A DNA stretch of 51,769 nt. Source: an uncultured Chlorobiaceae bacterium. Lineage in GTDB: Bacteria; Bacteroidota; Chlorobiia; Chlorobiales; Chlorobiaceae. The notes under the pieces are model-generated. The model made no database searches. It was given only the letters and a program-made list of their open reading frames with translations, and was not told the origin of the DNA. The stretch covers positions 1 through 51,769 of the forward strand of contig CAIJPS010000065.1 of the NCBI GenBank assembly GCA_903822595.1. The letters are read 5' to 3'. Position numbers and translations under genes: made by a program. This document shows, in pieces, positions 1 to 51,769 of the stretch (the first letter of the stretch is position 1; each line of letters begins with the position of its first letter).

Positions 1-2
1 AG

Positions 3-581
3 AAACGCGAGGCTGTATCCTGCACGATTATCCAGGCAGGTCCATGCTTTGTAACACAGGTTAAGCGTGTTGATACAGACGGTTACGATGCTTATCAGAT
101 TGGTATCGGAGAAAGGAAGGAAAAGAATGTCAGCAAGCCACTGCAGGGGCATTATAAAAAGGCTGGAGTAACCCCGGGTTTTAAGCTGGCTGAGTTTGAC
201 TTTACAGAACTTAATCAGGAACTGGAACTGGGTAGTGCTGTCAGTGTTGAGTCGTTCAAAGAGGGCGAAAAGATAAATGTTCTCGGTGTTTCGAAAGGAA
301 AAGGTTTCGCTGGTGTTATGAAACGACATAATTTCAGTGGCAGTCAGAGAACACATGGTCAGTCGGACAGGCAGAGAGCGCCAGGGTCTATTGGTGCCTC
401 ATCCGATCCGTCAAGGGTTTTCAAGGGTACCAGAATGGCTGGACGCATGGGATCAGATAATATTACCGTCAGGAATCTTGAAATCTTCAAGATTATGCCG
501 GAGTCGAATCTTATTGTGATAAAGGGATCTGTGCCTGGACCAAAGAATTCCTATGTCAAGATTGTTTCTACAAAAAAGTAA
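3..581 (+). CDS. rplC: 50S ribosomal protein L3, 3' part
   Basis: The reading frame is open from base 3 and the start lies left of the window; about 192 residues remain. L3 is an early-assembly 23S rRNA-binding protein near the peptidyl transferase centre. The visible C-terminal half carries the L3 signature: [12 protein letters not shown], then RAPGSIG and [13 protein letters not shown], which together form the long loop reaching into the ribosome core. It is followed after 7 bases by rplD, as in the S10 operon. The call is safe; only the N-terminus is unseen. Confidence 0.96.
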
Positions 582-588
582 ATGCTGA

Positions 589-1227
589 ATGCACGAAGCT
601 ATGGAACTTAAAGTCTTAAATACCGGCGGTACTGAAACCGGGGAAGTGGTAACGCTCCGTGACGATATATTCGGCGCAGAAATATCAGAACATGCGATGT
701 ACCTCGACGTCAAGTCGATTCTCGCAAACAGAAGGCAGGGGACGCACAAGTCTAAAACACGGGGCGAAGTAAGAGGTGGCGGCAGAAAACCCCTTCGTCA
801 GAAAGGTACCGGTAATGCTCGTCAGGGTTCAAGCCGTTCTCCGCTCAATAGCGGCGGCGGTACGATATTCGGGCCTGTTCCCCATTCATACGATCAGAAA
901 GTCAACAAGAAGGTAAAGCTTCTTGCAAGACGCTCTGCTCTGAGCTCCAAGGCAAAGGCTGGCCAAATTGTTGTCATAGAGGATTTTGTCTTTGAGAACA
1001 TCAAGACGAAACCTTTTGCCCAAATTCTGAAAAATCTTGGTCTTGCTCAGAAAAAAACGCTTATGTTGACGCCTGAGTATGATCTGATCATTGCAAGATC
1101 CGGAAAGAATATCGCGGCACTGAATGTCATGACAGCCGATAAGGCTTCGACCTATGATATTCTTCATAGCCACACGGTACTCGTTCAGAAGACCGCGCTG
1201 AAAAAAATAGAAGATACGTTAGGGTAA
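589..1227 (+). CDS. rplD: 50S ribosomal protein L4
   Basis: L4 binds 23S rRNA and lines the nascent-peptide exit tunnel. The tunnel loop is visible around residues 62-90 ([19 protein letters not shown]), followed by the GGGTIFGP segment. Length is 212 aa from the ATG at 589; a second in-frame ATG at 601 (MELKVLN) would give 208 aa and fits the family length equally well. Neither start has a strong Shine-Dalgarno sequence. It lies between rplC and rplW in the S10 operon. Confidence 0.95.
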
Positions 1228-1259
1228 TTTGCAGTTTTCCAGAAAAAGGAGTTAATGAG

Positions 1260-1571
1260 ATGATAAACCCGTTGTTGCGCCCCTTGTTGACAGAAAAAAG
1301 TACCGGGCTGACAGAGAAGAAAGGACAGTATGTCTTTGTCGTGAAACCTGATGCGGACAAGACTGATATCAAGAAAGCGGTAGAGAAGAAATTTGGTGTA
1401 GAGGTAAAATCGATTCGTACGATTAATTGCCTCGGCAAATCACGTGCCCAGAATACCCGCAAGGGACGGGTTACCGGAAAGAAAAGTGACTGGAAAAAAG
1501 CGATTATCACTCTTGAAAAGGGTCAGTCAATAGACTATTACTCAAGTACACCCCAGAAGAGCGAAGGATAG
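1260..1571 (+). CDS. rplW: 50S ribosomal protein L23
   Basis: L23 sits at the tunnel exit, where trigger factor and SRP dock. The 103-aa product begins [15 protein letters not shown], which matches the usual LxxPxxTEKS start, and has the internal [14 protein letters not shown] segment typical of bacterial L23. A good ribosome-binding site (AAAGGAG) precedes the ATG by about 9 bases. It is followed by rplB after a short gap. Confidence 0.95.
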
Positions 1572-1602
1572 AACTCATAAAAAGGATAGATCATACATTC
1601 AA

Positions 1603-2442
1603 ATGGCTATAAGGAAGTTAGCGCCGGTAACGCCAGGGTCAAGGTTCATGTCGTACCCTGCATTCGATGAAATCACAAAAAGCACGCCTGAAAAAAGCCT
1701 GCTTGTGCCCTTAAAGAAGTCAGGTGGCCGCAACGCTGCTGGACGCAAGACTTCAAGGCATAGAGGTGGTGGACACAAAAGGCATTACAGGATTATCGAT
1801 TTCAAGCGCAACAAGGATGGCATTTCTGCAACAGTTGCTGCAATTGAGTATGATCCGAACCGTTCATCAAGAATTGCATTATTGCATTACAATGACGGAG
1901 AAAAACGTTATATTCTTGCCCCGAAAGGTTTGAATGTCGGCGACAAGGTGGAAAGCGGAGAAAAGGTCGAAATCAAGACCGGTAATACGATGCCTCTGAA
2001 GAATATTCCGCTTGGCACTGATATTCATAATGTGGAGATGAAAGCAGGCAAGGGTGGACAGATTGTAAGGTCAGCGGGTGGATTTGCTGTACTTGCAGCT
2101 CGCGAGGGAGATTATGTTACGTTGAAACTTCCTTCCGGTGAGATTCGCAAGCTCAGGGTAGAGTGTCGTGCAACAATCGGTGTGGTAGGCAATACAGATC
2201 ATGAAAATGTTGTTCTCGGAAAAGCTGGAAGAAGTCGCTGGCTTGGTATCCGTCCCCAGACAAGAGGCATGGCGATGAACCCTGTCGATCACCCGATGGG
2301 TGGTGGTGAAGGTAAGTCGAAATCAGGCGGCGGAAGAAAACATCCTATGTCACCATGGGGTCAGCTTGCCAAGGGTTTGAAGACGAGGAACAAGAAAAAG
2401 GCTTCACAGAAATTGATTGTACGCGGCAGAAACGCCAAATAA
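1603..2442 (+). CDS. rplB: 50S ribosomal protein L2
   Basis: L2 is a primary 23S rRNA-binding protein needed for subunit association and the peptidyl transferase centre. The 279-aa product has the family core: [19 protein letters not shown] near residue 40, the central beta-barrel, and the C-terminal [15 protein letters not shown] segment containing the conserved histidine. Length is normal (about 275). Its place between rplW and rpsS is canonical. Confidence 0.97.
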
Positions 2443-2475
2443 CTATAGCGGTTAACAACAACAAGCAGAGAAATT

Positions 2476-2775
2476 ATGCCAAGATCACTTAAAAAGGGAC
2501 CGTTCATTGATATAAAACTGGAAAAGCGGATCCTTGATATGAATAGCAAGGGAGAAAAAAAGGTTATCAAGACCTGGTCCAGAAGTTCAATGATTTCACC
2601 TGATTTTGTCGGTCACACAGTTGCGGTGCATAATGGCAAGAGCCATGTTCCGGTCTATGTTGGTGATAATATGGTAGGTCACAAGCTTGGAGAGTTTGCC
2701 CCGACAAGATCATTTCGCGGCCATGCTGGTGGTGGAAAGGCTGAAAAAGGCGGATCAGCGCCAAGAAAAAAATAA
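2476..2775 (+). CDS. rpsS: 30S ribosomal protein S19
   Basis: S19 binds the head of 16S rRNA with S13. The 99-aa protein opens [12 protein letters not shown], the S19 signature, and contains the family segment [20 protein letters not shown]. It has a glycine/lysine-rich C-terminal tail. The start is fixed by the conserved N-terminus. Order rplB-rpsS-rplV is canonical. Confidence 0.97.
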
Positions 2776-2805
2776 ATTGAATAACGCGAAAGGTTAAAGA
2801 CAATA

Positions 2806-3165
2806 ATGGAAGCTAAAGCAATTTTACGGGATACGCCAACATCGCCAAGAAAGATGCGTCTTGTCGCAGGTCTCGTTCGTGGAAAGCAGGTTGATCTGGC
2901 CAAGGCTATTCTGCTGAACTCAACAAAGGCCGCTTCTCGAAATGTTATGATGACGCTCAAGTCAGCCGTAGCAAATTACGCTCAGCGTAATCCTGATGAA
3001 CGGGTCAGTGACCAGGAGCTTTTTGTCAAAACTATTTTTGTTGATGAAGGCATGACGCTGAAGAGAACGCTTCCGGCTCCTATGGGTCGGGCATTCAGAA
3101 TTCGTAAAAGATCGAATCATCTTACGATAGTCATTGATAAGGTTAAAAATCCAGTAACTAAATAA
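2806..3165 (+). CDS. rplV: 50S ribosomal protein L22
   Basis: L22 lines the exit tunnel with its long beta-hairpin and contacts all 23S domains. The 119-aa product starts [20 protein letters not shown], the usual L22 opening, and ends with the hairpin segment [20 protein letters not shown]. Length and position before rpsC are normal. Confidence 0.96.
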
Positions 3166-3181
3166 TAACAAGGAGAGAGCA

Positions 3182-3937
3182 TTGGGTCAGAAAGTTAATC
3201 CTACTGGATTTAGGCTGGGAATTATCAGAGACTGGGCTTCACGCTGGTACGATGACAGTCCTGTTATTTCGGAGAAAATAAAGCAGGACCATGTTATTCG
3301 CACTTACGTTCTTGCAAGGCTGAAGAAGGAGAGAGCCGGGATTGCGCGCATTATCATTGAGAGAACGACGAAGCATGTCAAGATCAATATCTATGCAGCC
3401 CGTCCGGGTGCAGTGGTAGGAAGAAAAGGCGAAGAGATCAACAACCTGTCACAGGAATTGAGTCGTATCACCGGTAAAGAGGTGAAAATTGATGTTGTTG
3501 AGGTGGTCAAGCCGGAAATTGAAGCACAGTTGATTGGTGATAATATTGCCTATCAGCTTGAAAATCGCGTTTCATTCAGAAGAGCTATGAAACAGGCTAT
3601 CCAGCAGGCCATGCGCTCTGGAGCTGAAGGTGTCAGAATCAGATGTGGTGGTCGTCTCGGTGGGGCTGAAATTGCCCGCTCAGAGCAGTACAAGGAAGGC
3701 AAGATTCCGCTTCATACCATTCGTGCCAATGTCGATTATGCAAGTGTCACTGCTCATACCATAGCCGGTACTATCGGCATCAAGGTATGGGTTTACAAAG
3801 GCGAAGTACTTGTGCAGCGTATTGACGCCATTGAAGAAGAAGAGATGAAGAGAATGAAGGACAGACGCAGTGATGCAGGCGCAAGAAATCGTGACAGTCG
3901 CACCAACAAGCGCCGTAATCGTACCAAGCGCTCATAA
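3182..3937 (+). CDS. rpsC: 30S ribosomal protein S3
   Basis: S3 forms part of the mRNA entry channel. The product is 251 aa and begins [14 protein letters not shown] from a TTG start codon at 3182, preceded by AGGAGAG; no ATG is available at the conserved N-terminus, so the TTG start is well supported. A type II KH domain with the GRKG loop ([11 protein letters not shown]) is visible near residue 80, followed by the S3 C-terminal domain ([15 protein letters not shown]). The tail after residue 220 is Arg/Lys-rich. Confidence 0.96.
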
Positions 3938-3980
3938 TATCAAGTACCATACAATCAGAAAATAGAATGGAGTTGCCTGT

Positions 3981-4400
3981 ATGTTAATGCCAAAGAGAGT
4001 TAAGTATAGAAAGACAATGAGGGGCCGGATGAAAGGCAATTCCGGACGTGGTACAGATGTATCTTTCGGTTCTTTCGGTCTGAAAGCAATTGAGTCTGCA
4101 TGGATTACCAGCCGTCAGATTGAGGCTGCGCGTGTTGCAATGACGAGATTTATGAAAAGGGATGGTAAAATCTGGATAAGAATATTCCCGGATAAGCCGG
4201 TAACAAAAAAACCTGCAGAAACCCGAATGGGATCTGGTAAAGGTTCTCCGGAGTTTTGGGTTGCAGTTGTAAAGCCAGGAAGAATCATGTTCGAGGCTGA
4301 TGGAGTGCCGAAAGAGGTCGCCACAGAGGCTTTCAGGCTTGCAGCAAAAAAGCTGCCTATCAAGACCAGATTCATTGTCCGTCCTGATTACGAAGGTTAA
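3981..4400 (+). CDS. rplP: 50S ribosomal protein L16
   Basis: L16 organises the A-site region of the large subunit. The 139-aa product starts [11 protein letters not shown], the family opening, and has the conserved [19 protein letters not shown] segment near residue 80. Length is normal. It is followed by rpmC as in most bacteria. Confidence 0.96.
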
Positions 4401-4434
4401 ACGAGCAACTAATTCGACACAAGGGTTACTTATT

Positions 4435-4641
4435 ATGAAAAAGTATGAAATAGCGGCATTGAATAAACAGGAACTGATCGACAGGCTCCAGGAGCTTGAA
4501 AACAGACTTGCCGATATCAATTTTTTTAAGGTTATTGAGCAGCCGCAGAATCCTATGGTATTCCGCAATTCGAAGCGGGATATTGCGCGCATGAAACACC
4601 GGCTCCATCAACTTGCGGCTGCTGAAACGGCTCAGGTTTGA
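4435..4641 (+). CDS. rpmC: 50S ribosomal protein L29
   Basis: L29 is a small two-helix protein at the tunnel exit next to L23. I place the start at the ATG at 4435 ([14 protein letters not shown]), giving 68 aa, because this matches the family length and opening; the open frame extends further upstream but only over the end of rplP. The second helix carries [15 protein letters not shown], equivalent to the conserved R-(K/R)-x-IARxxT/L motif. Confidence 0.93.
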
Positions 4642-4688
4642 CGGAAAGGCAAACAAAAAAACTGTTTACTTACATGGAAGAAAATAAA

Positions 4689-4973
4689 ATGGGCAGTGTA
4701 GCAATGGAACAGAGTGCTCCAGTAAGAGGAAGAAAAAAAAGCTGGTTAGGAAAGGTTGTCAGTGACAAGATGGATAAGTCGTGTGTTGTTGCTGTCGAGC
4801 GTAGCGTACAGCATCCGGTTTACAAGAAATATTTCAAGAAAACAACGAAGCTGACTGCTCATGATGAAAAGAATGAAGCTGGTATCGGTGATCTTGTCAA
4901 AGTAGTTGAGTGCCGTCCGTTGAGCAAGAGGAAAAGCTGTCGTTTGGTCGAAATTATAGAAAAAGCCAGGTAA
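4689..4973 (+). CDS. rpsQ: 30S ribosomal protein S17
   Basis: S17 is an early 16S rRNA-binding OB-fold protein. The core from residue 12 onward ([19 protein letters not shown]) and [14 protein letters not shown] are clear S17 features. The start is uncertain: the frame is open from 4638, with ATGs at 4674, 4689 and 4704. I chose 4689 (94 aa) because GGAAG lies about 9 bases upstream and the length best fits the family. The first dozen residues are not conserved. Confidence 0.9.
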
Positions 4974-5011
4974 GAGAGCATTTTTATACATTTATTAAAG
5001 TTTGAAACAGG

Positions 5012-5380
5012 ATGATCCAGAAAGAAACAAATCTGGTTGTTGCCGATAACAGTGGAGCCAAAAAGGTTCGTTGTATTCATGTTTTCGGTGGAACCGGGAG
5101 GCGTTATGCCTCATTGGGTGATCAGATTATTGTAACGGTCAAGGCTGCTGTTCCTGGCGGTATCGTAAAAAAGAAGGATGTTTGCAGGGCTGTTGTTGTG
5201 CGCTGTGTCAAGGAGTCCCGTAGAAAAGATGGTTCTTATATCCGCTTTGACGAGAATGCTGTTGTTCTTCTTAATGCACAGGGCGAACCAAGAGGAACCC
5301 GTATTTTTGGGCCGGTGGCAAGAGAGCTTCGTGACAGAAAATTTATGAAGATTGTTTCGTTGGCTCCCGAAGTATTGTAA
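5012..5380 (+). CDS. rplN: 50S ribosomal protein L14
   Basis: L14 contacts the 30S subunit and RsfS. The 122-aa protein begins [19 protein letters not shown] and has the family segments [25 protein letters not shown] and [12 protein letters not shown]. Length is exactly that of the family. A tRNA gene follows only 10 bases after the stop codon, which is unusual for this operon. Confidence 0.97.
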
Positions 5381-5390
5381 GGTGCCTTAG

Positions 5391-5463
5391 GCGGGAGTAA
5401 CTCAGTTGGTAGAGTCACAGCCTTCCAAGCTGTTGGTCGCGAGTTCGAATCTCGTCTCCCGCT
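5391..5463 (+). tRNA. tRNA-Gly (anticodon TCC)
   Basis: A complete cloverleaf can be drawn by eye. The acceptor stem is GCGGGAG/CTCCCGC; the D arm is ACTC-AGTTGGTA-GAGT; the anticodon stem is ACAGC/GCTGT around loop CTTCCAA, giving anticodon TCC (Gly); the T arm is GCGAG-TTCGAAT-CTCGT with one G-T pair. CCA is not encoded (discriminator T, then CAG). It lies between rplN and rplX on the operon strand, so it is probably cut from the ribosomal-protein transcript. Confidence 0.96.
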
Positions 5464-5497
5464 CAGAATTTTATGAATAATATCATATCAGTAAAAA

Positions 5498-5740
5498 ATG
5501 AAAACAGGGATTAAAAAGGTTAAGTTGCACGTTAAGAAAAACGACTCAGTCGTTGTGATAAGCGGCAATGATAAAGGCAAGGCTGGAAAGATTCTGAAAG
5601 TATTTCCGATAAAGGGTCGTGTTATTGTTGAAGGAGTCAATATCCGCAAACGCCATATGCGTCCGACTCAGGGTCAGACACAAGGATCGATCATTGAGAG
5701 GGAGTTCCCGATACATTCATCCAACGTGAAGAAAAGTTAA
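5498..5740 (+). CDS. rplX: 50S ribosomal protein L24
   Basis: L24 initiates 50S assembly at the 5' end of 23S rRNA. The 80-aa product has the KOW motif ([16 protein letters not shown]) near residue 20, followed by [13 protein letters not shown]. It is slightly shorter than many L24 proteins (about 100 aa) and ends right after [13 protein letters not shown]. It is the first gene after the embedded tRNA. Confidence 0.95.
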
Positions 5741-5799
5741 GTGTTTCCACTAAAGGTCCGGATGACAAAGACCATTCGGGTAAACAGATAAAGAATAAG

Positions 5800-6387
5800 A
5801 TGGACAAGAATAAAGAGATGACACCGACCGCCCCTTCATTGGCAAGACTTGAAACATTTTTCAAAGAAAAAGTAACACCCAATCTTATCGAGCGTTTTGG
5901 GTACAAGAATGTAATGCTGGTACCGAGACTTGAAAAAATATCAATCAATATCGGTGTTGGAGCTGCTGCGGCAGAACCAAAACTTCTTGAAATTGCCCTT
6001 CAGGAGCTTGCCCAGATTACAGGCCAGAAGCCACAGATCCGTAAGTCCAAAAAAGCGATTTCGAACTTTAAATTACGTGAAGGTCAGGCTATAGGCTGCC
6101 GCGTAACGCTTCGTCGCAAAGCCATGTATGAGTTTTTTGACCGTTTTGTAAGTCTTGCCGTTCCAAGGATACGTGATTTCCGCGGGCTAAGCGATACCAG
6201 TTTTGACGGACGTGGAAACTACACCGTGGGAGTCAGGGAGCAAATTATATTTCCGGAAATCGATATTGATAAAGTACCGAGAATATCCGGAATGGATATC
6301 AGTTTTGTAACATCCGCTCCTACAGACGAAGAGGCGTATGTACTGCTCTCGGAACTTGGAATGCCATTCAAAAAGAAGAACAACTAA
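5800..6387 (+). CDS. rplE: 50S ribosomal protein L5
   Basis: L5 binds 5S rRNA and contacts the P-site tRNA. The 195-aa product has the family blocks [38 protein letters not shown] and [20 protein letters not shown] at 5800 gives a N-terminal extension of about 12 residues over the usual start; ATG at 5818 is an alternative. It is followed by rpsN. Confidence 0.96.
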
Positions 6388-6403
6388 ATAATTCAAAAAA
6401 CAG

Positions 6404-6673
6404 ATGGCCAAGAAAAGCGTTATAGCAAGGAACGAGAAGAGAATCAAGCTTGTAGCGAAATATGCAGTTCTCCGTGCTGAGTTGATTAAAGCCGGGGACT
6501 ATGAAGCACTTCGTAAACTGCCAAGAGACAGTTCTGCGACCAGGCTTCGCAATCGTTGCGTTCTGACAGGTCGTGGAAGGGGTGTTTATGCAAAGTATGG
6601 ATTATGCCGGCATATGTTCCGCAAGTTTGCTCTTGAAGGTAAGTTGCCTGGTGTTAAAAAAGCAAGCTGGTAA
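6404..6673 (+). CDS. rpsN: 30S ribosomal protein S14, zinc-free type
   Basis: S14 binds 16S rRNA in the 30S head. At 89 aa it is the longer form that lacks the CxxC zinc ribbon; only isolated cysteines are present. The C-terminal block [20 protein letters not shown] and final KKASW are diagnostic. The start [10 protein letters not shown] matches the family. Confidence 0.96.
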
Positions 6674-6736
6674 GCTCGCTTGATAAGAAATCAAAGGAAG
6701 GTATTTGTTCATTTTCGAAAGTAACCAACGTTCGCT

Positions 6737-7132
6737 ATGCCTGTAACGGATTCTATTGCAGATTATATCACCCGTATCAGAAATGCGGGAAGAGCAAAAA
6801 ATAAAACCACCGATATCCCGTATTCAAAGCTCAGGGAGAATCTCTCGCAATTGCTTGTAGAGAAAGGGTACATTAAAAACTTTACGGTCATTACCACCGA
6901 AAAATTTCCTTTTTTGCGGATTGATCTCAAGTATACTGCACACGGTGATCCTGCTATCAAGGAGATTACCAGAGTCAGCAAACCGGGTCGGCGTGTTTAT
7001 GACGGAAAGGATATTAAAAAATATCTTGGTGGTCTCGGGTTATACATTCTTTCATCATCGAATGGAGTTATAACCGATAAAGAGGCAAGGGCACAGGGCG
7101 TAGGTGGTGAAATCCTGTTCCGTATCTATTAA
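6737..7132 (+). CDS. rpsH: 30S ribosomal protein S8
   Basis: S8 binds the central domain of 16S rRNA and in many bacteria represses its own operon by binding a similar structure in the spc mRNA. The 131-aa product opens [17 protein letters not shown] and ends with [20 protein letters not shown], both typical. I did not identify a convincing S8 operator in the flanking RNA by eye. Confidence 0.97.
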
Positions 7133-7160
7133 TTCATAAGCCAAAGAGCATTAGAATACC

Positions 7161-7700
7161 ATGTCAAGAATAGGAAAAATGCCCATATCCCTGAGCAATC
7201 AGGCGAAGATAGAGATCAATGAATCGAGTATCAGGGTATCCGGACCTAAAGGCACTCTTGAACAGAGGCTGACGGATCAGGTAACCATATCGGAAGAAAA
7301 CGGTATCGTTACGGTACAGAGAATCGACGAAAGCAAGAAGGCGAAGGCACAGCATGGTCTCTACCGTATGCTTATCAGCAATATGGTTGATGGTGTGACA
7401 AAAGGCTTTACAAAAAAACTTGAAATTGCCGGTGTAGGTTATCGCGCAGAGCTGAAAAATGATCTGCTTGCACTGACACTTGGCTATTCGCATATGATCT
7501 ATTTCAAGGCTCCTGACGAAATAAAGATTGAAGTGCCTGATCAGGTCACTGTTCTTGTAAGCGGTATTGACAAGGCTCTTGTTGGCCAGGTTGCCGCCAA
7601 GATCCGTTCATTCCGCAAACCGGAACCTTATCGTGGAAAGGGTATCAAGTATGCAGGTGAAGTCATTCGTCGCAAGGAAGGTAAGGCTGCAGGCAAATAA
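7161..7700 (+). CDS. rplF: 50S ribosomal protein L6
   Basis: L6 lies near the factor-binding site of the large subunit. The 179-aa product starts MSRIGKMPI, shows the duplicated L6 domain, and ends with the signature PEPYRGKGIKYAGEVIRRKE. Length and context are normal. Confidence 0.97.
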   Translation: MSRIGKMPISLSNQAKIEINESSIRVSGPKGTLEQRLTDQVTISEENGIVTVQRIDESKKAKAQHGLYRMLISNMVDGVTKGFTKKLEIAGVGYRAELKNDLLALTLGYSHMIYFKAPDEIKIEVPDQVTVLVSGIDKALVGQVAAKIRSFRKPEPYRGKGIKYAGEVIRRKEGKAAGK

Positions 7701-7757
7701 AGAGTGAACGAAGAGCTCAAGTAGTCAGGCAATAACATTATACAACGGTTCAAGAGA

Positions 7758-8117
7758 ATGAGTCAAATCGATAAAGCCTCCCGGAGGCAGAAAATCAAGG
7801 ACAGAAGCAGAGGCAACGTCCAGGGTACCCAGGCAAAGCCAAGACTTTGTGTTTACAGGAGCCTTTCGCAGATTTATGCACAGTTGATTGATGATGCGAA
7901 TGGTACAACCATATTGGCCGCATCAACACTTTCAAAAGATAATTCGGCTCTTCAGGGTACCAAGTCAGAACGCTGCCGCATCATTGGAAATCAGCTCGGT
8001 GAGAAAGCCCTTGCAGCGGGTATAACATGTGTGGTCTTTGACAGGAATGGATTTCGTTATCATGGAAGAGTCAAGGCATTGGCTGATGGTGCGAGAGAAG
8101 CAGGACTGATCTTTTAA
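7758..8117 (+). CDS. rplR: 50S ribosomal protein L18
   Basis: L18 binds 5S rRNA with L5 and L25. The 119-aa product has an Arg/Lys-rich N-terminus, then [19 protein letters not shown], and ends with [20 protein letters not shown], the standard L18 blocks. It sits between rplF and rpsE. Confidence 0.96.
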
Positions 8118-8140
8118 AAACTTTTCAAAGAGATAGGTAA

Positions 8141-8659
8141 ATGGCGAAAACATCTGCTAAGAATATCAGGCCAGGTGAATTAAATCTGAAAGAGAAGCTG
8201 GTTCATATCAACAGGACTGCAAAAGTTGTCAAGGGCGGTAAACGCTTCGGATTCAACGCGATTGTTGTCGTTGGCGATAAGGAAGGCCATGTAGGATATG
8301 GACTTGGTAAGGCGAACGAAGTACAGGATGCTATTGCAAAAGGCATTGAGGACGGCAAGAAAAATGTTATCAAGGTTCCGATTGTAAAGGGAACCATCCC
8401 ACATCAGATTATTGCGAAGTTCGGTTCTGCGAAGGTCATGATGAAACCTGCAACGCCTGGTACTGGTCTTATTGCCGGTGGAGCTGTCAGGGCTGTACTT
8501 GAAATGGCAGGTATACATGACATCCTGACCAAATCGCTCGGATCATCCAATCCGCACAATGTGGTTAAGGCTGCTATCAAGGGACTTCAGAGCATCTCTG
8601 ATGCATACGATGTCGGTGAAAGACGGTCAAAGAGCCTGAAAGAGGTTTTTGAAAGCTAA
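8141..8659 (+). CDS. rpsE: 30S ribosomal protein S5
   Basis: S5 takes part in decoding fidelity and the mRNA entry site. The 172-aa product has the double-stranded RNA-binding-like N-domain ([19 protein letters not shown]) and the C-domain block [19 protein letters not shown] and [10 protein letters not shown]. Length and start are normal. Confidence 0.97.
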
Positions 8660-8676
8660 AAATTACGAATGCGATC

Positions 8677-8862
8677 ATGAGTGAGAAAATATTGAGAATT
8701 ACCCAGGTGCGCAGCATTATCGGTGGCACAAAAAAGCAGAGAGCTACCATTCAGGCGCTTGGCCTCGGAAGGCCTAATTATCATGTTGACCGCCAGGATA
8801 ATCCCTGCACCAGAGGGCAAATCAGGGTTGTGCAACACCTTGTAAAGGTTGAAGAGATATAG
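8677..8862 (+). CDS. rpmD: 50S ribosomal protein L30
   Basis: This is the short bacterial form (61 aa). Visible features are LRITQVRSIIGGTKKQRATI and LGLGRPNYHV, followed by the GQIRVVQHLVKVEE end, all typical of L30. It lies between rpsE and rplO as expected. Confidence 0.95.
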   Translation: MSEKILRITQVRSIIGGTKKQRATIQALGLGRPNYHVDRQDNPCTRGQIRVVQHLVKVEEI

Positions 8863-8896
8863 GATTTTTACTAATAGCAAGTCGGGAATTGAAACC

Positions 8897-9451
8897 ATGG
8901 ATTTAAGTTCACTTCGTCCTGCAAAAGGCGCAGTAAAAAACAAAAAACGGGTTGGCCGCGGTCAAGGTTCGGGTAACGGAACGACGGCTGGCAAGGGAAA
9001 CAATGGTCAGCAGTCACGAAGCGGCTACAAGAGGCCTCTTATTGAAGGTGGACAGGTTCCGGTATACCGGAGACTGCCTAAATTCGGTTTTACTCCTCTT
9101 GATAAAAAGCCTGTAAATACTGTCAATCTTACACAGATTAACAAGTGGATAGAGGATGGTCTTGTAGAAAATGAGATTACCATTCTTGATCTGAAGTTGC
9201 TTCTCCACGCCAGTAATGCCGATTATTTTAAAATTCTCGGTAATGGTGAGCTAACGAGTGCAATTAAAATAAACGCTCATGCGTTCAGCAAAAGTGCTGA
9301 AGAAAAAATTACCGCAGCAGGCGGTACAGTAGTGAAGGCATTCCGTACGCTTGAAGAGGCATCCAAGGTCAGGGAACTTCCGTTTGAAGAGGCTCTACTG
9401 AAACCAAAGGCTAAGCTGGTAAAAAGAGCAAAAAAATCCACCAAGCCCTGA
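8897..9451 (+). CDS. rplO: 50S ribosomal protein L15
   Basis: L15 is a 23S rRNA-binding assembly protein. The ATG at 8897 (MDLSSLRPAKGAVKNKKRVG) gives 184 aa; the frame is open further upstream over rpmD but the family start is here. GRGQGSGNGTTAGKGNNGQQ and FEGGQ-like IEGGQVPVYRRLPKFGF are conserved blocks. The last 30 residues are a Lys-rich extension beyond the usual length of about 150. Confidence 0.95.
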   Translation: MDLSSLRPAKGAVKNKKRVGRGQGSGNGTTAGKGNNGQQSRSGYKRPLIEGGQVPVYRRLPKFGFTPLDKKPVNTVNLTQINKWIEDGLVENEITILDLKLLLHASNADYFKILGNGELTSAIKINAHAFSKSAEEKITAAGGTVVKAFRTLEEASKVRELPFEEALLKPKAKLVKRAKKSTKP

Positions 9452-9469
9452 ATCCGTTAAAAGGACGCC

Positions 9470-10801
9470 ATGAAGCTTACTGAAAGTATAAGGAACATTA
9501 ATAAAATCCCTGAACTCCGTCAGCGGATCCTTTATACGCTTCTTCTTTTATTTGTCTACAGGCTTGGTTCACATATTACCATTCCGGGAGTTGATGCGGC
9601 TGCTGTGTCAGGCGCATCACAAACCCATTCAAACGACCTCTTTGGACTGTTTGACCTTTTCGTCGGTGGTGCTTTTGCCAGGGCTTCTATTTTTTCTCTT
9701 GGCATCATGCCCTACATCTCGGCGTCTATCATTGTCCAGTTGCTTGGAGCTGTTACCCCCTATTTTCAGAAACTTCAGAAAGAGGGTGAGGACGGTCGAC
9801 AGAAAATCAGCCAGATGACAAGGTATGGGACGGTTCTTATCGCGGTGCTCCAGTCTTGGGGTGTGAGTGTTAGCCTTTCGAGTCCCGCTTCATTTGGAAG
9901 AATTGTTGTTCCTGATCCCGGTTTTTTTTTCACTCTCACCGTTGTAATTCTTCTGACAGCGTCAACAGTTTTTGTCATGTGGCTTGGTGAGAAGATTACG
10001 GAGCGTGGTATCGGCAATGGTATCTCGCTTATTATCATGATCGGTATCCTTGCGCGCTTTCCCCAGGCACTTGTTGCTGAATTTCGTTCAGTCTCACTTG
10101 GAAGCAAGAACTGGATTATTGAAATCATCATTCTGGCCATGATGGCCGCAATAGTAGCCTTTGTTGTGATATTGACGGTTGGTACACGCCGCGTTCCAGT
10201 CCAGCATGCCAAACGGGTTGTCGGGCGAAAGGTCTACGGAGGCAGTACCCAGTACATTCCCATGCGGATAAATACAGCCGGCGTTATGCCGATTATATTT
10301 GCCCAGTCTATCATGTTTCTCCCTGGTACATTTCTCTCTTTTTTCCCGGAAAATGAGGTGATGCAGAGCATTGCAGCCCTGTTGGCATATGACTCATGGT
10401 GGTATGCACTCATGTTTGGTACCATGATTGTCTTTTTTACCTACTTTTATACAGCGATAGCTTTTAATCCAAAAGAGGTTGCTGACACGATGCGCCGTCA
10501 GGGCGGGTTTATTCCTGGTGTGCGACCTGGAAAAAGTACTGCTGATTTTATTGATAATATTTTGACACGTATTACACTTCCGGGAGCCATATCTCTTGCC
10601 ATCATTGCGATTCTGCCAACATTTCTGACAAAGTTCGGTAATGTTACCCAGGGGTTTGCGCAGTTTTTTGGTGGAACCAGCCTTTTAATCATTGTCGGTG
10701 TAGGTCTCGATACGTTGCAGCAGGTTGAAAGCCATCTGCTCATGCGCCACTATGATGGTTTCATGAAGTCAGGCAAAACACGCGGTCGTCAGGGCAGGTA
10801 A
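9470..10801 (+). CDS. secY: Preprotein translocase subunit SecY
   Basis: SecY is the channel subunit of the SecYEG translocon in the cytoplasmic membrane. The 443-aa product shows about ten hydrophobic segments. Conserved blocks include ITIPGVDA near the N-terminus, LGIMPYISASIIVQLL (TM2), GERGIGNGIS-like TERGIGNGISLIIM, and FNPKEVADTMRRQGGFIPGV near the cytoplasmic loop C5. It follows rplO by 18 bases, the usual spc operon arrangement. Confidence 0.97.
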   Translation: MKLTESIRNINKIPELRQRILYTLLLLFVYRLGSHITIPGVDAAAVSGASQTHSNDLFGLFDLFVGGAFARASIFSLGIMPYISASIIVQLLGAVTPYFQKLQKEGEDGRQKISQMTRYGTVLIAVLQSWGVSVSLSSPASFGRIVVPDPGFFFTLTVVILLTASTVFVMWLGEKITERGIGNGISLIIMIGILARFPQALVAEFRSVSLGSKNWIIEIIILAMMAAIVAFVVILTVGTRRVPVQHAKRVVGRKVYGGSTQYIPMRINTAGVMPIIFAQSIMFLPGTFLSFFPENEVMQSIAALLAYDSWWYALMFGTMIVFFTYFYTAIAFNPKEVADTMRRQGGFIPGVRPGKSTADFIDNILTRITLPGAISLAIIAILPTFLTKFGNVTQGFAQFFGGTSLLIIVGVGLDTLQQVESHLLMRHYDGFMKSGKTRGRQGR

Positions 10802-10814
10802 TGGATAATCCGAT

Positions 10815-11612
10815 ATGATCACGATTAAAAGTGAACGCGAAATTGAATTGATGAGAGAGGCTGGAGCCTTGGTGGCAAAGGCACTTGATTTGCTTGAAAC
10901 GGAAATAAAACCAGGCATGACAACAAAAGAGCTTGATGTCATGGCCGAGGAATTTATAAGGGATCACCATGCTGTTCCGAGTTTTTTGAATTATGCCCCG
11001 AAAGGGGATCCCGATGCAACACCCTATCCAGCAACGCTTTGCGTATCCCTCAATGAAGAGGTTGTGCATGGAATACCGAGCAAAAAGCGGGTGATCAGGG
11101 AAGGTGATATCGTTTCTGTGGACTGTGGGGTTTACAAAGGTGGTTATCACGGCGATGCAGCTCGTACTTTTGTCCTCGGTGTCATTGATGAAAAGGTTCA
11201 GCAACTTGTCGATGTAACCCGGGAGTGTCTTGAAAGGGGAATTGCCATGGCGGTTACAGGCAATCGACTGCATGATATCTCATCGGCGATCGAAGACTAT
11301 GCGCGTTCATTCAGATTCAGTGTTATTGAAAACATGGTAGGCCATGGTATCGGGAGTGAACTTCATGAGGATCCTCCCGTTCCCAATTACGGAAGGGCGC
11401 ATACCGGGCCACTGCTAAAGGAATGCATGACGCTTGCCATCGAACCTATGATTGCCCTTGGACGATCGCGCAGGGCAATAAGCCGTCGTGGAGGGTGGGT
11501 TGCGGTAACAGAAGATGGGAAACCGTCAGCACATTTTGAGCACACTATAGTCGTAAGGGCTGGGAAAGCTGAAATACTGACAGGCTCTTTTCTTGGTGGT
11601 AAACACTCTTGA
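10815..11612 (+). CDS. map: Methionine aminopeptidase, type I
   Basis: Removes the N-terminal Met from nascent proteins using a dinuclear metal centre. The 265-aa sequence starts MITIKSEREIELMREAG and has the five metal ligands in order: the two Asp in VSVDCGVYKGGYHGDAART, His in GHGIGSELHEDP, Glu in IEPM, and Glu in the HFEHTIVV end segment. There is no N-terminal zinc domain, so it is the short class Ia form. It is 13 bases after secY. Confidence 0.97.
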   Translation: MITIKSEREIELMREAGALVAKALDLLETEIKPGMTTKELDVMAEEFIRDHHAVPSFLNYAPKGDPDATPYPATLCVSLNEEVVHGIPSKKRVIREGDIVSVDCGVYKGGYHGDAARTFVLGVIDEKVQQLVDVTRECLERGIAMAVTGNRLHDISSAIEDYARSFRFSVIENMVGHGIGSELHEDPPVPNYGRAHTGPLLKECMTLAIEPMIALGRSRRAISRRGGWVAVTEDGKPSAHFEHTIVVRAGKAEILTGSFLGGKHS

Positions 11613-11651
11613 TCGCTTATAACACGTTATTAGAACAAAGGAGCATACAAT

Positions 11652-11870
11652 TTGGCTAAAGAAGAATCAATTGAGATTGAAGGTGTTATTCTGGAAGCAC
11701 TTCCAAATGCGCAGTTCAAGGTGAAACTCGAAAACAGCCTTGAAGTATTGGCGCATGTGTCCGGTAAAATCAGGATGCACTACATCAGGATCCTGCCAGG
11801 TGACAAGGTGAAAGTTCAGATATCTCCCTATGATATCTCAAAGGGACGGATTACCTACCGGTATAAATAA
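11652..11870 (+). CDS. infA: Translation initiation factor IF-1
   Basis: IF-1 is a small OB-fold protein that occupies the A site during initiation. The 72-aa product begins [13 protein letters not shown] from a TTG codon at 11652, preceded by AAAGGAG at proper spacing. Family blocks [32 protein letters not shown] and the end GRITYRYK are all present. Confidence 0.97.
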
Positions 11871-11979
11871 GTGGCGAAATAAGTAAACAGAATATTGATT
11901 TTTAAATCTTTATTTATTACATTACAGACCTTTTCAGGTTTCGGGTCAGTTAGTTTAATCATTGCATCTGGGTGTTATT

Positions 11980-12096
11980 ATGAAAATATATTCTTCTATA
12001 AAAAAGCGCTGTGAGCACTGCCGCATTGTCAAGCGCAAAGGCAAGAGATATGTCATTTGTAAAGTAAATCCCAGCCATAAGCAGCGCCAGGGTTGA
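11980..12096 (+). CDS. rpmJ: 50S ribosomal protein L36
   Basis: A 38-aa protein in the gap between infA and rpsM. It begins [14 protein letters not shown] and ends NPSHKQRQG, the L36 hallmark. The zinc ligands are present (CEHC, then Cys in VIC and His in PSHKQ), so this is the C+ zinc-binding form. One extra residue lies between the third Cys and the His compared with the common ICxNPxHKQ pattern. The 109 bases upstream hold no other gene. Confidence 0.95.
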
Positions 12097-12132
12097 TCTT
12101 CAGAAAAAAAACAATAGAACTTTAAAGAGAAT

Positions 12133-12510
12133 ATGAGGATAGCTGGGGTAAATTTGCCGTTAAACAAACATGCCGTTATTGCTTTGACGCATGTTTATGG
12201 TATTGGGAGAGCATCTGCAGAAAGCATTCTTCAGAGAGCCGGTATTGCGCCTAACAGAAAGATCTCTGAGTTGAATGATGAAGAGGCGCATGCTATCAGG
12301 GAGATTATTGCTGAAGAATACAAGGTTGAAGGGCAGGCGCGCGGTGAGCAGCAGACTGCCATTAAACGTTTGATGGATATCGGCTGCTACAGAGGACTTC
12401 GTCATCGGCGCTCACTGCCTGTTCGCGGACAGAGGACACGGACTAACGCAAGGACCAGAAAAGGTAAACGGAAGACTGTCGCCGGCAAGAAGAAGGCGGT
12501 CAAGAAGTAG
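12133..12510 (+). CDS. rpsM: 30S ribosomal protein S13
   Basis: S13 sits in the 30S head and contacts the P-site tRNA and the large subunit. The 125-aa product opens [13 protein letters not shown], has a helix-hairpin-helix-like [13 protein letters not shown] near residue 20, and [20 protein letters not shown] near the end, which is the S13 signature. The tail is Lys-rich. Confidence 0.97.
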
Positions 12511-12555
12511 TAGTGTACAGGCAATAAAATCTTCGATACTAAAGAGTGTAAGTTC

Positions 12556-12939
12556 ATGGCTACAATAAGCAAGAAAAAAAAGAAGGTAAAGGTTACCCCT
12601 GAAGGTGCCGTACACATCAAGGCATCGTTCAATAATATCATGGTTACCATTACTGATCTTCAGGGTAATACTGTTTCCTGGTCCAGCGCTGGAAAAAATG
12701 GGTTCAAGGGGTCAAAAAAGAACACTCCTTATGCATCCCAGATTACCTCGGAAGCTGCCGCGAAAGAGGCGTATGACCTTGGGATGCGGCATGTCAATGT
12801 CTTCATCAAAGGCCCCGGTGCCGGACGTGATGCTGCCATCCGCGCTTTGCAGGGCGCAGGCCTTGATGTTCGGACCATTAAGGATATAACACCTCTTCCG
12901 CATAATGGCTGCAGGCCTCCGAAGCGCAGAAGGGTCTGA
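12556..12939 (+). CDS. rpsK: 30S ribosomal protein S11
   Basis: S11 forms part of the 30S platform and the E-site mRNA path. The 127-aa product has [36 protein letters not shown] and the near-terminal [13 protein letters not shown], all diagnostic. It starts with a Lys-rich [11 protein letters not shown]. Confidence 0.97.
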
Positions 12940-12976
12940 TTTTATATATTCATAGAATTTCAATGAAGCAAGTGAT

Positions 12977-13588
12977 ATGGCAAGATTCAGAGGCTCAATA
13001 ACAAAAGTATCCCGCAGGTTAGGTATTGCGCTTGCACCAAAAGCAGAAAAATATCTTGAAAGACGCCCATTTCCACCAGGTCAGCATGGCCAGGGTAGAA
13101 AAGGAAAAGTTTCTGAATATGCTCTTCAGTTGAGAGAGAAACAGAAGATGAAATATCTTTACGGGATCCTTGAGAAGCAGTTCAGGAATTATTATAAAAA
13201 AGCAGTATCACAGAGAGGTGTTACCGGCGATAACCTTGTCAAACTTCTTGAAAGACGTTTTGATAATGTTGTCTTTCGTGCGGGTTTTGCTCCCTCACGC
13301 TCAGGTGCGCGCCAGCTTGTTACGCACGGCCATCTTCTTATCAATGGCAAGAAGGTGGATATTCCATCCTATATCGTTTCTCCATCTGAAGTCATTGAGT
13401 TCCGTCAGAGAAGCAAGAACATGGGAGCTGTAACGGATTCTCTCAATAAAGCGCCGGAATCCCGTATTCCTTCATGGATACAGGTTGACAAGGCAAACCA
13501 GAAAGCGGTTTTTCTGAGTGTACCTGAGAGAGTGGAAGTGCAGGAGCCATTCAACGAACAGTTGGTCGTTGAATTATACTCGAAGTGA
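12977..13588 (+). CDS. rpsD: 30S ribosomal protein S4
   Basis: S4 is a primary 16S rRNA-binding protein that begins 30S assembly. The 203-aa product starts [17 protein letters not shown] and has the S4 RNA-binding domain: [19 protein letters not shown] followed by [20 protein letters not shown]. The N-terminal zinc cluster found in some S4 proteins is absent. It lies immediately upstream of rpoA, as in alpha operons. Confidence 0.97.
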
Positions 13589-13611
13589 TTTTAATGAATT
13601 CTAAGGTATAA

Positions 13612-14601
13612 ATGACTATGATATACCAGATGCAGATGCCTGCAAAAATAGAGGTTGACGAGGCTTCCCATACGGATCGTTTCGGAAGGTTCATTGCCCA
13701 GCCGCTTGAGCGCGGTTATGGTGTGACCCTTGGAAACGTTATGAGAAGGGTTCTTCTTGCCTCACTTCCGGGAACTGCAATAACAGGGATCAAAATAGAT
13801 GGTGTTTTTCACGAGTTTGCTGCCATTGATGGCGTTCGTGAGGATGTACCGGAAATCGTTTTAAACCTTAAGAAGGTTCGTTTCAAATCTACCTGTAAAA
13901 GAAACTGCAAGACTTCCCTTACCCTGGTAGGTCCAATGGTTTTTACAGCAGGTGATATTATTGCACAGGAAGGCGAGTTTGAGGTGTTGAACAAGGAAAT
14001 GCACGTCGCTACAATAAACGCAGGCGCGACTGTAAAAATAGATCTTTACATTGGAAGAGGTCGCGGGTATATGCCTGCAGAGGACAACAGGCCTGAAGGG
14101 ATGCCTATCGGATATATTGCCGTTGATGCAATTTATACACCGATAAGGAACGTGAAGTTTACGGTAGAAAATACCCGTGTAGGTCAGCGCACTGATTATG
14201 AGAAAATGATTCTTGATGTAGAGACCGATGGTTCTGTCAGTCCTGATGATTCAATCAGTCTTGCCGGTAAAATCATCACTGATCACCTGACATTTTTTGC
14301 CAATTTTTCACCGACCGAAGAGGAGTTTACTGAAGAGGAGTTCAAGCAGCAGGATGACGAGTTTGAGACCATGCGCAGACTCTTTCATACCAAAATTGAA
14401 GATCTTGACCTTTCTGTGCGTTCACATAACTGCCTCAGACTGGCAGAAATTGATACGATTGGCGAACTTGTTTCCCACAAAGAGGAGGAGTTGCTGAACT
14501 ATAAGAACTTTGGTAAGAAATCGCTCACAGAGCTTAAGGAACAACTTGAAAAGTTTGACCTGAAGTTTGGTATGGATATTACCAAGTATCAGATGAAATG
14601 A
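13612..14601 (+). CDS. rpoA: RNA polymerase alpha subunit
   Basis: The alpha subunit dimerises to nucleate RNA polymerase and contacts activators and UP elements. The 329-aa product has the N-terminal assembly domain ([37 protein letters not shown]) and the C-terminal helix-hairpin-helix domain ([34 protein letters not shown]), joined by an acidic linker rich in Glu (residues about 230-245). Confidence 0.97.
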
Positions 14602-14647
14602 TTAAATCGTAACCGTTTTTTTGAATTATTGAGATCAGGAAATAGAC

Positions 14648-15109
14648 ATGCGTAAAGTTAAGCCGGCAAGAAAACTCGGAAGAACCGCAGCCCATAGAAA
14701 GGCGACACTCAGCAATCTCTCAACGCAACTGCTCGTCTACAAGCGCATTGAGACGACAGAGGCAAAAGCCAAGGAGACCCGCAGGGTTGTTGAGAAGATC
14801 ATCACAAAAGCCCGTAAAGGAACGGTTCATGCCCAGCGTGAAATCTTCAAGGATATCCGCGACAAACAGGCTATCAGAATTCTTTTTGAAGAGATTGTGG
14901 CTAAAGTGGGTACCCGGAATGGAGGTTACACTCGCGTTATCAAGCTTGCTCCGCGTTTTGGCGATGCTGCCAAAATGGCTGTGATTGAACTTGTCGATTA
15001 TCAGGAAGCACCATCAGCAAGTCAGAAGGCTGGCAAACAGCAGGATCGTGCAAAACGAGTCAAAGGTTCGAAGAAAACCGCTGAAGCAGCAGTTGTATCA
15101 GCAGAATAG
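14648..15109 (+). CDS. rplQ: 50S ribosomal protein L17
   Basis: L17 lies near the tunnel exit. The 153-aa product opens [19 protein letters not shown] and has [20 protein letters not shown] and [20 protein letters not shown], the family blocks. A 30-residue Lys/Ala-rich tail extends beyond the usual length of about 120. It ends the ribosomal block; the next gene (rsmG) faces it across 60 bases in which I see no clear terminator. Confidence 0.96.
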
Positions 15110-15169
15110 TCTGCTCTTTTCGCCCTTATTATCGATGATCATTGTTAGTCATTGTCTGTGGGAAAGTTT

Positions 15170-15832
15170 TTAACCGCAGGCGATGACTATCTGTTTTTCA
15201 GAGAAAAAGGGGCTGGCGCTATGGATTGGATGTAGCTCTATTCTTGAGGGAAATCCGTTGTGATACTTGCTTGAGTCGAGAGCTTTTGTTATCTCACTTT
15301 CAAGATTTCCTCCCTTCAGGCAGATCAGTGTGCCACCTTTCTTCAGCAGTCGGCCGGAATAGGAGCAGAGTTTGTCGAGAGGAGCAACCTGTCTTGAAAG
15401 TACCGTATCAAACATAACGTCTTTAAGCTCCTCCACCCTTGTATGCAAAGCTGTGGCATTGTTGATGTCCAGTTCCTTGATCATGGCCTGACAGGCAGCA
15501 ATTTTTTTCCCGGTGGCATCCACCAGAAGAAATCGGGTACGGGGAAAAAGAATTGAGAGTGGTATGCCCGGGAGTCCTCCTCCCGTTCCCAGATCAAGAA
15601 CATACTCACTCTCATTGAAAGAGTGGTAGAGACTGATCAACAGTGAATGAAAGATATGTTTGATTATGACCGGAGCATCTTCCTTTCGACTGATCAGGTT
15701 GATCTTGTGGTTCCACTCTTCAAGGCATTCGCCGTAGCGTACCAGTCGATGCAGTGTCAGGAGATCGATCTCTATGCCTTGTTCAAAGCATAATGTCTGT
15801 AGTGTCGATATATTATCATCCTGTCGTTCCAT
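15170..15832 (-). CDS. rsmG: 16S rRNA (guanine527-N7)-methyltransferase
   Basis: RsmG methylates G527 in the 530 loop of 16S rRNA using SAM. The Rossmann SAM-binding motif is clear ([18 protein letters not shown]), followed by [17 protein letters not shown] and the [12 protein letters not shown] motif characteristic of the family. I chose the ATG at 15832 (220 aa); the frame remains open upstream to a TTG at 15877, which would give 235 aa. It is convergent with rplQ. Confidence 0.92.
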
Positions 15833-16017
15833 AAGTAACTCAATCCTTTCTGTTCTGTGGTTTACCCCAAAAAACAATATTTTGCGATGAATGGCAAATC
15901 GTCACTGCTCTTTGCAGTGATGCCTTACCTTCTTTCAACAAAAATAATTGTAAATTACCCTTGTTGTCTTGTAAGTGACTGTTTTTATTGGAAAATGCAG
16001 ACAATAGATAGTGTTTT

Positions 16018-17139
16018 ATGAGTTATGGTTCAAGCAGGCATGTTTATGTGGTCATCATGGCGGGCGGGATTGGCAAAAAACTCTGGCCTCTTTCAAGAAA
16101 AAAAATGCCAAAGCAGTTTGTTGATCTTATGGACGACGGAACGATGGTTGCAAAAACAGTTCGTCGCATTTCGGGGTTAGTTCGTGAGGAAAATATTTTC
16201 ATCATTACCAGCGAACTGGGTAGAACACTGCTATCGAGCTCCCTTGGCAGCTTCAGTCGTGACAATATCATCGTTGAACCTTCCAGCCGCAATACAGCAC
16301 CATGCATTGCCCTCGCAACGGCGCATATCAAAAAAAGGGACACCGATGCGGTAACCATTGTTCTTCCGTCCGACCATCTTGTGCTTGATGAACAAGCATT
16401 TATCAAGATTGTTGAGGCAGGCATTGAGATTGCCCGTGAAAAAAAAGCTCTTGTAACCATCGGTATTAAAGCTGACAGGCCCGAAACAGCCTATGGTTAT
16501 ATTCAGGTTAATGGACAGCTATCGATTCCGATGGCGTTTTCAGATTGTTGTGACTTCCTCCTTTTCAGGGTAAAGGCTTTTGCTGAAAAGCCGGATGCCG
16601 CAACAGCGGAGGAGTTTCTTGAAAGTAACGACTTTTACTGGAACAGCGGGGTCTTTATCTGGCATATCGATGCCATATCGAGGGAATTTGAGCGCTCTAT
16701 GCCCGATCTCTACAAAGATCTGCTCACAATCTATGAAAGCCTGGGTTCGGAGAGTGAACAGAAAGTCATTGAGGATGTCTATTCTTGGATTCACCCCCTC
16801 TCTATTGACTATGGTATTATGGAGAAGGCTGAAACGGTTTTTGTGCTGACAGGGGAATTCGGATGGACTGATCTTGGCTGCTGGGACGAGGTACTTAAAG
16901 TTGCCGGGAACCGGAGTGCTTCTGTCGGGGAGTTGCCCGAAAGCAAGTTGGTTCAAATTGACTGCAACAACGTCTTTGTAAAAAATACCACAGGTAAAGT
17001 TGTCTGCACGATAGGGGTCAGCGACATGATCATTGTCGATACCGATGATGCGCTTCTTATTTGCAGCAAGGGGCACTCGCACCGTGTAGGTGATGCTGTC
17101 GATACGCTCAGGCGCGAAGGGCTTGAAGAGTACCTTTAA
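16018..17139 (+). CDS. manC: Mannose-1-phosphate guanylyltransferase
   Basis: Converts mannose-1-phosphate and GTP to GDP-mannose for cell-surface sugars. The N-terminal nucleotidyltransferase signature is MAGGIGKKLWPLSRKKMPKQF; the usual GT/S-R before LWPLSR is replaced by KK. Other family blocks are VEPSSRNTAPCIALA, VLPSDHLVL, FAEKPDAATAEEFL, FYWNSGVFIW and FGWTDLGCWDE. At 373 aa it has the short single-domain form without the C-terminal isomerase domain. The stop overlaps the 3' end of cysS on the opposite strand by 4 bases. Confidence 0.9.
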   Translation: MSYGSSRHVYVVIMAGGIGKKLWPLSRKKMPKQFVDLMDDGTMVAKTVRRISGLVREENIFIITSELGRTLLSSSLGSFSRDNIIVEPSSRNTAPCIALATAHIKKRDTDAVTIVLPSDHLVLDEQAFIKIVEAGIEIAREKKALVTIGIKADRPETAYGYIQVNGQLSIPMAFSDCCDFLLFRVKAFAEKPDAATAEEFLESNDFYWNSGVFIWHIDAISREFERSMPDLYKDLLTIYESLGSESEQKVIEDVYSWIHPLSIDYGIMEKAETVFVLTGEFGWTDLGCWDEVLKVAGNRSASVGELPESKLVQIDCNNVFVKNTTGKVVCTIGVSDMIIVDTDDALLICSKGHSHRVGDAVDTLRREGLEEYL

Positions 17140-18620
17140 ACGCCTGATTTTTTTGACCAGCTTGCACCCTCTTTTGTATCCTTGATTTCGATCCCGGCCC
17201 CAAGGAGCTGATCGCGTATTTTGTCACTGAGGGCGAAATCCTTGTTTTTTCTGGCATCGGCACGCAGGTCAAGCAGAATATCCATGATGCCATCGAGCAG
17301 TTTACCTCCATCTCTGGCTGCCGTAGCTATCAACCCTTCCCGGCTTTTCAGGATGCCGAGCACTTCACCTGCATAGGTTTCGATGAAGTCTTTAGCACAA
17401 TTTGCTGTCTCCTCTTGAAGTTTTCCATGTTTGTCAAGCACACTATTGACATTCTTGATGAATTCAAATATCACAGATATGGCAATGGGGGTATTGAAGT
17501 CATCATGTAAGGCATCTTTTATCTTTTGATCAAACTCGTGTGTTTGAAGTTTCACTTTGTCGAACTCATCGAAGGGTAGGTCTCCGCTGTAAGTGGGTGC
17601 TGTCAAAAGTCGTTTATATGTTTCCTGCAGCTTTTCGAGGCCGGTTTGTGATGCGCGGATCGCTACATCAGAAAAGTCAAGCTGCGAGCGGTAGTGCGAC
17701 TGCAGGATAAAGAATCTGATGACAATCGGATCGAAGATGTTGAACAGATCTTTGAGATTCACGAAGTTCTTCAGCGATTTGCCCATTTTTATCCCGTTGA
17801 CCGTCACCATGTTATTGTGCATCCAGAACCTGACGTAGGGCTTGCCGGTGACCGATTCCGATTGGGCGATTTCACAGTCATGGTGGGGAAACTTGTTCTC
17901 CATTCCTCCACCGTGTATATCAATCGTCTCTCCAAGATATTTCATCGACATTGCCGAACATTCCAGATGCCAGCCAGGATAGCCGATACTCCAGGGAGAA
18001 CGCCATTTCATAAGATGTCCCTCCTCGGCTTTTTTCCAGAGCGCAAAATCGGAAGGGTGGTGTTTATCAGAGCGTATCTCTACCCTGGCACCGGATTGCA
18101 GTGCCTCCTGGTCAGTTCGTCCTGAAAGTTTCCCATATTCCGGGAACGACTCGACCGAGAAATAGACGTTGCCATTTACCTCATAGGCGTGACCGGTTTT
18201 AATCAACTCATCAATCAGATCGATCTGTTCGGGGATATGGCCGGCAGCATTCGGTGCTATGTTCGGGCGTTGAACCTCGAGGCGATCCATATCCTCATAG
18301 TAACTTTTCGTATAGAACTGTGAGATCTCCATTGGATCTGTTTTTTCGAGGAGGGCCTGCTTTGAGATTTTATCTTCACCCTCATCGCCGTCATCGGTCA
18401 GGTGACCCACATCGGTAATGTTCTGCACATACTTTACACGATACCCGCTGTGGCGCAGCCAGCGAACGACCACGTCAAATGAGACATAGCTTTTTGCATG
18501 GCCAAGATGGGCATGGCCGTAAACGGTCGGGCCACATACATACAGGGTAACAAGTGGTGGATGCAGGGGTTCAAATTTTTCTTTTGTTCTGCTGAGAGAG
18601 TTATAAATGAAGAGTGACAT
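17136..18620 (-). CDS. cysS: Cysteinyl-tRNA synthetase
   Basis: Class I synthetase that charges tRNA-Cys. The 494-aa protein has the zinc/HIGH region CGPTVYGHAHLGHAKSYVSF near residue 28, GWHLECSAMS with further zinc ligands near residue 210, HHDCEIAQSE, and the KMSKS motif as KMGKSLKNF near residue 275. The C-terminal DALR-like helical domain and short extension are present. It is transcribed toward manC and divergently from the GTPase gene at 18764. Confidence 0.97.
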   Translation of the reverse strand: MSLFIYNSLSRTKEKFEPLHPPLVTLYVCGPTVYGHAHLGHAKSYVSFDVVVRWLRHSGYRVKYVQNITDVGHLTDDGDEGEDKISKQALLEKTDPMEISQFYTKSYYEDMDRLEVQRPNIAPNAAGHIPEQIDLIDELIKTGHAYEVNGNVYFSVESFPEYGKLSGRTDQEALQSGARVEIRSDKHHPSDFALWKKAEEGHLMKWRSPWSIGYPGWHLECSAMSMKYLGETIDIHGGGMENKFPHHDCEIAQSESVTGKPYVRFWMHNNMVTVNGIKMGKSLKNFVNLKDLFNIFDPIVIRFFILQSHYRSQLDFSDVAIRASQTGLEKLQETYKRLLTAPTYSGDLPFDEFDKVKLQTHEFDQKIKDALHDDFNTPIAISVIFEFIKNVNSVLDKHGKLQEETANCAKDFIETYAGEVLGILKSREGLIATAARDGGKLLDGIMDILLDLRADARKNKDFALSDKIRDQLLGAGIEIKDTKEGASWSKKSGV

Positions 18621-18763
18621 CTTCTACTGTTCTGCCTTTTTCTTATGGTGAAGTGAGGGTGTCGTGAGGTAAATACCTCGGTGAAAGTTAAACATTTGGG
18701 TTTTTAACGCAAGGTTTTTAGCTTCCTTTTTGTTGCTCTTTTTTTTGTGACCGCTCTTTTTGT

Positions 18764-19345
18764 ATGAAAATTGTCAATACCGCCTTTCACATCAGTGTTT
18801 CCGCCCTTTCAGGGCTTCCGGAGGAGTCTTTTCCTGAAATTGTTTTTGCAGGCCGCTCCAATGTCGGGAAGTCGACGCTTCTCAACTCTCTTACGGGGGT
18901 AAAGGGTCTTGCAAAAACCAGTTCAACTCCTGGAAAAACAAGACTGATCAACTATTTTCTGATTAACCGTGATGTCTATTTTGTCGATCTCCCCGGTTAT
19001 GGTTATGCTGCCGTCGGTCATGCAGAAAAGGCATTGTGGGGCAATCTTCTCTCATCCTACATCATACAACGGCGCAGTATATCTCTGGTCGTGCTGCTTC
19101 TCGACTCTCGCCACCCTGCCATGCAGTCCGACAGGGCGATGATCAATTTTCTTGAGTCTCATGAAAGGCCCTACGGTATCGTGCTGACCAAGTACGACAA
19201 GCTCACACAAAAGGAAAAGGTACAGACTTGCCGTATTATGGAAAGTTGCACTGCCAAAGCCAAATTTATTGTAAATTATTCATCGTTTTCAGGCAAGGGA
19301 AAGAGTGAGCTTCTGGCTCATTTTGATCATTACATCTGTCAATAA
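18764..19345 (+). CDS. engB: YihA/EngB family ribosome-assembly GTPase
   Basis: A small P-loop GTPase needed for large-subunit assembly. The 193-aa sequence shows G1 [17 protein letters not shown]2 within [14 protein letters not shown]3 [10 protein letters not shown]4 LTKYDK and G5 near [10 protein letters not shown]. Length is typical (about 195). The 143-base gap to cysS should hold divergent promoters, but I could not assign boxes. purA starts 12 bases downstream. Confidence 0.95.
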
Positions 19346-19356
19346 AAACAATCGTC

Positions 19357-20661
19357 GTGGAATCAAAAAAATTCAGGACACCGTCACAGTCAGCAACCGT
19401 TATTGTCGGTACACAGTTCGGTGATGAAGGCAAAGGAAAGCTTGTGGATTACCTTTCGGACAAATATGATATCGTTGTCCGTTACCAAGGAGGGGCTAAC
19501 GCCGGTCATACCATCTGTTTCGATAACAAAACCGTCGTTCTGCACCTTATTCCCTCTGGAATATTTCACAAGGGATGTGTTTGTGTGATCGGTAACGGCG
19601 TTGTCATTGACCCTGCAGCGCTGCTCGATGAGATCAAAAAGGTCGAGGAACTTGGTTATGAGGTAACGGGCAGGCTGTTTATCAGTCATAATGCCCATCT
19701 CATCATGCCCTACCATAAACTGCTTGATTCCCTGCATGAAAATGCCCAGGGTGATCAGAAAATTGGCACAACCGGCCGTGGTATCGGACCGAGCTATGAG
19801 GACAAGTTTGCCCGCAAGGGTATCAGGGTTGTTGATCTTCTCAGCCCGGAAGTGCTGCAGGAGAAGCTTCGCGACAACCTTGCAGCCAAAAACAAACTCT
19901 TCAAAAATATTTATGACAAGGAGGAGATCGATGTCGAGACGATGGTGCGCGAGTATGAAGAGTTCGACAAGATTATTGATCCCTATGTGACCAACACCCA
20001 GTTATACCTGAACCGTCAGCTCCAGGAGGGAAAAACCGTTCTGCTTGAAGGTGCACAGGGCTGTCTTCTTGATGTTGACCACGGAACTTATCCCTATGTG
20101 ACCTCATCTAACCCGACATCAGGAGGAGCCTGCACTGGCTCCGGCATAGCGCCGAACTATATCGGCAAGGTGATCGGCGTCTGCAAAGCATATATGACCA
20201 GAGTTGGCAACGGGGCATTCCCTTCGGAACTCCTTGATGAGACCGGAGAGCTACTCGGCCAGATTGGTCACGAATTTGGTGCCACAACCGGAAGAAAGCG
20301 CCGCTGCGGCTGGATTGACCTTGTGGCTTTGCGCTATTCACTGACTATCAACGGTGTGACGGAAATTGCGCTCACCAAGCTTGATGTGCTCGATACGTTT
20401 GAGGAGATCAAGGTCTGTACCTCCTACATGCTTGACGGCAAGGAGATACACGATTTTCCGACAGACCATCAGACGCTTTCCAGGGTGACGCCGCTTTTTA
20501 CCACCATGAAGGGATGGATGGCATCGAACGCTCATGCCAGAACATTTACAGACATGCAGCCTGAAGCGCAGAACTATGTCACCTTTCTCGAAGATGAGCT
20601 GCAGGTTCCGGTTACCTTTATCTCTGTCGGTCCAGGACGCGAAGAGACTGTTTTCAGATAA
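19357..20661 (+). CDS. purA: Adenylosuccinate synthetase
   Basis: Joins IMP and aspartate with GTP, the first committed step to AMP. The product (434 aa) uses a GTG start. The P-loop-like GTQFGDEGKGKLVDYL opens the domain, followed by YQGGANAGHT, GTTGRGIGPSYEDK, LLEGAQGCLLDVDHGTYPYV, PTSGGACTGSGIAP and FGATTGRKRRCGWIDLVALR, all conserved. The C-terminal GPGREETV segment is also conserved. It follows the EngB-type gene closely and is probably co-transcribed with it. Confidence 0.97.
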   Translation: MESKKFRTPSQSATVIVGTQFGDEGKGKLVDYLSDKYDIVVRYQGGANAGHTICFDNKTVVLHLIPSGIFHKGCVCVIGNGVVIDPAALLDEIKKVEELGYEVTGRLFISHNAHLIMPYHKLLDSLHENAQGDQKIGTTGRGIGPSYEDKFARKGIRVVDLLSPEVLQEKLRDNLAAKNKLFKNIYDKEEIDVETMVREYEEFDKIIDPYVTNTQLYLNRQLQEGKTVLLEGAQGCLLDVDHGTYPYVTSSNPTSGGACTGSGIAPNYIGKVIGVCKAYMTRVGNGAFPSELLDETGELLGQIGHEFGATTGRKRRCGWIDLVALRYSLTINGVTEIALTKLDVLDTFEEIKVCTSYMLDGKEIHDFPTDHQTLSRVTPLFTTMKGWMASNAHARTFTDMQPEAQNYVTFLEDELQVPVTFISVGPGREETVFR

Positions 20662-20680
20662 TCAAGCACTCTTTATTGCT

Positions 20681-21001
20681 ATGGCGTTGATGGATATTGC
20701 GGTTATTCCTCTCGACAGCAAGGAGGGGAGCCTGAGTGGTTTTGTTGCCGGATTGCAGGAGCTGCTTGCTGCGAGCGGTTGCAGTTTCAGGCTTCATGAT
20801 ATGGGTACGACGGTTGAAGGGCCAGCAGCGCTGCTCTTCGACCTCGCGTTGAAACTCCATGAGTACTCGTTCAGCCAGGGCGGCAAGCGAGTCTATACGG
20901 TCATAAAGATTGATGATCGCAGGGATCGTACGGTTCGTCTTGGAGAGAAGAGCGCTTCGGTTAAAGCGAAAATAGTCCCGACAAGGGTGTCGGGAGAGTA
21001 G
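20681..21001 (+). CDS. MTH1187/YkoF-family (DUF77) protein
   Basis: A 106-aa protein starting at ATG 20681 (MALMDIAVIPLDSKEGSLSG); an upstream extension of the frame only overlaps purA. The ferredoxin-like DUF77 pattern is visible: the VIPLD start, a YkoF-like LHDMGTTVEG strand-turn, and the central GPAALLFDLALKLHEYSFSQGGKRVYTVIKIDDRRD. Members of this family bind thiamine or related pyrimidines in some bacteria; the role here is unknown. It lies 19 bases after purA. No thiamine riboswitch is visible. Confidence 0.75.
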   Translation: MALMDIAVIPLDSKEGSLSGFVAGLQELLAASGCSFRLHDMGTTVEGPAALLFDLALKLHEYSFSQGGKRVYTVIKIDDRRDRTVRLGEKSASVKAKIVPTRVSGE

Positions 21002-21008
21002 GGGGATT

Positions 21009-21031
21009 GGTGAAAATATTTTATCTTCACC
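21009..21031. promoter_or_regulatory. Palindromic site upstream of bchN
   Basis: Arms GGTGAA and TTCACC frame an AT-rich centre that itself contains AAAATATTTT. It starts 8 bases after the stop of the preceding gene and about 67 bases before bchN. The position fits an operator for the bchNBL operon, but no regulator is known for it and it might be part of a weak hairpin. Seen directly; function is inference. Confidence 0.35.
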
Positions 21032-21097
21032 TCTCTTTACGTTTGGCCTCTGTAACACAGGTTTATTGCGGGCAGTAACTCTCAAAAGAAAATATTC

Positions 21098-22360
21098 ATG
21101 ATGCAGCTTTCCCGAGATATTCAGGTAATCAAGGAAGATAACGTTACACACAGTTTTTGTGGCCTTGCCTGCGTTGGCTGGATGTATCAGAAGATCAAGG
21201 ACAGCTTTTTTCTTATTCTGGGAACGCATACCTGTGCCCATTTTCTGCAGAATGCACTTGGAATGATGATCTTTGCCAAGCCGCGCTTCGGTATTGCTCT
21301 CATGGAGGAGGGCGACCTTTCGAAGCATGAGCCGAGCCTTGAGGAGATCATCAATGAAATCAAGGCCGATCACCATCCATCAGTGATTTTTCTTCTCTCT
21401 TCATGTACCCCAGAGGTCATGAAGGTTGATTTCAAGGGACTTGCCCATCTGCTCAGTACTCCGGATGTTCCGGTACTCTTTGTACCTGCAAGCGGTCTGG
21501 TCTATAATTTTACCCAGGCTGAGGATTCTGTGCTTTCCGCCCTTGTGCCCTTCTGTCCAGAAGCGCCAGCAGGTCAAAAAAGTGTCGTTTTCCTTGGCTC
21601 GGTAAATGATGTAACGGCAGATGACCTCAGGGCAGAGGCTGAAGCACTTGGAATTCCGGTGGGAGGTTTTCTTCCTGAATCCCGTTTCGACAAAATGCCG
21701 GCCATTGGCCCCGATACCGTTCTTGCCCCGATTCAGCCCTATCTTTCAAGGGTAGCCGTCAAGCTTTCCCGTGAACGTGGATGCAGTGTGCTTCATTCAC
21801 TCTTTCCTTTTGGCCCTGACGGTACCAGAGCTTTCTGGGAGGATCTCGCCCGAGAATTCGGGATCACCGTCGATCTTCGAGACCGTGAAAAAGCTGCATG
21901 GGAAAAAATTCGAAACCAGACGGAACTCCTTAAAGGAAAAAAGGTTTTTCTGACCGCCGATACCATGATGGAGTTGCCGCTTGCACGCTTTCTGCACAGT
22001 GCCGGTGCCGATGTGGTTGAATGCAGCAGCGCCTATATCAACAAAAAATTTCATGCGCGTGAACTGGTGGCACTTGATGGCGTCCGCGTTGTCGAGCAGC
22101 CGAACTTTCACCGCCAGCTTGAGGATGTCCGGCGTATAAAGCCTGATTTGATCATTACCTCTCTGATGACGGCCAACCCTTTTGTTGGCAATGGTTTTGT
22201 TGTCAAGTGGAGCATGGAGTTCATGCTGATGTCCATTCATAGTTGGTCGGGAGTGATTACTCTTGCAAACATGTTCGTTTCACCGCTCCAGCGCCGCAGC
22301 AAACTGCCAGCGTTCGACAAGGAGGTCTGGCTTGAAGGGGTCATGCCGAGCGCCGAATAA
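21098..22360 (+). CDS. bchN: Light-independent protochlorophyllide reductase, N subunit
   Basis: BchN and BchB form the NifDK-like catalytic heterotetramer that reduces protochlorophyllide to chlorophyllide in the dark. The three cysteines that bind the NB cluster in this family are visible: FCGLACVGW near residue 22, [14 protein letters not shown] near 47, and [13 protein letters not shown] near 106. Length is 420 aa, normal for the subunit. It is first in a bchN-bchB-bchL operon. The ATG pair at 21098/21101 leaves a 3-base ambiguity in the start. Confidence 0.96.
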
Positions 22361-22401
22361 TTCACTGTCATGAAAATGCAATAAACAAACAACACAAGAG
22401 T

Positions 22402-24018
22402 ATGCGCTTAGCTTTCTGGCTCTACGAGGGCACCGCCCTTCATGGTATCAGCCGCGTCACCAACAGTATGAAAGGGGTTCACACCGTCTATCATGCCCCA
22501 CAGGGGGATGATTACATCACGGCAACCTATACCATGCTTGAACGAACCCCGCAATTTCCCGGCTTGTCGATCAGTGTTGTTCGTGGAAGAGACCTTGCCC
22601 AGGGAGTTTCAAGACTTCCCGCAACACTCCAGCAGGTTGAACACCATTACAGCCCTGAACTTATTGTCATTGCACCAAGTTGCAGCACGGCCCTGCTCCA
22701 GGAAGATCTCCATCAACTGGCAGCCCATTCAGGCCTGCCTCAGGAAAAAATTCTGGTTTATGCGCTCAACCCCTTCAGGGTATCGGAAAATGAGGCGGCT
22801 GATGGTCTGTTGACCGAACTGGTGAAACGTTTTGCCGCTCCCCAGGAGAAAACAGCACTGCCATCAGTGAACCTGCTTGGCTTTACCTCTCTTGGCTTTC
22901 ATTTGCGTGCCAATCTGACAAGTATACGTCGCATGTTGCAGACACTTGGCATTGCGGTCAACGTTGTTGCTCCATGGGGTGCCAGCATCGACGATCTCCG
23001 GAAACTGCCAGCCGCCTGGCTCAATATTGCCCCTTACCGGGAGATCGGTACAACGGCGGCGGAATATCTTGCGAAAACGTTCGATATGCCGGCGATCTAC
23101 GATGCTCCTATTGGGGTCGAGCCCACTCTTGCATGGCTCCGCTCTCTGATCGATAAGCTTAACGCCATAGGCGCTGAACGGGGAGTTCCTCCGATTGTCC
23201 TGCCGCAGCTCCACGCATTCTCGCTCGACGGCCTGAGTGCCCCAAGCGGTGTTCCCTGGTTTGCCAGAACTGCCGATATGGAGAGTTTCAGCAACAAACG
23301 TGCCTTTGTTTTTGGTGATGCCACGCATACGGTTGCCCTTGTGAAGTTTCTGCGCAACGAACTCGGTATGCAGATTATCGGTGCTGGCACCTATCTGGAG
23401 CGTCATGCCGACTGGGTTCGCAAGGAGCTTGAAGGCTATCTTCCCGGAGCGCTTATCGTAACCGACAAGTTCCAGGATGTTGCACAAATCATTGACGATG
23501 AAATGCCCGATCTGGTCTGTGGCACGCAGATGGAGCGGCACAGTTGCCGCAAGCTCGATGTTCCCTGCATGGTGGTTTGTCCACCGACCCATATTGAAAA
23601 CCATCTGCTTGGTTATTACCCCTTCTTTGGTTTTGATGGTGCCGATGTTATTGCCGACAGGGTCTATCTCTCATGCAAACTCGGTCTTGAAAAGCACCTG
23701 ATCGACTTTTTCGGTGATGCCGGTCTCGAATACGAAGAGCACGAAGCATCAGCTCCCCCTGAAGAACCTTCGGCAACGCCTTCTGACAGTAACGAACATC
23801 CTTCTTTGGAGATTGCAGCCGATGTTGCGGTGATTCCTGTGGTTGCAGAGGATGGCGAAATGAAGTGGAGCGATGAGGCTGAAACCATGCTGAAAAAGGT
23901 GCCCTTTTTTGTCCGTAAAAAGGTCAGGAAGAACACGGAAACCTTTGCCCGCGAGAGTGGTGCTAACATGGTTTCCATTGAGGTGTTCCGGCAGGCAAAA
24001 GAGTCGCTTGGCGGGTAA
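22402..24018 (+). CDS. bchB: Light-independent protochlorophyllide reductase, B subunit
   Basis: Second subunit of the DPOR catalytic component. The start [19 protein letters not shown] matches the family, where an N-terminal Asp/Glu region contributes to cluster binding and substrate contact; [14 protein letters not shown] and [18 protein letters not shown] are conserved core segments. Residues about 440-475 form a variable acidic linker (Pro/Ser/Glu-rich) before a PCP_red domain at the C-terminus ([19 protein letters not shown]). At 538 aa it has the longer BchB form with this C-terminal domain. It lies 41 bases after bchN. Confidence 0.96.
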
Positions 24019-24051
24019 GATTTTCTTTCAATCATATTCTCTGTTACCATT

Positions 24052-24879
24052 ATGAGTTTAGTTTTAGCCGTATATGGCAAGGGCGGCATAGGAAAAAGCA
24101 CCACAAGCGCCAACATCTCGGCGGCACTTGCCCTGAAAGGCGCCAAGGTACTGCAGATCGGCTGCGATCCCAAGCATGACAGTACCTTCCCCATTACAGG
24201 AAAACTGCAGAAAACCGTTATCGAAGCTCTTGAAGAGGTTGATTTTCACCATGAGGAGCTGAGTGCAGAGGATATTATCGAGACCGGTTTTGCCGGTATT
24301 GACTGCCTTGAAGCTGGTGGTCCTCCAGCCGGAAGCGGCTGCGGTGGCTATGTGGTCGGAGAATCAGTCACCCTGCTCCAGGAACTCGGTCTTTACGAAA
24401 AATATGACGTCATCCTTTTTGATGTGCTCGGCGACGTTGTCTGTGGAGGCTTCAGTGCTCCACTGAACTATGCCGACTACGCCATCATCATTGCCACCAA
24501 CGACTTCGACAGCATCTTTGCTGCCAACCGTCTTTGTATGGCCATTCAGCAGAAAAGCGTACGCTATAAGGTGAAGCTGGCCGGTATTGTTGCCAACCGG
24601 GTTGACTACGTCACCGGCGGAGGTACAAACATGCTCGACCAGTTTGCCGAAAAAGTCGGAACAAGGCTGCTTGCCAAAGTGCCTTACCACGAATTGATAC
24701 GCAAAAGCCGTTTCGCCGGTAAAACCATGTATGCCATGGAGGATACACCGGACAAGGCGGAGTGTCTCCGGCCCTACGATGAAATTGCCGATTTTCTCAT
24801 TCAGGATAACCCCATCGCTTCGGTACCCGTACCAATAGGCGACAGGGAAATCTTCAAAATGGTCAACGGCTGGCAGTAA
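24052..24879 (+). CDS. bchL: Light-independent protochlorophyllide reductase, L protein (ATPase)
   Basis: NifH-like homodimeric ATPase that donates electrons to BchNB. The deviant P-loop [14 protein letters not shown] is near residue 9. The cluster-binding cysteines are in [12 protein letters not shown] (about residue 99) and [13 protein letters not shown] (about residue 133). Length 275 aa is normal. It is the last gene of the operon and is followed by a strong terminator hairpin shared with the facing bchJ. Confidence 0.97.
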
Positions 24880-24900
24880 CGTTGGTTTTTACATCAGTAC

Positions 24901-24932
24901 AAAAAAAGGCAGCTCGAAAGCTGCCTTTTTTT
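24901..24932. terminator. Bidirectional rho-independent terminator between bchL and bchJ
   Basis: Stem AAGGCAGCT/AGCTGCCTT with a CGAA loop, flanked by an A-run on the left and a T-run on the right. It can therefore end transcription from bchL on the plus strand and from bchJ on the minus strand. It sits 21 bases after bchL. Confidence 0.9.
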
Positions 24933-24951
24933 GTTGATCAGCGATGAGCCT

Positions 24952-25524
24952 TCAAATCTCACATCGATAAGAGCAGCGTATGTTCCCGTTTTCCTTACGA
25001 ATGTCGGCCTTGATTTTCGTTGTCGGGTTGACCAGCTCCTGCAGGAGGGCTGTAAAGGTGCCGAGGTAGAAGTTTCCGACAACCTGGTGGGTAGGGAAGG
25101 TTACCTTGACGGTTATTTCGGGTGGGCGGTTCATGGTGTAGCTGAATTCACCGCTTCCGGCAAAAGTCCATGCATTTTTGCTGATGGCAAAGAGGAAAAG
25201 CTTGAATGCCAGTCGTGATGGCAGGAGTTTTACAAGTTTCTGGAATATGCCGGGAATGCGCACTTTCAGCAGGTAGCGGGCAGTCCGTTCTCCTGACTCT
25301 TTGAGGATGGAGGAAGTTGCCGTATCACCGATCTCTTTTTGCAACGCGATGACGAGTGAGTGAAACTTGGCCTCTTCTACCATCTCTTTTGGCAGGTTTC
25401 CGATAAGGTATCCCTGGCCGATTTTGCGAAGCAGGGCTTCGCATTTTGTTTTGCCGTATGTAGTCTCAAGCGCGGCAACGGTCTGGATGATGGAGTTAGG
25501 TCCTATTCTGGATGGTGTGCTCAT
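24952..25524 (-). CDS. bchJ: V4R-domain protein, BchJ-like (4-vinyl reductase family)
   Basis: A 190-aa protein with the V4R domain layout: an N-terminal helical part (IGPNSIIQTVAALETTYG), then the central GQGYLIGNLPKEMVEEAKFH, and the C-terminal GNFYLGTFTALLQEL with late cysteines in IRCSYRC. BchJ was first linked to 8-vinyl reduction of bacteriochlorophyll precursors; later work in Chlorobium assigned the main reductase activity to BciA/BciB and gave BchJ an accessory or carrier role. The position facing bchNBL supports a pigment function. Confidence 0.82.
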   Translation of the reverse strand: MSTPSRIGPNSIIQTVAALETTYGKTKCEALLRKIGQGYLIGNLPKEMVEEAKFHSLVIALQKEIGDTATSSILKESGERTARYLLKVRIPGIFQKLVKLLPSRLAFKLFLFAISKNAWTFAGSGEFSYTMNRPPEITVKVTFPTHQVVGNFYLGTFTALLQELVNPTTKIKADIRKENGNIRCSYRCEI

Positions 25525-25546
25525 TATGGAAAAATAATCGTTGTTG

Positions 25547-26665
25547 TTACCTGGAAGTGTTGATATGAATATCGATATGCTCTGTTGTCCAACGAGGCCG
25601 AACGGTTACCTTTTCCGGATAATATCCGCATGGTTCGGCTGGCTGATAAGGTTCAATGGAACCGGGGTTCCATTGCTGTTTGGTATCGGTTTTTTTGCTG
25701 CTCAATGGCACATACGCACTGATGGTATAGCTGCCTGGAGGGAGTTCAGCGAACGAGTAGTGCCATGTTCCGCTCCGGTCACGAGATGCTGTTGTGCTGT
25801 ATGATGCTGTCTGGCTTGATGCCTCAACAATAACGTATTGAGCGGATGCAACGCAGGTTCCGGAGAGGGTTCCGGTAGCATCAGCAGCCGGTGCCTTGCT
25901 GGCTGGCTTGGAGAGAGGTTTATGGTTATGGCCTTGAATTCCGGAAAGCCTGAAGAGCAGGTCGGCTGATCCTGTGGGAATTATTGCGGTACTGCAGAGT
26001 CCTACCTCTTCCGTTGCAGCGTTATAGTGCAAATCACCGTTTTGATCGTTGACGGCAACAATTCTGTACGATCCTGCGGCGAGATGCCTGAAAGAGAACT
26101 CTCCGGAGTTCTCTGCCTGTACAAAATAATCCGGTTTTCTTTGCAGCAGGTTTTCGGCGCCGTTGTTTGCCGGGCGTTCAGCAAAAGCAAGTATCAGCGC
26201 ATTCGTGGCAGGTGAAAAGTCGGCATCGACCACCTTTCCTGTGATGGTGCCGCTGTCGATGACCTCTCCAGTGGAAAATGCGAGGGTATAAGGGGCTGGC
26301 AAGCTGTGTCCACGGTTGTCGCTCAGCTTTTTATCGAGGGTGATGCTGAAGGTTCTCTTTTGTTCAAGAGGCTTGAACGCTCTTATTTCCGCCTCTTTTC
26401 CGTCAACAGAAATATCGTAGTCGCCAAGAGATGGAGAGATGATAAGGGCATTGAGTAACTGCCGCCCGGTAATTTCATGATTGAACTTCAGGTGGATCGT
26501 TTTCGTTGAGACACGAACGGACGATTGAGCTGGATCGGAAAAAATCACCTGCAAAGGAGTTGTATCGAGAGGGCCTCCGGAAGGTGCGCGATCGGAAGCA
26601 CAGCCACTGGCAAGCCACAGCAGGAGAATAGGGAACACCTTCATGATACGTAAGGTACTCTGCAT
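25547..26665 (-). CDS. Ig-like domain lipoprotein
   Basis: Probable outer-membrane or periplasmic lipoprotein. A hydrophobic signal ends in a lipobox LASGC followed by SDRAPSGGP, a start seen in a family of Bacteroidota/Chlorobi lipoproteins with an SbsA-like Ig domain. The Ig-like domain is at about residues 30-130 (SDPAQSSVRVSTKTIHLKFN), followed by carboxypeptidase-regulatory-like repeats (SGTITGKVVD, AAGSYRIVAVNDQNGD). I chose the ATG at 26665 because AAAGG lies 6 bases upstream; 26644 is an alternative, and the frame is open to 26773. Transcribed divergently from glgA. Confidence 0.75.
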   Translation of the reverse strand: MQSTLRIMKVFPILLLWLASGCASDRAPSGGPLDTTPLQVIFSDPAQSSVRVSTKTIHLKFNHEITGRQLLNALIISPSLGDYDISVDGKEAEIRAFKPLEQKRTFSITLDKKLSDNRGHSLPAPYTLAFSTGEVIDSGTITGKVVDADFSPATNALILAFAERPANNGAENLLQRKPDYFVQAENSGEFSFRHLAAGSYRIVAVNDQNGDLHYNAATEEVGLCSTAIIPTGSADLLFRLSGIQGHNHKPLSKPASKAPAADATGTLSGTCVASAQYVIVEASSQTASYSTTASRDRSGTWHYSFAELPPGSYTISAYVPLSSKKTDTKQQWNPGSIEPYQPAEPCGYYPEKVTVRPRWTTEHIDIHINTSR

Positions 26666-26801
26666 GAAAAACCTTTGGTTCCTTGGTAAATCTCCGGGAA
26701 GAGAGGCTTGATTGTATGTGTCTGTGAAAATTCGTAAATTAAAAACTAATGTAGTTCTATGAAAGCTTTTCATGAAAAATTATAGATTGAGTGTCATATA
26801 G

Positions 26802-28271
26802 ATGTCCAGACGAAATTTTAAAGTTCTTTATGTCTCCGGTGAAGTCTCTCCTTTTGTAAGGATCAGCCCGCTTGCTGATTTTATGGCGTCATTCCCCCAG
26901 GCTATCGAGGAGGAAGGATTTGAGGCACGTATCATGATGCCGAAGTATGGTACCATCAATGACCGGAAGTTCCGGTTGCATGATGTCCTGCGTCTCTCCG
27001 ACATTGAGGTTGATCTCAAGGAGAAAATAGATTTGCTGCACGTCAAGGTGACTGCGTTGCCTTCAAGCAAGATCCAGACCTATTTCCTTTATAACGAAAA
27101 ATATTTCAAGCGTAACGGTCTTTTTACCGATTTACACAACGGAAGTGATCTGAAAGGGAGTACTGACAAGGTTGTTTTTTTCAATGTAGGAGTGCTCGAA
27201 ACTCTCCAGCGTCTTGGCTGGAAACCTGATATTATTCACTGTCACGATTGGCATGCAGGCCTTATTCCTCTTCTTCTGAAAACAGTCTATGCCTCTCATG
27301 AGTTTTTCAGGGATATAAAAACGGTTTTTACCGTTCACAATATTTATCGTCAGGGTATTCTGCCCTTGAAGGCATTCCAGAAATTGCTTCCTGAAGAGGT
27401 CTGCTCCGCACTGCATTGCAGTAACGAAGAGGTCAATATGCTTTATACCGGTGTTGAACATGCCGACCTTCTGACGACGACGTCGAAAGTTTATGCCGAG
27501 GAGATTGTGCACGATGGCCTCAAGACCTATGGGCTTGGTCGGGTTCTTGAGGAGCATAAGTCAAAGTTTTACGGTATTGTGAACGGTATTGACAGCAGGC
27601 AATGGAACTCTGCGGCCGACAAGCTCATCAAGAAACGGTACAGTATTGAGCATATGGACGGCAAGCTTGACAACAAAAAAGCACTGCTCGAGGAGGCGGG
27701 TCTTCCCTACACCGAAGGTGTGCCTGTGGTGGGGGTGATTGTCAATTTTGACGAGTTTCAGGGCGCTGAGCTTTTGCAACAAAGCCTTGAGAAGCTCGTA
27801 TCTCTCGATATTCAGATTGTTATCAGTGGTTCAGGTGACAAGAAATATGAAAAAGTGTTCCAGGATTTTGCTCTTGAACATTCCGATAAGGTGAGCGTTC
27901 ATGGCGAATATTCCGATTCTTTTTTTCACCTTGCCATTGCGGGACTGGATATTCTTCTTATGCCAGGCATGATTGAGTCATGCGGCATGATTCAGATGTT
28001 TGCCATGAACTACGGAACGATACCCGTGGCCTATGCCGGGGGCGGGATTGTTGAAACCATAGAGGAGCATGACGAAGAGAGTGGTTCCGGATTCATTTTT
28101 CATGACTATACTGCTGAGTCGCTTGTCGGCAAGCTTGAAGAGGCTCTTGCCTGTTTTCATGATGAGGAGAGTTGGCAGCAGATTGTCACGACAGCCATGA
28201 CCCGCGACTTTACCTGGAAAAAATCGGCTGAAGAGTACGATCAGTTGTACCGTGAACTTCTTGAATCATAG
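26802..28271 (+). CDS. glgA: Glycogen synthase (GT5), atypical Chlorobi form
   Basis: A 489-aa GT-B fold protein of the GlgA family that would extend alpha-1,4-glucan from ADP-glucose. Family features are VLYVSGEVSPFV at the start, DIIHCHDWHAGLIPLLLK, TVHNIYRQGILP, YGIVNGID and ESCGMIQMFAMNYGTIPVAYAGGGI near the nucleotide site. The usual KxGGLADV substrate motif is replaced by RISPLADF, and the PSxFEPCG motif by PGMIESCG, so substrate handling may differ. The same form occurs across green sulfur bacteria. The next gene starts 8 bases later. Confidence 0.85.
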   Translation: MSRRNFKVLYVSGEVSPFVRISPLADFMASFPQAIEEEGFEARIMMPKYGTINDRKFRLHDVLRLSDIEVDLKEKIDLLHVKVTALPSSKIQTYFLYNEKYFKRNGLFTDLHNGSDLKGSTDKVVFFNVGVLETLQRLGWKPDIIHCHDWHAGLIPLLLKTVYASHEFFRDIKTVFTVHNIYRQGILPLKAFQKLLPEEVCSALHCSNEEVNMLYTGVEHADLLTTTSKVYAEEIVHDGLKTYGLGRVLEEHKSKFYGIVNGIDSRQWNSAADKLIKKRYSIEHMDGKLDNKKALLEEAGLPYTEGVPVVGVIVNFDEFQGAELLQQSLEKLVSLDIQIVISGSGDKKYEKVFQDFALEHSDKVSVHGEYSDSFFHLAIAGLDILLMPGMIESCGMIQMFAMNYGTIPVAYAGGGIVETIEEHDEESGSGFIFHDYTAESLVGKLEEALACFHDEESWQQIVTTAMTRDFTWKKSAEEYDQLYRELLES

Positions 28272-28279
28272 GCGGAACC

Positions 28280-28870
28280 ATGGAACAGACAATAAAGGTA
28301 CTGTTTCTCGATCGTGACGGTACCATAAATCAGGACACAGGTTCCTATGTCTTCCTGAAAGAGCAGTTGAAACTGATTGATCGCTCCGATGAGGCTATTG
28401 CCCTCGCAAAGAGTGCAGGATTTCGGATTGTCATTGTGAGCAACCAGGCAGGGATTGCCCGAGGTATCGCTACGGTCGGGCAGGTTGAAGAGGTGAATCG
28501 TTATCTTAATGAGCTGCTTACGGCAAGGAATGCAGGCTTTGACCGCTGCTATTACTGTCCCTTTCATCCCGAGTATCCTCATCCTGAGTACGACCGTTTT
28601 GCTGATTTCCGCAAACCGGCAACGGGTATGGTTGAATTGGCCATCAATGATTTTTTGGCTGAAGGCCTCATTGTCGACAGAAGTGCATCATTTTTTGTCG
28701 GGGATAAAACGCTTGATATTCAATGTGGCCTGCGTGCCGGACTGCGACCAGTGCTGGTTCGAACCGGCCACAATGAAGAAGCGCTCTGCCTGATGCAGAA
28801 TATTATTCCTGAATTTGTGGCTGACGATCTTTATCATGCCGTTACGGAGCATATTCTTGCTCTTTCCTGA
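28280..28870 (+). CDS. HAD phosphatase, GmhB-like
   Basis: A 196-aa HAD hydrolase of the heptose-bisphosphate/histidinol-phosphate phosphatase branch. Motif I is FLDRDGTINQD, motif II VIVSNQAGIARG, motif III FRKPATGMV, motif IV FFVGDKTLDIQCG. The zinc loop typical of GmhB is only partly kept: CYYCPFHPEY is present, but the second Cys pair before RKP is replaced by FADF. The role may be LPS heptose or another sugar phosphate; I leave the symbol empty. It lies 8 bases after glgA. Confidence 0.78.
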   Translation: MEQTIKVLFLDRDGTINQDTGSYVFLKEQLKLIDRSDEAIALAKSAGFRIVIVSNQAGIARGIATVGQVEEVNRYLNELLTARNAGFDRCYYCPFHPEYPHPEYDRFADFRKPATGMVELAINDFLAEGLIVDRSASFFVGDKTLDIQCGLRAGLRPVLVRTGHNEEALCLMQNIIPEFVADDLYHAVTEHILALS

Positions 28871-28906
28871 TCCGGTGTCGCCCTCTCATGTCAGCCATTC
28901 CTGCTT

Positions 28907-30031
28907 ATGCTGACTCTTTATCTCCACATTCCCTTCTGCAAGGCGCGCTGTACCTATTGTGATTTTTATCTGGTGACGGGCAAGGAGCGCATCGATGCTT
29001 TTTTCAGCGCACTTTCCCTTGAAACAGCATCCCGATTGGCCGATCTGAAAGGCCGGACTGTTGGTGCCATTCATTTCGGCGGAGGTACTCCATCGATGGT
29101 TCCTGTGCACTATCTTGCCGGATGGCTTGAGGGTATTGCTGCCCTGTGCAACTTTTCTTCTGATATTGAGATAGCGCTTGAGGCCAATCCTGAAGATCTT
29201 GGAGGAAAGAAGATGGATGAGCTTCGGGCAGCGGGCATAACGAGGCTCAGTATTGGCGCTCAGTCGTTTATGTCGGAAAAGCTGCATGTACTCGGTCGGG
29301 CGCATACCGCACTCGACGCGCAACAGGTCACCGCTGCTGCACTACGAAAGTTTGAATCGGTGAGCGTTGACCTGATTTGCGGGGTTCCTGGTGAGAATCG
29401 CTCAATGTGGGAGGCTGATCTGCATAAGGCATTGGCACTGCGGCCTCACCATTTTTCGGTTTATATGCTTTCGGTCGAGCCGAAGACCATTCTTCACCGC
29501 CAGATAGCAAAAGGTATTGTTACTGTTCCTGATGACGCCGTTCAGGCTGCTCTCTATGAACGTGCACAGAGCGAATTGCTGCTTCAGGGGTACAGCCATT
29601 ACGAGGTATCGAATTTTTCTTTGCCGGGCCACCATTCCCGCTACAACCTCGCTACATGGAAGCGGGAGCCCTATCTTGGTTTTGGCCCTTCTGCGCACAG
29701 TTTTCTTGTTTCGCAGGAGCGGGAGATTCGTACAGCAAACGTTTCCAGCCTTACACGATACCTTGCTGCTCCTGCAAATGCAGTTGTTTTTCGTGAAGAG
29801 CTTTCGGCTGAAGAACGCTTTACGGAACAGGTTTTTCTCTCGTTGCGAATAAACAGCGGTCTGGATGTTGATTTTTTGCGAAAAGGAAATAAATTAGGGC
29901 ACACTCTTTCACAGACCATTGCCCGATTTTCTGAGAGAGGATGGATAGAGCAGCAGGAGGGGAGTATTTATTTGACCCAAAGGGGTTTTTTGTTTGCCGA
30001 TCTCATTGCCGAAGAGTTTATTTTCGGGTAA
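28907..30031 (+). CDS. hemW: HemW-family radical SAM protein
   Basis: A 374-aa radical SAM protein with the CxxxCxxC cluster motif in HIPFCKARCTYCDFYLVTG near residue 8, FGGGTPSMVP near 45, and a later RLSIGAQSF and GRAHTALDAQ, plus a C-terminal HemN-like domain. This branch lacks the N-terminal CxxxCxxC-xC of true HemN coproporphyrinogen dehydrogenases: the motif ends CDF, as in HemW, which is considered a heme chaperone. It follows the HAD gene by 36 bases. Confidence 0.87.
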   Translation: MLTLYLHIPFCKARCTYCDFYLVTGKERIDAFFSALSLETASRLADLKGRTVGAIHFGGGTPSMVPVHYLAGWLEGIAALCNFSSDIEIALEANPEDLGGKKMDELRAAGITRLSIGAQSFMSEKLHVLGRAHTALDAQQVTAAALRKFESVSVDLICGVPGENRSMWEADLHKALALRPHHFSVYMLSVEPKTILHRQIAKGIVTVPDDAVQAALYERAQSELLLQGYSHYEVSNFSLPGHHSRYNLATWKREPYLGFGPSAHSFLVSQEREIRTANVSSLTRYLAAPANAVVFREELSAEERFTEQVFLSLRINSGLDVDFLRKGNKLGHTLSQTIARFSERGWIEQQEGSIYLTQRGFLFADLIAEEFIFG

Positions 30032-30058
30032 CCCAATACTCCAGAGCACGTTTCACCT

Positions 30059-32701
30059 ATGACACACCGGACGATTAGCCGTACGCTTGCCACTGTTCTC
30101 TTTCTTGCCGCTGAAATTTTATATCTCCGCACCATGGCCCCCACCTTCTCTTTCTGGGATTGCGGGGAGTTTATTGCCACAGCCTTTACACTCGGTGTTC
30201 CTCATCCTCCCGGCGCGCCTTTTTTTCTCCTGCTCGGGCGCCTCTTTTCAATGATTCCTTTTTTCAGTGATACCGGTGCAAGGGTTAACCTGATCAGTAC
30301 CCTTGCAAGTGCTGCCACCATCATGCTGACCTATCTCATTACAGTACGGCTGATTGAGATGTATCGTAAACGTGATCCCGATCTCTGGAGCACGGCTGAA
30401 AAGGTGTCGGCCTACGGTGGCGCCGTTATTGGGGCTCTTGCCCTTGCCCTGTCCGACAGCTTCTGGTTTAACGCTGTTGAGGCTGAGGTCTATGCACTCT
30501 CTTCACTGTTTACTGCCCTGGTTGTCTGGCTCATCCTTCGCTGGTATGAAGAGGAGCCAAATCCAGGTCACGAACGGTGGCTGATGCTCGTCATGTATAT
30601 TATTGGCCTTTCAATCGGCGTGCACCTGCTCAGCCTCCTGGCCGTTTTTGCTGTTGCGCTGGTCTATTATTTCAAAAGGTATGAGGTTACCGTTAAATCT
30701 TTTGCACTGCTCATTACAGCTTCGTCGGGCCTTTTTTTCCTTATCTATGTCGGTATTATCAAGGGGCTTCCAATTCTCCTGCAACTGACCTCATGGTGGG
30801 GCTTTCTTCTTTTTCTCGGTATACTTGCCTATGCCATCTGGTATTCGCACCGGCATCGCAAAGCGCTCATGAATACGCTCCTGATGTCGCTTCTTCTCAT
30901 CATTATCGGTTATACCTCTTACGGCATGATTTATGTAAGGGCGCAGGCAGGGCCGCCCATCAATGAAAACAATCCATCCTCATCCGAGACCTTTTTTTCC
31001 TATCTCAACCGTGATCAGTACGGTGATATGCCGCTCTGGCCAAGACGGTGGTCGCCTGAACCGGTACATCAGTACTTTTATCAGCACTATTCGAGTGATC
31101 TCGACTATTTTGTTACCTACCAGATGAAGAAAATGTACTTCCGCTATTTCGGCTGGCAGTTCATCGGGCGAGAACATGATATGGAGGGGGCCGGAGTTGA
31201 TTGGTCGGTGCTTTGGGGAATCCCTTTTCTTGTGGGACTCGTTGGAGCGATAACCCATTTCAGGCGTGAGTGGAAGATGGGACTGGTTGTTACCGCGCTT
31301 TTTGTGCTGACTGGTGCAGCGCTTGTCATCTATCTCAATCAGACTGAGCCCCAGCCGAGAGAGCGGGATTACAGTTATGCTGGAAGTTTTTTTGCCTTTG
31401 CTCTCTGGATAGGGATTGGAGTTGAGTGCATCTGGCAGTGGCTTGGACAGAGACTGAAGCTGACCAGCAGAAACCAGATGTTGGTAGCTGTCGTTACGGT
31501 TACCGCCGGTTTTCTCTTTATCAACGGCAGGATGCTGCAGGCAAACTACAGGGTGCATGACCGGTCGGGAAACTATGTTCCGTGGGACTGGGCCTGGAAT
31601 ATGCTGCAGAGTTGTGAAAAAGACGCCATTCTTTTTACCAATGGCGATAATGACACTTTTCCCTTGTGGTATCTGCAGGAGGTTGAACGGGTCAGGACTG
31701 ATGTACGCGTGGTCAACCTGAGTCTTGCAAATACCGGATGGTATCTTGACCAGTTGAAAAACAGCAGTCCTCGTGGAGCAAAGCCGGTTGCGTTCAGTAT
31801 GAGTGATGGCGAAATAGCAGGTATTACCTATGTTCCCATTGATTCTGTTGATGCCGAGCTGCCCTCATTGGTTGCCCGTCAACAGCTCTTGCGTGACTCA
31901 CGTCTTCATGGTATTTCGTTGCCCTCTGAACCGCTCAATATCATGAAATGGCTCCTGAAACCCGGATTGACCTACGATGGCCAAGGCTATCTTCGTCCGC
32001 AGGATATTGCTGTTTATGAGATTCTGATGAACAACTTTTCCATGCGGCCAGTCTATTTCGCCTTGACGGTCGATCCGGAAAGTATGATTGGCATTGAAAA
32101 TTATTTGCGTCTTGATGGGCTTGCCTACAAGGTTGTTCCCCTCAAGAGTGCTGATCCGATGAGCTTTGTCGATCCGGCGCTTCTTTACAGGAATCTTGTG
32201 GAGGTCTATCGTTACCGTAACCTGAATAATCCCCAGGTCACCCTTGAAGAGACCTCACGGAGGCTTTGCGGTAACTATACACCTTTGTTTGTGCGCCTTG
32301 CCCTTGAACTGGCTGCTGATCCTAATGGAGTTCTTACAATAAAAGGTGCTTCAGGAGCGGAACAGAGTGTTCTGCGCGGAACTCTTGCGCTACAGGTACT
32401 TGATACTTCGGCTAAACTTTTGCCTCTTGCGCAGTATCCCCTGAATCCTGAACTTGCCGGTTCGGTCATTGCCCTTTATGTTCGTCTTGGCGAAAAGCAA
32501 AAAACCTCGCTGTATATTAGCTATCTTGAAAAACTGGGCATCCACGCATCGCCCGCCTCTGACCCTCGACTTTATTATGTTCTTGCAAGGGCATATCGGG
32601 ATGTTGGTCGAAACAGTGATGCAAAGCGTGTCATTGAATCGCTTGCCAGAGAACTGAAACAACCGGCGCTGATAGACGAGTTTGAAACAATGAAGCAATA
32701 A
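30059..32701 (+). CDS. DUF2723 polytopic membrane protein (GT-C like)
   Basis: An 880-aa membrane protein with about ten or more hydrophobic segments in the first 490 residues and a soluble C-terminal half. The opening motif MAPTFSFWDCGEFIATAF followed by LGVPHPPGAPFFLL is the DUF2723 signature, which resembles the acidic first-loop motif of GT-C glycosyltransferases. A second motif, FTNGDNDTFPLWYLQEVE, starts the soluble domain; helical-repeat-like sequence ends the protein. Substrate is unknown; protein or lipid glycosylation is plausible. It is 7 bases upstream of lpxA. Confidence 0.82.
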   Translation: MTHRTISRTLATVLFLAAEILYLRTMAPTFSFWDCGEFIATAFTLGVPHPPGAPFFLLLGRLFSMIPFFSDTGARVNLISTLASAATIMLTYLITVRLIEMYRKRDPDLWSTAEKVSAYGGAVIGALALALSDSFWFNAVEAEVYALSSLFTALVVWLILRWYEEEPNPGHERWLMLVMYIIGLSIGVHLLSLLAVFAVALVYYFKRYEVTVKSFALLITASSGLFFLIYVGIIKGLPILLQLTSWWGFLLFLGILAYAIWYSHRHRKALMNTLLMSLLLIIIGYTSYGMIYVRAQAGPPINENNPSSSETFFSYLNRDQYGDMPLWPRRWSPEPVHQYFYQHYSSDLDYFVTYQMKKMYFRYFGWQFIGREHDMEGAGVDWSVLWGIPFLVGLVGAITHFRREWKMGLVVTALFVLTGAALVIYLNQTEPQPRERDYSYAGSFFAFALWIGIGVECIWQWLGQRLKLTSRNQMLVAVVTVTAGFLFINGRMLQANYRVHDRSGNYVPWDWAWNMLQSCEKDAILFTNGDNDTFPLWYLQEVERVRTDVRVVNLSLANTGWYLDQLKNSSPRGAKPVAFSMSDGEIAGITYVPIDSVDAELPSLVARQQLLRDSRLHGISLPSEPLNIMKWLLKPGLTYDGQGYLRPQDIAVYEILMNNFSMRPVYFALTVDPESMIGIENYLRLDGLAYKVVPLKSADPMSFVDPALLYRNLVEVYRYRNLNNPQVTLEETSRRLCGNYTPLFVRLALELAADPNGVLTIKGASGAEQSVLRGTLALQVLDTSAKLLPLAQYPLNPELAGSVIALYVRLGEKQKTSLYISYLEKLGIHASPASDPRLYYVLARAYRDVGRNSDAKRVIESLARELKQPALIDEFETMKQ

Positions 32702-32707
32702 ACAACT

Positions 32708-33505
32708 ATGCAAAGCACTATTCATCCAACTGCCGTGATCGGTCAGAGTGCCATTCTCGGAGAGGGCGTTACCGTTGGTCCCTACACGGTTATTGAGGAC
32801 GATGTTGAAATTGGCGACGGCACAACGATATGGCCCCATGTCCACATTGCCTCAGGTGCCCGAATCGGCAGCGCATGCAAGATCCATTCCGGGGCTGTGC
32901 TTGCCAATGAGCCACAAGATCTCAAATTTTCCGGAGAGAAGACCTGGCTTTACGTTGGCGACAGGACGGTGATCCGGGAGTGTGTGACCCTCAACAGGGG
33001 AACAAAGGCAAGTGGTAAAACCGTCATTGGCTCTGATAATCTGTTCATGGCCTACTCGCATGTCGGGCATGACTGTGTGATCGGTAATCATGTGGTTGTA
33101 GCAAATTGTGTCCCGTTCGGTGGCCATTGCGAGGTTGGCGATCATGTTGTTATCGGGGGGCTTGCTGCAGTGCACCAGTTTGTCCGAATCGGTCGCTTTT
33201 CAATGATAGGGGGACTCTCCAGAGGAACGCTTGATGTGCCGCCCTTTGTCATGGCCTCCGGGAGTGAAACTTGCCAGTACGAGGGCCTGAACGCCATTGG
33301 ACTGAAACGGTGGGGCTTCACTTCCGCAAAGATAACCCTCATTAAAGATGCCTACAGGATCATTTTTCAGTCCGGGCTTCTGCTTGCCAATGCTCTTGAA
33401 AAAGTAAAATCCGAACTTCCCCCGGAACCGGAAATTCTTGAGATTCTCGATTTTTTTGCTTCAGGCATTCATGGACGGAAATTTATCAAGCCGTTTAAAA
33501 ACTGA
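32708..33505 (+). CDS. lpxA: UDP-N-acetylglucosamine acyltransferase
   Basis: First enzyme of lipid A synthesis. The 265-aa protein shows left-handed beta-helix hexapeptide repeats (IHPTAVIGQSAILGEGVTVG). The catalytic His is in FMAYSHVGHDCVIGNH near residue 120. QDLKFSGEKTWLYVGDRTVI and GLNAIGLKRWGF are LpxA-specific, and the C-terminal helical domain is present. Start ATG at 32708 matches the family. Confidence 0.95.
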   Translation: MQSTIHPTAVIGQSAILGEGVTVGPYTVIEDDVEIGDGTTIWPHVHIASGARIGSACKIHSGAVLANEPQDLKFSGEKTWLYVGDRTVIRECVTLNRGTKASGKTVIGSDNLFMAYSHVGHDCVIGNHVVVANCVPFGGHCEVGDHVVIGGLAAVHQFVRIGRFSMIGGLSRGTLDVPPFVMASGSETCQYEGLNAIGLKRWGFTSAKITLIKDAYRIIFQSGLLLANALEKVKSELPPEPEILEILDFFASGIHGRKFIKPFKN

Positions 33506-33523
33506 TTATAAAAAGGGCAAACT

Positions 33524-34513
33524 ATGTCGCAATGGGCAATTGGCATTGATCTCGGGGGTACAGCAGTCAAGGCTGCAATTGTTGGTGAGGAGAGCGGAAT
33601 TCTGACAAAACAGAGAGTTCTCACCGATACGGCATCAGGCCCGAAAGGGATCGTCGGTCAGCTTGCGGCTATTATTGCCGAGCTTTACCATGTTGCTTCC
33701 GAAACTCTTGATCCGGGAGATTTTGCCGGAGTTGGATTGGGAGCTCCGGGAGCGGTCGATGCAGAGATGGGTGTGCTGAGCTATCCTCCCAATCTTCCTG
33801 GATGGACTGTTTTTCCCCTCCGTGACGAACTGCAGAAGCTGCTGCGTCAAAAGGAAGCGCTTTCAGTTCCGGTTTTTCTTGACAATGATGCCAATGTTGC
33901 AGCGTTCGGCGAAGCGTTCTATGGTGCTGGCCGTGAGTTCCAGGATTTTCTTATGGTGACTCTTGGTACCGGTGTGGGCGGCGGAATTGTTCTCAACAGG
34001 AAGCTCTATCGAGGCCCTCATGGTACTGCCGGTGAGGTTGGTTTTATGATTATTGATTTTGAAAGTACCGTTGTGCATGCAGGTATACACGGGACGCTTG
34101 AGAGCCTTATCGGCAAAAAGGCCATTGTGGCCCTTGCCTGCAAAATGATTGAGGCCAGTCATTCAGATTCCCGACTCGCACGCAAGTACCACCGTGATCA
34201 TACCAGGATTTCGCCCCGCAAGCTTGAACATGCAGCTTTAGCAGGCGATGCTGTTGCTCTTGCGGTATGGGAGAGAGTTGGTACCATTCTTGGCGTAGGG
34301 CTTGCAAGCGTTACAGCTCTTCTGGATATCAGAAAATTTGTGATCGGTGGCGGAATCGCTGCCGTCGGAAACCTTGTTTTCGAACCAGCCCTCGACCAGC
34401 TCAGACGCTCTACTCTTCCCTCAATGCATGAAGGGCTGGAACTGGTACCGGCACATCTTGGCAACAAGGCGGGAATATATGGCGCTGCGGCCTTATGTTT
34501 CGGTGAACCGTAA
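33524..34513 (+). CDS. ROK-family sugar kinase
   Basis: A 329-aa actin-like ATPase-fold kinase. GIDLGGTAVKAAIV near residue 7 is the phosphate-1 loop; LDNDANVAAFGEAFYGAGR holds the catalytic Asp; TLGTGVGGGIVLNRKL and GTAGEVGFMII follow. The ROK zinc motif (CxCGxxGCxE) is degenerate here: HAGIHGTLESL keeps the histidine, glycine and glutamate but has no cysteines. Glucokinase is the likeliest activity but the substrate cannot be read from the sequence. It follows lpxA by 18 bases. Confidence 0.82.
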   Translation: MSQWAIGIDLGGTAVKAAIVGEESGILTKQRVLTDTASGPKGIVGQLAAIIAELYHVASETLDPGDFAGVGLGAPGAVDAEMGVLSYPPNLPGWTVFPLRDELQKLLRQKEALSVPVFLDNDANVAAFGEAFYGAGREFQDFLMVTLGTGVGGGIVLNRKLYRGPHGTAGEVGFMIIDFESTVVHAGIHGTLESLIGKKAIVALACKMIEASHSDSRLARKYHRDHTRISPRKLEHAALAGDAVALAVWERVGTILGVGLASVTALLDIRKFVIGGGIAAVGNLVFEPALDQLRRSTLPSMHEGLELVPAHLGNKAGIYGAAALCFGEP

Positions 34514-34524
34514 CGAGAGTTGCC

Positions 34525-35217
34525 ATGCGTGAACAGCAGCTTCACCTTCTTTTTCCCCATGTTTGCCTGCTCTGCCGCAAACTGCTTTTGCCAGGGGAAG
34601 AGCCCTGCTGCAACTCATGCCGGGCCGACTTTGATCCATTCAATACTCCTGCAGCGGCAGAAGAGCTGCTGCGTCGTACCATTGCCGCTCATTTTGGTGA
34701 GCAATTTCTCTTTGAGCGGGGTTGGTGCCGTTATCAGTTTCATAAAAAGAGCCCATTGCAGCAGGTGCTTCATGCCATGAAGTATGAAGGGCTCTTTAAT
34801 CTCGGAAGAAGTTTCGGCCGTCAATTGGGTGAGTGGATCTCATCCGGGGCGGATACAGGAAATATCGAGTGCATTGTGCCGGTTCCACTCCACCCCCTGA
34901 AAAAAATCGAACGTTCCTATAACCAGTCAGAAAAAATTGCCGAAGGCATTGCGCAATCATTGCAAAAGCCGTTACGGAGGGAGCTTCTGATCAGGAAACG
35001 CTACACCGTTTCGCAGACCGGCCTCTCTGCCGAGGCGCGGAAAAAGAATCCCGAAGGGGCATTTCAGGCAGCAAAAGATGTTGCCGGGCGTCATGTGCTG
35101 CTTGTTGATGATGTTGTCACAACCGGAGCAACCATGGCTGCCGCAGCATCAGCATTGCGCGAAGGAGGGGCCCAAAGAATCTCTCTTGCCGCTGTTGCTT
35201 TAGCCATCAAGGAGTAA
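34525..35217 (+). CDS. comF: ComF-family phosphoribosyltransferase-like protein
   Basis: A 230-aa protein with an N-terminal zinc-ribbon (CLLCRKLL, then CCNSC) and a C-terminal phosphoribosyltransferase domain whose PRPP loop is LLVDDVVTTGATM. The intervening VPVPLHPLKKIERSYNQSE is the ComF block. ComF proteins act in DNA uptake in competent bacteria, but many non-competent species carry them. It is 11 bases after the ROK gene and 4 bases before rsmE. Confidence 0.85.
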   Translation: MREQQLHLLFPHVCLLCRKLLLPGEEPCCNSCRADFDPFNTPAAAEELLRRTIAAHFGEQFLFERGWCRYQFHKKSPLQQVLHAMKYEGLFNLGRSFGRQLGEWISSGADTGNIECIVPVPLHPLKKIERSYNQSEKIAEGIAQSLQKPLRRELLIRKRYTVSQTGLSAEARKKNPEGAFQAAKDVAGRHVLLVDDVVTTGATMAAAASALREGGAQRISLAAVALAIKE

Positions 35218-35221
35218 ACGT

Positions 35222-35965
35222 ATGGAACTCTTTTATACCTCAACGGGAAACATTGATCTTGATGGCGGGAACCTTGTCATTGATGGAGATGAGTTTCATC
35301 ATCTTGTGCGGGTTCTGAGGAAAAAAACAGGGGAGGGGATTCTTGTTACCGATGGCAACGGTCTGCGTTGCGAGGCCAGAATTTCGAATATTGGAAAAAG
35401 CTCATTGAACTGCGAAATTCTTGGCTTCAGCCAGGTGGAGCGACCAAAAACAAGCGTAACGGTTGCCCTCTCCCTGCTCAAGGCGCCCCAGCGCTTCGAT
35501 CTTTTTCTGGAAAAGGCCACCGAGCTTGGCGTATCGTCCATTATTCCCATGATTTCGGCACGGACGATCTCCCAGCCATCAAATGAAAAAGTGCAAGGCA
35601 AGCTCAAGAGGTGGAGAACCATCATGCTTTCAGCGGCAAGGCAGTCAAAACGGTGCTACCTTCCGCAGATCAGTGAACCACTCCCTTTCAAAAAGGCTCT
35701 TGCGCTTCCGGGTTATGATCTCAAACTGATTCCTTATGAACTTTCAGAGGAGGCGCCCAGGGTGCAATGTTCAGGCAAAAATATCCTTTTTCTGATCGGT
35801 GGTGAAGGTGGGTTCACTGTCGGAGAAGTGCAGGAGGCCCGTACCGCAGGTTTTCGTGAAATCTCTTTGGGAAAGAGCATTCTCAGAGCTGAAACCGCAG
35901 GAATTTTCGCTGTCGCTTTTGTTCGTGCGCAGCTTCTTGAAGAGGAGCGCACGGAGTGGCTTTAA
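35222..35965 (+). CDS. rsmE: 16S rRNA (uridine1498-N3)-methyltransferase
   Basis: RsmE is a SPOUT methyltransferase acting on U1498 of 16S rRNA. The 247-aa product has an N-terminal PUA-like segment (GDEFHHLVRVLRKKTGE), the central KAPQRFDLFLEKATELGVS, and the C-terminal knot with FLIGGEGGFTVGEV and SLGKSILRAETAG. Length is normal. Close spacing to comF and to the next gene suggests one operon. Confidence 0.93.
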   Translation: MELFYTSTGNIDLDGGNLVIDGDEFHHLVRVLRKKTGEGILVTDGNGLRCEARISNIGKSSLNCEILGFSQVERPKTSVTVALSLLKAPQRFDLFLEKATELGVSSIIPMISARTISQPSNEKVQGKLKRWRTIMLSAARQSKRCYLPQISEPLPFKKALALPGYDLKLIPYELSEEAPRVQCSGKNILFLIGGEGGFTVGEVQEARTAGFREISLGKSILRAETAGIFAVAFVRAQLLEEERTEWL

Positions 35966-35984
35966 GGCTTATAAAAAAACGATC

Positions 35985-37100
35985 ATGAACAGGATAAAAG
36001 TAAACCAGGTTATTCTTCTTGCTCTTCTTCTCTTGATATCGGCCATTTTTTTTGCCATGATCCGTTATTTCCTCATGGCAATCGTGCTTGCGGCTCTTTT
36101 TTCGGCACTCGCCATGCCGGTTTTCAACCGTTTTGAGCGCTGGTTCAAGGGGCGCAAAAGCCTGAGCGCCTCCATGACCATGCTCACGCTGCTGCTGATC
36201 GTTTTTCTTCCTTTTGCAGCTCTTCTCGTTATTGTTGCCAAACAGGCAATCAGGATAAGTCGCATTGCCGTGCCCTGGGTGCAGCAGCAGATTCTGGAGC
36301 CAGGCGCATTCGACCAGCAGCTTCACTCTCTCTCTTTTTATCCCGAACTTGAACTCTACCGTACCGAAATTTTTCAGAAAGTTGGAGAGTTTGCCAGTAG
36401 CACAGGCACGATGCTCTTCAACACCATCTCTTCGCTTACCTATTCGGCGGTCAACGACATCTTGATATTCTTTATCTTTCTCTACACCATGTTCTTTTTT
36501 TTACGGGACGGAAAGGAGATTCTGGCAAAGTTTCTCTCTTACCTTCCCTTGTCGCAACTCGATCAAAACCGGCTGCTCGACAAGTTCATATCGGTGACCA
36601 GAGCGACCATAAAGGGAACCATGGTCGTCGGTGCCGTGCAGGGTTCCCTTGCAGGCCTCGCCCTGCATTTTGCCGGTATTGACAGCGCCCTTTTCTGGGG
36701 TACCATCATGTCGGTCCTTTCGATTCTGCCTGTTCTTGGATCGGCGCTTGTCTGGGTTCCGGCAGTCGGATACCTTGCCGCAACAGGGCAGTATCCCCAG
36801 GCAATAGGGGTTCTCCTTTTCTGCAGCATTGTGGTCGGTCAGATCGACAATATTCTTCGCCCAATGCTGATCGGGCGTGACACGCAAATGCCCGAACTGC
36901 TTATTTTTTTTGGAACACTTGGCGGTATAAGCCTGTTCGGAGTCTTCGGCTTTATTCTTGGCCCCATTGTCGGCGCCCTTTTTATGACAATATGGGAGAT
37001 GTACGGAGAAACGTTCAAAGACTATCTTTCGGAGGTTAAAGGCGATAAATCTTCCGGCAGGAAGGATGTTTCAGAAAATCCACCACGCAAAGGGGAGTGA
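35985..37100 (+). CDS. AI-2E transporter family permease
   Basis: A 371-aa membrane protein starting at ATG 35985 (MNRIKVNQVILLALLLL); an upstream frame extension overlaps rsmE only. It has about eight hydrophobic segments, a soluble loop after the third, and the family C-terminal pattern (GTIMSVLSILPVLGSALVW, DNILRPMLIG, GILLFGVFG-like GGISLFGVFGFILGPIVGAL). The family includes TqsA and Na+/H+ antiporter-like members; the substrate is unknown. The tail is Lys/Ser-rich and hydrophilic. Confidence 0.85.
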   Translation: MNRIKVNQVILLALLLLISAIFFAMIRYFLMAIVLAALFSALAMPVFNRFERWFKGRKSLSASMTMLTLLLIVFLPFAALLVIVAKQAIRISRIAVPWVQQQILEPGAFDQQLHSLSFYPELELYRTEIFQKVGEFASSTGTMLFNTISSLTYSAVNDILIFFIFLYTMFFFLRDGKEILAKFLSYLPLSQLDQNRLLDKFISVTRATIKGTMVVGAVQGSLAGLALHFAGIDSALFWGTIMSVLSILPVLGSALVWVPAVGYLAATGQYPQAIGVLLFCSIVVGQIDNILRPMLIGRDTQMPELLIFFGTLGGISLFGVFGFILGPIVGALFMTIWEMYGETFKDYLSEVKGDKSSGRKDVSENPPRKGE

Positions 37101-37129
37101 GCTGTGAGCCTCAACGTGAAAGCGGCAAT

Positions 37130-37161
37130 AAAAAAAGCGACCTCTCGGGGCCGCTTTTTTG
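37130..37161. terminator. Bidirectional terminator between the permease gene and ndk
   Basis: AAAAAAGCGACC and GGGCCGCTTTTTT form a hairpin with one mismatch around a TCTCG loop, with A-run and T-run flanks. It can end both converging transcripts. It lies 30 bases after the permease stop and 20 bases before the end of ndk. Confidence 0.85.
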
Positions 37162-37180
37162 CTTTCAGGGTATAAGCCGA

Positions 37181-37603
37181 TCAGTTGCTTCTGACAACCT
37201 CTTCAGCCGCGAAGAAAAATCCAGCCTCGATGGCTGCGTTCTCTTCAGAGTCAGAGCCGTGAACGATGTTCTCGCCCTTGCTGTCGGCATAGAGCTTGCG
37301 CACGGTACCAGCATCAGCCTGAGCCGGATCGGTAGCGCCGATCAGCGTACGGAAGTCAGCCACAGCATTCTCTTTTTCAAGAATGATCGGCACACAAGGG
37401 CCCGAAGACATGAACTCAACCAGTTCGCCGAAAAACGGGCGCTCACGGTGTACGGCATAAAACTCACCGGCAGTTTCCCGGGTAAGCTTGATTTTTTTCA
37501 TGGCGACAACACGGAAGCCAGCACGTTCAATTTGGTCGATGACTGCACCGATAAGCTGCTTGCGCACGCAATCGGGTTTCAGTATGGTAAGCGTTCTTTC
37601 CAT
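37181..37603 (-). CDS. ndk: Nucleoside diphosphate kinase
   Basis: Transfers the terminal phosphate from ATP to NDPs through a phospho-histidine. The 140-aa protein begins [19 protein letters not shown], and the active-site segment is [20 protein letters not shown], containing the catalytic His. Length and composition are typical. It is the last core gene before the integron; its promoter must lie in 37604-37900, where I could not identify boxes on this strand. Confidence 0.97.
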
Positions 37604-37913
37604 TTTTTTGTATGCATTAGTTGCTGAAGAAACAAGGTCGAGCGAAGATACAGAAATGTGCCGGATTATTGAAACGTGAGGGCATCTATTCGTGCTTATG
37701 GGGGCTCATGGGTGATAGTGGGCGCTTTGGTTTTTCATTGTTGCCGGTAATGTGGCGCCACTCTTCTCATTATTTGCATTTTTGTTGTGAACAGAGGTTG
37801 ACAGTGAAAGTGAGTGCTTTATGACGAAGCTATTGGATATTTTTTGCTGTAATTTTTGATGACGTGATATTATTTTGCTATAATCTATGAAGTTATCCTT
37901 GTGATAAGGCACT
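37604..37913. other. Gene-free boundary between core genome and integron
   Basis: About 310 bases with no credible coding region on either strand. It holds the upstream region of ndk and, near its right end, a consensus-like promoter pointing right. The junction with integron sequence is close to 37908-37914, where similarity to the second integrase copy begins. No insertion sequence or direct-repeat target site was recognised at the junction. Confidence 0.6.
37856..37884 (+). promoter_or_regulatory. Predicted sigma-70 promoter facing the cassette array
   Basis: TTGATG (37856-37861) and TATAAT (37879-37884) are separated by exactly 17 bases, close to the sigma-70 consensus. It lies about 30 bases left of the integrase remnant and points into attI and cassette 1. 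The remnant has no start of its own, so this promoter could serve as the cassette promoter. Seen directly as boxes; activity is inference. Confidence 0.55.
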
Positions 37914-38066
37914 CGCTCTTTTTCCACTCACTTGCTGGATGGTGGGTATGATATTCGAACCGTTCAGGAAGTAATGGGGCATAATGATGTGCGAACAACC
38001 ATGATTTACACCCATGTTTTAAATCGAGGGCCATCCGGCGTTCGCAGCCCTGTTGACGGCTTGTAA
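37914..38066 (+). pseudogene. intI: Integron integrase 3' remnant (copy A)
   Basis: About 50 codons matching the extreme C-terminus of integron integrases: [15 protein letters not shown], then [18 protein letters not shown] and GVRSPVDGL. It includes the final His and the Tyr nucleophile but nothing upstream, so it is inactive. LL before GH in copy B is VM here. It is a diverged copy of the end of the remnant at 48307-48449. The left limit is approximate, where the match to RHSFATHLL begins. Confidence 0.88.
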
Positions 38067-38239
38067 GGAACGTTGTTATGCCGATCAATATAAGACGTTG
38101 AAATAAAAAGCAACAATGGATTTAAATAGTTTAAAAATAATCGGTTGGCAATATTGTTTGTGGTTTGAAAATAACGTGTTATATGGGTTGTAACTCAAAA
38201 ATTTGCGGTATAGGCGGATCAATCTAATTATTGTTATGC
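37924..38239 (+). repeat. Long direct repeat, copy A (integrase 3' end plus attI region)
   Basis: Matches 48307-48620 over nearly its full length with scattered substitutions and a few small indels. It covers the last 47 codons of the integrase and about 170 bases behind it, ending at the recombination point. Conserved islands include CGGTATAGGCGGAT-like sequence and CTAATTATTGTTA at the very end. It contains an imperfect inverted repeat: ATATAAGACG at 38088-38097 and CGTGTTATAT at 38175-38184. Confidence 0.85.
38233..38239 (+). other. attI-like recombination point A
   Basis: GTTATGC preceded by CTAATTATT, the same context as at 48614. In integrons the crossover is between the G and the first T of GTTRRRY, so cassette 1 would begin at 38234. 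The R'' box of cassette 1's attC (GCCTAAC) differs from the perfect complement (GCATAAC) at one base. Confidence 0.75.
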
Positions 38240-38254
38240 TTCTAATCATAATTT

Positions 38255-39040
38255 ATGAAACCAGAAACGAAAACCGTCGGCGGCCTGCAATTTTGGGCCG
38301 TAGGTCCTTTGCAGTTACGCCGAGACGCGAATGGCCAAATCCAAGAATACTCTCATTCCCTTCCCGACGGCGTTCGCGGTAACGCACACTCTATCGGGCC
38401 ATTCTGCTACTTCTCGTTGCCCCAAGCCCCTGATGCTGCGGGAGTTTACGCGATCTTTGTCAGCGGAAAACTCAAGTACATCGGTGAATGTGAGAATCTA
38501 ACAGGTAGGTTCAGCGCAACTGGGTATGGGAGAATCAGCCCTCGCAATCTTCATCATGACGGACAGAGCACGAATTGCAAGCTGAACTCACGCGTCCTCG
38601 CGGCGGCCAAAGATAGCAATGTCACCGAGATCTGGTTTCACCCGACGAATGATCGTAAGACAGTTGAATCGCGTTTGATTGCTGAACTCGCTCCAGAATG
38701 GAACGGACGTGAGTTGCGGCAAGCTCCCAACTTCACCACTCTGGCAACTTCCAAGTCTGCTCGCCCGCGAGCTGAGGGTCGCGGTGCGGCGGCGGCGGAA
38801 TTTCGGACCGCACTCCTAAACCTACTTCAGGAGCGTGAGAAGGTTGAAGCGTCGAGCGCTGTGGTTAAAGCTGGAGATCTGCACCGGATTGTTGGCGGAT
38901 ATCCAGGCAATAATCACCGGATGCCGGTCTGTTGCGCAGTCATGCGTTCATTTATGCGCAGTGACGACCGGTTCCTATATCAACCTCCGAAGGGAAATGG
39001 CGCTAGCCTAGAAATCGAATACAGACTCCCGAGGCTCTAA
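38255..39040 (+). CDS. Cassette 1: GIY-YIG nuclease-domain protein
   Basis: A 261-aa protein whose central part is a GIY-YIG-type fold: GVYAIF (residues 63-68), KYIGEC (74-79), Arg85 in NLTGRF, Glu138 in VESRLIAEL, and Asn150 in PEWN, in the order expected for the catalytic site. A separate C-terminal domain (about 205-261) ends LEIEYRLPRL. The N-terminal 50 residues are unassigned. Base composition is GC-rich compared with cassette 2. Nuclease activity on DNA is inferred from the family; cassette context suggests a conflict or defence role but does not prove it. Confidence 0.72.
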   Translation: MKPETKTVGGLQFWAVGPLQLRRDANGQIQEYSHSLPDGVRGNAHSIGPFCYFSLPQAPDAAGVYAIFVSGKLKYIGECENLTGRFSATGYGRISPRNLHHDGQSTNCKLNSRVLAAAKDSNVTEIWFHPTNDRKTVESRLIAELAPEWNGRELRQAPNFTTLATSKSARPRAEGRGAAAAEFRTALLNLLQEREKVEASSAVVKAGDLHRIVGGYPGNNHRMPVCCAVMRSFMRSDDRFLYQPPKGNGASLEIEYRLPRL

Positions 39041-39052
39041 CATCATGACGAA

Positions 39053-39146
39053 GCCTAACAATCGGTTGAAGCTACCAAAGCGCCATAGTCGCTCGTTCAA
39101 TCATTGATTTTGCGGCGCATCGCAGCTTAACCTTGGTACGTTATGC
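39053..39146 (+). other. attC site 1
   Basis: R'' is GCCTAAC and R' is GTTATGC. The inner arms are GGTTGAAGCT and AGCTTAACC, which pair with one unpaired G on the left arm, the classic extrahelical base. GCGCC/GGCGC extends the pairing. It begins 12 bases after the cassette 1 stop codon. Confidence 0.88.
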
Positions 39147-39196
39147 GAATGATCTAAGAAATTGCATTCCCATCATAATCAAATAGGAGGAAACAA

Positions 39197-40795
39197 ATGT
39201 CCACTATCATCAAAAGATCAGCTCAACTATCAGCAAGGAATAACGACCCATTTTCACCATTAAGAGTCGATTCGTCTACAGCCTTTGATAAATCGACAAT
39301 TTCGTATTTCACAAAGACATTGTCAGTACCAATATCCGATAAAATTCTTGATGGTGTTCCTGTTGTTAGTAAGAGTTCTTCTGAGAATTGGGCAGAAGAA
39401 AACAAGCTTCATTCAGCAAGGTCAATTTCAAAATCAATAGACAGTACAAGAGGGTTTCTCGGGCGACAAGTAATAGCAATTAGAGATGATGTTAATTTAC
39501 TCACCTATGCTGCATTTATAGAAAGTGGTGGCCTTATTAAAGTTTCATTGAGAGACGGAGAGCTCATTTCACGAGAAATTGTTCATTCTGGTTACACACA
39601 GAGGGTACACTTAGCTCTTAATAAATTTAACGGGAAATTGTTTGTGTTACATGCAAGTAAGATAGCCAATAAGACTGCTCTTTTTCTTAATGGGGATCTT
39701 ATTCCGACATCATCGGATAATGTTGATTTTCCATATATGGTGTTCGCCCAAGTATCTATTGGTCATGTTCAAACGACAGAACCTGAATATGCCATAATTT
39801 CATATAAGTGCAGAAACACAAACAAACTGTTTTATAGAATTATGACTGACGAAAAGGTAAGTCAAGAAATTGAACTAAAAAGTCCTAATTGTCTTGGTGG
39901 TGTGGACTTTGAAATAAACGGCAACGATGTTATTTTCCGAATTGACACCATAGAAGATGACGTATTGGTGCCAATGATTTCACGATCTAACGACCGGGGC
40001 TCAAACGTTACTACATTTAGTGCAATTGACCTCAGTGACTATAAACCGGATGCGGTTCTCCCTGAAGGAAGTGGTATAGTAAAAGACTATCTTGGGAATT
40101 TCCATGTTCCAGTCACTGTAATGAAAGACAACTCACGATATTTGCTAAATGTTTTGTCTGATGACACAATTGTAGAAGCAATAGAACTTTCAGTGAAGGG
40201 GTTCGGCACTACTCTTGCCAGGTTCCCTAAAAATCCTAACTTGACTGCAAGTGTTCTTGGTCGTGGTGATGGAGTGACAGACGGAACAGGTATAATTGCT
40301 GTGGGTTTATCTGAAGGAAAACTTTTTTCGTCTAACTCTCAATCTGGCGGAATCAATTTTCCGCCTGCGAGACTACTAAACCATGAAATGCAGAAGGTAT
40401 TTACATTTAAACCAACAGACAACTGCTACACTAGATCAGTAATTCCGAATACGGTAAGTATGGACTATTTTTATTTAGAGGCAGACGATACCGGTAATAC
40501 TGTATCCCAAGAACTATTCTTGGAGTCATGGGATATGCCTCTTCCCGTGCCAGTGATTCAAGCAACAACAAATGCAAATACAATTGAAGTGGAAATTATT
40601 AAAGATGGCTGGTTCGAAAACGGAAAAACAATATTTAGCCTAAATAATCCTTCTATTTCTATAACGAATGTTGTCATTGTCAATGATCGTAAGGCTGAAA
40701 TTTCTTGCAGTAGCAGCAACCTTTCCGGGTTTAGTATTACATATGAATTAAAAAGCTTATTCTATTGGCAAAAAGCTCAGACGAGCGTGAAATAG
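39197..40795 (+). CDS. Cassette 2: 532-aa orphan, beta-rich
   Basis: Not recognised. A strong ribosome-binding site (AGGAGG) lies 7 bases before the ATG. The protein has no signal peptide or membrane segment. Many short alternating-hydrophobic strands, such as RQVIAIRDDVNLLTYAAFIE, YAIISYKCRNTNKLFYRI and NDVIFRID, with repeats spaced about 50 residues, suggest a beta-propeller or similar repeat fold through residue 430. An Ig-like or fibronectin-like domain may follow (VIQATTNANTIEVEII to the end). The gene is AT-rich and differs in composition from its neighbours. At about 1.75 kb the cassette is long. Confidence 0.7.
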   Translation: MSTIIKRSAQLSARNNDPFSPLRVDSSTAFDKSTISYFTKTLSVPISDKILDGVPVVSKSSSENWAEENKLHSARSISKSIDSTRGFLGRQVIAIRDDVNLLTYAAFIESGGLIKVSLRDGELISREIVHSGYTQRVHLALNKFNGKLFVLHASKIANKTALFLNGDLIPTSSDNVDFPYMVFAQVSIGHVQTTEPEYAIISYKCRNTNKLFYRIMTDEKVSQEIELKSPNCLGGVDFEINGNDVIFRIDTIEDDVLVPMISRSNDRGSNVTTFSAIDLSDYKPDAVLPEGSGIVKDYLGNFHVPVTVMKDNSRYLLNVLSDDTIVEAIELSVKGFGTTLARFPKNPNLTASVLGRGDGVTDGTGIIAVGLSEGKLFSSNSQSGGINFPPARLLNHEMQKVFTFKPTDNCYTRSVIPNTVSMDYFYLEADDTGNTVSQELFLESWDMPLPVPVIQATTNANTIEVEIIKDGWFENGKTIFSLNNPSISITNVVIVNDRKAEISCSSSNLSGFSITYELKSLFYWQKAQTSVK

Positions 40796-40803
40796 CAGAC
40801 TTT

Positions 40804-40892
40804 GCATAACAAGCGCCTGCACTCAGACGGCGGGGAGCAGCTTTCTTCGAATCTATTTCAGTGGCCGCCGCTGGTGAGGCTGGTCGTTGGGC
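40804..40892 (+). other. attC site 2
   Basis: R'' GCATAAC is the exact complement of GTTATGC at the start of its own cassette; R' is GTTGGGC. Inner arms GCCTGCAC and GTGAGGC pair with one unpaired G. CGGCGG and CCGCCG form the inner stem. It begins 8 bases after the stop of the 532-aa gene. Confidence 0.9.
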
Positions 40893-40959
40893 AGTTGAAT
40901 AGCGAAACAATAATATCCTTCAGATAAACACTCAATATGGTTGCAAAGAGAAGGTGAAA

Positions 40960-41112
40960 ATGTTTGCCAGAACACTAAAATTAAGAGCAGTAACCAGTTA
41001 TAGCCAAAGCGGTGATTATGACATAACCGGTTCCATAGATTCTTCTGGACGGGTTACTTTAAGAGCGGTAACCAGTTATAGCCGAAGCGGAGATTACGAT
41101 ATAACCGGTTAG
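40960..41112 (+). CDS. Cassette 3: 50-aa protein with a duplicated motif
   Basis: ATG at 40960 with AGAAGGTG just upstream. The protein is essentially two copies of LRAVTSYSxSGDYDITG (residues 8-24 and 34-50) joined by SIDSSGRVT. The DNA repeats, each about 51 bases, differ by a handful of mostly silent changes, so selection for the peptide is likely. The last repeat ends exactly at the stop codon. No family is recognised; the pattern suggests two beta-hairpins. It is the only open frame of note in its 441-base cassette. Confidence 0.65.
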   Translation: MFARTLKLRAVTSYSQSGDYDITGSIDSSGRVTLRAVTSYSRSGDYDITG

Positions 41113-41199
41113 TTTCGCCAACGCAATGTACACAACCAAAACAAGATTTTATAGATAAGTTTGTGTATCCTTTTTGTTAATACCTAGCGGACAAGAACT

Positions 41200-41333
41200 A
41201 CCCAACACCGCTTGCACACGGACGCGGGGCGGGCTTCGCCTCGTCCCGCAGGGATTCAGCACCTTTGGCCGGGTTCTACCCGTGGCATTTATCCGCTAAA
41301 TCCGTCCCGCGCCGGTAAAGCCAGCCGTTAGGC
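41200..41333 (+). other. attC site 3 (long form)
   Basis: R'' ACCCAAC and R' GTTAGGC, 134 bases. R'' differs by one base from the complement of its cassette start (GTTGGGC). Inner arms GCTTGCAC and GTAAAGCC can pair with an unpaired G. The interior is GC-rich with further hairpin potential (GCGGGGCGGG, CGTCCCGC). This is the longest attC of the array. Confidence 0.75.
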
Positions 41334-41408
41334 CTCAGGGGAAAACCAACTTCCGCCAACACGCACGGCGGGGTCGTTCAATCAAAGTGCGCTAAAAGGA
41401 GTATCAAT

Positions 41409-42032
41409 ATGACTGACAGAGTTTCGGCTTATAACCAAGCCATTGCAGATGTAAAGGCTGCGCAACGCGACTACGGAAAACTTGAGGTACTTTGGTCGAA
41501 CGTCACGAAAGACCGATTCACCACCGGCCTATCTGCGCGCTACAAAGATGTAGGGCTTTCTCCAGAGCAAATTTCCAAGATGGTGGAAACTGAAACCAAA
41601 GCATTTCGTGAATCATTAAATGCAGAGCAGTTTCAAAAACACCTTGACGAACTACATGACCAGTCAGTCGCGGCTGCGGTAAAACAGCTTGAGTATGAAC
41701 GCGACAATCCGGGCTCTGCAAATCAGCCAGCGCCGGACGAGCAAGAACCGTCTGCTGGTAATCAAGCCCTGAATACGATAGGAACCTATGCTATAGCAGT
41801 TGTCGCGTGGCTAGGCAGTAGCGTCACATCCAACATTCAAGCTGCTGGAAACGAATCTGGTGCGGGGGCTCAAGTGTTGAGGGGAACACTGGGCATTAGT
41901 GTGGGGGATATCCAAAAGTATGGCATTCTCGGCGGCGACAACTCTTACCTGCGCAAGATTATTCCAACTTGGAGCGATGGCGGAGGCGTCTTCGGTGGTG
42001 ACAACAGTTTTTTCCGCAAGCCTTTTGGTTAA
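41409..42032 (+). CDS. Cassette 4: 207-aa orphan with C-terminal GGDNS repeats
   Basis: Not recognised. ATG at 41409 with AAAGGAG about 8 bases upstream. Residues 1-105 are helical and charged, probably coiled-coil (SAYNQAIADVKAAQRDYGKL). Residues 125-145 are a moderately hydrophobic stretch (ALNTIGTYAIAVVAWLGSSV) that might be one membrane or amphipathic helix. The C-terminus holds two copies of a GGDNSxxRK motif: GGDNSYLRK and GGDNSFFRK, 24 residues apart. A membrane-acting effector is possible but unsupported. Confidence 0.65.
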   Translation: MTDRVSAYNQAIADVKAAQRDYGKLEVLWSNVTKDRFTTGLSARYKDVGLSPEQISKMVETETKAFRESLNAEQFQKHLDELHDQSVAAAVKQLEYERDNPGSANQPAPDEQEPSAGNQALNTIGTYAIAVVAWLGSSVTSNIQAAGNESGAGAQVLRGTLGISVGDIQKYGILGGDNSYLRKIIPTWSDGGGVFGGDNSFFRKPFG

Positions 42033-42047
42033 GTCAATGGGTGGTAT

Positions 42048-42105
42048 GCCTAACAATTCGTTCCAGCGGACTGCCTTCGGCAGCCGCTGAACTCAGACGT
42101 TAGGC
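42048..42105 (+). other. attC site 4 (short, 59-base-element size)
   Basis: R'' GCCTAAC is the exact complement of the GTTAGGC at the cassette's own start; R' is also GTTAGGC. Inner arms GTTCCAGCGG and CCGCTGAAC pair with one unpaired C; the centre GCC-TTC-GGC makes a tight hairpin. It is 58 bases long, and its form is typical of many proteobacterial attC sites. Confidence 0.92.
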
Positions 42106-42197
42106 CACAATATTCAATTACCGTTTATCAAACACGACATGCAGGCAAAGAGTGTTGACGCGGCTTACACATTTTTCGAATTTTTTCGGTGTAAAGA

Positions 42198-42650
42198 ATG
42201 GCAATCAAAAAACAGCAAACGAAAAATACATCTCCATCACAATTGCGAAAGTGTCTACTCTTACTCCCTCGCGGGGAGGGCTCATCCGAGATTACCCGGA
42301 TTGTATGCTCTGTACTTCGCGATTGTGGTGTCTATCCAATTTCTTTTGAAGACCGTATGCAAGTTGGTGCGTTGTGGGTAGATGGAGTAATGACTTCGTT
42401 ACGCGAGGCCGATTTCTTGATCGCCGATGTCACAGGTAGAAACGCAAATGTTCTATTTGAACTTGGTATCGCTCATGGTCTTGGCAAGCCATTTGTCCTC
42501 TTAGTTAGCGTGGATGGCAACGGTGATATCCCTTCAGATTTAATGGGTTATCAGTACATTGCCTACGATCCAACAGATATATATATGCTAAGGTCCAAAC
42601 TGGAGCGATTTGTTCAACATGTCGTAGAACGATTGGGGCGTGCATCATGA
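42198..42650 (+). CDS. Cassette 5, gene 1: TIR-like / deoxyribosyltransferase-like protein
   Basis: A 150-aa protein with a flavodoxin-like alpha/beta pattern. The signature is ADFLIADVTGRNANVLFELG (residues 71-90), in which Glu88 aligns with the catalytic Glu of the nucleoside 2-deoxyribosyltransferase/TIR-like superfamily, followed by IAHGLGKPFVLLVS. In related conflict-system proteins such domains bind or cleave nucleotides including NAD+; that activity is inferred only. The stop overlaps the next gene's ATG (ATGA), so the pair is translationally coupled. Confidence 0.72.
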   Translation: MAIKKQQTKNTSPSQLRKCLLLLPRGEGSSEITRIVCSVLRDCGVYPISFEDRMQVGALWVDGVMTSLREADFLIADVTGRNANVLFELGIAHGLGKPFVLLVSVDGNGDIPSDLMGYQYIAYDPTDIYMLRSKLERFVQHVVERLGRAS

Positions 42651-43342
42651 CAGCCTGCCGCACTTGCTTCGTAGTCATGCCGTTTCGTGCGGAATTAAAT
42701 TTCTTTTATCTGTACATTCAAAAGCATTTAGAAGAAAAACATGGCTTGATTGTCCGAAGAGGCGATACTAGCATTCTAACGAAAGTTCTAATGGAGAAAA
42801 TTGAAGCCGAGATTCAAACTGCAGACTTTATCATTGGCGACGTCACGTACTCAAATCCTAATGTGTTTTATGAATTGGGTATTGCTAGAGCCGCAAGAAA
42901 GCCAATAATATTCCTCACTCAAGAGGAGCCAGAAAAGACTCCTGTCGATCTCCGTCAGTTTGAATTCATAAAATATGATCTAGCCAATGATAGAGATCTT
43001 CTTGCAAAGCTAGATAATGCAGTACGGAATCTATTAGGTGAAGATTATCAGACTATATATCAAACTTCGCTTGACCTCCTACGATCATTTAATGCAGAAA
43101 CACAATCTGCCTTCGATTCAGCCCCATTTGAAGAGTTTCAGGCCAGAGTGATGCGGGCCGAGCGATTAGAAGGGATTCCAAAAGGGCCTGCCCTTTTGGA
43201 ATTTCTGTTACCAAAGGTAATATCCGAAGCGACCGATATATCGACCATTCGGAAAATGGAGCAGTGGCTGACATCGGACGCGCGGACGAAACAGCGGAAG
43301 AAGCCTAACAAGCGGGTCAATCTGACCGCCGGGAGCTGCTGA
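42647..43342 (+). CDS. Cassette 5, gene 2: second TIR-like / deoxyribosyltransferase-like protein
   Basis: A 231-aa protein with the same core as its partner: CFVVMPFRAELNFFY near the start, then GDTSILTKVLMEKIEAEI, and ADFIIGDVTYSNPNVFYELG with Glu77. A helical C-terminal region of about 80 residues follows (EEFQARVMRAERLEGIPKGP, ISTIRKMEQWL) and may be an interaction module. The last codons (KPNKRVNLTAGSC) are encoded inside attC 5, as is common for cassette genes. The two proteins may act as a heteromer; this is inference from overlap and shared fold. Confidence 0.72.
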   Translation: MTACRTCFVVMPFRAELNFFYLYIQKHLEEKHGLIVRRGDTSILTKVLMEKIEAEIQTADFIIGDVTYSNPNVFYELGIARAARKPIIFLTQEEPEKTPVDLRQFEFIKYDLANDRDLLAKLDNAVRNLLGEDYQTIYQTSLDLLRSFNAETQSAFDSAPFEEFQARVMRAERLEGIPKGPALLEFLLPKVISEATDISTIRKMEQWLTSDARTKQRKKPNKRVNLTAGSC

Positions 43343-43391
43343 TTTTAAATTCACGTTCATAGGCGGCGGCAGGTTACCCTAGTCGTTCGGT
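43303..43391 (+). other. attC site 5
   Basis: R'' GCCTAAC is the exact complement of its cassette start; R' is the variant GTTCGGT. Inner arms GGGTCAATCTGACCGCCG and CGGCGGCAGGTTACCC pair along most of their length with unpaired bases on the left arm. It overlaps the 3' end of the preceding gene. Confidence 0.88.
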
Positions 43392-43394
43392 GAA

Positions 43395-43490
43395 ATGACA
43401 ACAGACATGGCATACGAACGACAACTGGTTGCAGCAGCTGGTGATGCCCGTGCAATAATGAATCGTATCCCCTGGCGTCGGGAAATATAG
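43395..43490 (+). CDS. Possible 31-aa leader ORF of cassette 6
   Basis: Starts four bases after the R' box and runs MTTDMAYERQLVAAAGDARA to IPWRREI, ending 8 bases before the ATG of the STAND gene; its stop codon overlaps the GGAG that serves that gene. No separate strong ribosome-binding site is visible. It may be a translated leader, or the remnant of an N-terminal gene lost at cassette formation. Low certainty. Confidence 0.3.
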   Translation: MTTDMAYERQLVAAAGDARAIMNRIPWRREI

Positions 43491-43498
43491 GAGTAGCT

Positions 43499-46120
43499 AT
43501 GCCACAAGTTACCATCCAACAATGGAAGTCACGGCCAATCTTTATCAGTTCCACGTTTCGTGATATGCAGGCAGAAAGAGACCATTTACGCAATTTCGTT
43601 TTTCCGCGGCTGGAGGAAGAGTTGCGCAAACGTCGGTGTCATCTGGAATGGATTGATCTCCGGCAAGGCGTGGAATCCGGCGAGGCCAAGACTGAGGAGC
43701 AACGCGAGTTAACTGTCCTAAAAGTTTGCCTTGCTGAAATCAAACGTAGTCGACCATTTCTCATAGTGTTACTCGGGGACCGCTATGGTTGGGTTCCATC
43801 TAGCGACCGTATGCAGATTGCCGCTCAAGAGGCTGGCTTTCCAACTAAAACGGTAGGTAAAAGTGTCACCGCACTAGAAATTGAGTTTGGCATCTTCAAG
43901 GAAAGCTCGGAACAACAACGCCAATGTTTTTTCTACCTTCGCGAACCACTACCGTATGAAAGACTTCCAAAACAGCTTCGTGCCGAATACAGCGAACAGT
44001 TTGCAACAGACGATCATGCTGGTTTACGCCGCAAGGCACTCAACGAACTTAAAGCACGCCTTTTGACTAATCCGGACATCAAATCACGCCTTCGCACTTA
44101 CAAAGCAGATTGGGATGAAAAGAAGAAATCTGTCACAGGTCTTACAACATGGGGCAATCAAGTATTTGAAGATTTGTGGAAGGAATTGAAAACTGAAACC
44201 AGTATCCTCATAGAGCAAGACACACAGGCCTGGGAAGATGTTGAGCGTGCATCGCTTGACCAATTTATCGAGCGATGCAGTCGCGATTTTACCGGACGTG
44301 AGCAAATAATACAGGAGATTTATACACTCGCCTACTCGACGCCAGCGGAAGGCGGTACTTGGGGTGCGTGCGTAACGGGCCTGCCCGGTTCGGGAAAGAG
44401 CTCACTTTTTGCTGAAATGCATCGCAAATTTGAATCTGATTCCAATATTCTTCTACTCAGCGATGCTGCCGGGGCAACGATGCGTGGTTCAAGGGTAGAT
44501 TTCATGTTGCGTCGCTGGATTGCTGAGCTTGCTGGGTCACTTGAGATAAAAAACCCGCTAGCAGAAACAGCCACTGTTGAGAACATAGACTTAGCCTTTT
44601 CTTCATTGTTAGGAAAGGCCTCTTTGAAGAAACGCGTCATTGTGATGCTTGACGCGCTTGATCAATTCGAGCCCACGCCGCGTGCGAAGTATCTCACGTG
44701 GCGCCCCAAGCTTTGGCCAGCTAACGTTAGGCTTGTCGCTACCGCACTGGCGGGCGCAGAGGCGGAGACTCTCACACAACTACCCGGCGTTTGTAAAATA
44801 GAGCTTCCGTCGCTCACGGAAGCAGACTCCTGCAGCATTGCGCAACACGTCTGGAAACGCTGGCATGTACCGTGGAACGACAGAGTATGGCAGGTGCTTG
44901 TTGACAAGAAACTTCCCGCTGGGACTTCAGGGGGAGCGACGAGCAGTCCCCTCTGGACAACGCTTGCTTGTGAACAGCTTGCGCTGCTGGATGCCGACGA
45001 TTTTGCCCGTGCCGAATACCAGTTTGCTGCTGACCGTGACCCTCAGACTCGACTTGAGGGGCTACGTTGTGACCTTGCGGAACGGATGCCACCCGACATG
45101 CCTGGTCTATATGCGTGGTTACTGGCGTATGCTGAAAAAATTCATGGTGAGGCGTCAGTTCGTGCCTTCGTAGGCGCTATTGCCCTAAGCCGCCATGGCT
45201 GGCGTGAGAGTGATCTGCAGGTATTGGTGCCCCGGTTGAGTGAGATTCTTGAGAATGGGGCCAGAGGTCTTCCGCAACATGTGGTTCATGATGCTGTAAT
45301 GGCCCGTGCGCTCGATCGATTTGACCCGAATTACACCCCTTCATACTCATCAAACGTTTTGCCAGTTGCGGAGCTTGCCGCCATCCGACGGACGTTTCGT
45401 TCCAATCTGATACTTCGCAATGAAATGCAATGGGATTTCTTCCACAAAGAAGCCCGCACGTCCATACAACTCCATCTTGGACTGGATCCAGAAATGACGG
45501 TTGCAGTTCACAAAGTGATTGCAGCTTTTCTGATCGAACAACGCACTGATGACCCGGTGCGATGCGACGAAATCACGTTTCACCTTTTGGAAGGGAAAGA
45601 GTATGCCCTCCTTCAAATATTCTACGGATCCAATAACACGACTCATGAACGTGAATTTGCTGCTGCAGTTGCAACCTTTGTAGACGATGTAAATCGCAAC
45701 GGCATGGAACGGCTGATATATATCTCGAATGGTGATGTGAGTCCACGACCGATTGATCCCGATGGACTTTCCGTGAGTGAATTTGATGACATATTCGATG
45801 ACTTAGGAAAGGATACTCGACGGGACGTAGCAAAAGGATGGACTGGCTGGTGCCTTGACAGTCTTCTTCCAGCGATAGCGTCTGCAGCTCCGGTGTCTAC
45901 ACGCCGATCCTTGATTGACTTGATGCTTTCGCGCTTATTGGATTCGCTCAGGGATTTCCCGGAAGATCTTGATCTTCAAAGAGCGGTAGCGAGAGCCCGA
46001 TTCATAGGTGCAGAGCTTGCCATTGCTCAAGGCGACTGGCAGCGAGCACGCCAATTCAACGAAGATGCATTGCGCATCTTTGAAGGTCTAGCGCAAAAGA
46101 ATACTTTAGATTCTGAGTGA
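43499..46120 (+). CDS. Cassette 6: DUF4062-STAND (NACHT-like) NTPase
   Basis: An 873-aa multidomain protein. Residues 12-110 are DUF4062 (RPIFISSTFRDMQAERDHL, LGDRYGWVP), a TIR-like alpha/beta module. A STAND ATPase follows: P-loop GLPGSGKSS (294-302), Walker B VIVMLDALDQF (Asp385), then winged-helix-like sequence (GWRESDLQVLVPRL, FHKEARTSIQLHL). The last 60 residues contain a single TPR-like unit (GAELAIAQGDWQRARQFNED), after which the protein stops at NTLDSE. Related proteins usually carry long TPR sensor arrays in the same chain; here a TPR protein is encoded separately just downstream. A defence role by analogy to Avs-like STAND sensors is plausible. RBS GGAG at 43490-43493. Confidence 0.82.
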   Translation: MPQVTIQQWKSRPIFISSTFRDMQAERDHLRNFVFPRLEEELRKRRCHLEWIDLRQGVESGEAKTEEQRELTVLKVCLAEIKRSRPFLIVLLGDRYGWVPSSDRMQIAAQEAGFPTKTVGKSVTALEIEFGIFKESSEQQRQCFFYLREPLPYERLPKQLRAEYSEQFATDDHAGLRRKALNELKARLLTNPDIKSRLRTYKADWDEKKKSVTGLTTWGNQVFEDLWKELKTETSILIEQDTQAWEDVERASLDQFIERCSRDFTGREQIIQEIYTLAYSTPAEGGTWGACVTGLPGSGKSSLFAEMHRKFESDSNILLLSDAAGATMRGSRVDFMLRRWIAELAGSLEIKNPLAETATVENIDLAFSSLLGKASLKKRVIVMLDALDQFEPTPRAKYLTWRPKLWPANVRLVATALAGAEAETLTQLPGVCKIELPSLTEADSCSIAQHVWKRWHVPWNDRVWQVLVDKKLPAGTSGGATSSPLWTTLACEQLALLDADDFARAEYQFAADRDPQTRLEGLRCDLAERMPPDMPGLYAWLLAYAEKIHGEASVRAFVGAIALSRHGWRESDLQVLVPRLSEILENGARGLPQHVVHDAVMARALDRFDPNYTPSYSSNVLPVAELAAIRRTFRSNLILRNEMQWDFFHKEARTSIQLHLGLDPEMTVAVHKVIAAFLIEQRTDDPVRCDEITFHLLEGKEYALLQIFYGSNNTTHEREFAAAVATFVDDVNRNGMERLIYISNGDVSPRPIDPDGLSVSEFDDIFDDLGKDTRRDVAKGWTGWCLDSLLPAIASAAPVSTRRSLIDLMLSRLLDSLRDFPEDLDLQRAVARARFIGAELAIAQGDWQRARQFNEDALRIFEGLAQKNTLDSE

Positions 46121-46126
46121 ACGGCC

Positions 46127-46303
46127 ATGCAGCTTCATAAACTAACAATAATGCCACGAGGATGGAAAGCCTTGGTGAACCCTAAAGAACGTACTGATTC
46201 TTCACACGCTGTAGGTCACCATCTGTCCTTGAGTCTCAGTTTCATAACGACGGAGCAAATTAGTGATAACTTTGGAGTCTACTTTTTTGAAATGGAGGTT
46301 TAG
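46127..46303 (+). CDS. Cassette 6: 58-aa small ORF between the STAND and TPR genes
   Basis: Starts six bases after the STAND stop, in the same frame, and ends four bases before the next ATG. It begins MQLHKLTIMPRGWKALVNPK and ends FGVYFFEMEV. No family is recognised. The end overlaps the GGAGG of the TPR gene. Because it is in frame with the STAND gene, only one TGA separates them, so it could be a coupled small protein or a readthrough extension. No repeat similarity to TPR units is seen. Confidence 0.45.
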   Translation: MQLHKLTIMPRGWKALVNPKERTDSSHAVGHHLSLSLSFITTEQISDNFGVYFFEMEV

Positions 46304-46307
46304 TGAT

Positions 46308-47051
46308 ATGAATGAACAACAGATTGTCGATCTAATCAACGGTCATCTCATGCAAGGTGATCTCTCTATGCAAGCAGGTGATATAGGTGCAGCAAAGAAT
46401 GCTTACCAACGAGCCAAGGATGTTTCCCCCAGTTTGTCATTTTGGTTTGCAGTGGCATGTGATAAGCTGGGTGATGTGGCGCGGTTCAGTGAACAGTTCT
46501 CCACCGCACACAAAGAATATGATCAGGCGCTTCCTGTCTTCCGCGCGCTGGCTGTGACGCAATACGAACATCGTCGCGATGTTTCATTGTGTTTATCAAA
46601 AATAGGCGAACTTGCCCTGGCTGAAGGTAACATTGCTTCAGCAAGACTTGCATTAGGGGAACACTACTCAATCGCTGAAGAAATTGCCGCTTCGGACCCA
46701 AGCCACTATGAATATCAACGTGATTTAGCAGGGGCTCACAACCGCTTGCAGCAAATGGAAACAATGGGTGGCAATCTCTCGCAAGCGCTTATACATGCGC
46801 AGGCTGCACATGCAATCATACAAAAGTTGGTTGACATTGACTCTACAAATACCAGTTGCGTTCAAGACCTTGCAGGATCCGATTTTGTCTTCGCTATGCT
46901 GTTGCTCAAGTCTGGCGATAAGGAGCGGGCTGTTAATATGCTGAAGAACAGTCTTAGAACGCTTAAGGAGTTGGCTCAACAAAACAAACTTGATGTAAAA
47001 GGCAAGCAGTTGTTGGCGCAGTTGAGCAAGCAGTTCGGTTTCAAGTTGTGA
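46308..47051 (+). CDS. Cassette 6: TPR-repeat protein
   Basis: The ATG at 46308 (MNEQQIVDLINGHLMQGDLS) is chosen because GGAGG lies 8 bases upstream; the frame is open from 46263. The 247-aa protein is all helical with TPR-like units of about 50 residues: MQAGDIGAAKNAYQRAKDV, KLGDVARFSEQFSTAHKEYD, KIGELALAEGNIASARLALG and RLQQMETMGGNLSQALIHAQ. The spacer sequence ASDPSHYEYQRDLAGAHN is of the type found in TPR tails of STAND-ATPase proteins. It probably supplies the sensor part that the upstream STAND gene lacks. Confidence 0.78.
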   Translation: MNEQQIVDLINGHLMQGDLSMQAGDIGAAKNAYQRAKDVSPSLSFWFAVACDKLGDVARFSEQFSTAHKEYDQALPVFRALAVTQYEHRRDVSLCLSKIGELALAEGNIASARLALGEHYSIAEEIAASDPSHYEYQRDLAGAHNRLQQMETMGGNLSQALIHAQAAHAIIQKLVDIDSTNTSCVQDLAGSDFVFAMLLLKSGDKERAVNMLKNSLRTLKELAQQNKLDVKGKQLLAQLSKQFGFKL

Positions 47052-47113
47052 GCTAACTTAAATGAGGAAGATGAGGGAGTTAGCAATTGACACCGGACAA
47101 ACTGAAAAGACTG

Positions 47114-47186
47114 ACCGAACGAGGCGTTGCAGCCAATCGGCGAAAGCGCAGGCTACTTTCGCCTCTGGCTGAACTCTGTGTTAGTC
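47114..47186 (+). other. attC site 6
   Basis: R'' ACCGAAC is the exact complement of the variant GTTCGGT that opens this 3.8-kb cassette, which ties the distant ends together. R' is GTTAGTC. Inner arms GTTGCAGCC and GGCTGAAC pair with one unpaired G, and GGCGAAAG/CTTTCGCC makes a perfect inner stem. It begins 63 bases after the TPR stop. Confidence 0.92.
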
Positions 47187-47229
47187 GTGTCTTACGCACC
47201 AATGGCGCATCACAAATTTATGGGAGCAT

Positions 47230-47667
47230 ATGATGTTTTGGAGAAAGAAGAAAGAAACGGAAATTCCTAAACAAGCACTCATTCTGCAAACCTACCTTGC
47301 CGGATCCACTGTGCTAATAGAAGGTCGAGATATTAGTCCTGCTGCGAAAGCAGGTATTCAAGTATTTATCCTTGGAATGACGGATATGCTCAGACAGGCC
47401 GAGAACCTCAGCTGGGATGAGTGTTTAGCTATTTACAGTTCTATCCTCTCTCAATATAAAATTTCTCCATCACAGCCAGTAGATAAATTTGTTGATCTAA
47501 TCGGTCGCCTTGTCTCTACAAACGAAGACATCGCTAAAGTTATGAGAGTAGGAGCGCAATCAATCACCATGTATGTATCAGAGAAAGACGCTGATGCTCC
47601 TATTGACTTACTCAGTGTTATTCCTTTTGCAGAAGAAAATGTAAATAGTTTTAAATGCGTTATTTAG
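47230..47667 (+). CDS. Cassette 7: 145-aa orphan
   Basis: Not recognised. ATG-ATG at 47230/47233 with GGGAG upstream. A basic N-terminus (MMFWRKKKETEIPKQ) is followed by mostly helical sequence: LQTYLAGSTVLIEGRD, AKAGIQVFILGMTDMLRQAE and DEDIAKVM-like NEDIAKVMRVGAQSITMY. No membrane helix, signal or known motif is evident. It stops 2 bases before attC 7 begins and is the only gene of a 559-base cassette. Confidence 0.65.
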   Translation: MMFWRKKKETEIPKQALILQTYLAGSTVLIEGRDISPAAKAGIQVFILGMTDMLRQAENLSWDECLAIYSSILSQYKISPSQPVDKFVDLIGRLVSTNEDIAKVMRVGAQSITMYVSEKDADAPIDLLSVIPFAEENVNSFKCVI

Positions 47668-47668
47668 T

Positions 47669-47745
47669 GACTAACAATCACATTAAGTCCGTTCACTTCG
47701 TTCGCCCGACGCTCGTACCTCGGCGACTTATGTGAGGCGTTATGC
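47669..47745 (+). other. attC site 7
   Basis: R'' GACTAAC is the exact complement of the GTTAGTC that opens cassette 7. R' is GTTATGC. Inner arms TCACATTAAGTC and GACTTATGTGA pair with one unpaired T. The ATG within the R' box is also the start of the following chimeric frame. Confidence 0.92.
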
Positions 47746-48449
47746 ATGCAAAAGCACATCGCGATACATACAGAGAATTGACCGATAAACATAGGGAATC
47801 AAGGGGGAAAGAACTGTTTAGTCGTGCTTTACACGACATCCAGCATACTCTTGGGATGTATGTGCTGAGTTTTAGCATTATTCCTGCTGAATGTGGGGGA
47901 TATGGATACGGTCATGACTGCCCACACTTATTCCAACGATTTAGTGTAATAATTATGGTTCGTGATAGGACGGGAGCGAAGGACAGGATAACGTTACCGG
48001 AGTCGCTGAAAAAGCCACTTGGCGACCATCTGAAAAAAGTCAGGAGCATTCACGATAACGATCTTGCCGATGGTTGGGGCCCTGTACTCTTACCTGGAGC
48101 TTTAGACCGTAAATATCCCAATGCGCCTGCCGAATGGCGATGGCAGAGGGTATTTCCTCAGGAAAGCCGGTGGGTGAACGCAAAAACCAGCGAACAGGGA
48201 CGGCATTACATAGATGAATCGCTGATTCAAAAAGCGGTTAAAAGGGCTGCTTTTGATGCACAATTGACAAAACGTGCCACTTGCCATACATTTCGGCACT
48301 CTTTTGCCACTCACTTGCTGGAAGGTGGATATGATATTCGAACCGTTCAGGAACTTCTTGGGCATAATGATGTACGAACTACCATGATTTACACCCATGT
48401 GTTAAATCGTGGGCCATCCGGAGTTCGCAGCCCTGTTGACGGCTTGTAA
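47742..48449 (+). pseudogene. intI: Chimera: cassette 8 gene start fused to integron integrase (copy B)
   Basis: The 235-codon frame starts inside the attC 7 R' box. Residues 1 to about 68 are an unrecognised cassette protein ([20 protein letters not shown]). From about residue 70 it is the C-terminal half of an integron integrase: Lys80 in DRTGAKDR, the IntI-specific extra segment [18 protein letters not shown] (117-134), His182-x-x-Arg185 in CHTFRHSF, His208 in LLGHND, and the Tyr217 nucleophile in MIYTHV. The N-terminal DNA-binding domain and the first catalytic Arg are lost, so recombination activity is not expected. No cassette 8 attC was found before the join. Confidence 0.88.
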
Positions 48450-48620
48450 AAAAACGTTTTTATGCGGAATATAAGACGCTGAAATAAAAAGCATAATCAG
48501 ATTTAACTGAATTATATAAAATCGGTTAGTGGTATTTTTCTCGGTTTGAAAATGTCGTCTTATATGGATTGGAATTCAAAAATCCATAGTATAGGCGGAT
48601 CCATCTAATTATTGTTAGGG
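48307..48620 (+). repeat. Long direct repeat, copy B (integrase 3' end plus attI region)
   Basis: Second copy of the segment at 37924-38239. Here the inverted repeat is perfect over ten bases: ATATAAGACG at 48469-48478 and CGTCTTATAT at 48556-48565. A smaller hairpin, ATGGATT/AATCCAT, follows near 48563-48590. Divergence between the copies shows that the duplication is not recent. Confidence 0.85.
48614..48620 (+). other. attI-like recombination point B
   Basis: GTTAGGG in the context CTAATTATT-GTTA, the same as point A. The R'' box of the next attC is CCCTAAC, its exact complement, which marks 48615 as the first base of cassette 9. This links attI B to a downstream array. Confidence 0.85.
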
Positions 48621-48630
48621 CGCGCAGACC

Positions 48631-49239
48631 ATGACCGAGCCAATTTCCTCGCTGGCCGTCGCATATTGCAACTGCATGGACGACGTCAAGCACCGGCTGT
48701 TTCATATGAATCGCATTCTTTCTGGCTATTCCCCGATGGGCCACGAAGGACTTGACGGTGAAGTCGTCTTTCTACTAATGCGGAAGTCTCTTGAGCAAAT
48801 AGCGTTCTCGTCGCTTATCGCGCACAGAGATGCGTACTCTCAAATCCATGAGGATTTTGCCAAAACGTGGCGGGTAAAAGGTTTGCTTGAGCGCATACGT
48901 GCAATTCATCCAGCGTTCTATCCAAAGCCGGTGTCGTTTCCTGCGGTGGACACCGGTCGCGTCAAGCACTTGCTGGACGTTACGGAGGGATACTTAACCC
49001 AAGACGAGTTCGCCTTTCTCTACGACGCGTGTAGTGAGGTCCTTCATACATGGAACCCATACAGGCCCGGCCCCCGAGTAGTTAACACACAGCGTCCAAT
49101 GGCCGAGTGGGTTCAACGAATACAGCGATTGCTCGACCTCCACTACATTCAGCTTGCCGGCGAGGAAGGAGTTTGGGTTGTCCAAATGCAACACCCTGAA
49201 GATGGGAAGGTACATGCATTTCCGGCTAGTCCTCACTAA
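48631..49239 (+). CDS. Cassette 9: 202-aa helical orphan
   Basis: Not assigned to a named family. The protein is soluble and largely helical. Central sequence VFLLMRKSLEQIAFSSLIAH and LLERIRAIHPAFYPKPVSF resemble hypothetical proteins that recur in integron cassettes; this is from memory of the pattern, not a search. It ends EDGKVHAFPASPH, 11 bases before attC 8. The ribosome-binding site is weak, and the start lies only 17 bases from the recombination point. Confidence 0.68.
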   Translation: MTEPISSLAVAYCNCMDDVKHRLFHMNRILSGYSPMGHEGLDGEVVFLLMRKSLEQIAFSSLIAHRDAYSQIHEDFAKTWRVKGLLERIRAIHPAFYPKPVSFPAVDTGRVKHLLDVTEGYLTQDEFAFLYDACSEVLHTWNPYRPGPRVVNTQRPMAEWVQRIQRLLDLHYIQLAGEEGVWVVQMQHPEDGKVHAFPASPH

Positions 49240-49250
49240 AGAACCGCGCG

Positions 49251-49320
49251 CCCTAACCCGGCGTTGCAGGGGACGCTGCGCGATAAAGCCGCGCAGCGCC
49301 CCTGAACTTGAACGTTATGC
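49251..49320 (+). other. attC site 8
   Basis: R'' CCCTAAC and R' GTTATGC. Inner arms GTTGCAGGGG and CCCCTGAAC pair with one unpaired G, and CGCTGCGCG/CGCGCAGCG extends the stem. This is one of the best-formed sites of the array. Confidence 0.93.
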
Positions 49321-49341
49321 CCTGCTCGAAACGGAATAGGT

Positions 49342-49809
49342 ATGTTTGATTTTCTACTAAAAATACTTCCCGGAATTATTACTGCTGTTTTGGCTTCGTA
49401 TTTAGCTGCCAGATAGTCAATGAGAAAGTTCTACTCTGAGCAATGGTGGCAAAGAAAGGAACGTGCGTATGTTGAAATTATCGACGCTCTATATGCCCTG
49501 ATTCAACATTGCGAAATTCAAAAAAAAGGCTATGGCGCGGGCAATGGTTATAGTGAAGAAAAAGAAAGTGAGTTCAGAGAAAAACATAGCCAAGCCTTGT
49601 GGAAAATAAAAAAAACAACGGATATTGGTGGGTTTGTTATCTCATCAAAGGCAGAGGGCATTTTGAAAGAACTGCGAGATCGGCCAAGGCTGGACTTGAA
49701 TGAAAATCTATTGTGGGAATTATATGAACAAGACTACGATTACTACCGAGATGCGCTAAATAAAATAGTGAGTGCAGCTAAGGAAGATTTGAATGCAAAT
49801 AGGGCATAA
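49342..49809 (+). pseudogene. Cassette 10: small membrane-anchored orphan broken by an amber codon
   Basis: The frame starting at ATG 49342 encodes a 24-residue hydrophobic peptide (MFDFLLKILPGIITAVLASY, LAAR), then TAG (49414-49416), then continues in the same frame as SMRKFYSEQWWQRKERAYVE and onward to 49809. Together the two parts would make a 155-residue protein with one N-terminal membrane helix and a charged helical cytoplasmic part, an arrangement common among cassette proteins. TAG is one base from TGG (Trp). A downstream ATG at 49420 could still give a 129-aa product without the anchor. Confidence 0.65.
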
Positions 49810-49864
49810 CCGCCTATGCTCAATTCAGACTGCGCAAAAGCGTGTAGCCCCATCAACGTTATGT
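49804..49864 (+). other. attC site 9 (weakly paired)
   Basis: R'' GCATAAC exactly complements the start of cassette 10 and R' is GTTATGT. The inner arms pair poorly by eye, although CGCAAAAGCG gives a short central stem. It overlaps the stop codon of the cassette 10 gene. Confidence 0.65.
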
Positions 49865-49885
49865 TTTGAAAAGGACGGTTGAACT

Positions 49886-51199
49886 TTGAACGAGAATCTT
49901 TTTGATATTGAAGCCTTGTCGCTGCGCTGCAGATCTGAACAGTCAAAGAGCTACATTGCCGAAGCGACGCTCTGCTATAGAGCCGGGGCGTATAGAGCTG
50001 CTATCGTTAGTACTTGGATCTCGGTTGTGTTTGATCTGATTGACAAAATCAGAGAGCTTGCAGTGAGTGGGGATGCCGCTGCTCGGGATCTTGAAAGTCA
50101 ATTTCAAACGTACGTTGACCAAATAAATGATGGGAACCAGCAGGGAGTTGCAAAGGCTCTAGAATTTGAGCGTGAGATCCTTGATGTATGCCGTGACAAG
50201 TTGCGGTTCTTTGACCAACAACAGCTTGTTGACATATATCGATTAAGAGAAGACCGGCATCGTTGTGCGCACCCTTCATTTCAGCAGGTAGGTTTGCCCT
50301 ACAAGCCGTCTGCAGAGCAGGCGAGACTACATATAAGGAATGCGGTTGTACATGTACTTGCCCAGCCTCCGGTTCAAGGGAAGGCGGCACTTGCTGGAAT
50401 TAAAAATCTCGTTGCATCAGAGTACTTCCCTAAGGATGTTGAGAAAGCAATCTTGCAGCTCAAGAAATCCGGATTGGAGAACCCAACTGACTCACTTATT
50501 AATTCAACTATTGACGCCCTTGTTTTCGGATATCTTACACCCGAAGACGATCTGTACGAGAAACTTCAAGTAGTGCCTGCCCTAAATGCGCTGTACGAAC
50601 TATACCCTGGTCACTTTGAGGCAAGGATTGGTGTTCAGCTCAGCAAAGCAGTTAGGGATGTCGAAGATGATAGAGTTTTTTTTGCACTCTACTTAGTGGT
50701 GTGCGTCAATCGCGCATGGAATCTAATTGACCAGCCTTCAAAAAACAAGATTGAACTCGTTGTTAAAGAGATGTCCTATGAAGAATTTGCCTTGGCAGCC
50801 GAAGCTTTAAGGGGTGTCACGCAGTTGCGACCAGTTGTCGAAGCGCATGTACAAAACTTTAATCTTGATCAGTTGGCAGGTATTATCGGGACAAAGGGCT
50901 TTGAGATCGTCTTCAAAGAAAGGGCAATTGAGCTTCTTGCAGCGTCAAGGTCTTGGGATAGAACTAATGCCATATTTAATAAAGTCGTTTTTCCAATATT
51001 CGCGAATCTTCAGGTGGAAGATGTCACAAAAATAATTAAACTTTGTTCTGAGCATGGAGCGGACCTGCCAGGGGCACATGGATTTGGACTGTTTGTGCAA
51101 AAGGTTCGTGATACGGGTCTTGTTCCGAATGACGTACTCAATCCGCTCCTTGTCGAGAATCGCGGAGAGTATTTAGTTCTTCAACAAGAGCGAACATGA
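49886..51199 (+). CDS. Cassette 11: HEPN-like domain protein
   Basis: A 437-aa protein beginning MNENLFDIEALSLRCRSEQS from a TTG codon with AAGGACGG about 8 bases upstream; no ATG is available nearby. Residues 20-165 look like a HEPN domain: the helix AEATLCYRAGAYRAAIVSTW, and the RxxxxH motif at Arg124-His129 in REDRHRCAHPSF, the ribonuclease signature of this superfamily. The remaining 270 residues are helical, possibly a HEAT-like or recognition domain (SLINSTIDALVFGYL, FEIVFKERAIELLAASRSW). RNase activity and a defence role are inferences from the motif. Confidence 0.7.
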   Translation: MNENLFDIEALSLRCRSEQSKSYIAEATLCYRAGAYRAAIVSTWISVVFDLIDKIRELAVSGDAAARDLESQFQTYVDQINDGNQQGVAKALEFEREILDVCRDKLRFFDQQQLVDIYRLREDRHRCAHPSFQQVGLPYKPSAEQARLHIRNAVVHVLAQPPVQGKAALAGIKNLVASEYFPKDVEKAILQLKKSGLENPTDSLINSTIDALVFGYLTPEDDLYEKLQVVPALNALYELYPGHFEARIGVQLSKAVRDVEDDRVFFALYLVVCVNRAWNLIDQPSKNKIELVVKEMSYEEFALAAEALRGVTQLRPVVEAHVQNFNLDQLAGIIGTKGFEIVFKERAIELLAASRSWDRTNAIFNKVVFPIFANLQVEDVTKIIKLCSEHGADLPGAHGFGLFVQKVRDTGLVPNDVLNPLLVENRGEYLVLQQERT

Positions 51200-51266
51200 C
51201 TTTTTCATTCACTCTGACCGCCATTTCGCTGCGCTTCATGGCGGCAGGTGATTCTCCACGTTCTGC
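51194..51266 (+). other. attC site 10
   Basis: R'' ACATGAC differs by one base from the complement of GTTATGT; R' is GTTCTGC. Inner arms TCACTCTGACCGCCAT and ATGGCGGCAGGTGA pair almost completely, with unpaired bases on the left arm. It overlaps the stop of the HEPN-like gene. Confidence 0.85.
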
Positions 51267-51569
51267 CGATGAAAACAGACGGCGCTCATCATGTCAGTGA
51301 CTCCCGGCTTCCGAAGTTCACCAAAGTCCTTTCGCAGGGGGTCGGCAAGACTCGGTACGGCGCCTCAAGCAGGACAGGGCACGATGGAGGCAAAGGAATC
51401 CCGAGAAGGTCCTTGCCTTCGAGTTCACAAACGGGCAATCCCACTCCCATGTCGTGGTTCGGCCACGGGAATCCGGGACATGCCCGCTCAAAAGACCAAT
51501 CAAAAGACCGATCAACATCAACCTAAACTGGCGGGCAACGCAACTGTACCGCACGACAAGGAGAACCAA
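51267..51569. other. Long untranslated-looking start of cassette 12
   Basis: About 300 bases between attC 10 and the next credible start codon. Open frames exist but have compositional and codon patterns unlike a gene and no ribosome-binding sites. A short tandem (CAAAAGACCAAT and CAAAAGACCGAT) lies near 51490. The stretch may be a long leader or a decayed gene. Confidence 0.4.
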
Positions 51570-51635
51570 ATGGCAGCACACTTTACCATTGCAGGCGTGG
51601 AGATCACGCAAGGGCTTCAGTACTACCACTCCTGA
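51570..51635 (+). pseudogene. Cassette 12: truncated gene start
   Basis: AAGGAG lies 7 bases before an ATG that opens MAAHFTIAGVEITQGLQYYH, then one Ser and TGA. The good ribosome-binding site and protein-like sequence with a 21-residue length suggest the beginning of a larger gene cut off at this point. A small hairpin (ACTTCA-TACA-TGAAGT) starts at the stop codon. No insertion sequence is recognised to the right; a GCCTAAC at 51712-51718 could be the left box of a further attC cut by the window edge. Confidence 0.4.
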
Positions 51636-51769
51636 CTTCATACATGAAGTGAGCCTGTGAGCTTGGAAAGCCAATAAAATCAAGGGGTCTTTTCGTTTTT
51701 GTCTTTGTAGTGCCTAACGATCGATTTGTATTGTTTTTTATTGTTTTGTTTTGTATTTTTCAGTCAAAG

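What the first reader, a model, noticed from the sequence alone, without database searches (positions are those of the whole stretch)
43386..47180. A 3.8-kb multi-gene cassette carrying a STAND NTPase, a small ORF and a TPR protein
The cassette's ends match exactly: GTTCGGT at the left and ACCGAAC in the right-hand attC, both rare variants of the core box. This ties three or four genes into one mobile unit far larger than the usual single-gene cassette. The DUF4062-STAND protein keeps its ATPase motifs but lacks a long repeat sensor, which appears to be supplied by a separate TPR protein. A split sensor/NTPase system moved as one cassette would be new to me.
Basis: partly seen in the sequence, partly recalled or inferred. 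Interest (0 to 1): 0.78.

Follow-up and report, generated by a model that had tools for sequence, protein, structure and literature searches.

The report
Split NLR-like immune gene on integron cassette
A green-sulfur-bacterial integron carries, as one unusually large movable cassette, what looks like a phage-triggered NAD-destroying immune protein whose sensor repeats, normally part of the same chain, have become a separate gene.

Summary
The cassette is real. It runs from core GTTCGGT (43385) to its own attC (47114-47186), 3,795 bp, and its two ends match 7/7. The window's ten cassettes match their own ends far better than each other's (1 of 200,000 permutations as good). No credible attC lies inside. 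The host is Chlorobiaceae; an intact integron integrase lies on another contig.

The 873-aa protein is a DUF4062-STAND protein. DUF4062 was recently shown to be a TIR-like NADase (Swarozyc, human TEP1). Its domain aligns with the human TEP1 crystal sequence (E=2.9e-21), keeping TEP1 catalytic E1008 (E127) and pocket arginines R908 and R976. The NTPase motifs are intact.

In the nearest relatives (sister at 45% identity, support 100/99) the TPR array is the C-terminal part of the same chain, so the split is a derived gene fission. One relative has lost the array. No other split case was seen among the 80 nearest loci. The TPR gene is open, has a strong Shine-Dalgarno and folds confidently (pLDDT 95), so a working two-chain system is likely but unproven. 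The 58-aa ORF has no detectable relative and may be non-coding.

New variant of a known kind.

The parts
43386..47180 (+). integron gene cassette (recombination unit, G^TT to G^TT), 3,795 bp
   Evidence: start core GTTCGGT and own attC left box ACCGAAC are exact reverse complements; no credible attC inside
43303..43391 (+). attC of the preceding cassette, whose right core GTTCGGT is the left end of this cassette
   Evidence: GCCTAAC...GTTCGGT; GCCTAAC matches that cassette's own start core 7/7
43499..46120 (+). 873-aa DUF4062 (TIR-like NADase) - STAND NTPase - winged-helix/helical region ending in one TPR-like unit
   Evidence: Pfam DUF4062 2.4e-12, AAA_16 4.3e-9; TEP1 TIR domain 11gz E=2.9e-21; E127/R21/R95 = TEP1 E1008/R908/R976; AlphaFold2 mean pLDDT 86, fold matches Avs3, SAMD9, Apaf-1
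46121..46307 (+). intervening stretch with 58-aa ORF 46127-46303 in the STAND frame after its stop; no known relatives; role unknown
   Evidence: no Pfam, NCBIfam, PADLOC or plasmid tblastn match, no convincing match in fetched loci; codon signal not distinguishable from another frame
46294..46298 (+). GGAGG Shine-Dalgarno, 9 nt before the TPR start codon
   Evidence: read directly from the sequence, positions
46308..47051 (+). 247-aa TPR protein (11 helices), homologous to the C-terminal TPR array fused to DUF4062-STAND in relatives
   Evidence: L024 E=8e-21 up to its C-terminal end, L043 3e-16, L099 1e-13; AlphaFold2 pLDDT 95; Foldseek kinesin-light-chain TPR
47114..47186 (+). attC of this cassette (ACCGAAC...GTTAGTC); bottom-strand hairpin
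   Evidence: single-strand DNA fold z=-2.1, 6 of 200 shuffles as stable; the right core GTTAGTC belongs to the next cassette, whose own box GACTAAC matches it 7/7

Best explanation
The 3.8-kb unit is one integron gene cassette carrying an NLR-like abortive-infection system of the DUF4062-STAND-TPR type. The inferred working is as follows. The DUF4062 domain is a TIR-like NADase effector. The STAND NTPase holds it inactive and oligomerises on triggering. The TPR solenoid senses a phage or stress ligand. Activation then depletes NAD+ and stops the infected cell. In relatives all three parts are one chain; here the chain was cut after the first TPR unit, so the sensor is a separate protein that must dock on the C-terminal TPR/helical part of the STAND protein. 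Shown by sequence: the cassette boundaries, the homologies, the conserved catalytic residues, the fusion in relatives and the intact reading frames. Inferred: NADase activity, phage triggering, docking of the two proteins, and that the split system works.
For: Matched cassette ends 7/7, own-end matching across ten cassettes. TEP1 TIR alignment E=2.9e-21; numbering checked because R908, R954, R976 and E1008 all fall on the right letters with one offset, and R21, R95 and E127 are kept; E127 is the only Glu among nearly invariant columns of 30 homologues. DUF4062 proteins are NADases and give phage defence (PMC13174449). The STAND model resembles Avs3, SAMD9 and Apaf-1. TPR array fused to the same core in the nearest relatives; window sister to fused L024 with 100/99 support. 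TPR gene: open frame, GGAGG 9 nt before ATG, coding-like codon use in its own frame only (0.21 against -0.09 and -0.06 bits per codon), pLDDT 95. Other defence-like cassettes in the same arrays: Cap12/PycTIR-like pair and a PD-T7-3-like gene, E=6.7e-27.
Against: No close homologue has the split form, so there is no comparative evidence that the two-chain form is maintained. The bacterial NADase shown by experiment (KpSwz) has a different C-terminal domain and no STAND; NPHP3, NWD1 and NWD2, which do have DUF4062-NACHT, showed no NADase activity (PMC13174449). The array sits behind truncated integrase copies and no promoter-like site was found upstream of the STAND gene, so expression is unknown. 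The two-chain complex could not be modelled here.
Confidence: 0.58

Rival explanations
1. The STAND gene is a degenerating or shortened one-chain receptor. The stop at 46118 cut off its TPR array, the downstream TPR frame is a leftover, and the STAND protein works alone or not at all.
For: Fusion is the ancestral state. L029, sister to fused L028, is a natural relative lacking the array, so the array can be dispensable. The 187-nt gap shows no TPR homology in any frame. Other parts of this array are broken: two truncated integrases.
Against: The TPR frame is fully open over 247 codons, keeps homology to the C-terminal end of the relatives, and has a strong Shine-Dalgarno and coding-like codon use. 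The change is not a simple frameshift.
Confidence: 0.27
2. A real cassette with a working DUF4062-STAND-TPR protein pair, but not an antiphage system: for example a regulator or stress sensor whose DUF4062 domain is not an NADase.
For: Human NPHP3, NWD1 and NWD2 have DUF4062-NACHT and showed no NADase activity (PMC13174449). No phage trigger is known for this architecture.
Against: The catalytic Glu and both active-site arginines needed in TEP1 are kept; defence-like neighbours in the array; about 20% of bacterial DUF4062 homologues lie in predicted defence islands (PMC13174449).
Confidence: 0.12
3. Not one cassette: two or more cassettes whose inner attC was missed, or a chance match of the ends.
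For: The cassette is 2-9 times longer than the others; weak attC-like patterns exist inside the genes; a degenerate AACTAAC...GTTTAGT pair lies in the gap.
Against: The gap does not fold like an attC (z=+0.72) and its ends match neither neighbour as well as the outer pair (7/7). STAND and TPR are halves of one ancestral gene. Permutation 1 in 200,000.
Confidence: 0.03

Closest known systems
L024 protein, Phycisphaerae MAG (JAGOQT010000120.1), and relatives in Gimesia, Eremiobacterota, Zipacnadia and Pelotomaculum MAGs
   Same: same DUF4062-STAND-helical-TPR order; 42-45% identity over most of the STAND protein in the closest
   Different: TPR array in the same chain; no integron context recognised
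Swarozyc (KpSwz, DUF4062 antiphage system; PMC13174449)
   Same: DUF4062 TIR-like effector
   Different: KpSwz has a C-terminal portal-binding winged domain, no STAND NTPase and no TPR; one gene
Human TEP1 (DUF4062-NACHT-WD40) and NPHP3 (DUF4062-NACHT-TPR)
   Same: DUF4062 next to a STAND/NACHT NTPase and repeats; TEP1 active-site residues kept
   Different: eukaryotic, single chains, other repeats or roles
Avs (AVAST) STAND antiphage receptors
   Same: effector-STAND-repeat-sensor logic; best structural match is Avs3
   Different: single chain, other effectors, very low sequence identity (12%)
Antiphage cassettes of chromosomal and mobile integrons (Darracq 2025 and Getz 2025, as described in PMC12409362)
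   Same: defence genes carried as cassettes
   Different: those are small and streamlined; systems of more than two genes were reported absent; this cassette is 3.8 kb with an 873-aa receptor

Membership tests
Integron gene cassette | start core and own attC left box complementary | tested here: met
   GTTCGGT/ACCGAAC 7/7
Integron gene cassette | attC that folds as a bottom-strand hairpin | tested here: met
   z=-2.1, modest
Integron gene cassette | integron integrase in the genome | tested here: met
   C73:1919-2860, 466 bits, above cut-off
Integron gene cassette | excision and insertion by IntI | not testable with these tools
   needs experiment
DUF4062 TIR-like NADases | DUF4062 domain with catalytic Glu | tested here: met
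   Pfam 2.4e-12; E127 aligns with TEP1 E1008
DUF4062 TIR-like NADases | NADase activity | not testable with these tools
   needs a biochemical assay
Swarozyc (KpSwz type) | DUF4062 plus portal-binding auxiliary domain, without NTPase | tested here: not met
   STAND NTPase and TPR are present instead; not filed as Swarozyc
STAND / NLR-like receptors | Walker A and B in a STAND/NACHT-type NTPase with N-terminal effector | tested here: met
STAND / NLR-like receptors | C-terminal repeat sensor in the same chain | tested here: not met
   only one TPR-like unit in cis; the array is a separate ORF
STAND / NLR-like receptors | phage trigger | not testable with these tools
   needs phage challenge
Avs (AVAST) | sequence membership in known Avs or PADLOC models | tested here: not met
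   only mad8, E=0.046

The most novel reading that the evidence does not exclude
A bacterial NLR whose ligand-sensing TPR solenoid is a separate, exchangeable protein docking on an effector-NTPase chain, with an intervening 58-aa third component, moved as one integron cassette: a modular two- or three-part immune receptor on an unusually large defence cassette.
Probability: 0.3. Interest if true: 0.65.

Novelty: new variant of a known kind. Interest (0 to 1): 0.45.

Why it matters
It would show that integron cassettes can carry a full NLR-type receptor, against the published impression that large or multi-gene defence systems are absent from integrons. It also gives a natural two-chain version of a DUF4062-STAND-TPR receptor, close in domain order to human NPHP3 and TEP1, in which sensing and execution can be tested separately.

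Tried and rejected
Single-protein scans of viral contigs with the STAND or TPR protein found nothing, and neither did an alignment-based viral scan. Phage records: none. Plasmids: only distant DUF4062 proteins. The small ORF gave no match; a 32-aa ORF before the STAND gene (43395-43493) gave no convincing match either and is ignored. Idea that relatives also sit in integrons: my attC heuristic gives many false hits in GC-rich contigs and also missed this cassette's own attC; L029 and L030 flanks read as non-integron. Three of the eleven nearest relatives' genomes do have an integron integrase, but no link to the STAND gene was seen. Idea of a hidden attC between STAND and TPR: rejected. Idea of a simple frameshift between STAND and TPR: rejected, since 187 nt without TPR homology separate them.

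Full report
1. Setting. The window is contig C65 of a 3.04-Mb genome. Its same-genus neighbour G073 carries the same DUF4062 protein as public contig CAIWUU010000007.1, titled 'uncultured Chlorobiaceae bacterium' (L091 = L009), so the host is Chlorobiaceae. An intact integron integrase lies on contig C73 (466 bits) and is read toward attI, in the cassette direction. That arrangement is known from Treponema, whose intI is related to that of Chlorobium phaeobacteroides (PMC3607928). The window holds two truncated intI 3' ends with attI-like tails (37917-38063 and 47949-48446), about 78% identical to the C73 copy and 84% to each other. Each is followed by cassettes.

2. The cassette. Ten cassettes could be delimited. 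Each start core matches the left box of its own attC in 6-7 of 7 positions (total 67/70), against 5.27 on average for wrong pairs; 1 of 200,000 permutations does as well. For this cassette the pair is GTTCGGT/ACCGAAC, 7/7, and no other box or start among the ten cassettes reaches 7/7 with either. The boxes were first found by eye, so the permutation figure is somewhat flattering. The unit is 3,795 bp. The attC (47114-47186) forms the usual bottom-strand hairpin (z=-2.1). The stretch between STAND and TPR does not fold as an attC.

3. The STAND protein. Pfam finds DUF4062 and an AAA_16/STAND NTPase. DUF4062 was unexplained until a 2026 preprint showed it to be a TIR-like NADase acting in antiphage defence (Swarozyc) and in human TEP1 (PMC13174449). 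The window's domain matches the crystal sequence of the TEP1 domain (11gz) at E=2.9e-21. Numbering that chain from residue 894 puts R908, R954, R976 and E1008 on the right letters; E1008, R908 and R976 correspond to E127, R21 and R95 here. E127 is the only Glu among the nearly invariant columns of 30 homologues. The AlphaFold2 model (pLDDT 86) resembles Avs3, SAMD9 and Apaf-1.

4. The TPR protein and the split. Among about 85,000 species genomes, the closest relatives of the STAND protein are in Phycisphaerae, Verrucomicrobia, Gimesia, Eremiobacterota, Eisenbacteria and others. In L024, L026, L027, L028, L031, L043 and L099 the TPR array is in the same ORF. In L032 it is in the second of two ORFs separated by an apparent frameshift inside the STAND part. 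L029 ends without an array. L025 and L030 are cut or broken before the end. The window's TPR protein aligns to the C-terminal end of L024 (E=8e-21). On the tree the window is sister to L024 with 100/99 support, so the one-chain form is most simply ancestral. The break lies after the first TPR-like unit; the two frames differ by one and are 187 nt apart. The TPR gene has GGAGG 9 nt before its ATG, coding-like codon use in its own frame and a pLDDT-95 solenoid.

5. The small ORF. The 58 codons after the STAND stop lie in the STAND frame, have no relatives in what was searched, and score no better than another frame. They may be a small coupled gene or plain spacer.

6. Neighbours. Array 1 also has a two-ORF cassette (42099-43385) with TIR/NDT-like proteins matching Cap12 and PycTIR models. 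Array 2 has a PD-T7-3-like protein (49886-51199, E=6.7e-27). This fits reports that integrons store antiphage genes (PMC12409362). The same review says integron defence genes are small and that larger systems of more than two genes were absent, so this cassette is unusual in size.

7. Mechanism. By homology: TPR senses, STAND oligomerises, DUF4062 hydrolyses NAD+. Every biochemical step is inferred. The two-chain form requires docking; the TPR-like unit at STAND residues about 799-867 is the natural place. A precedent for TPRs and a TIR-STAND protein on separate genes exists in another conflict system (PMC7159879).

8. Verdict. Observation confirmed. Interpretation partly supported: one cassette yes; a new split class no; a derived, probably working, two-gene form of a known one-chain receptor likely. 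Interest 0.45.

Noticed in passing
window 49886-51199: Cassette gene of array 2 matches PADLOC PD-T7-3 (E=6.7e-27 over residues 6-168): another defence-like cassette.
   Followed up: partly
window 42198-43342: Two overlapping ORFs in one cassette, both weakly TIR/NDT-like (Cap12 / PycTIR models, 1e-5 to 1e-6): a second multi-gene, defence-like cassette.
   Followed up: partly
window 37917-38235 and 47742-48617: Two truncated integron integrase 3' ends each with an attI-like tail and a following array; the second ORF (47742-48449) has a foreign 69-aa N terminus joined to IntI model position 149. An intact copy is on contig C73.
   Followed up: partly
window 40960-41112: Short cassette ORF with a 52-nt direct repeat (peptide RAVTSYSxSGDYDITG twice), copies 90% identical.
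   Followed up: no
L008:2708-6184 (G000:C34): Same genome has an independent one-chain DUF4062-STAND-TPR protein (1158 aa) with about ten kinesin-light-chain-type TPRs, matching the NPHP3 TPR model (3.7e-65).
   Followed up: partly
L009:1598-8463: Tandem pair of DUF4062-STAND-TPR genes in another Chlorobiaceae genome with similar cores and differing TPR arrays: suggests sensor diversification.
   Followed up: no
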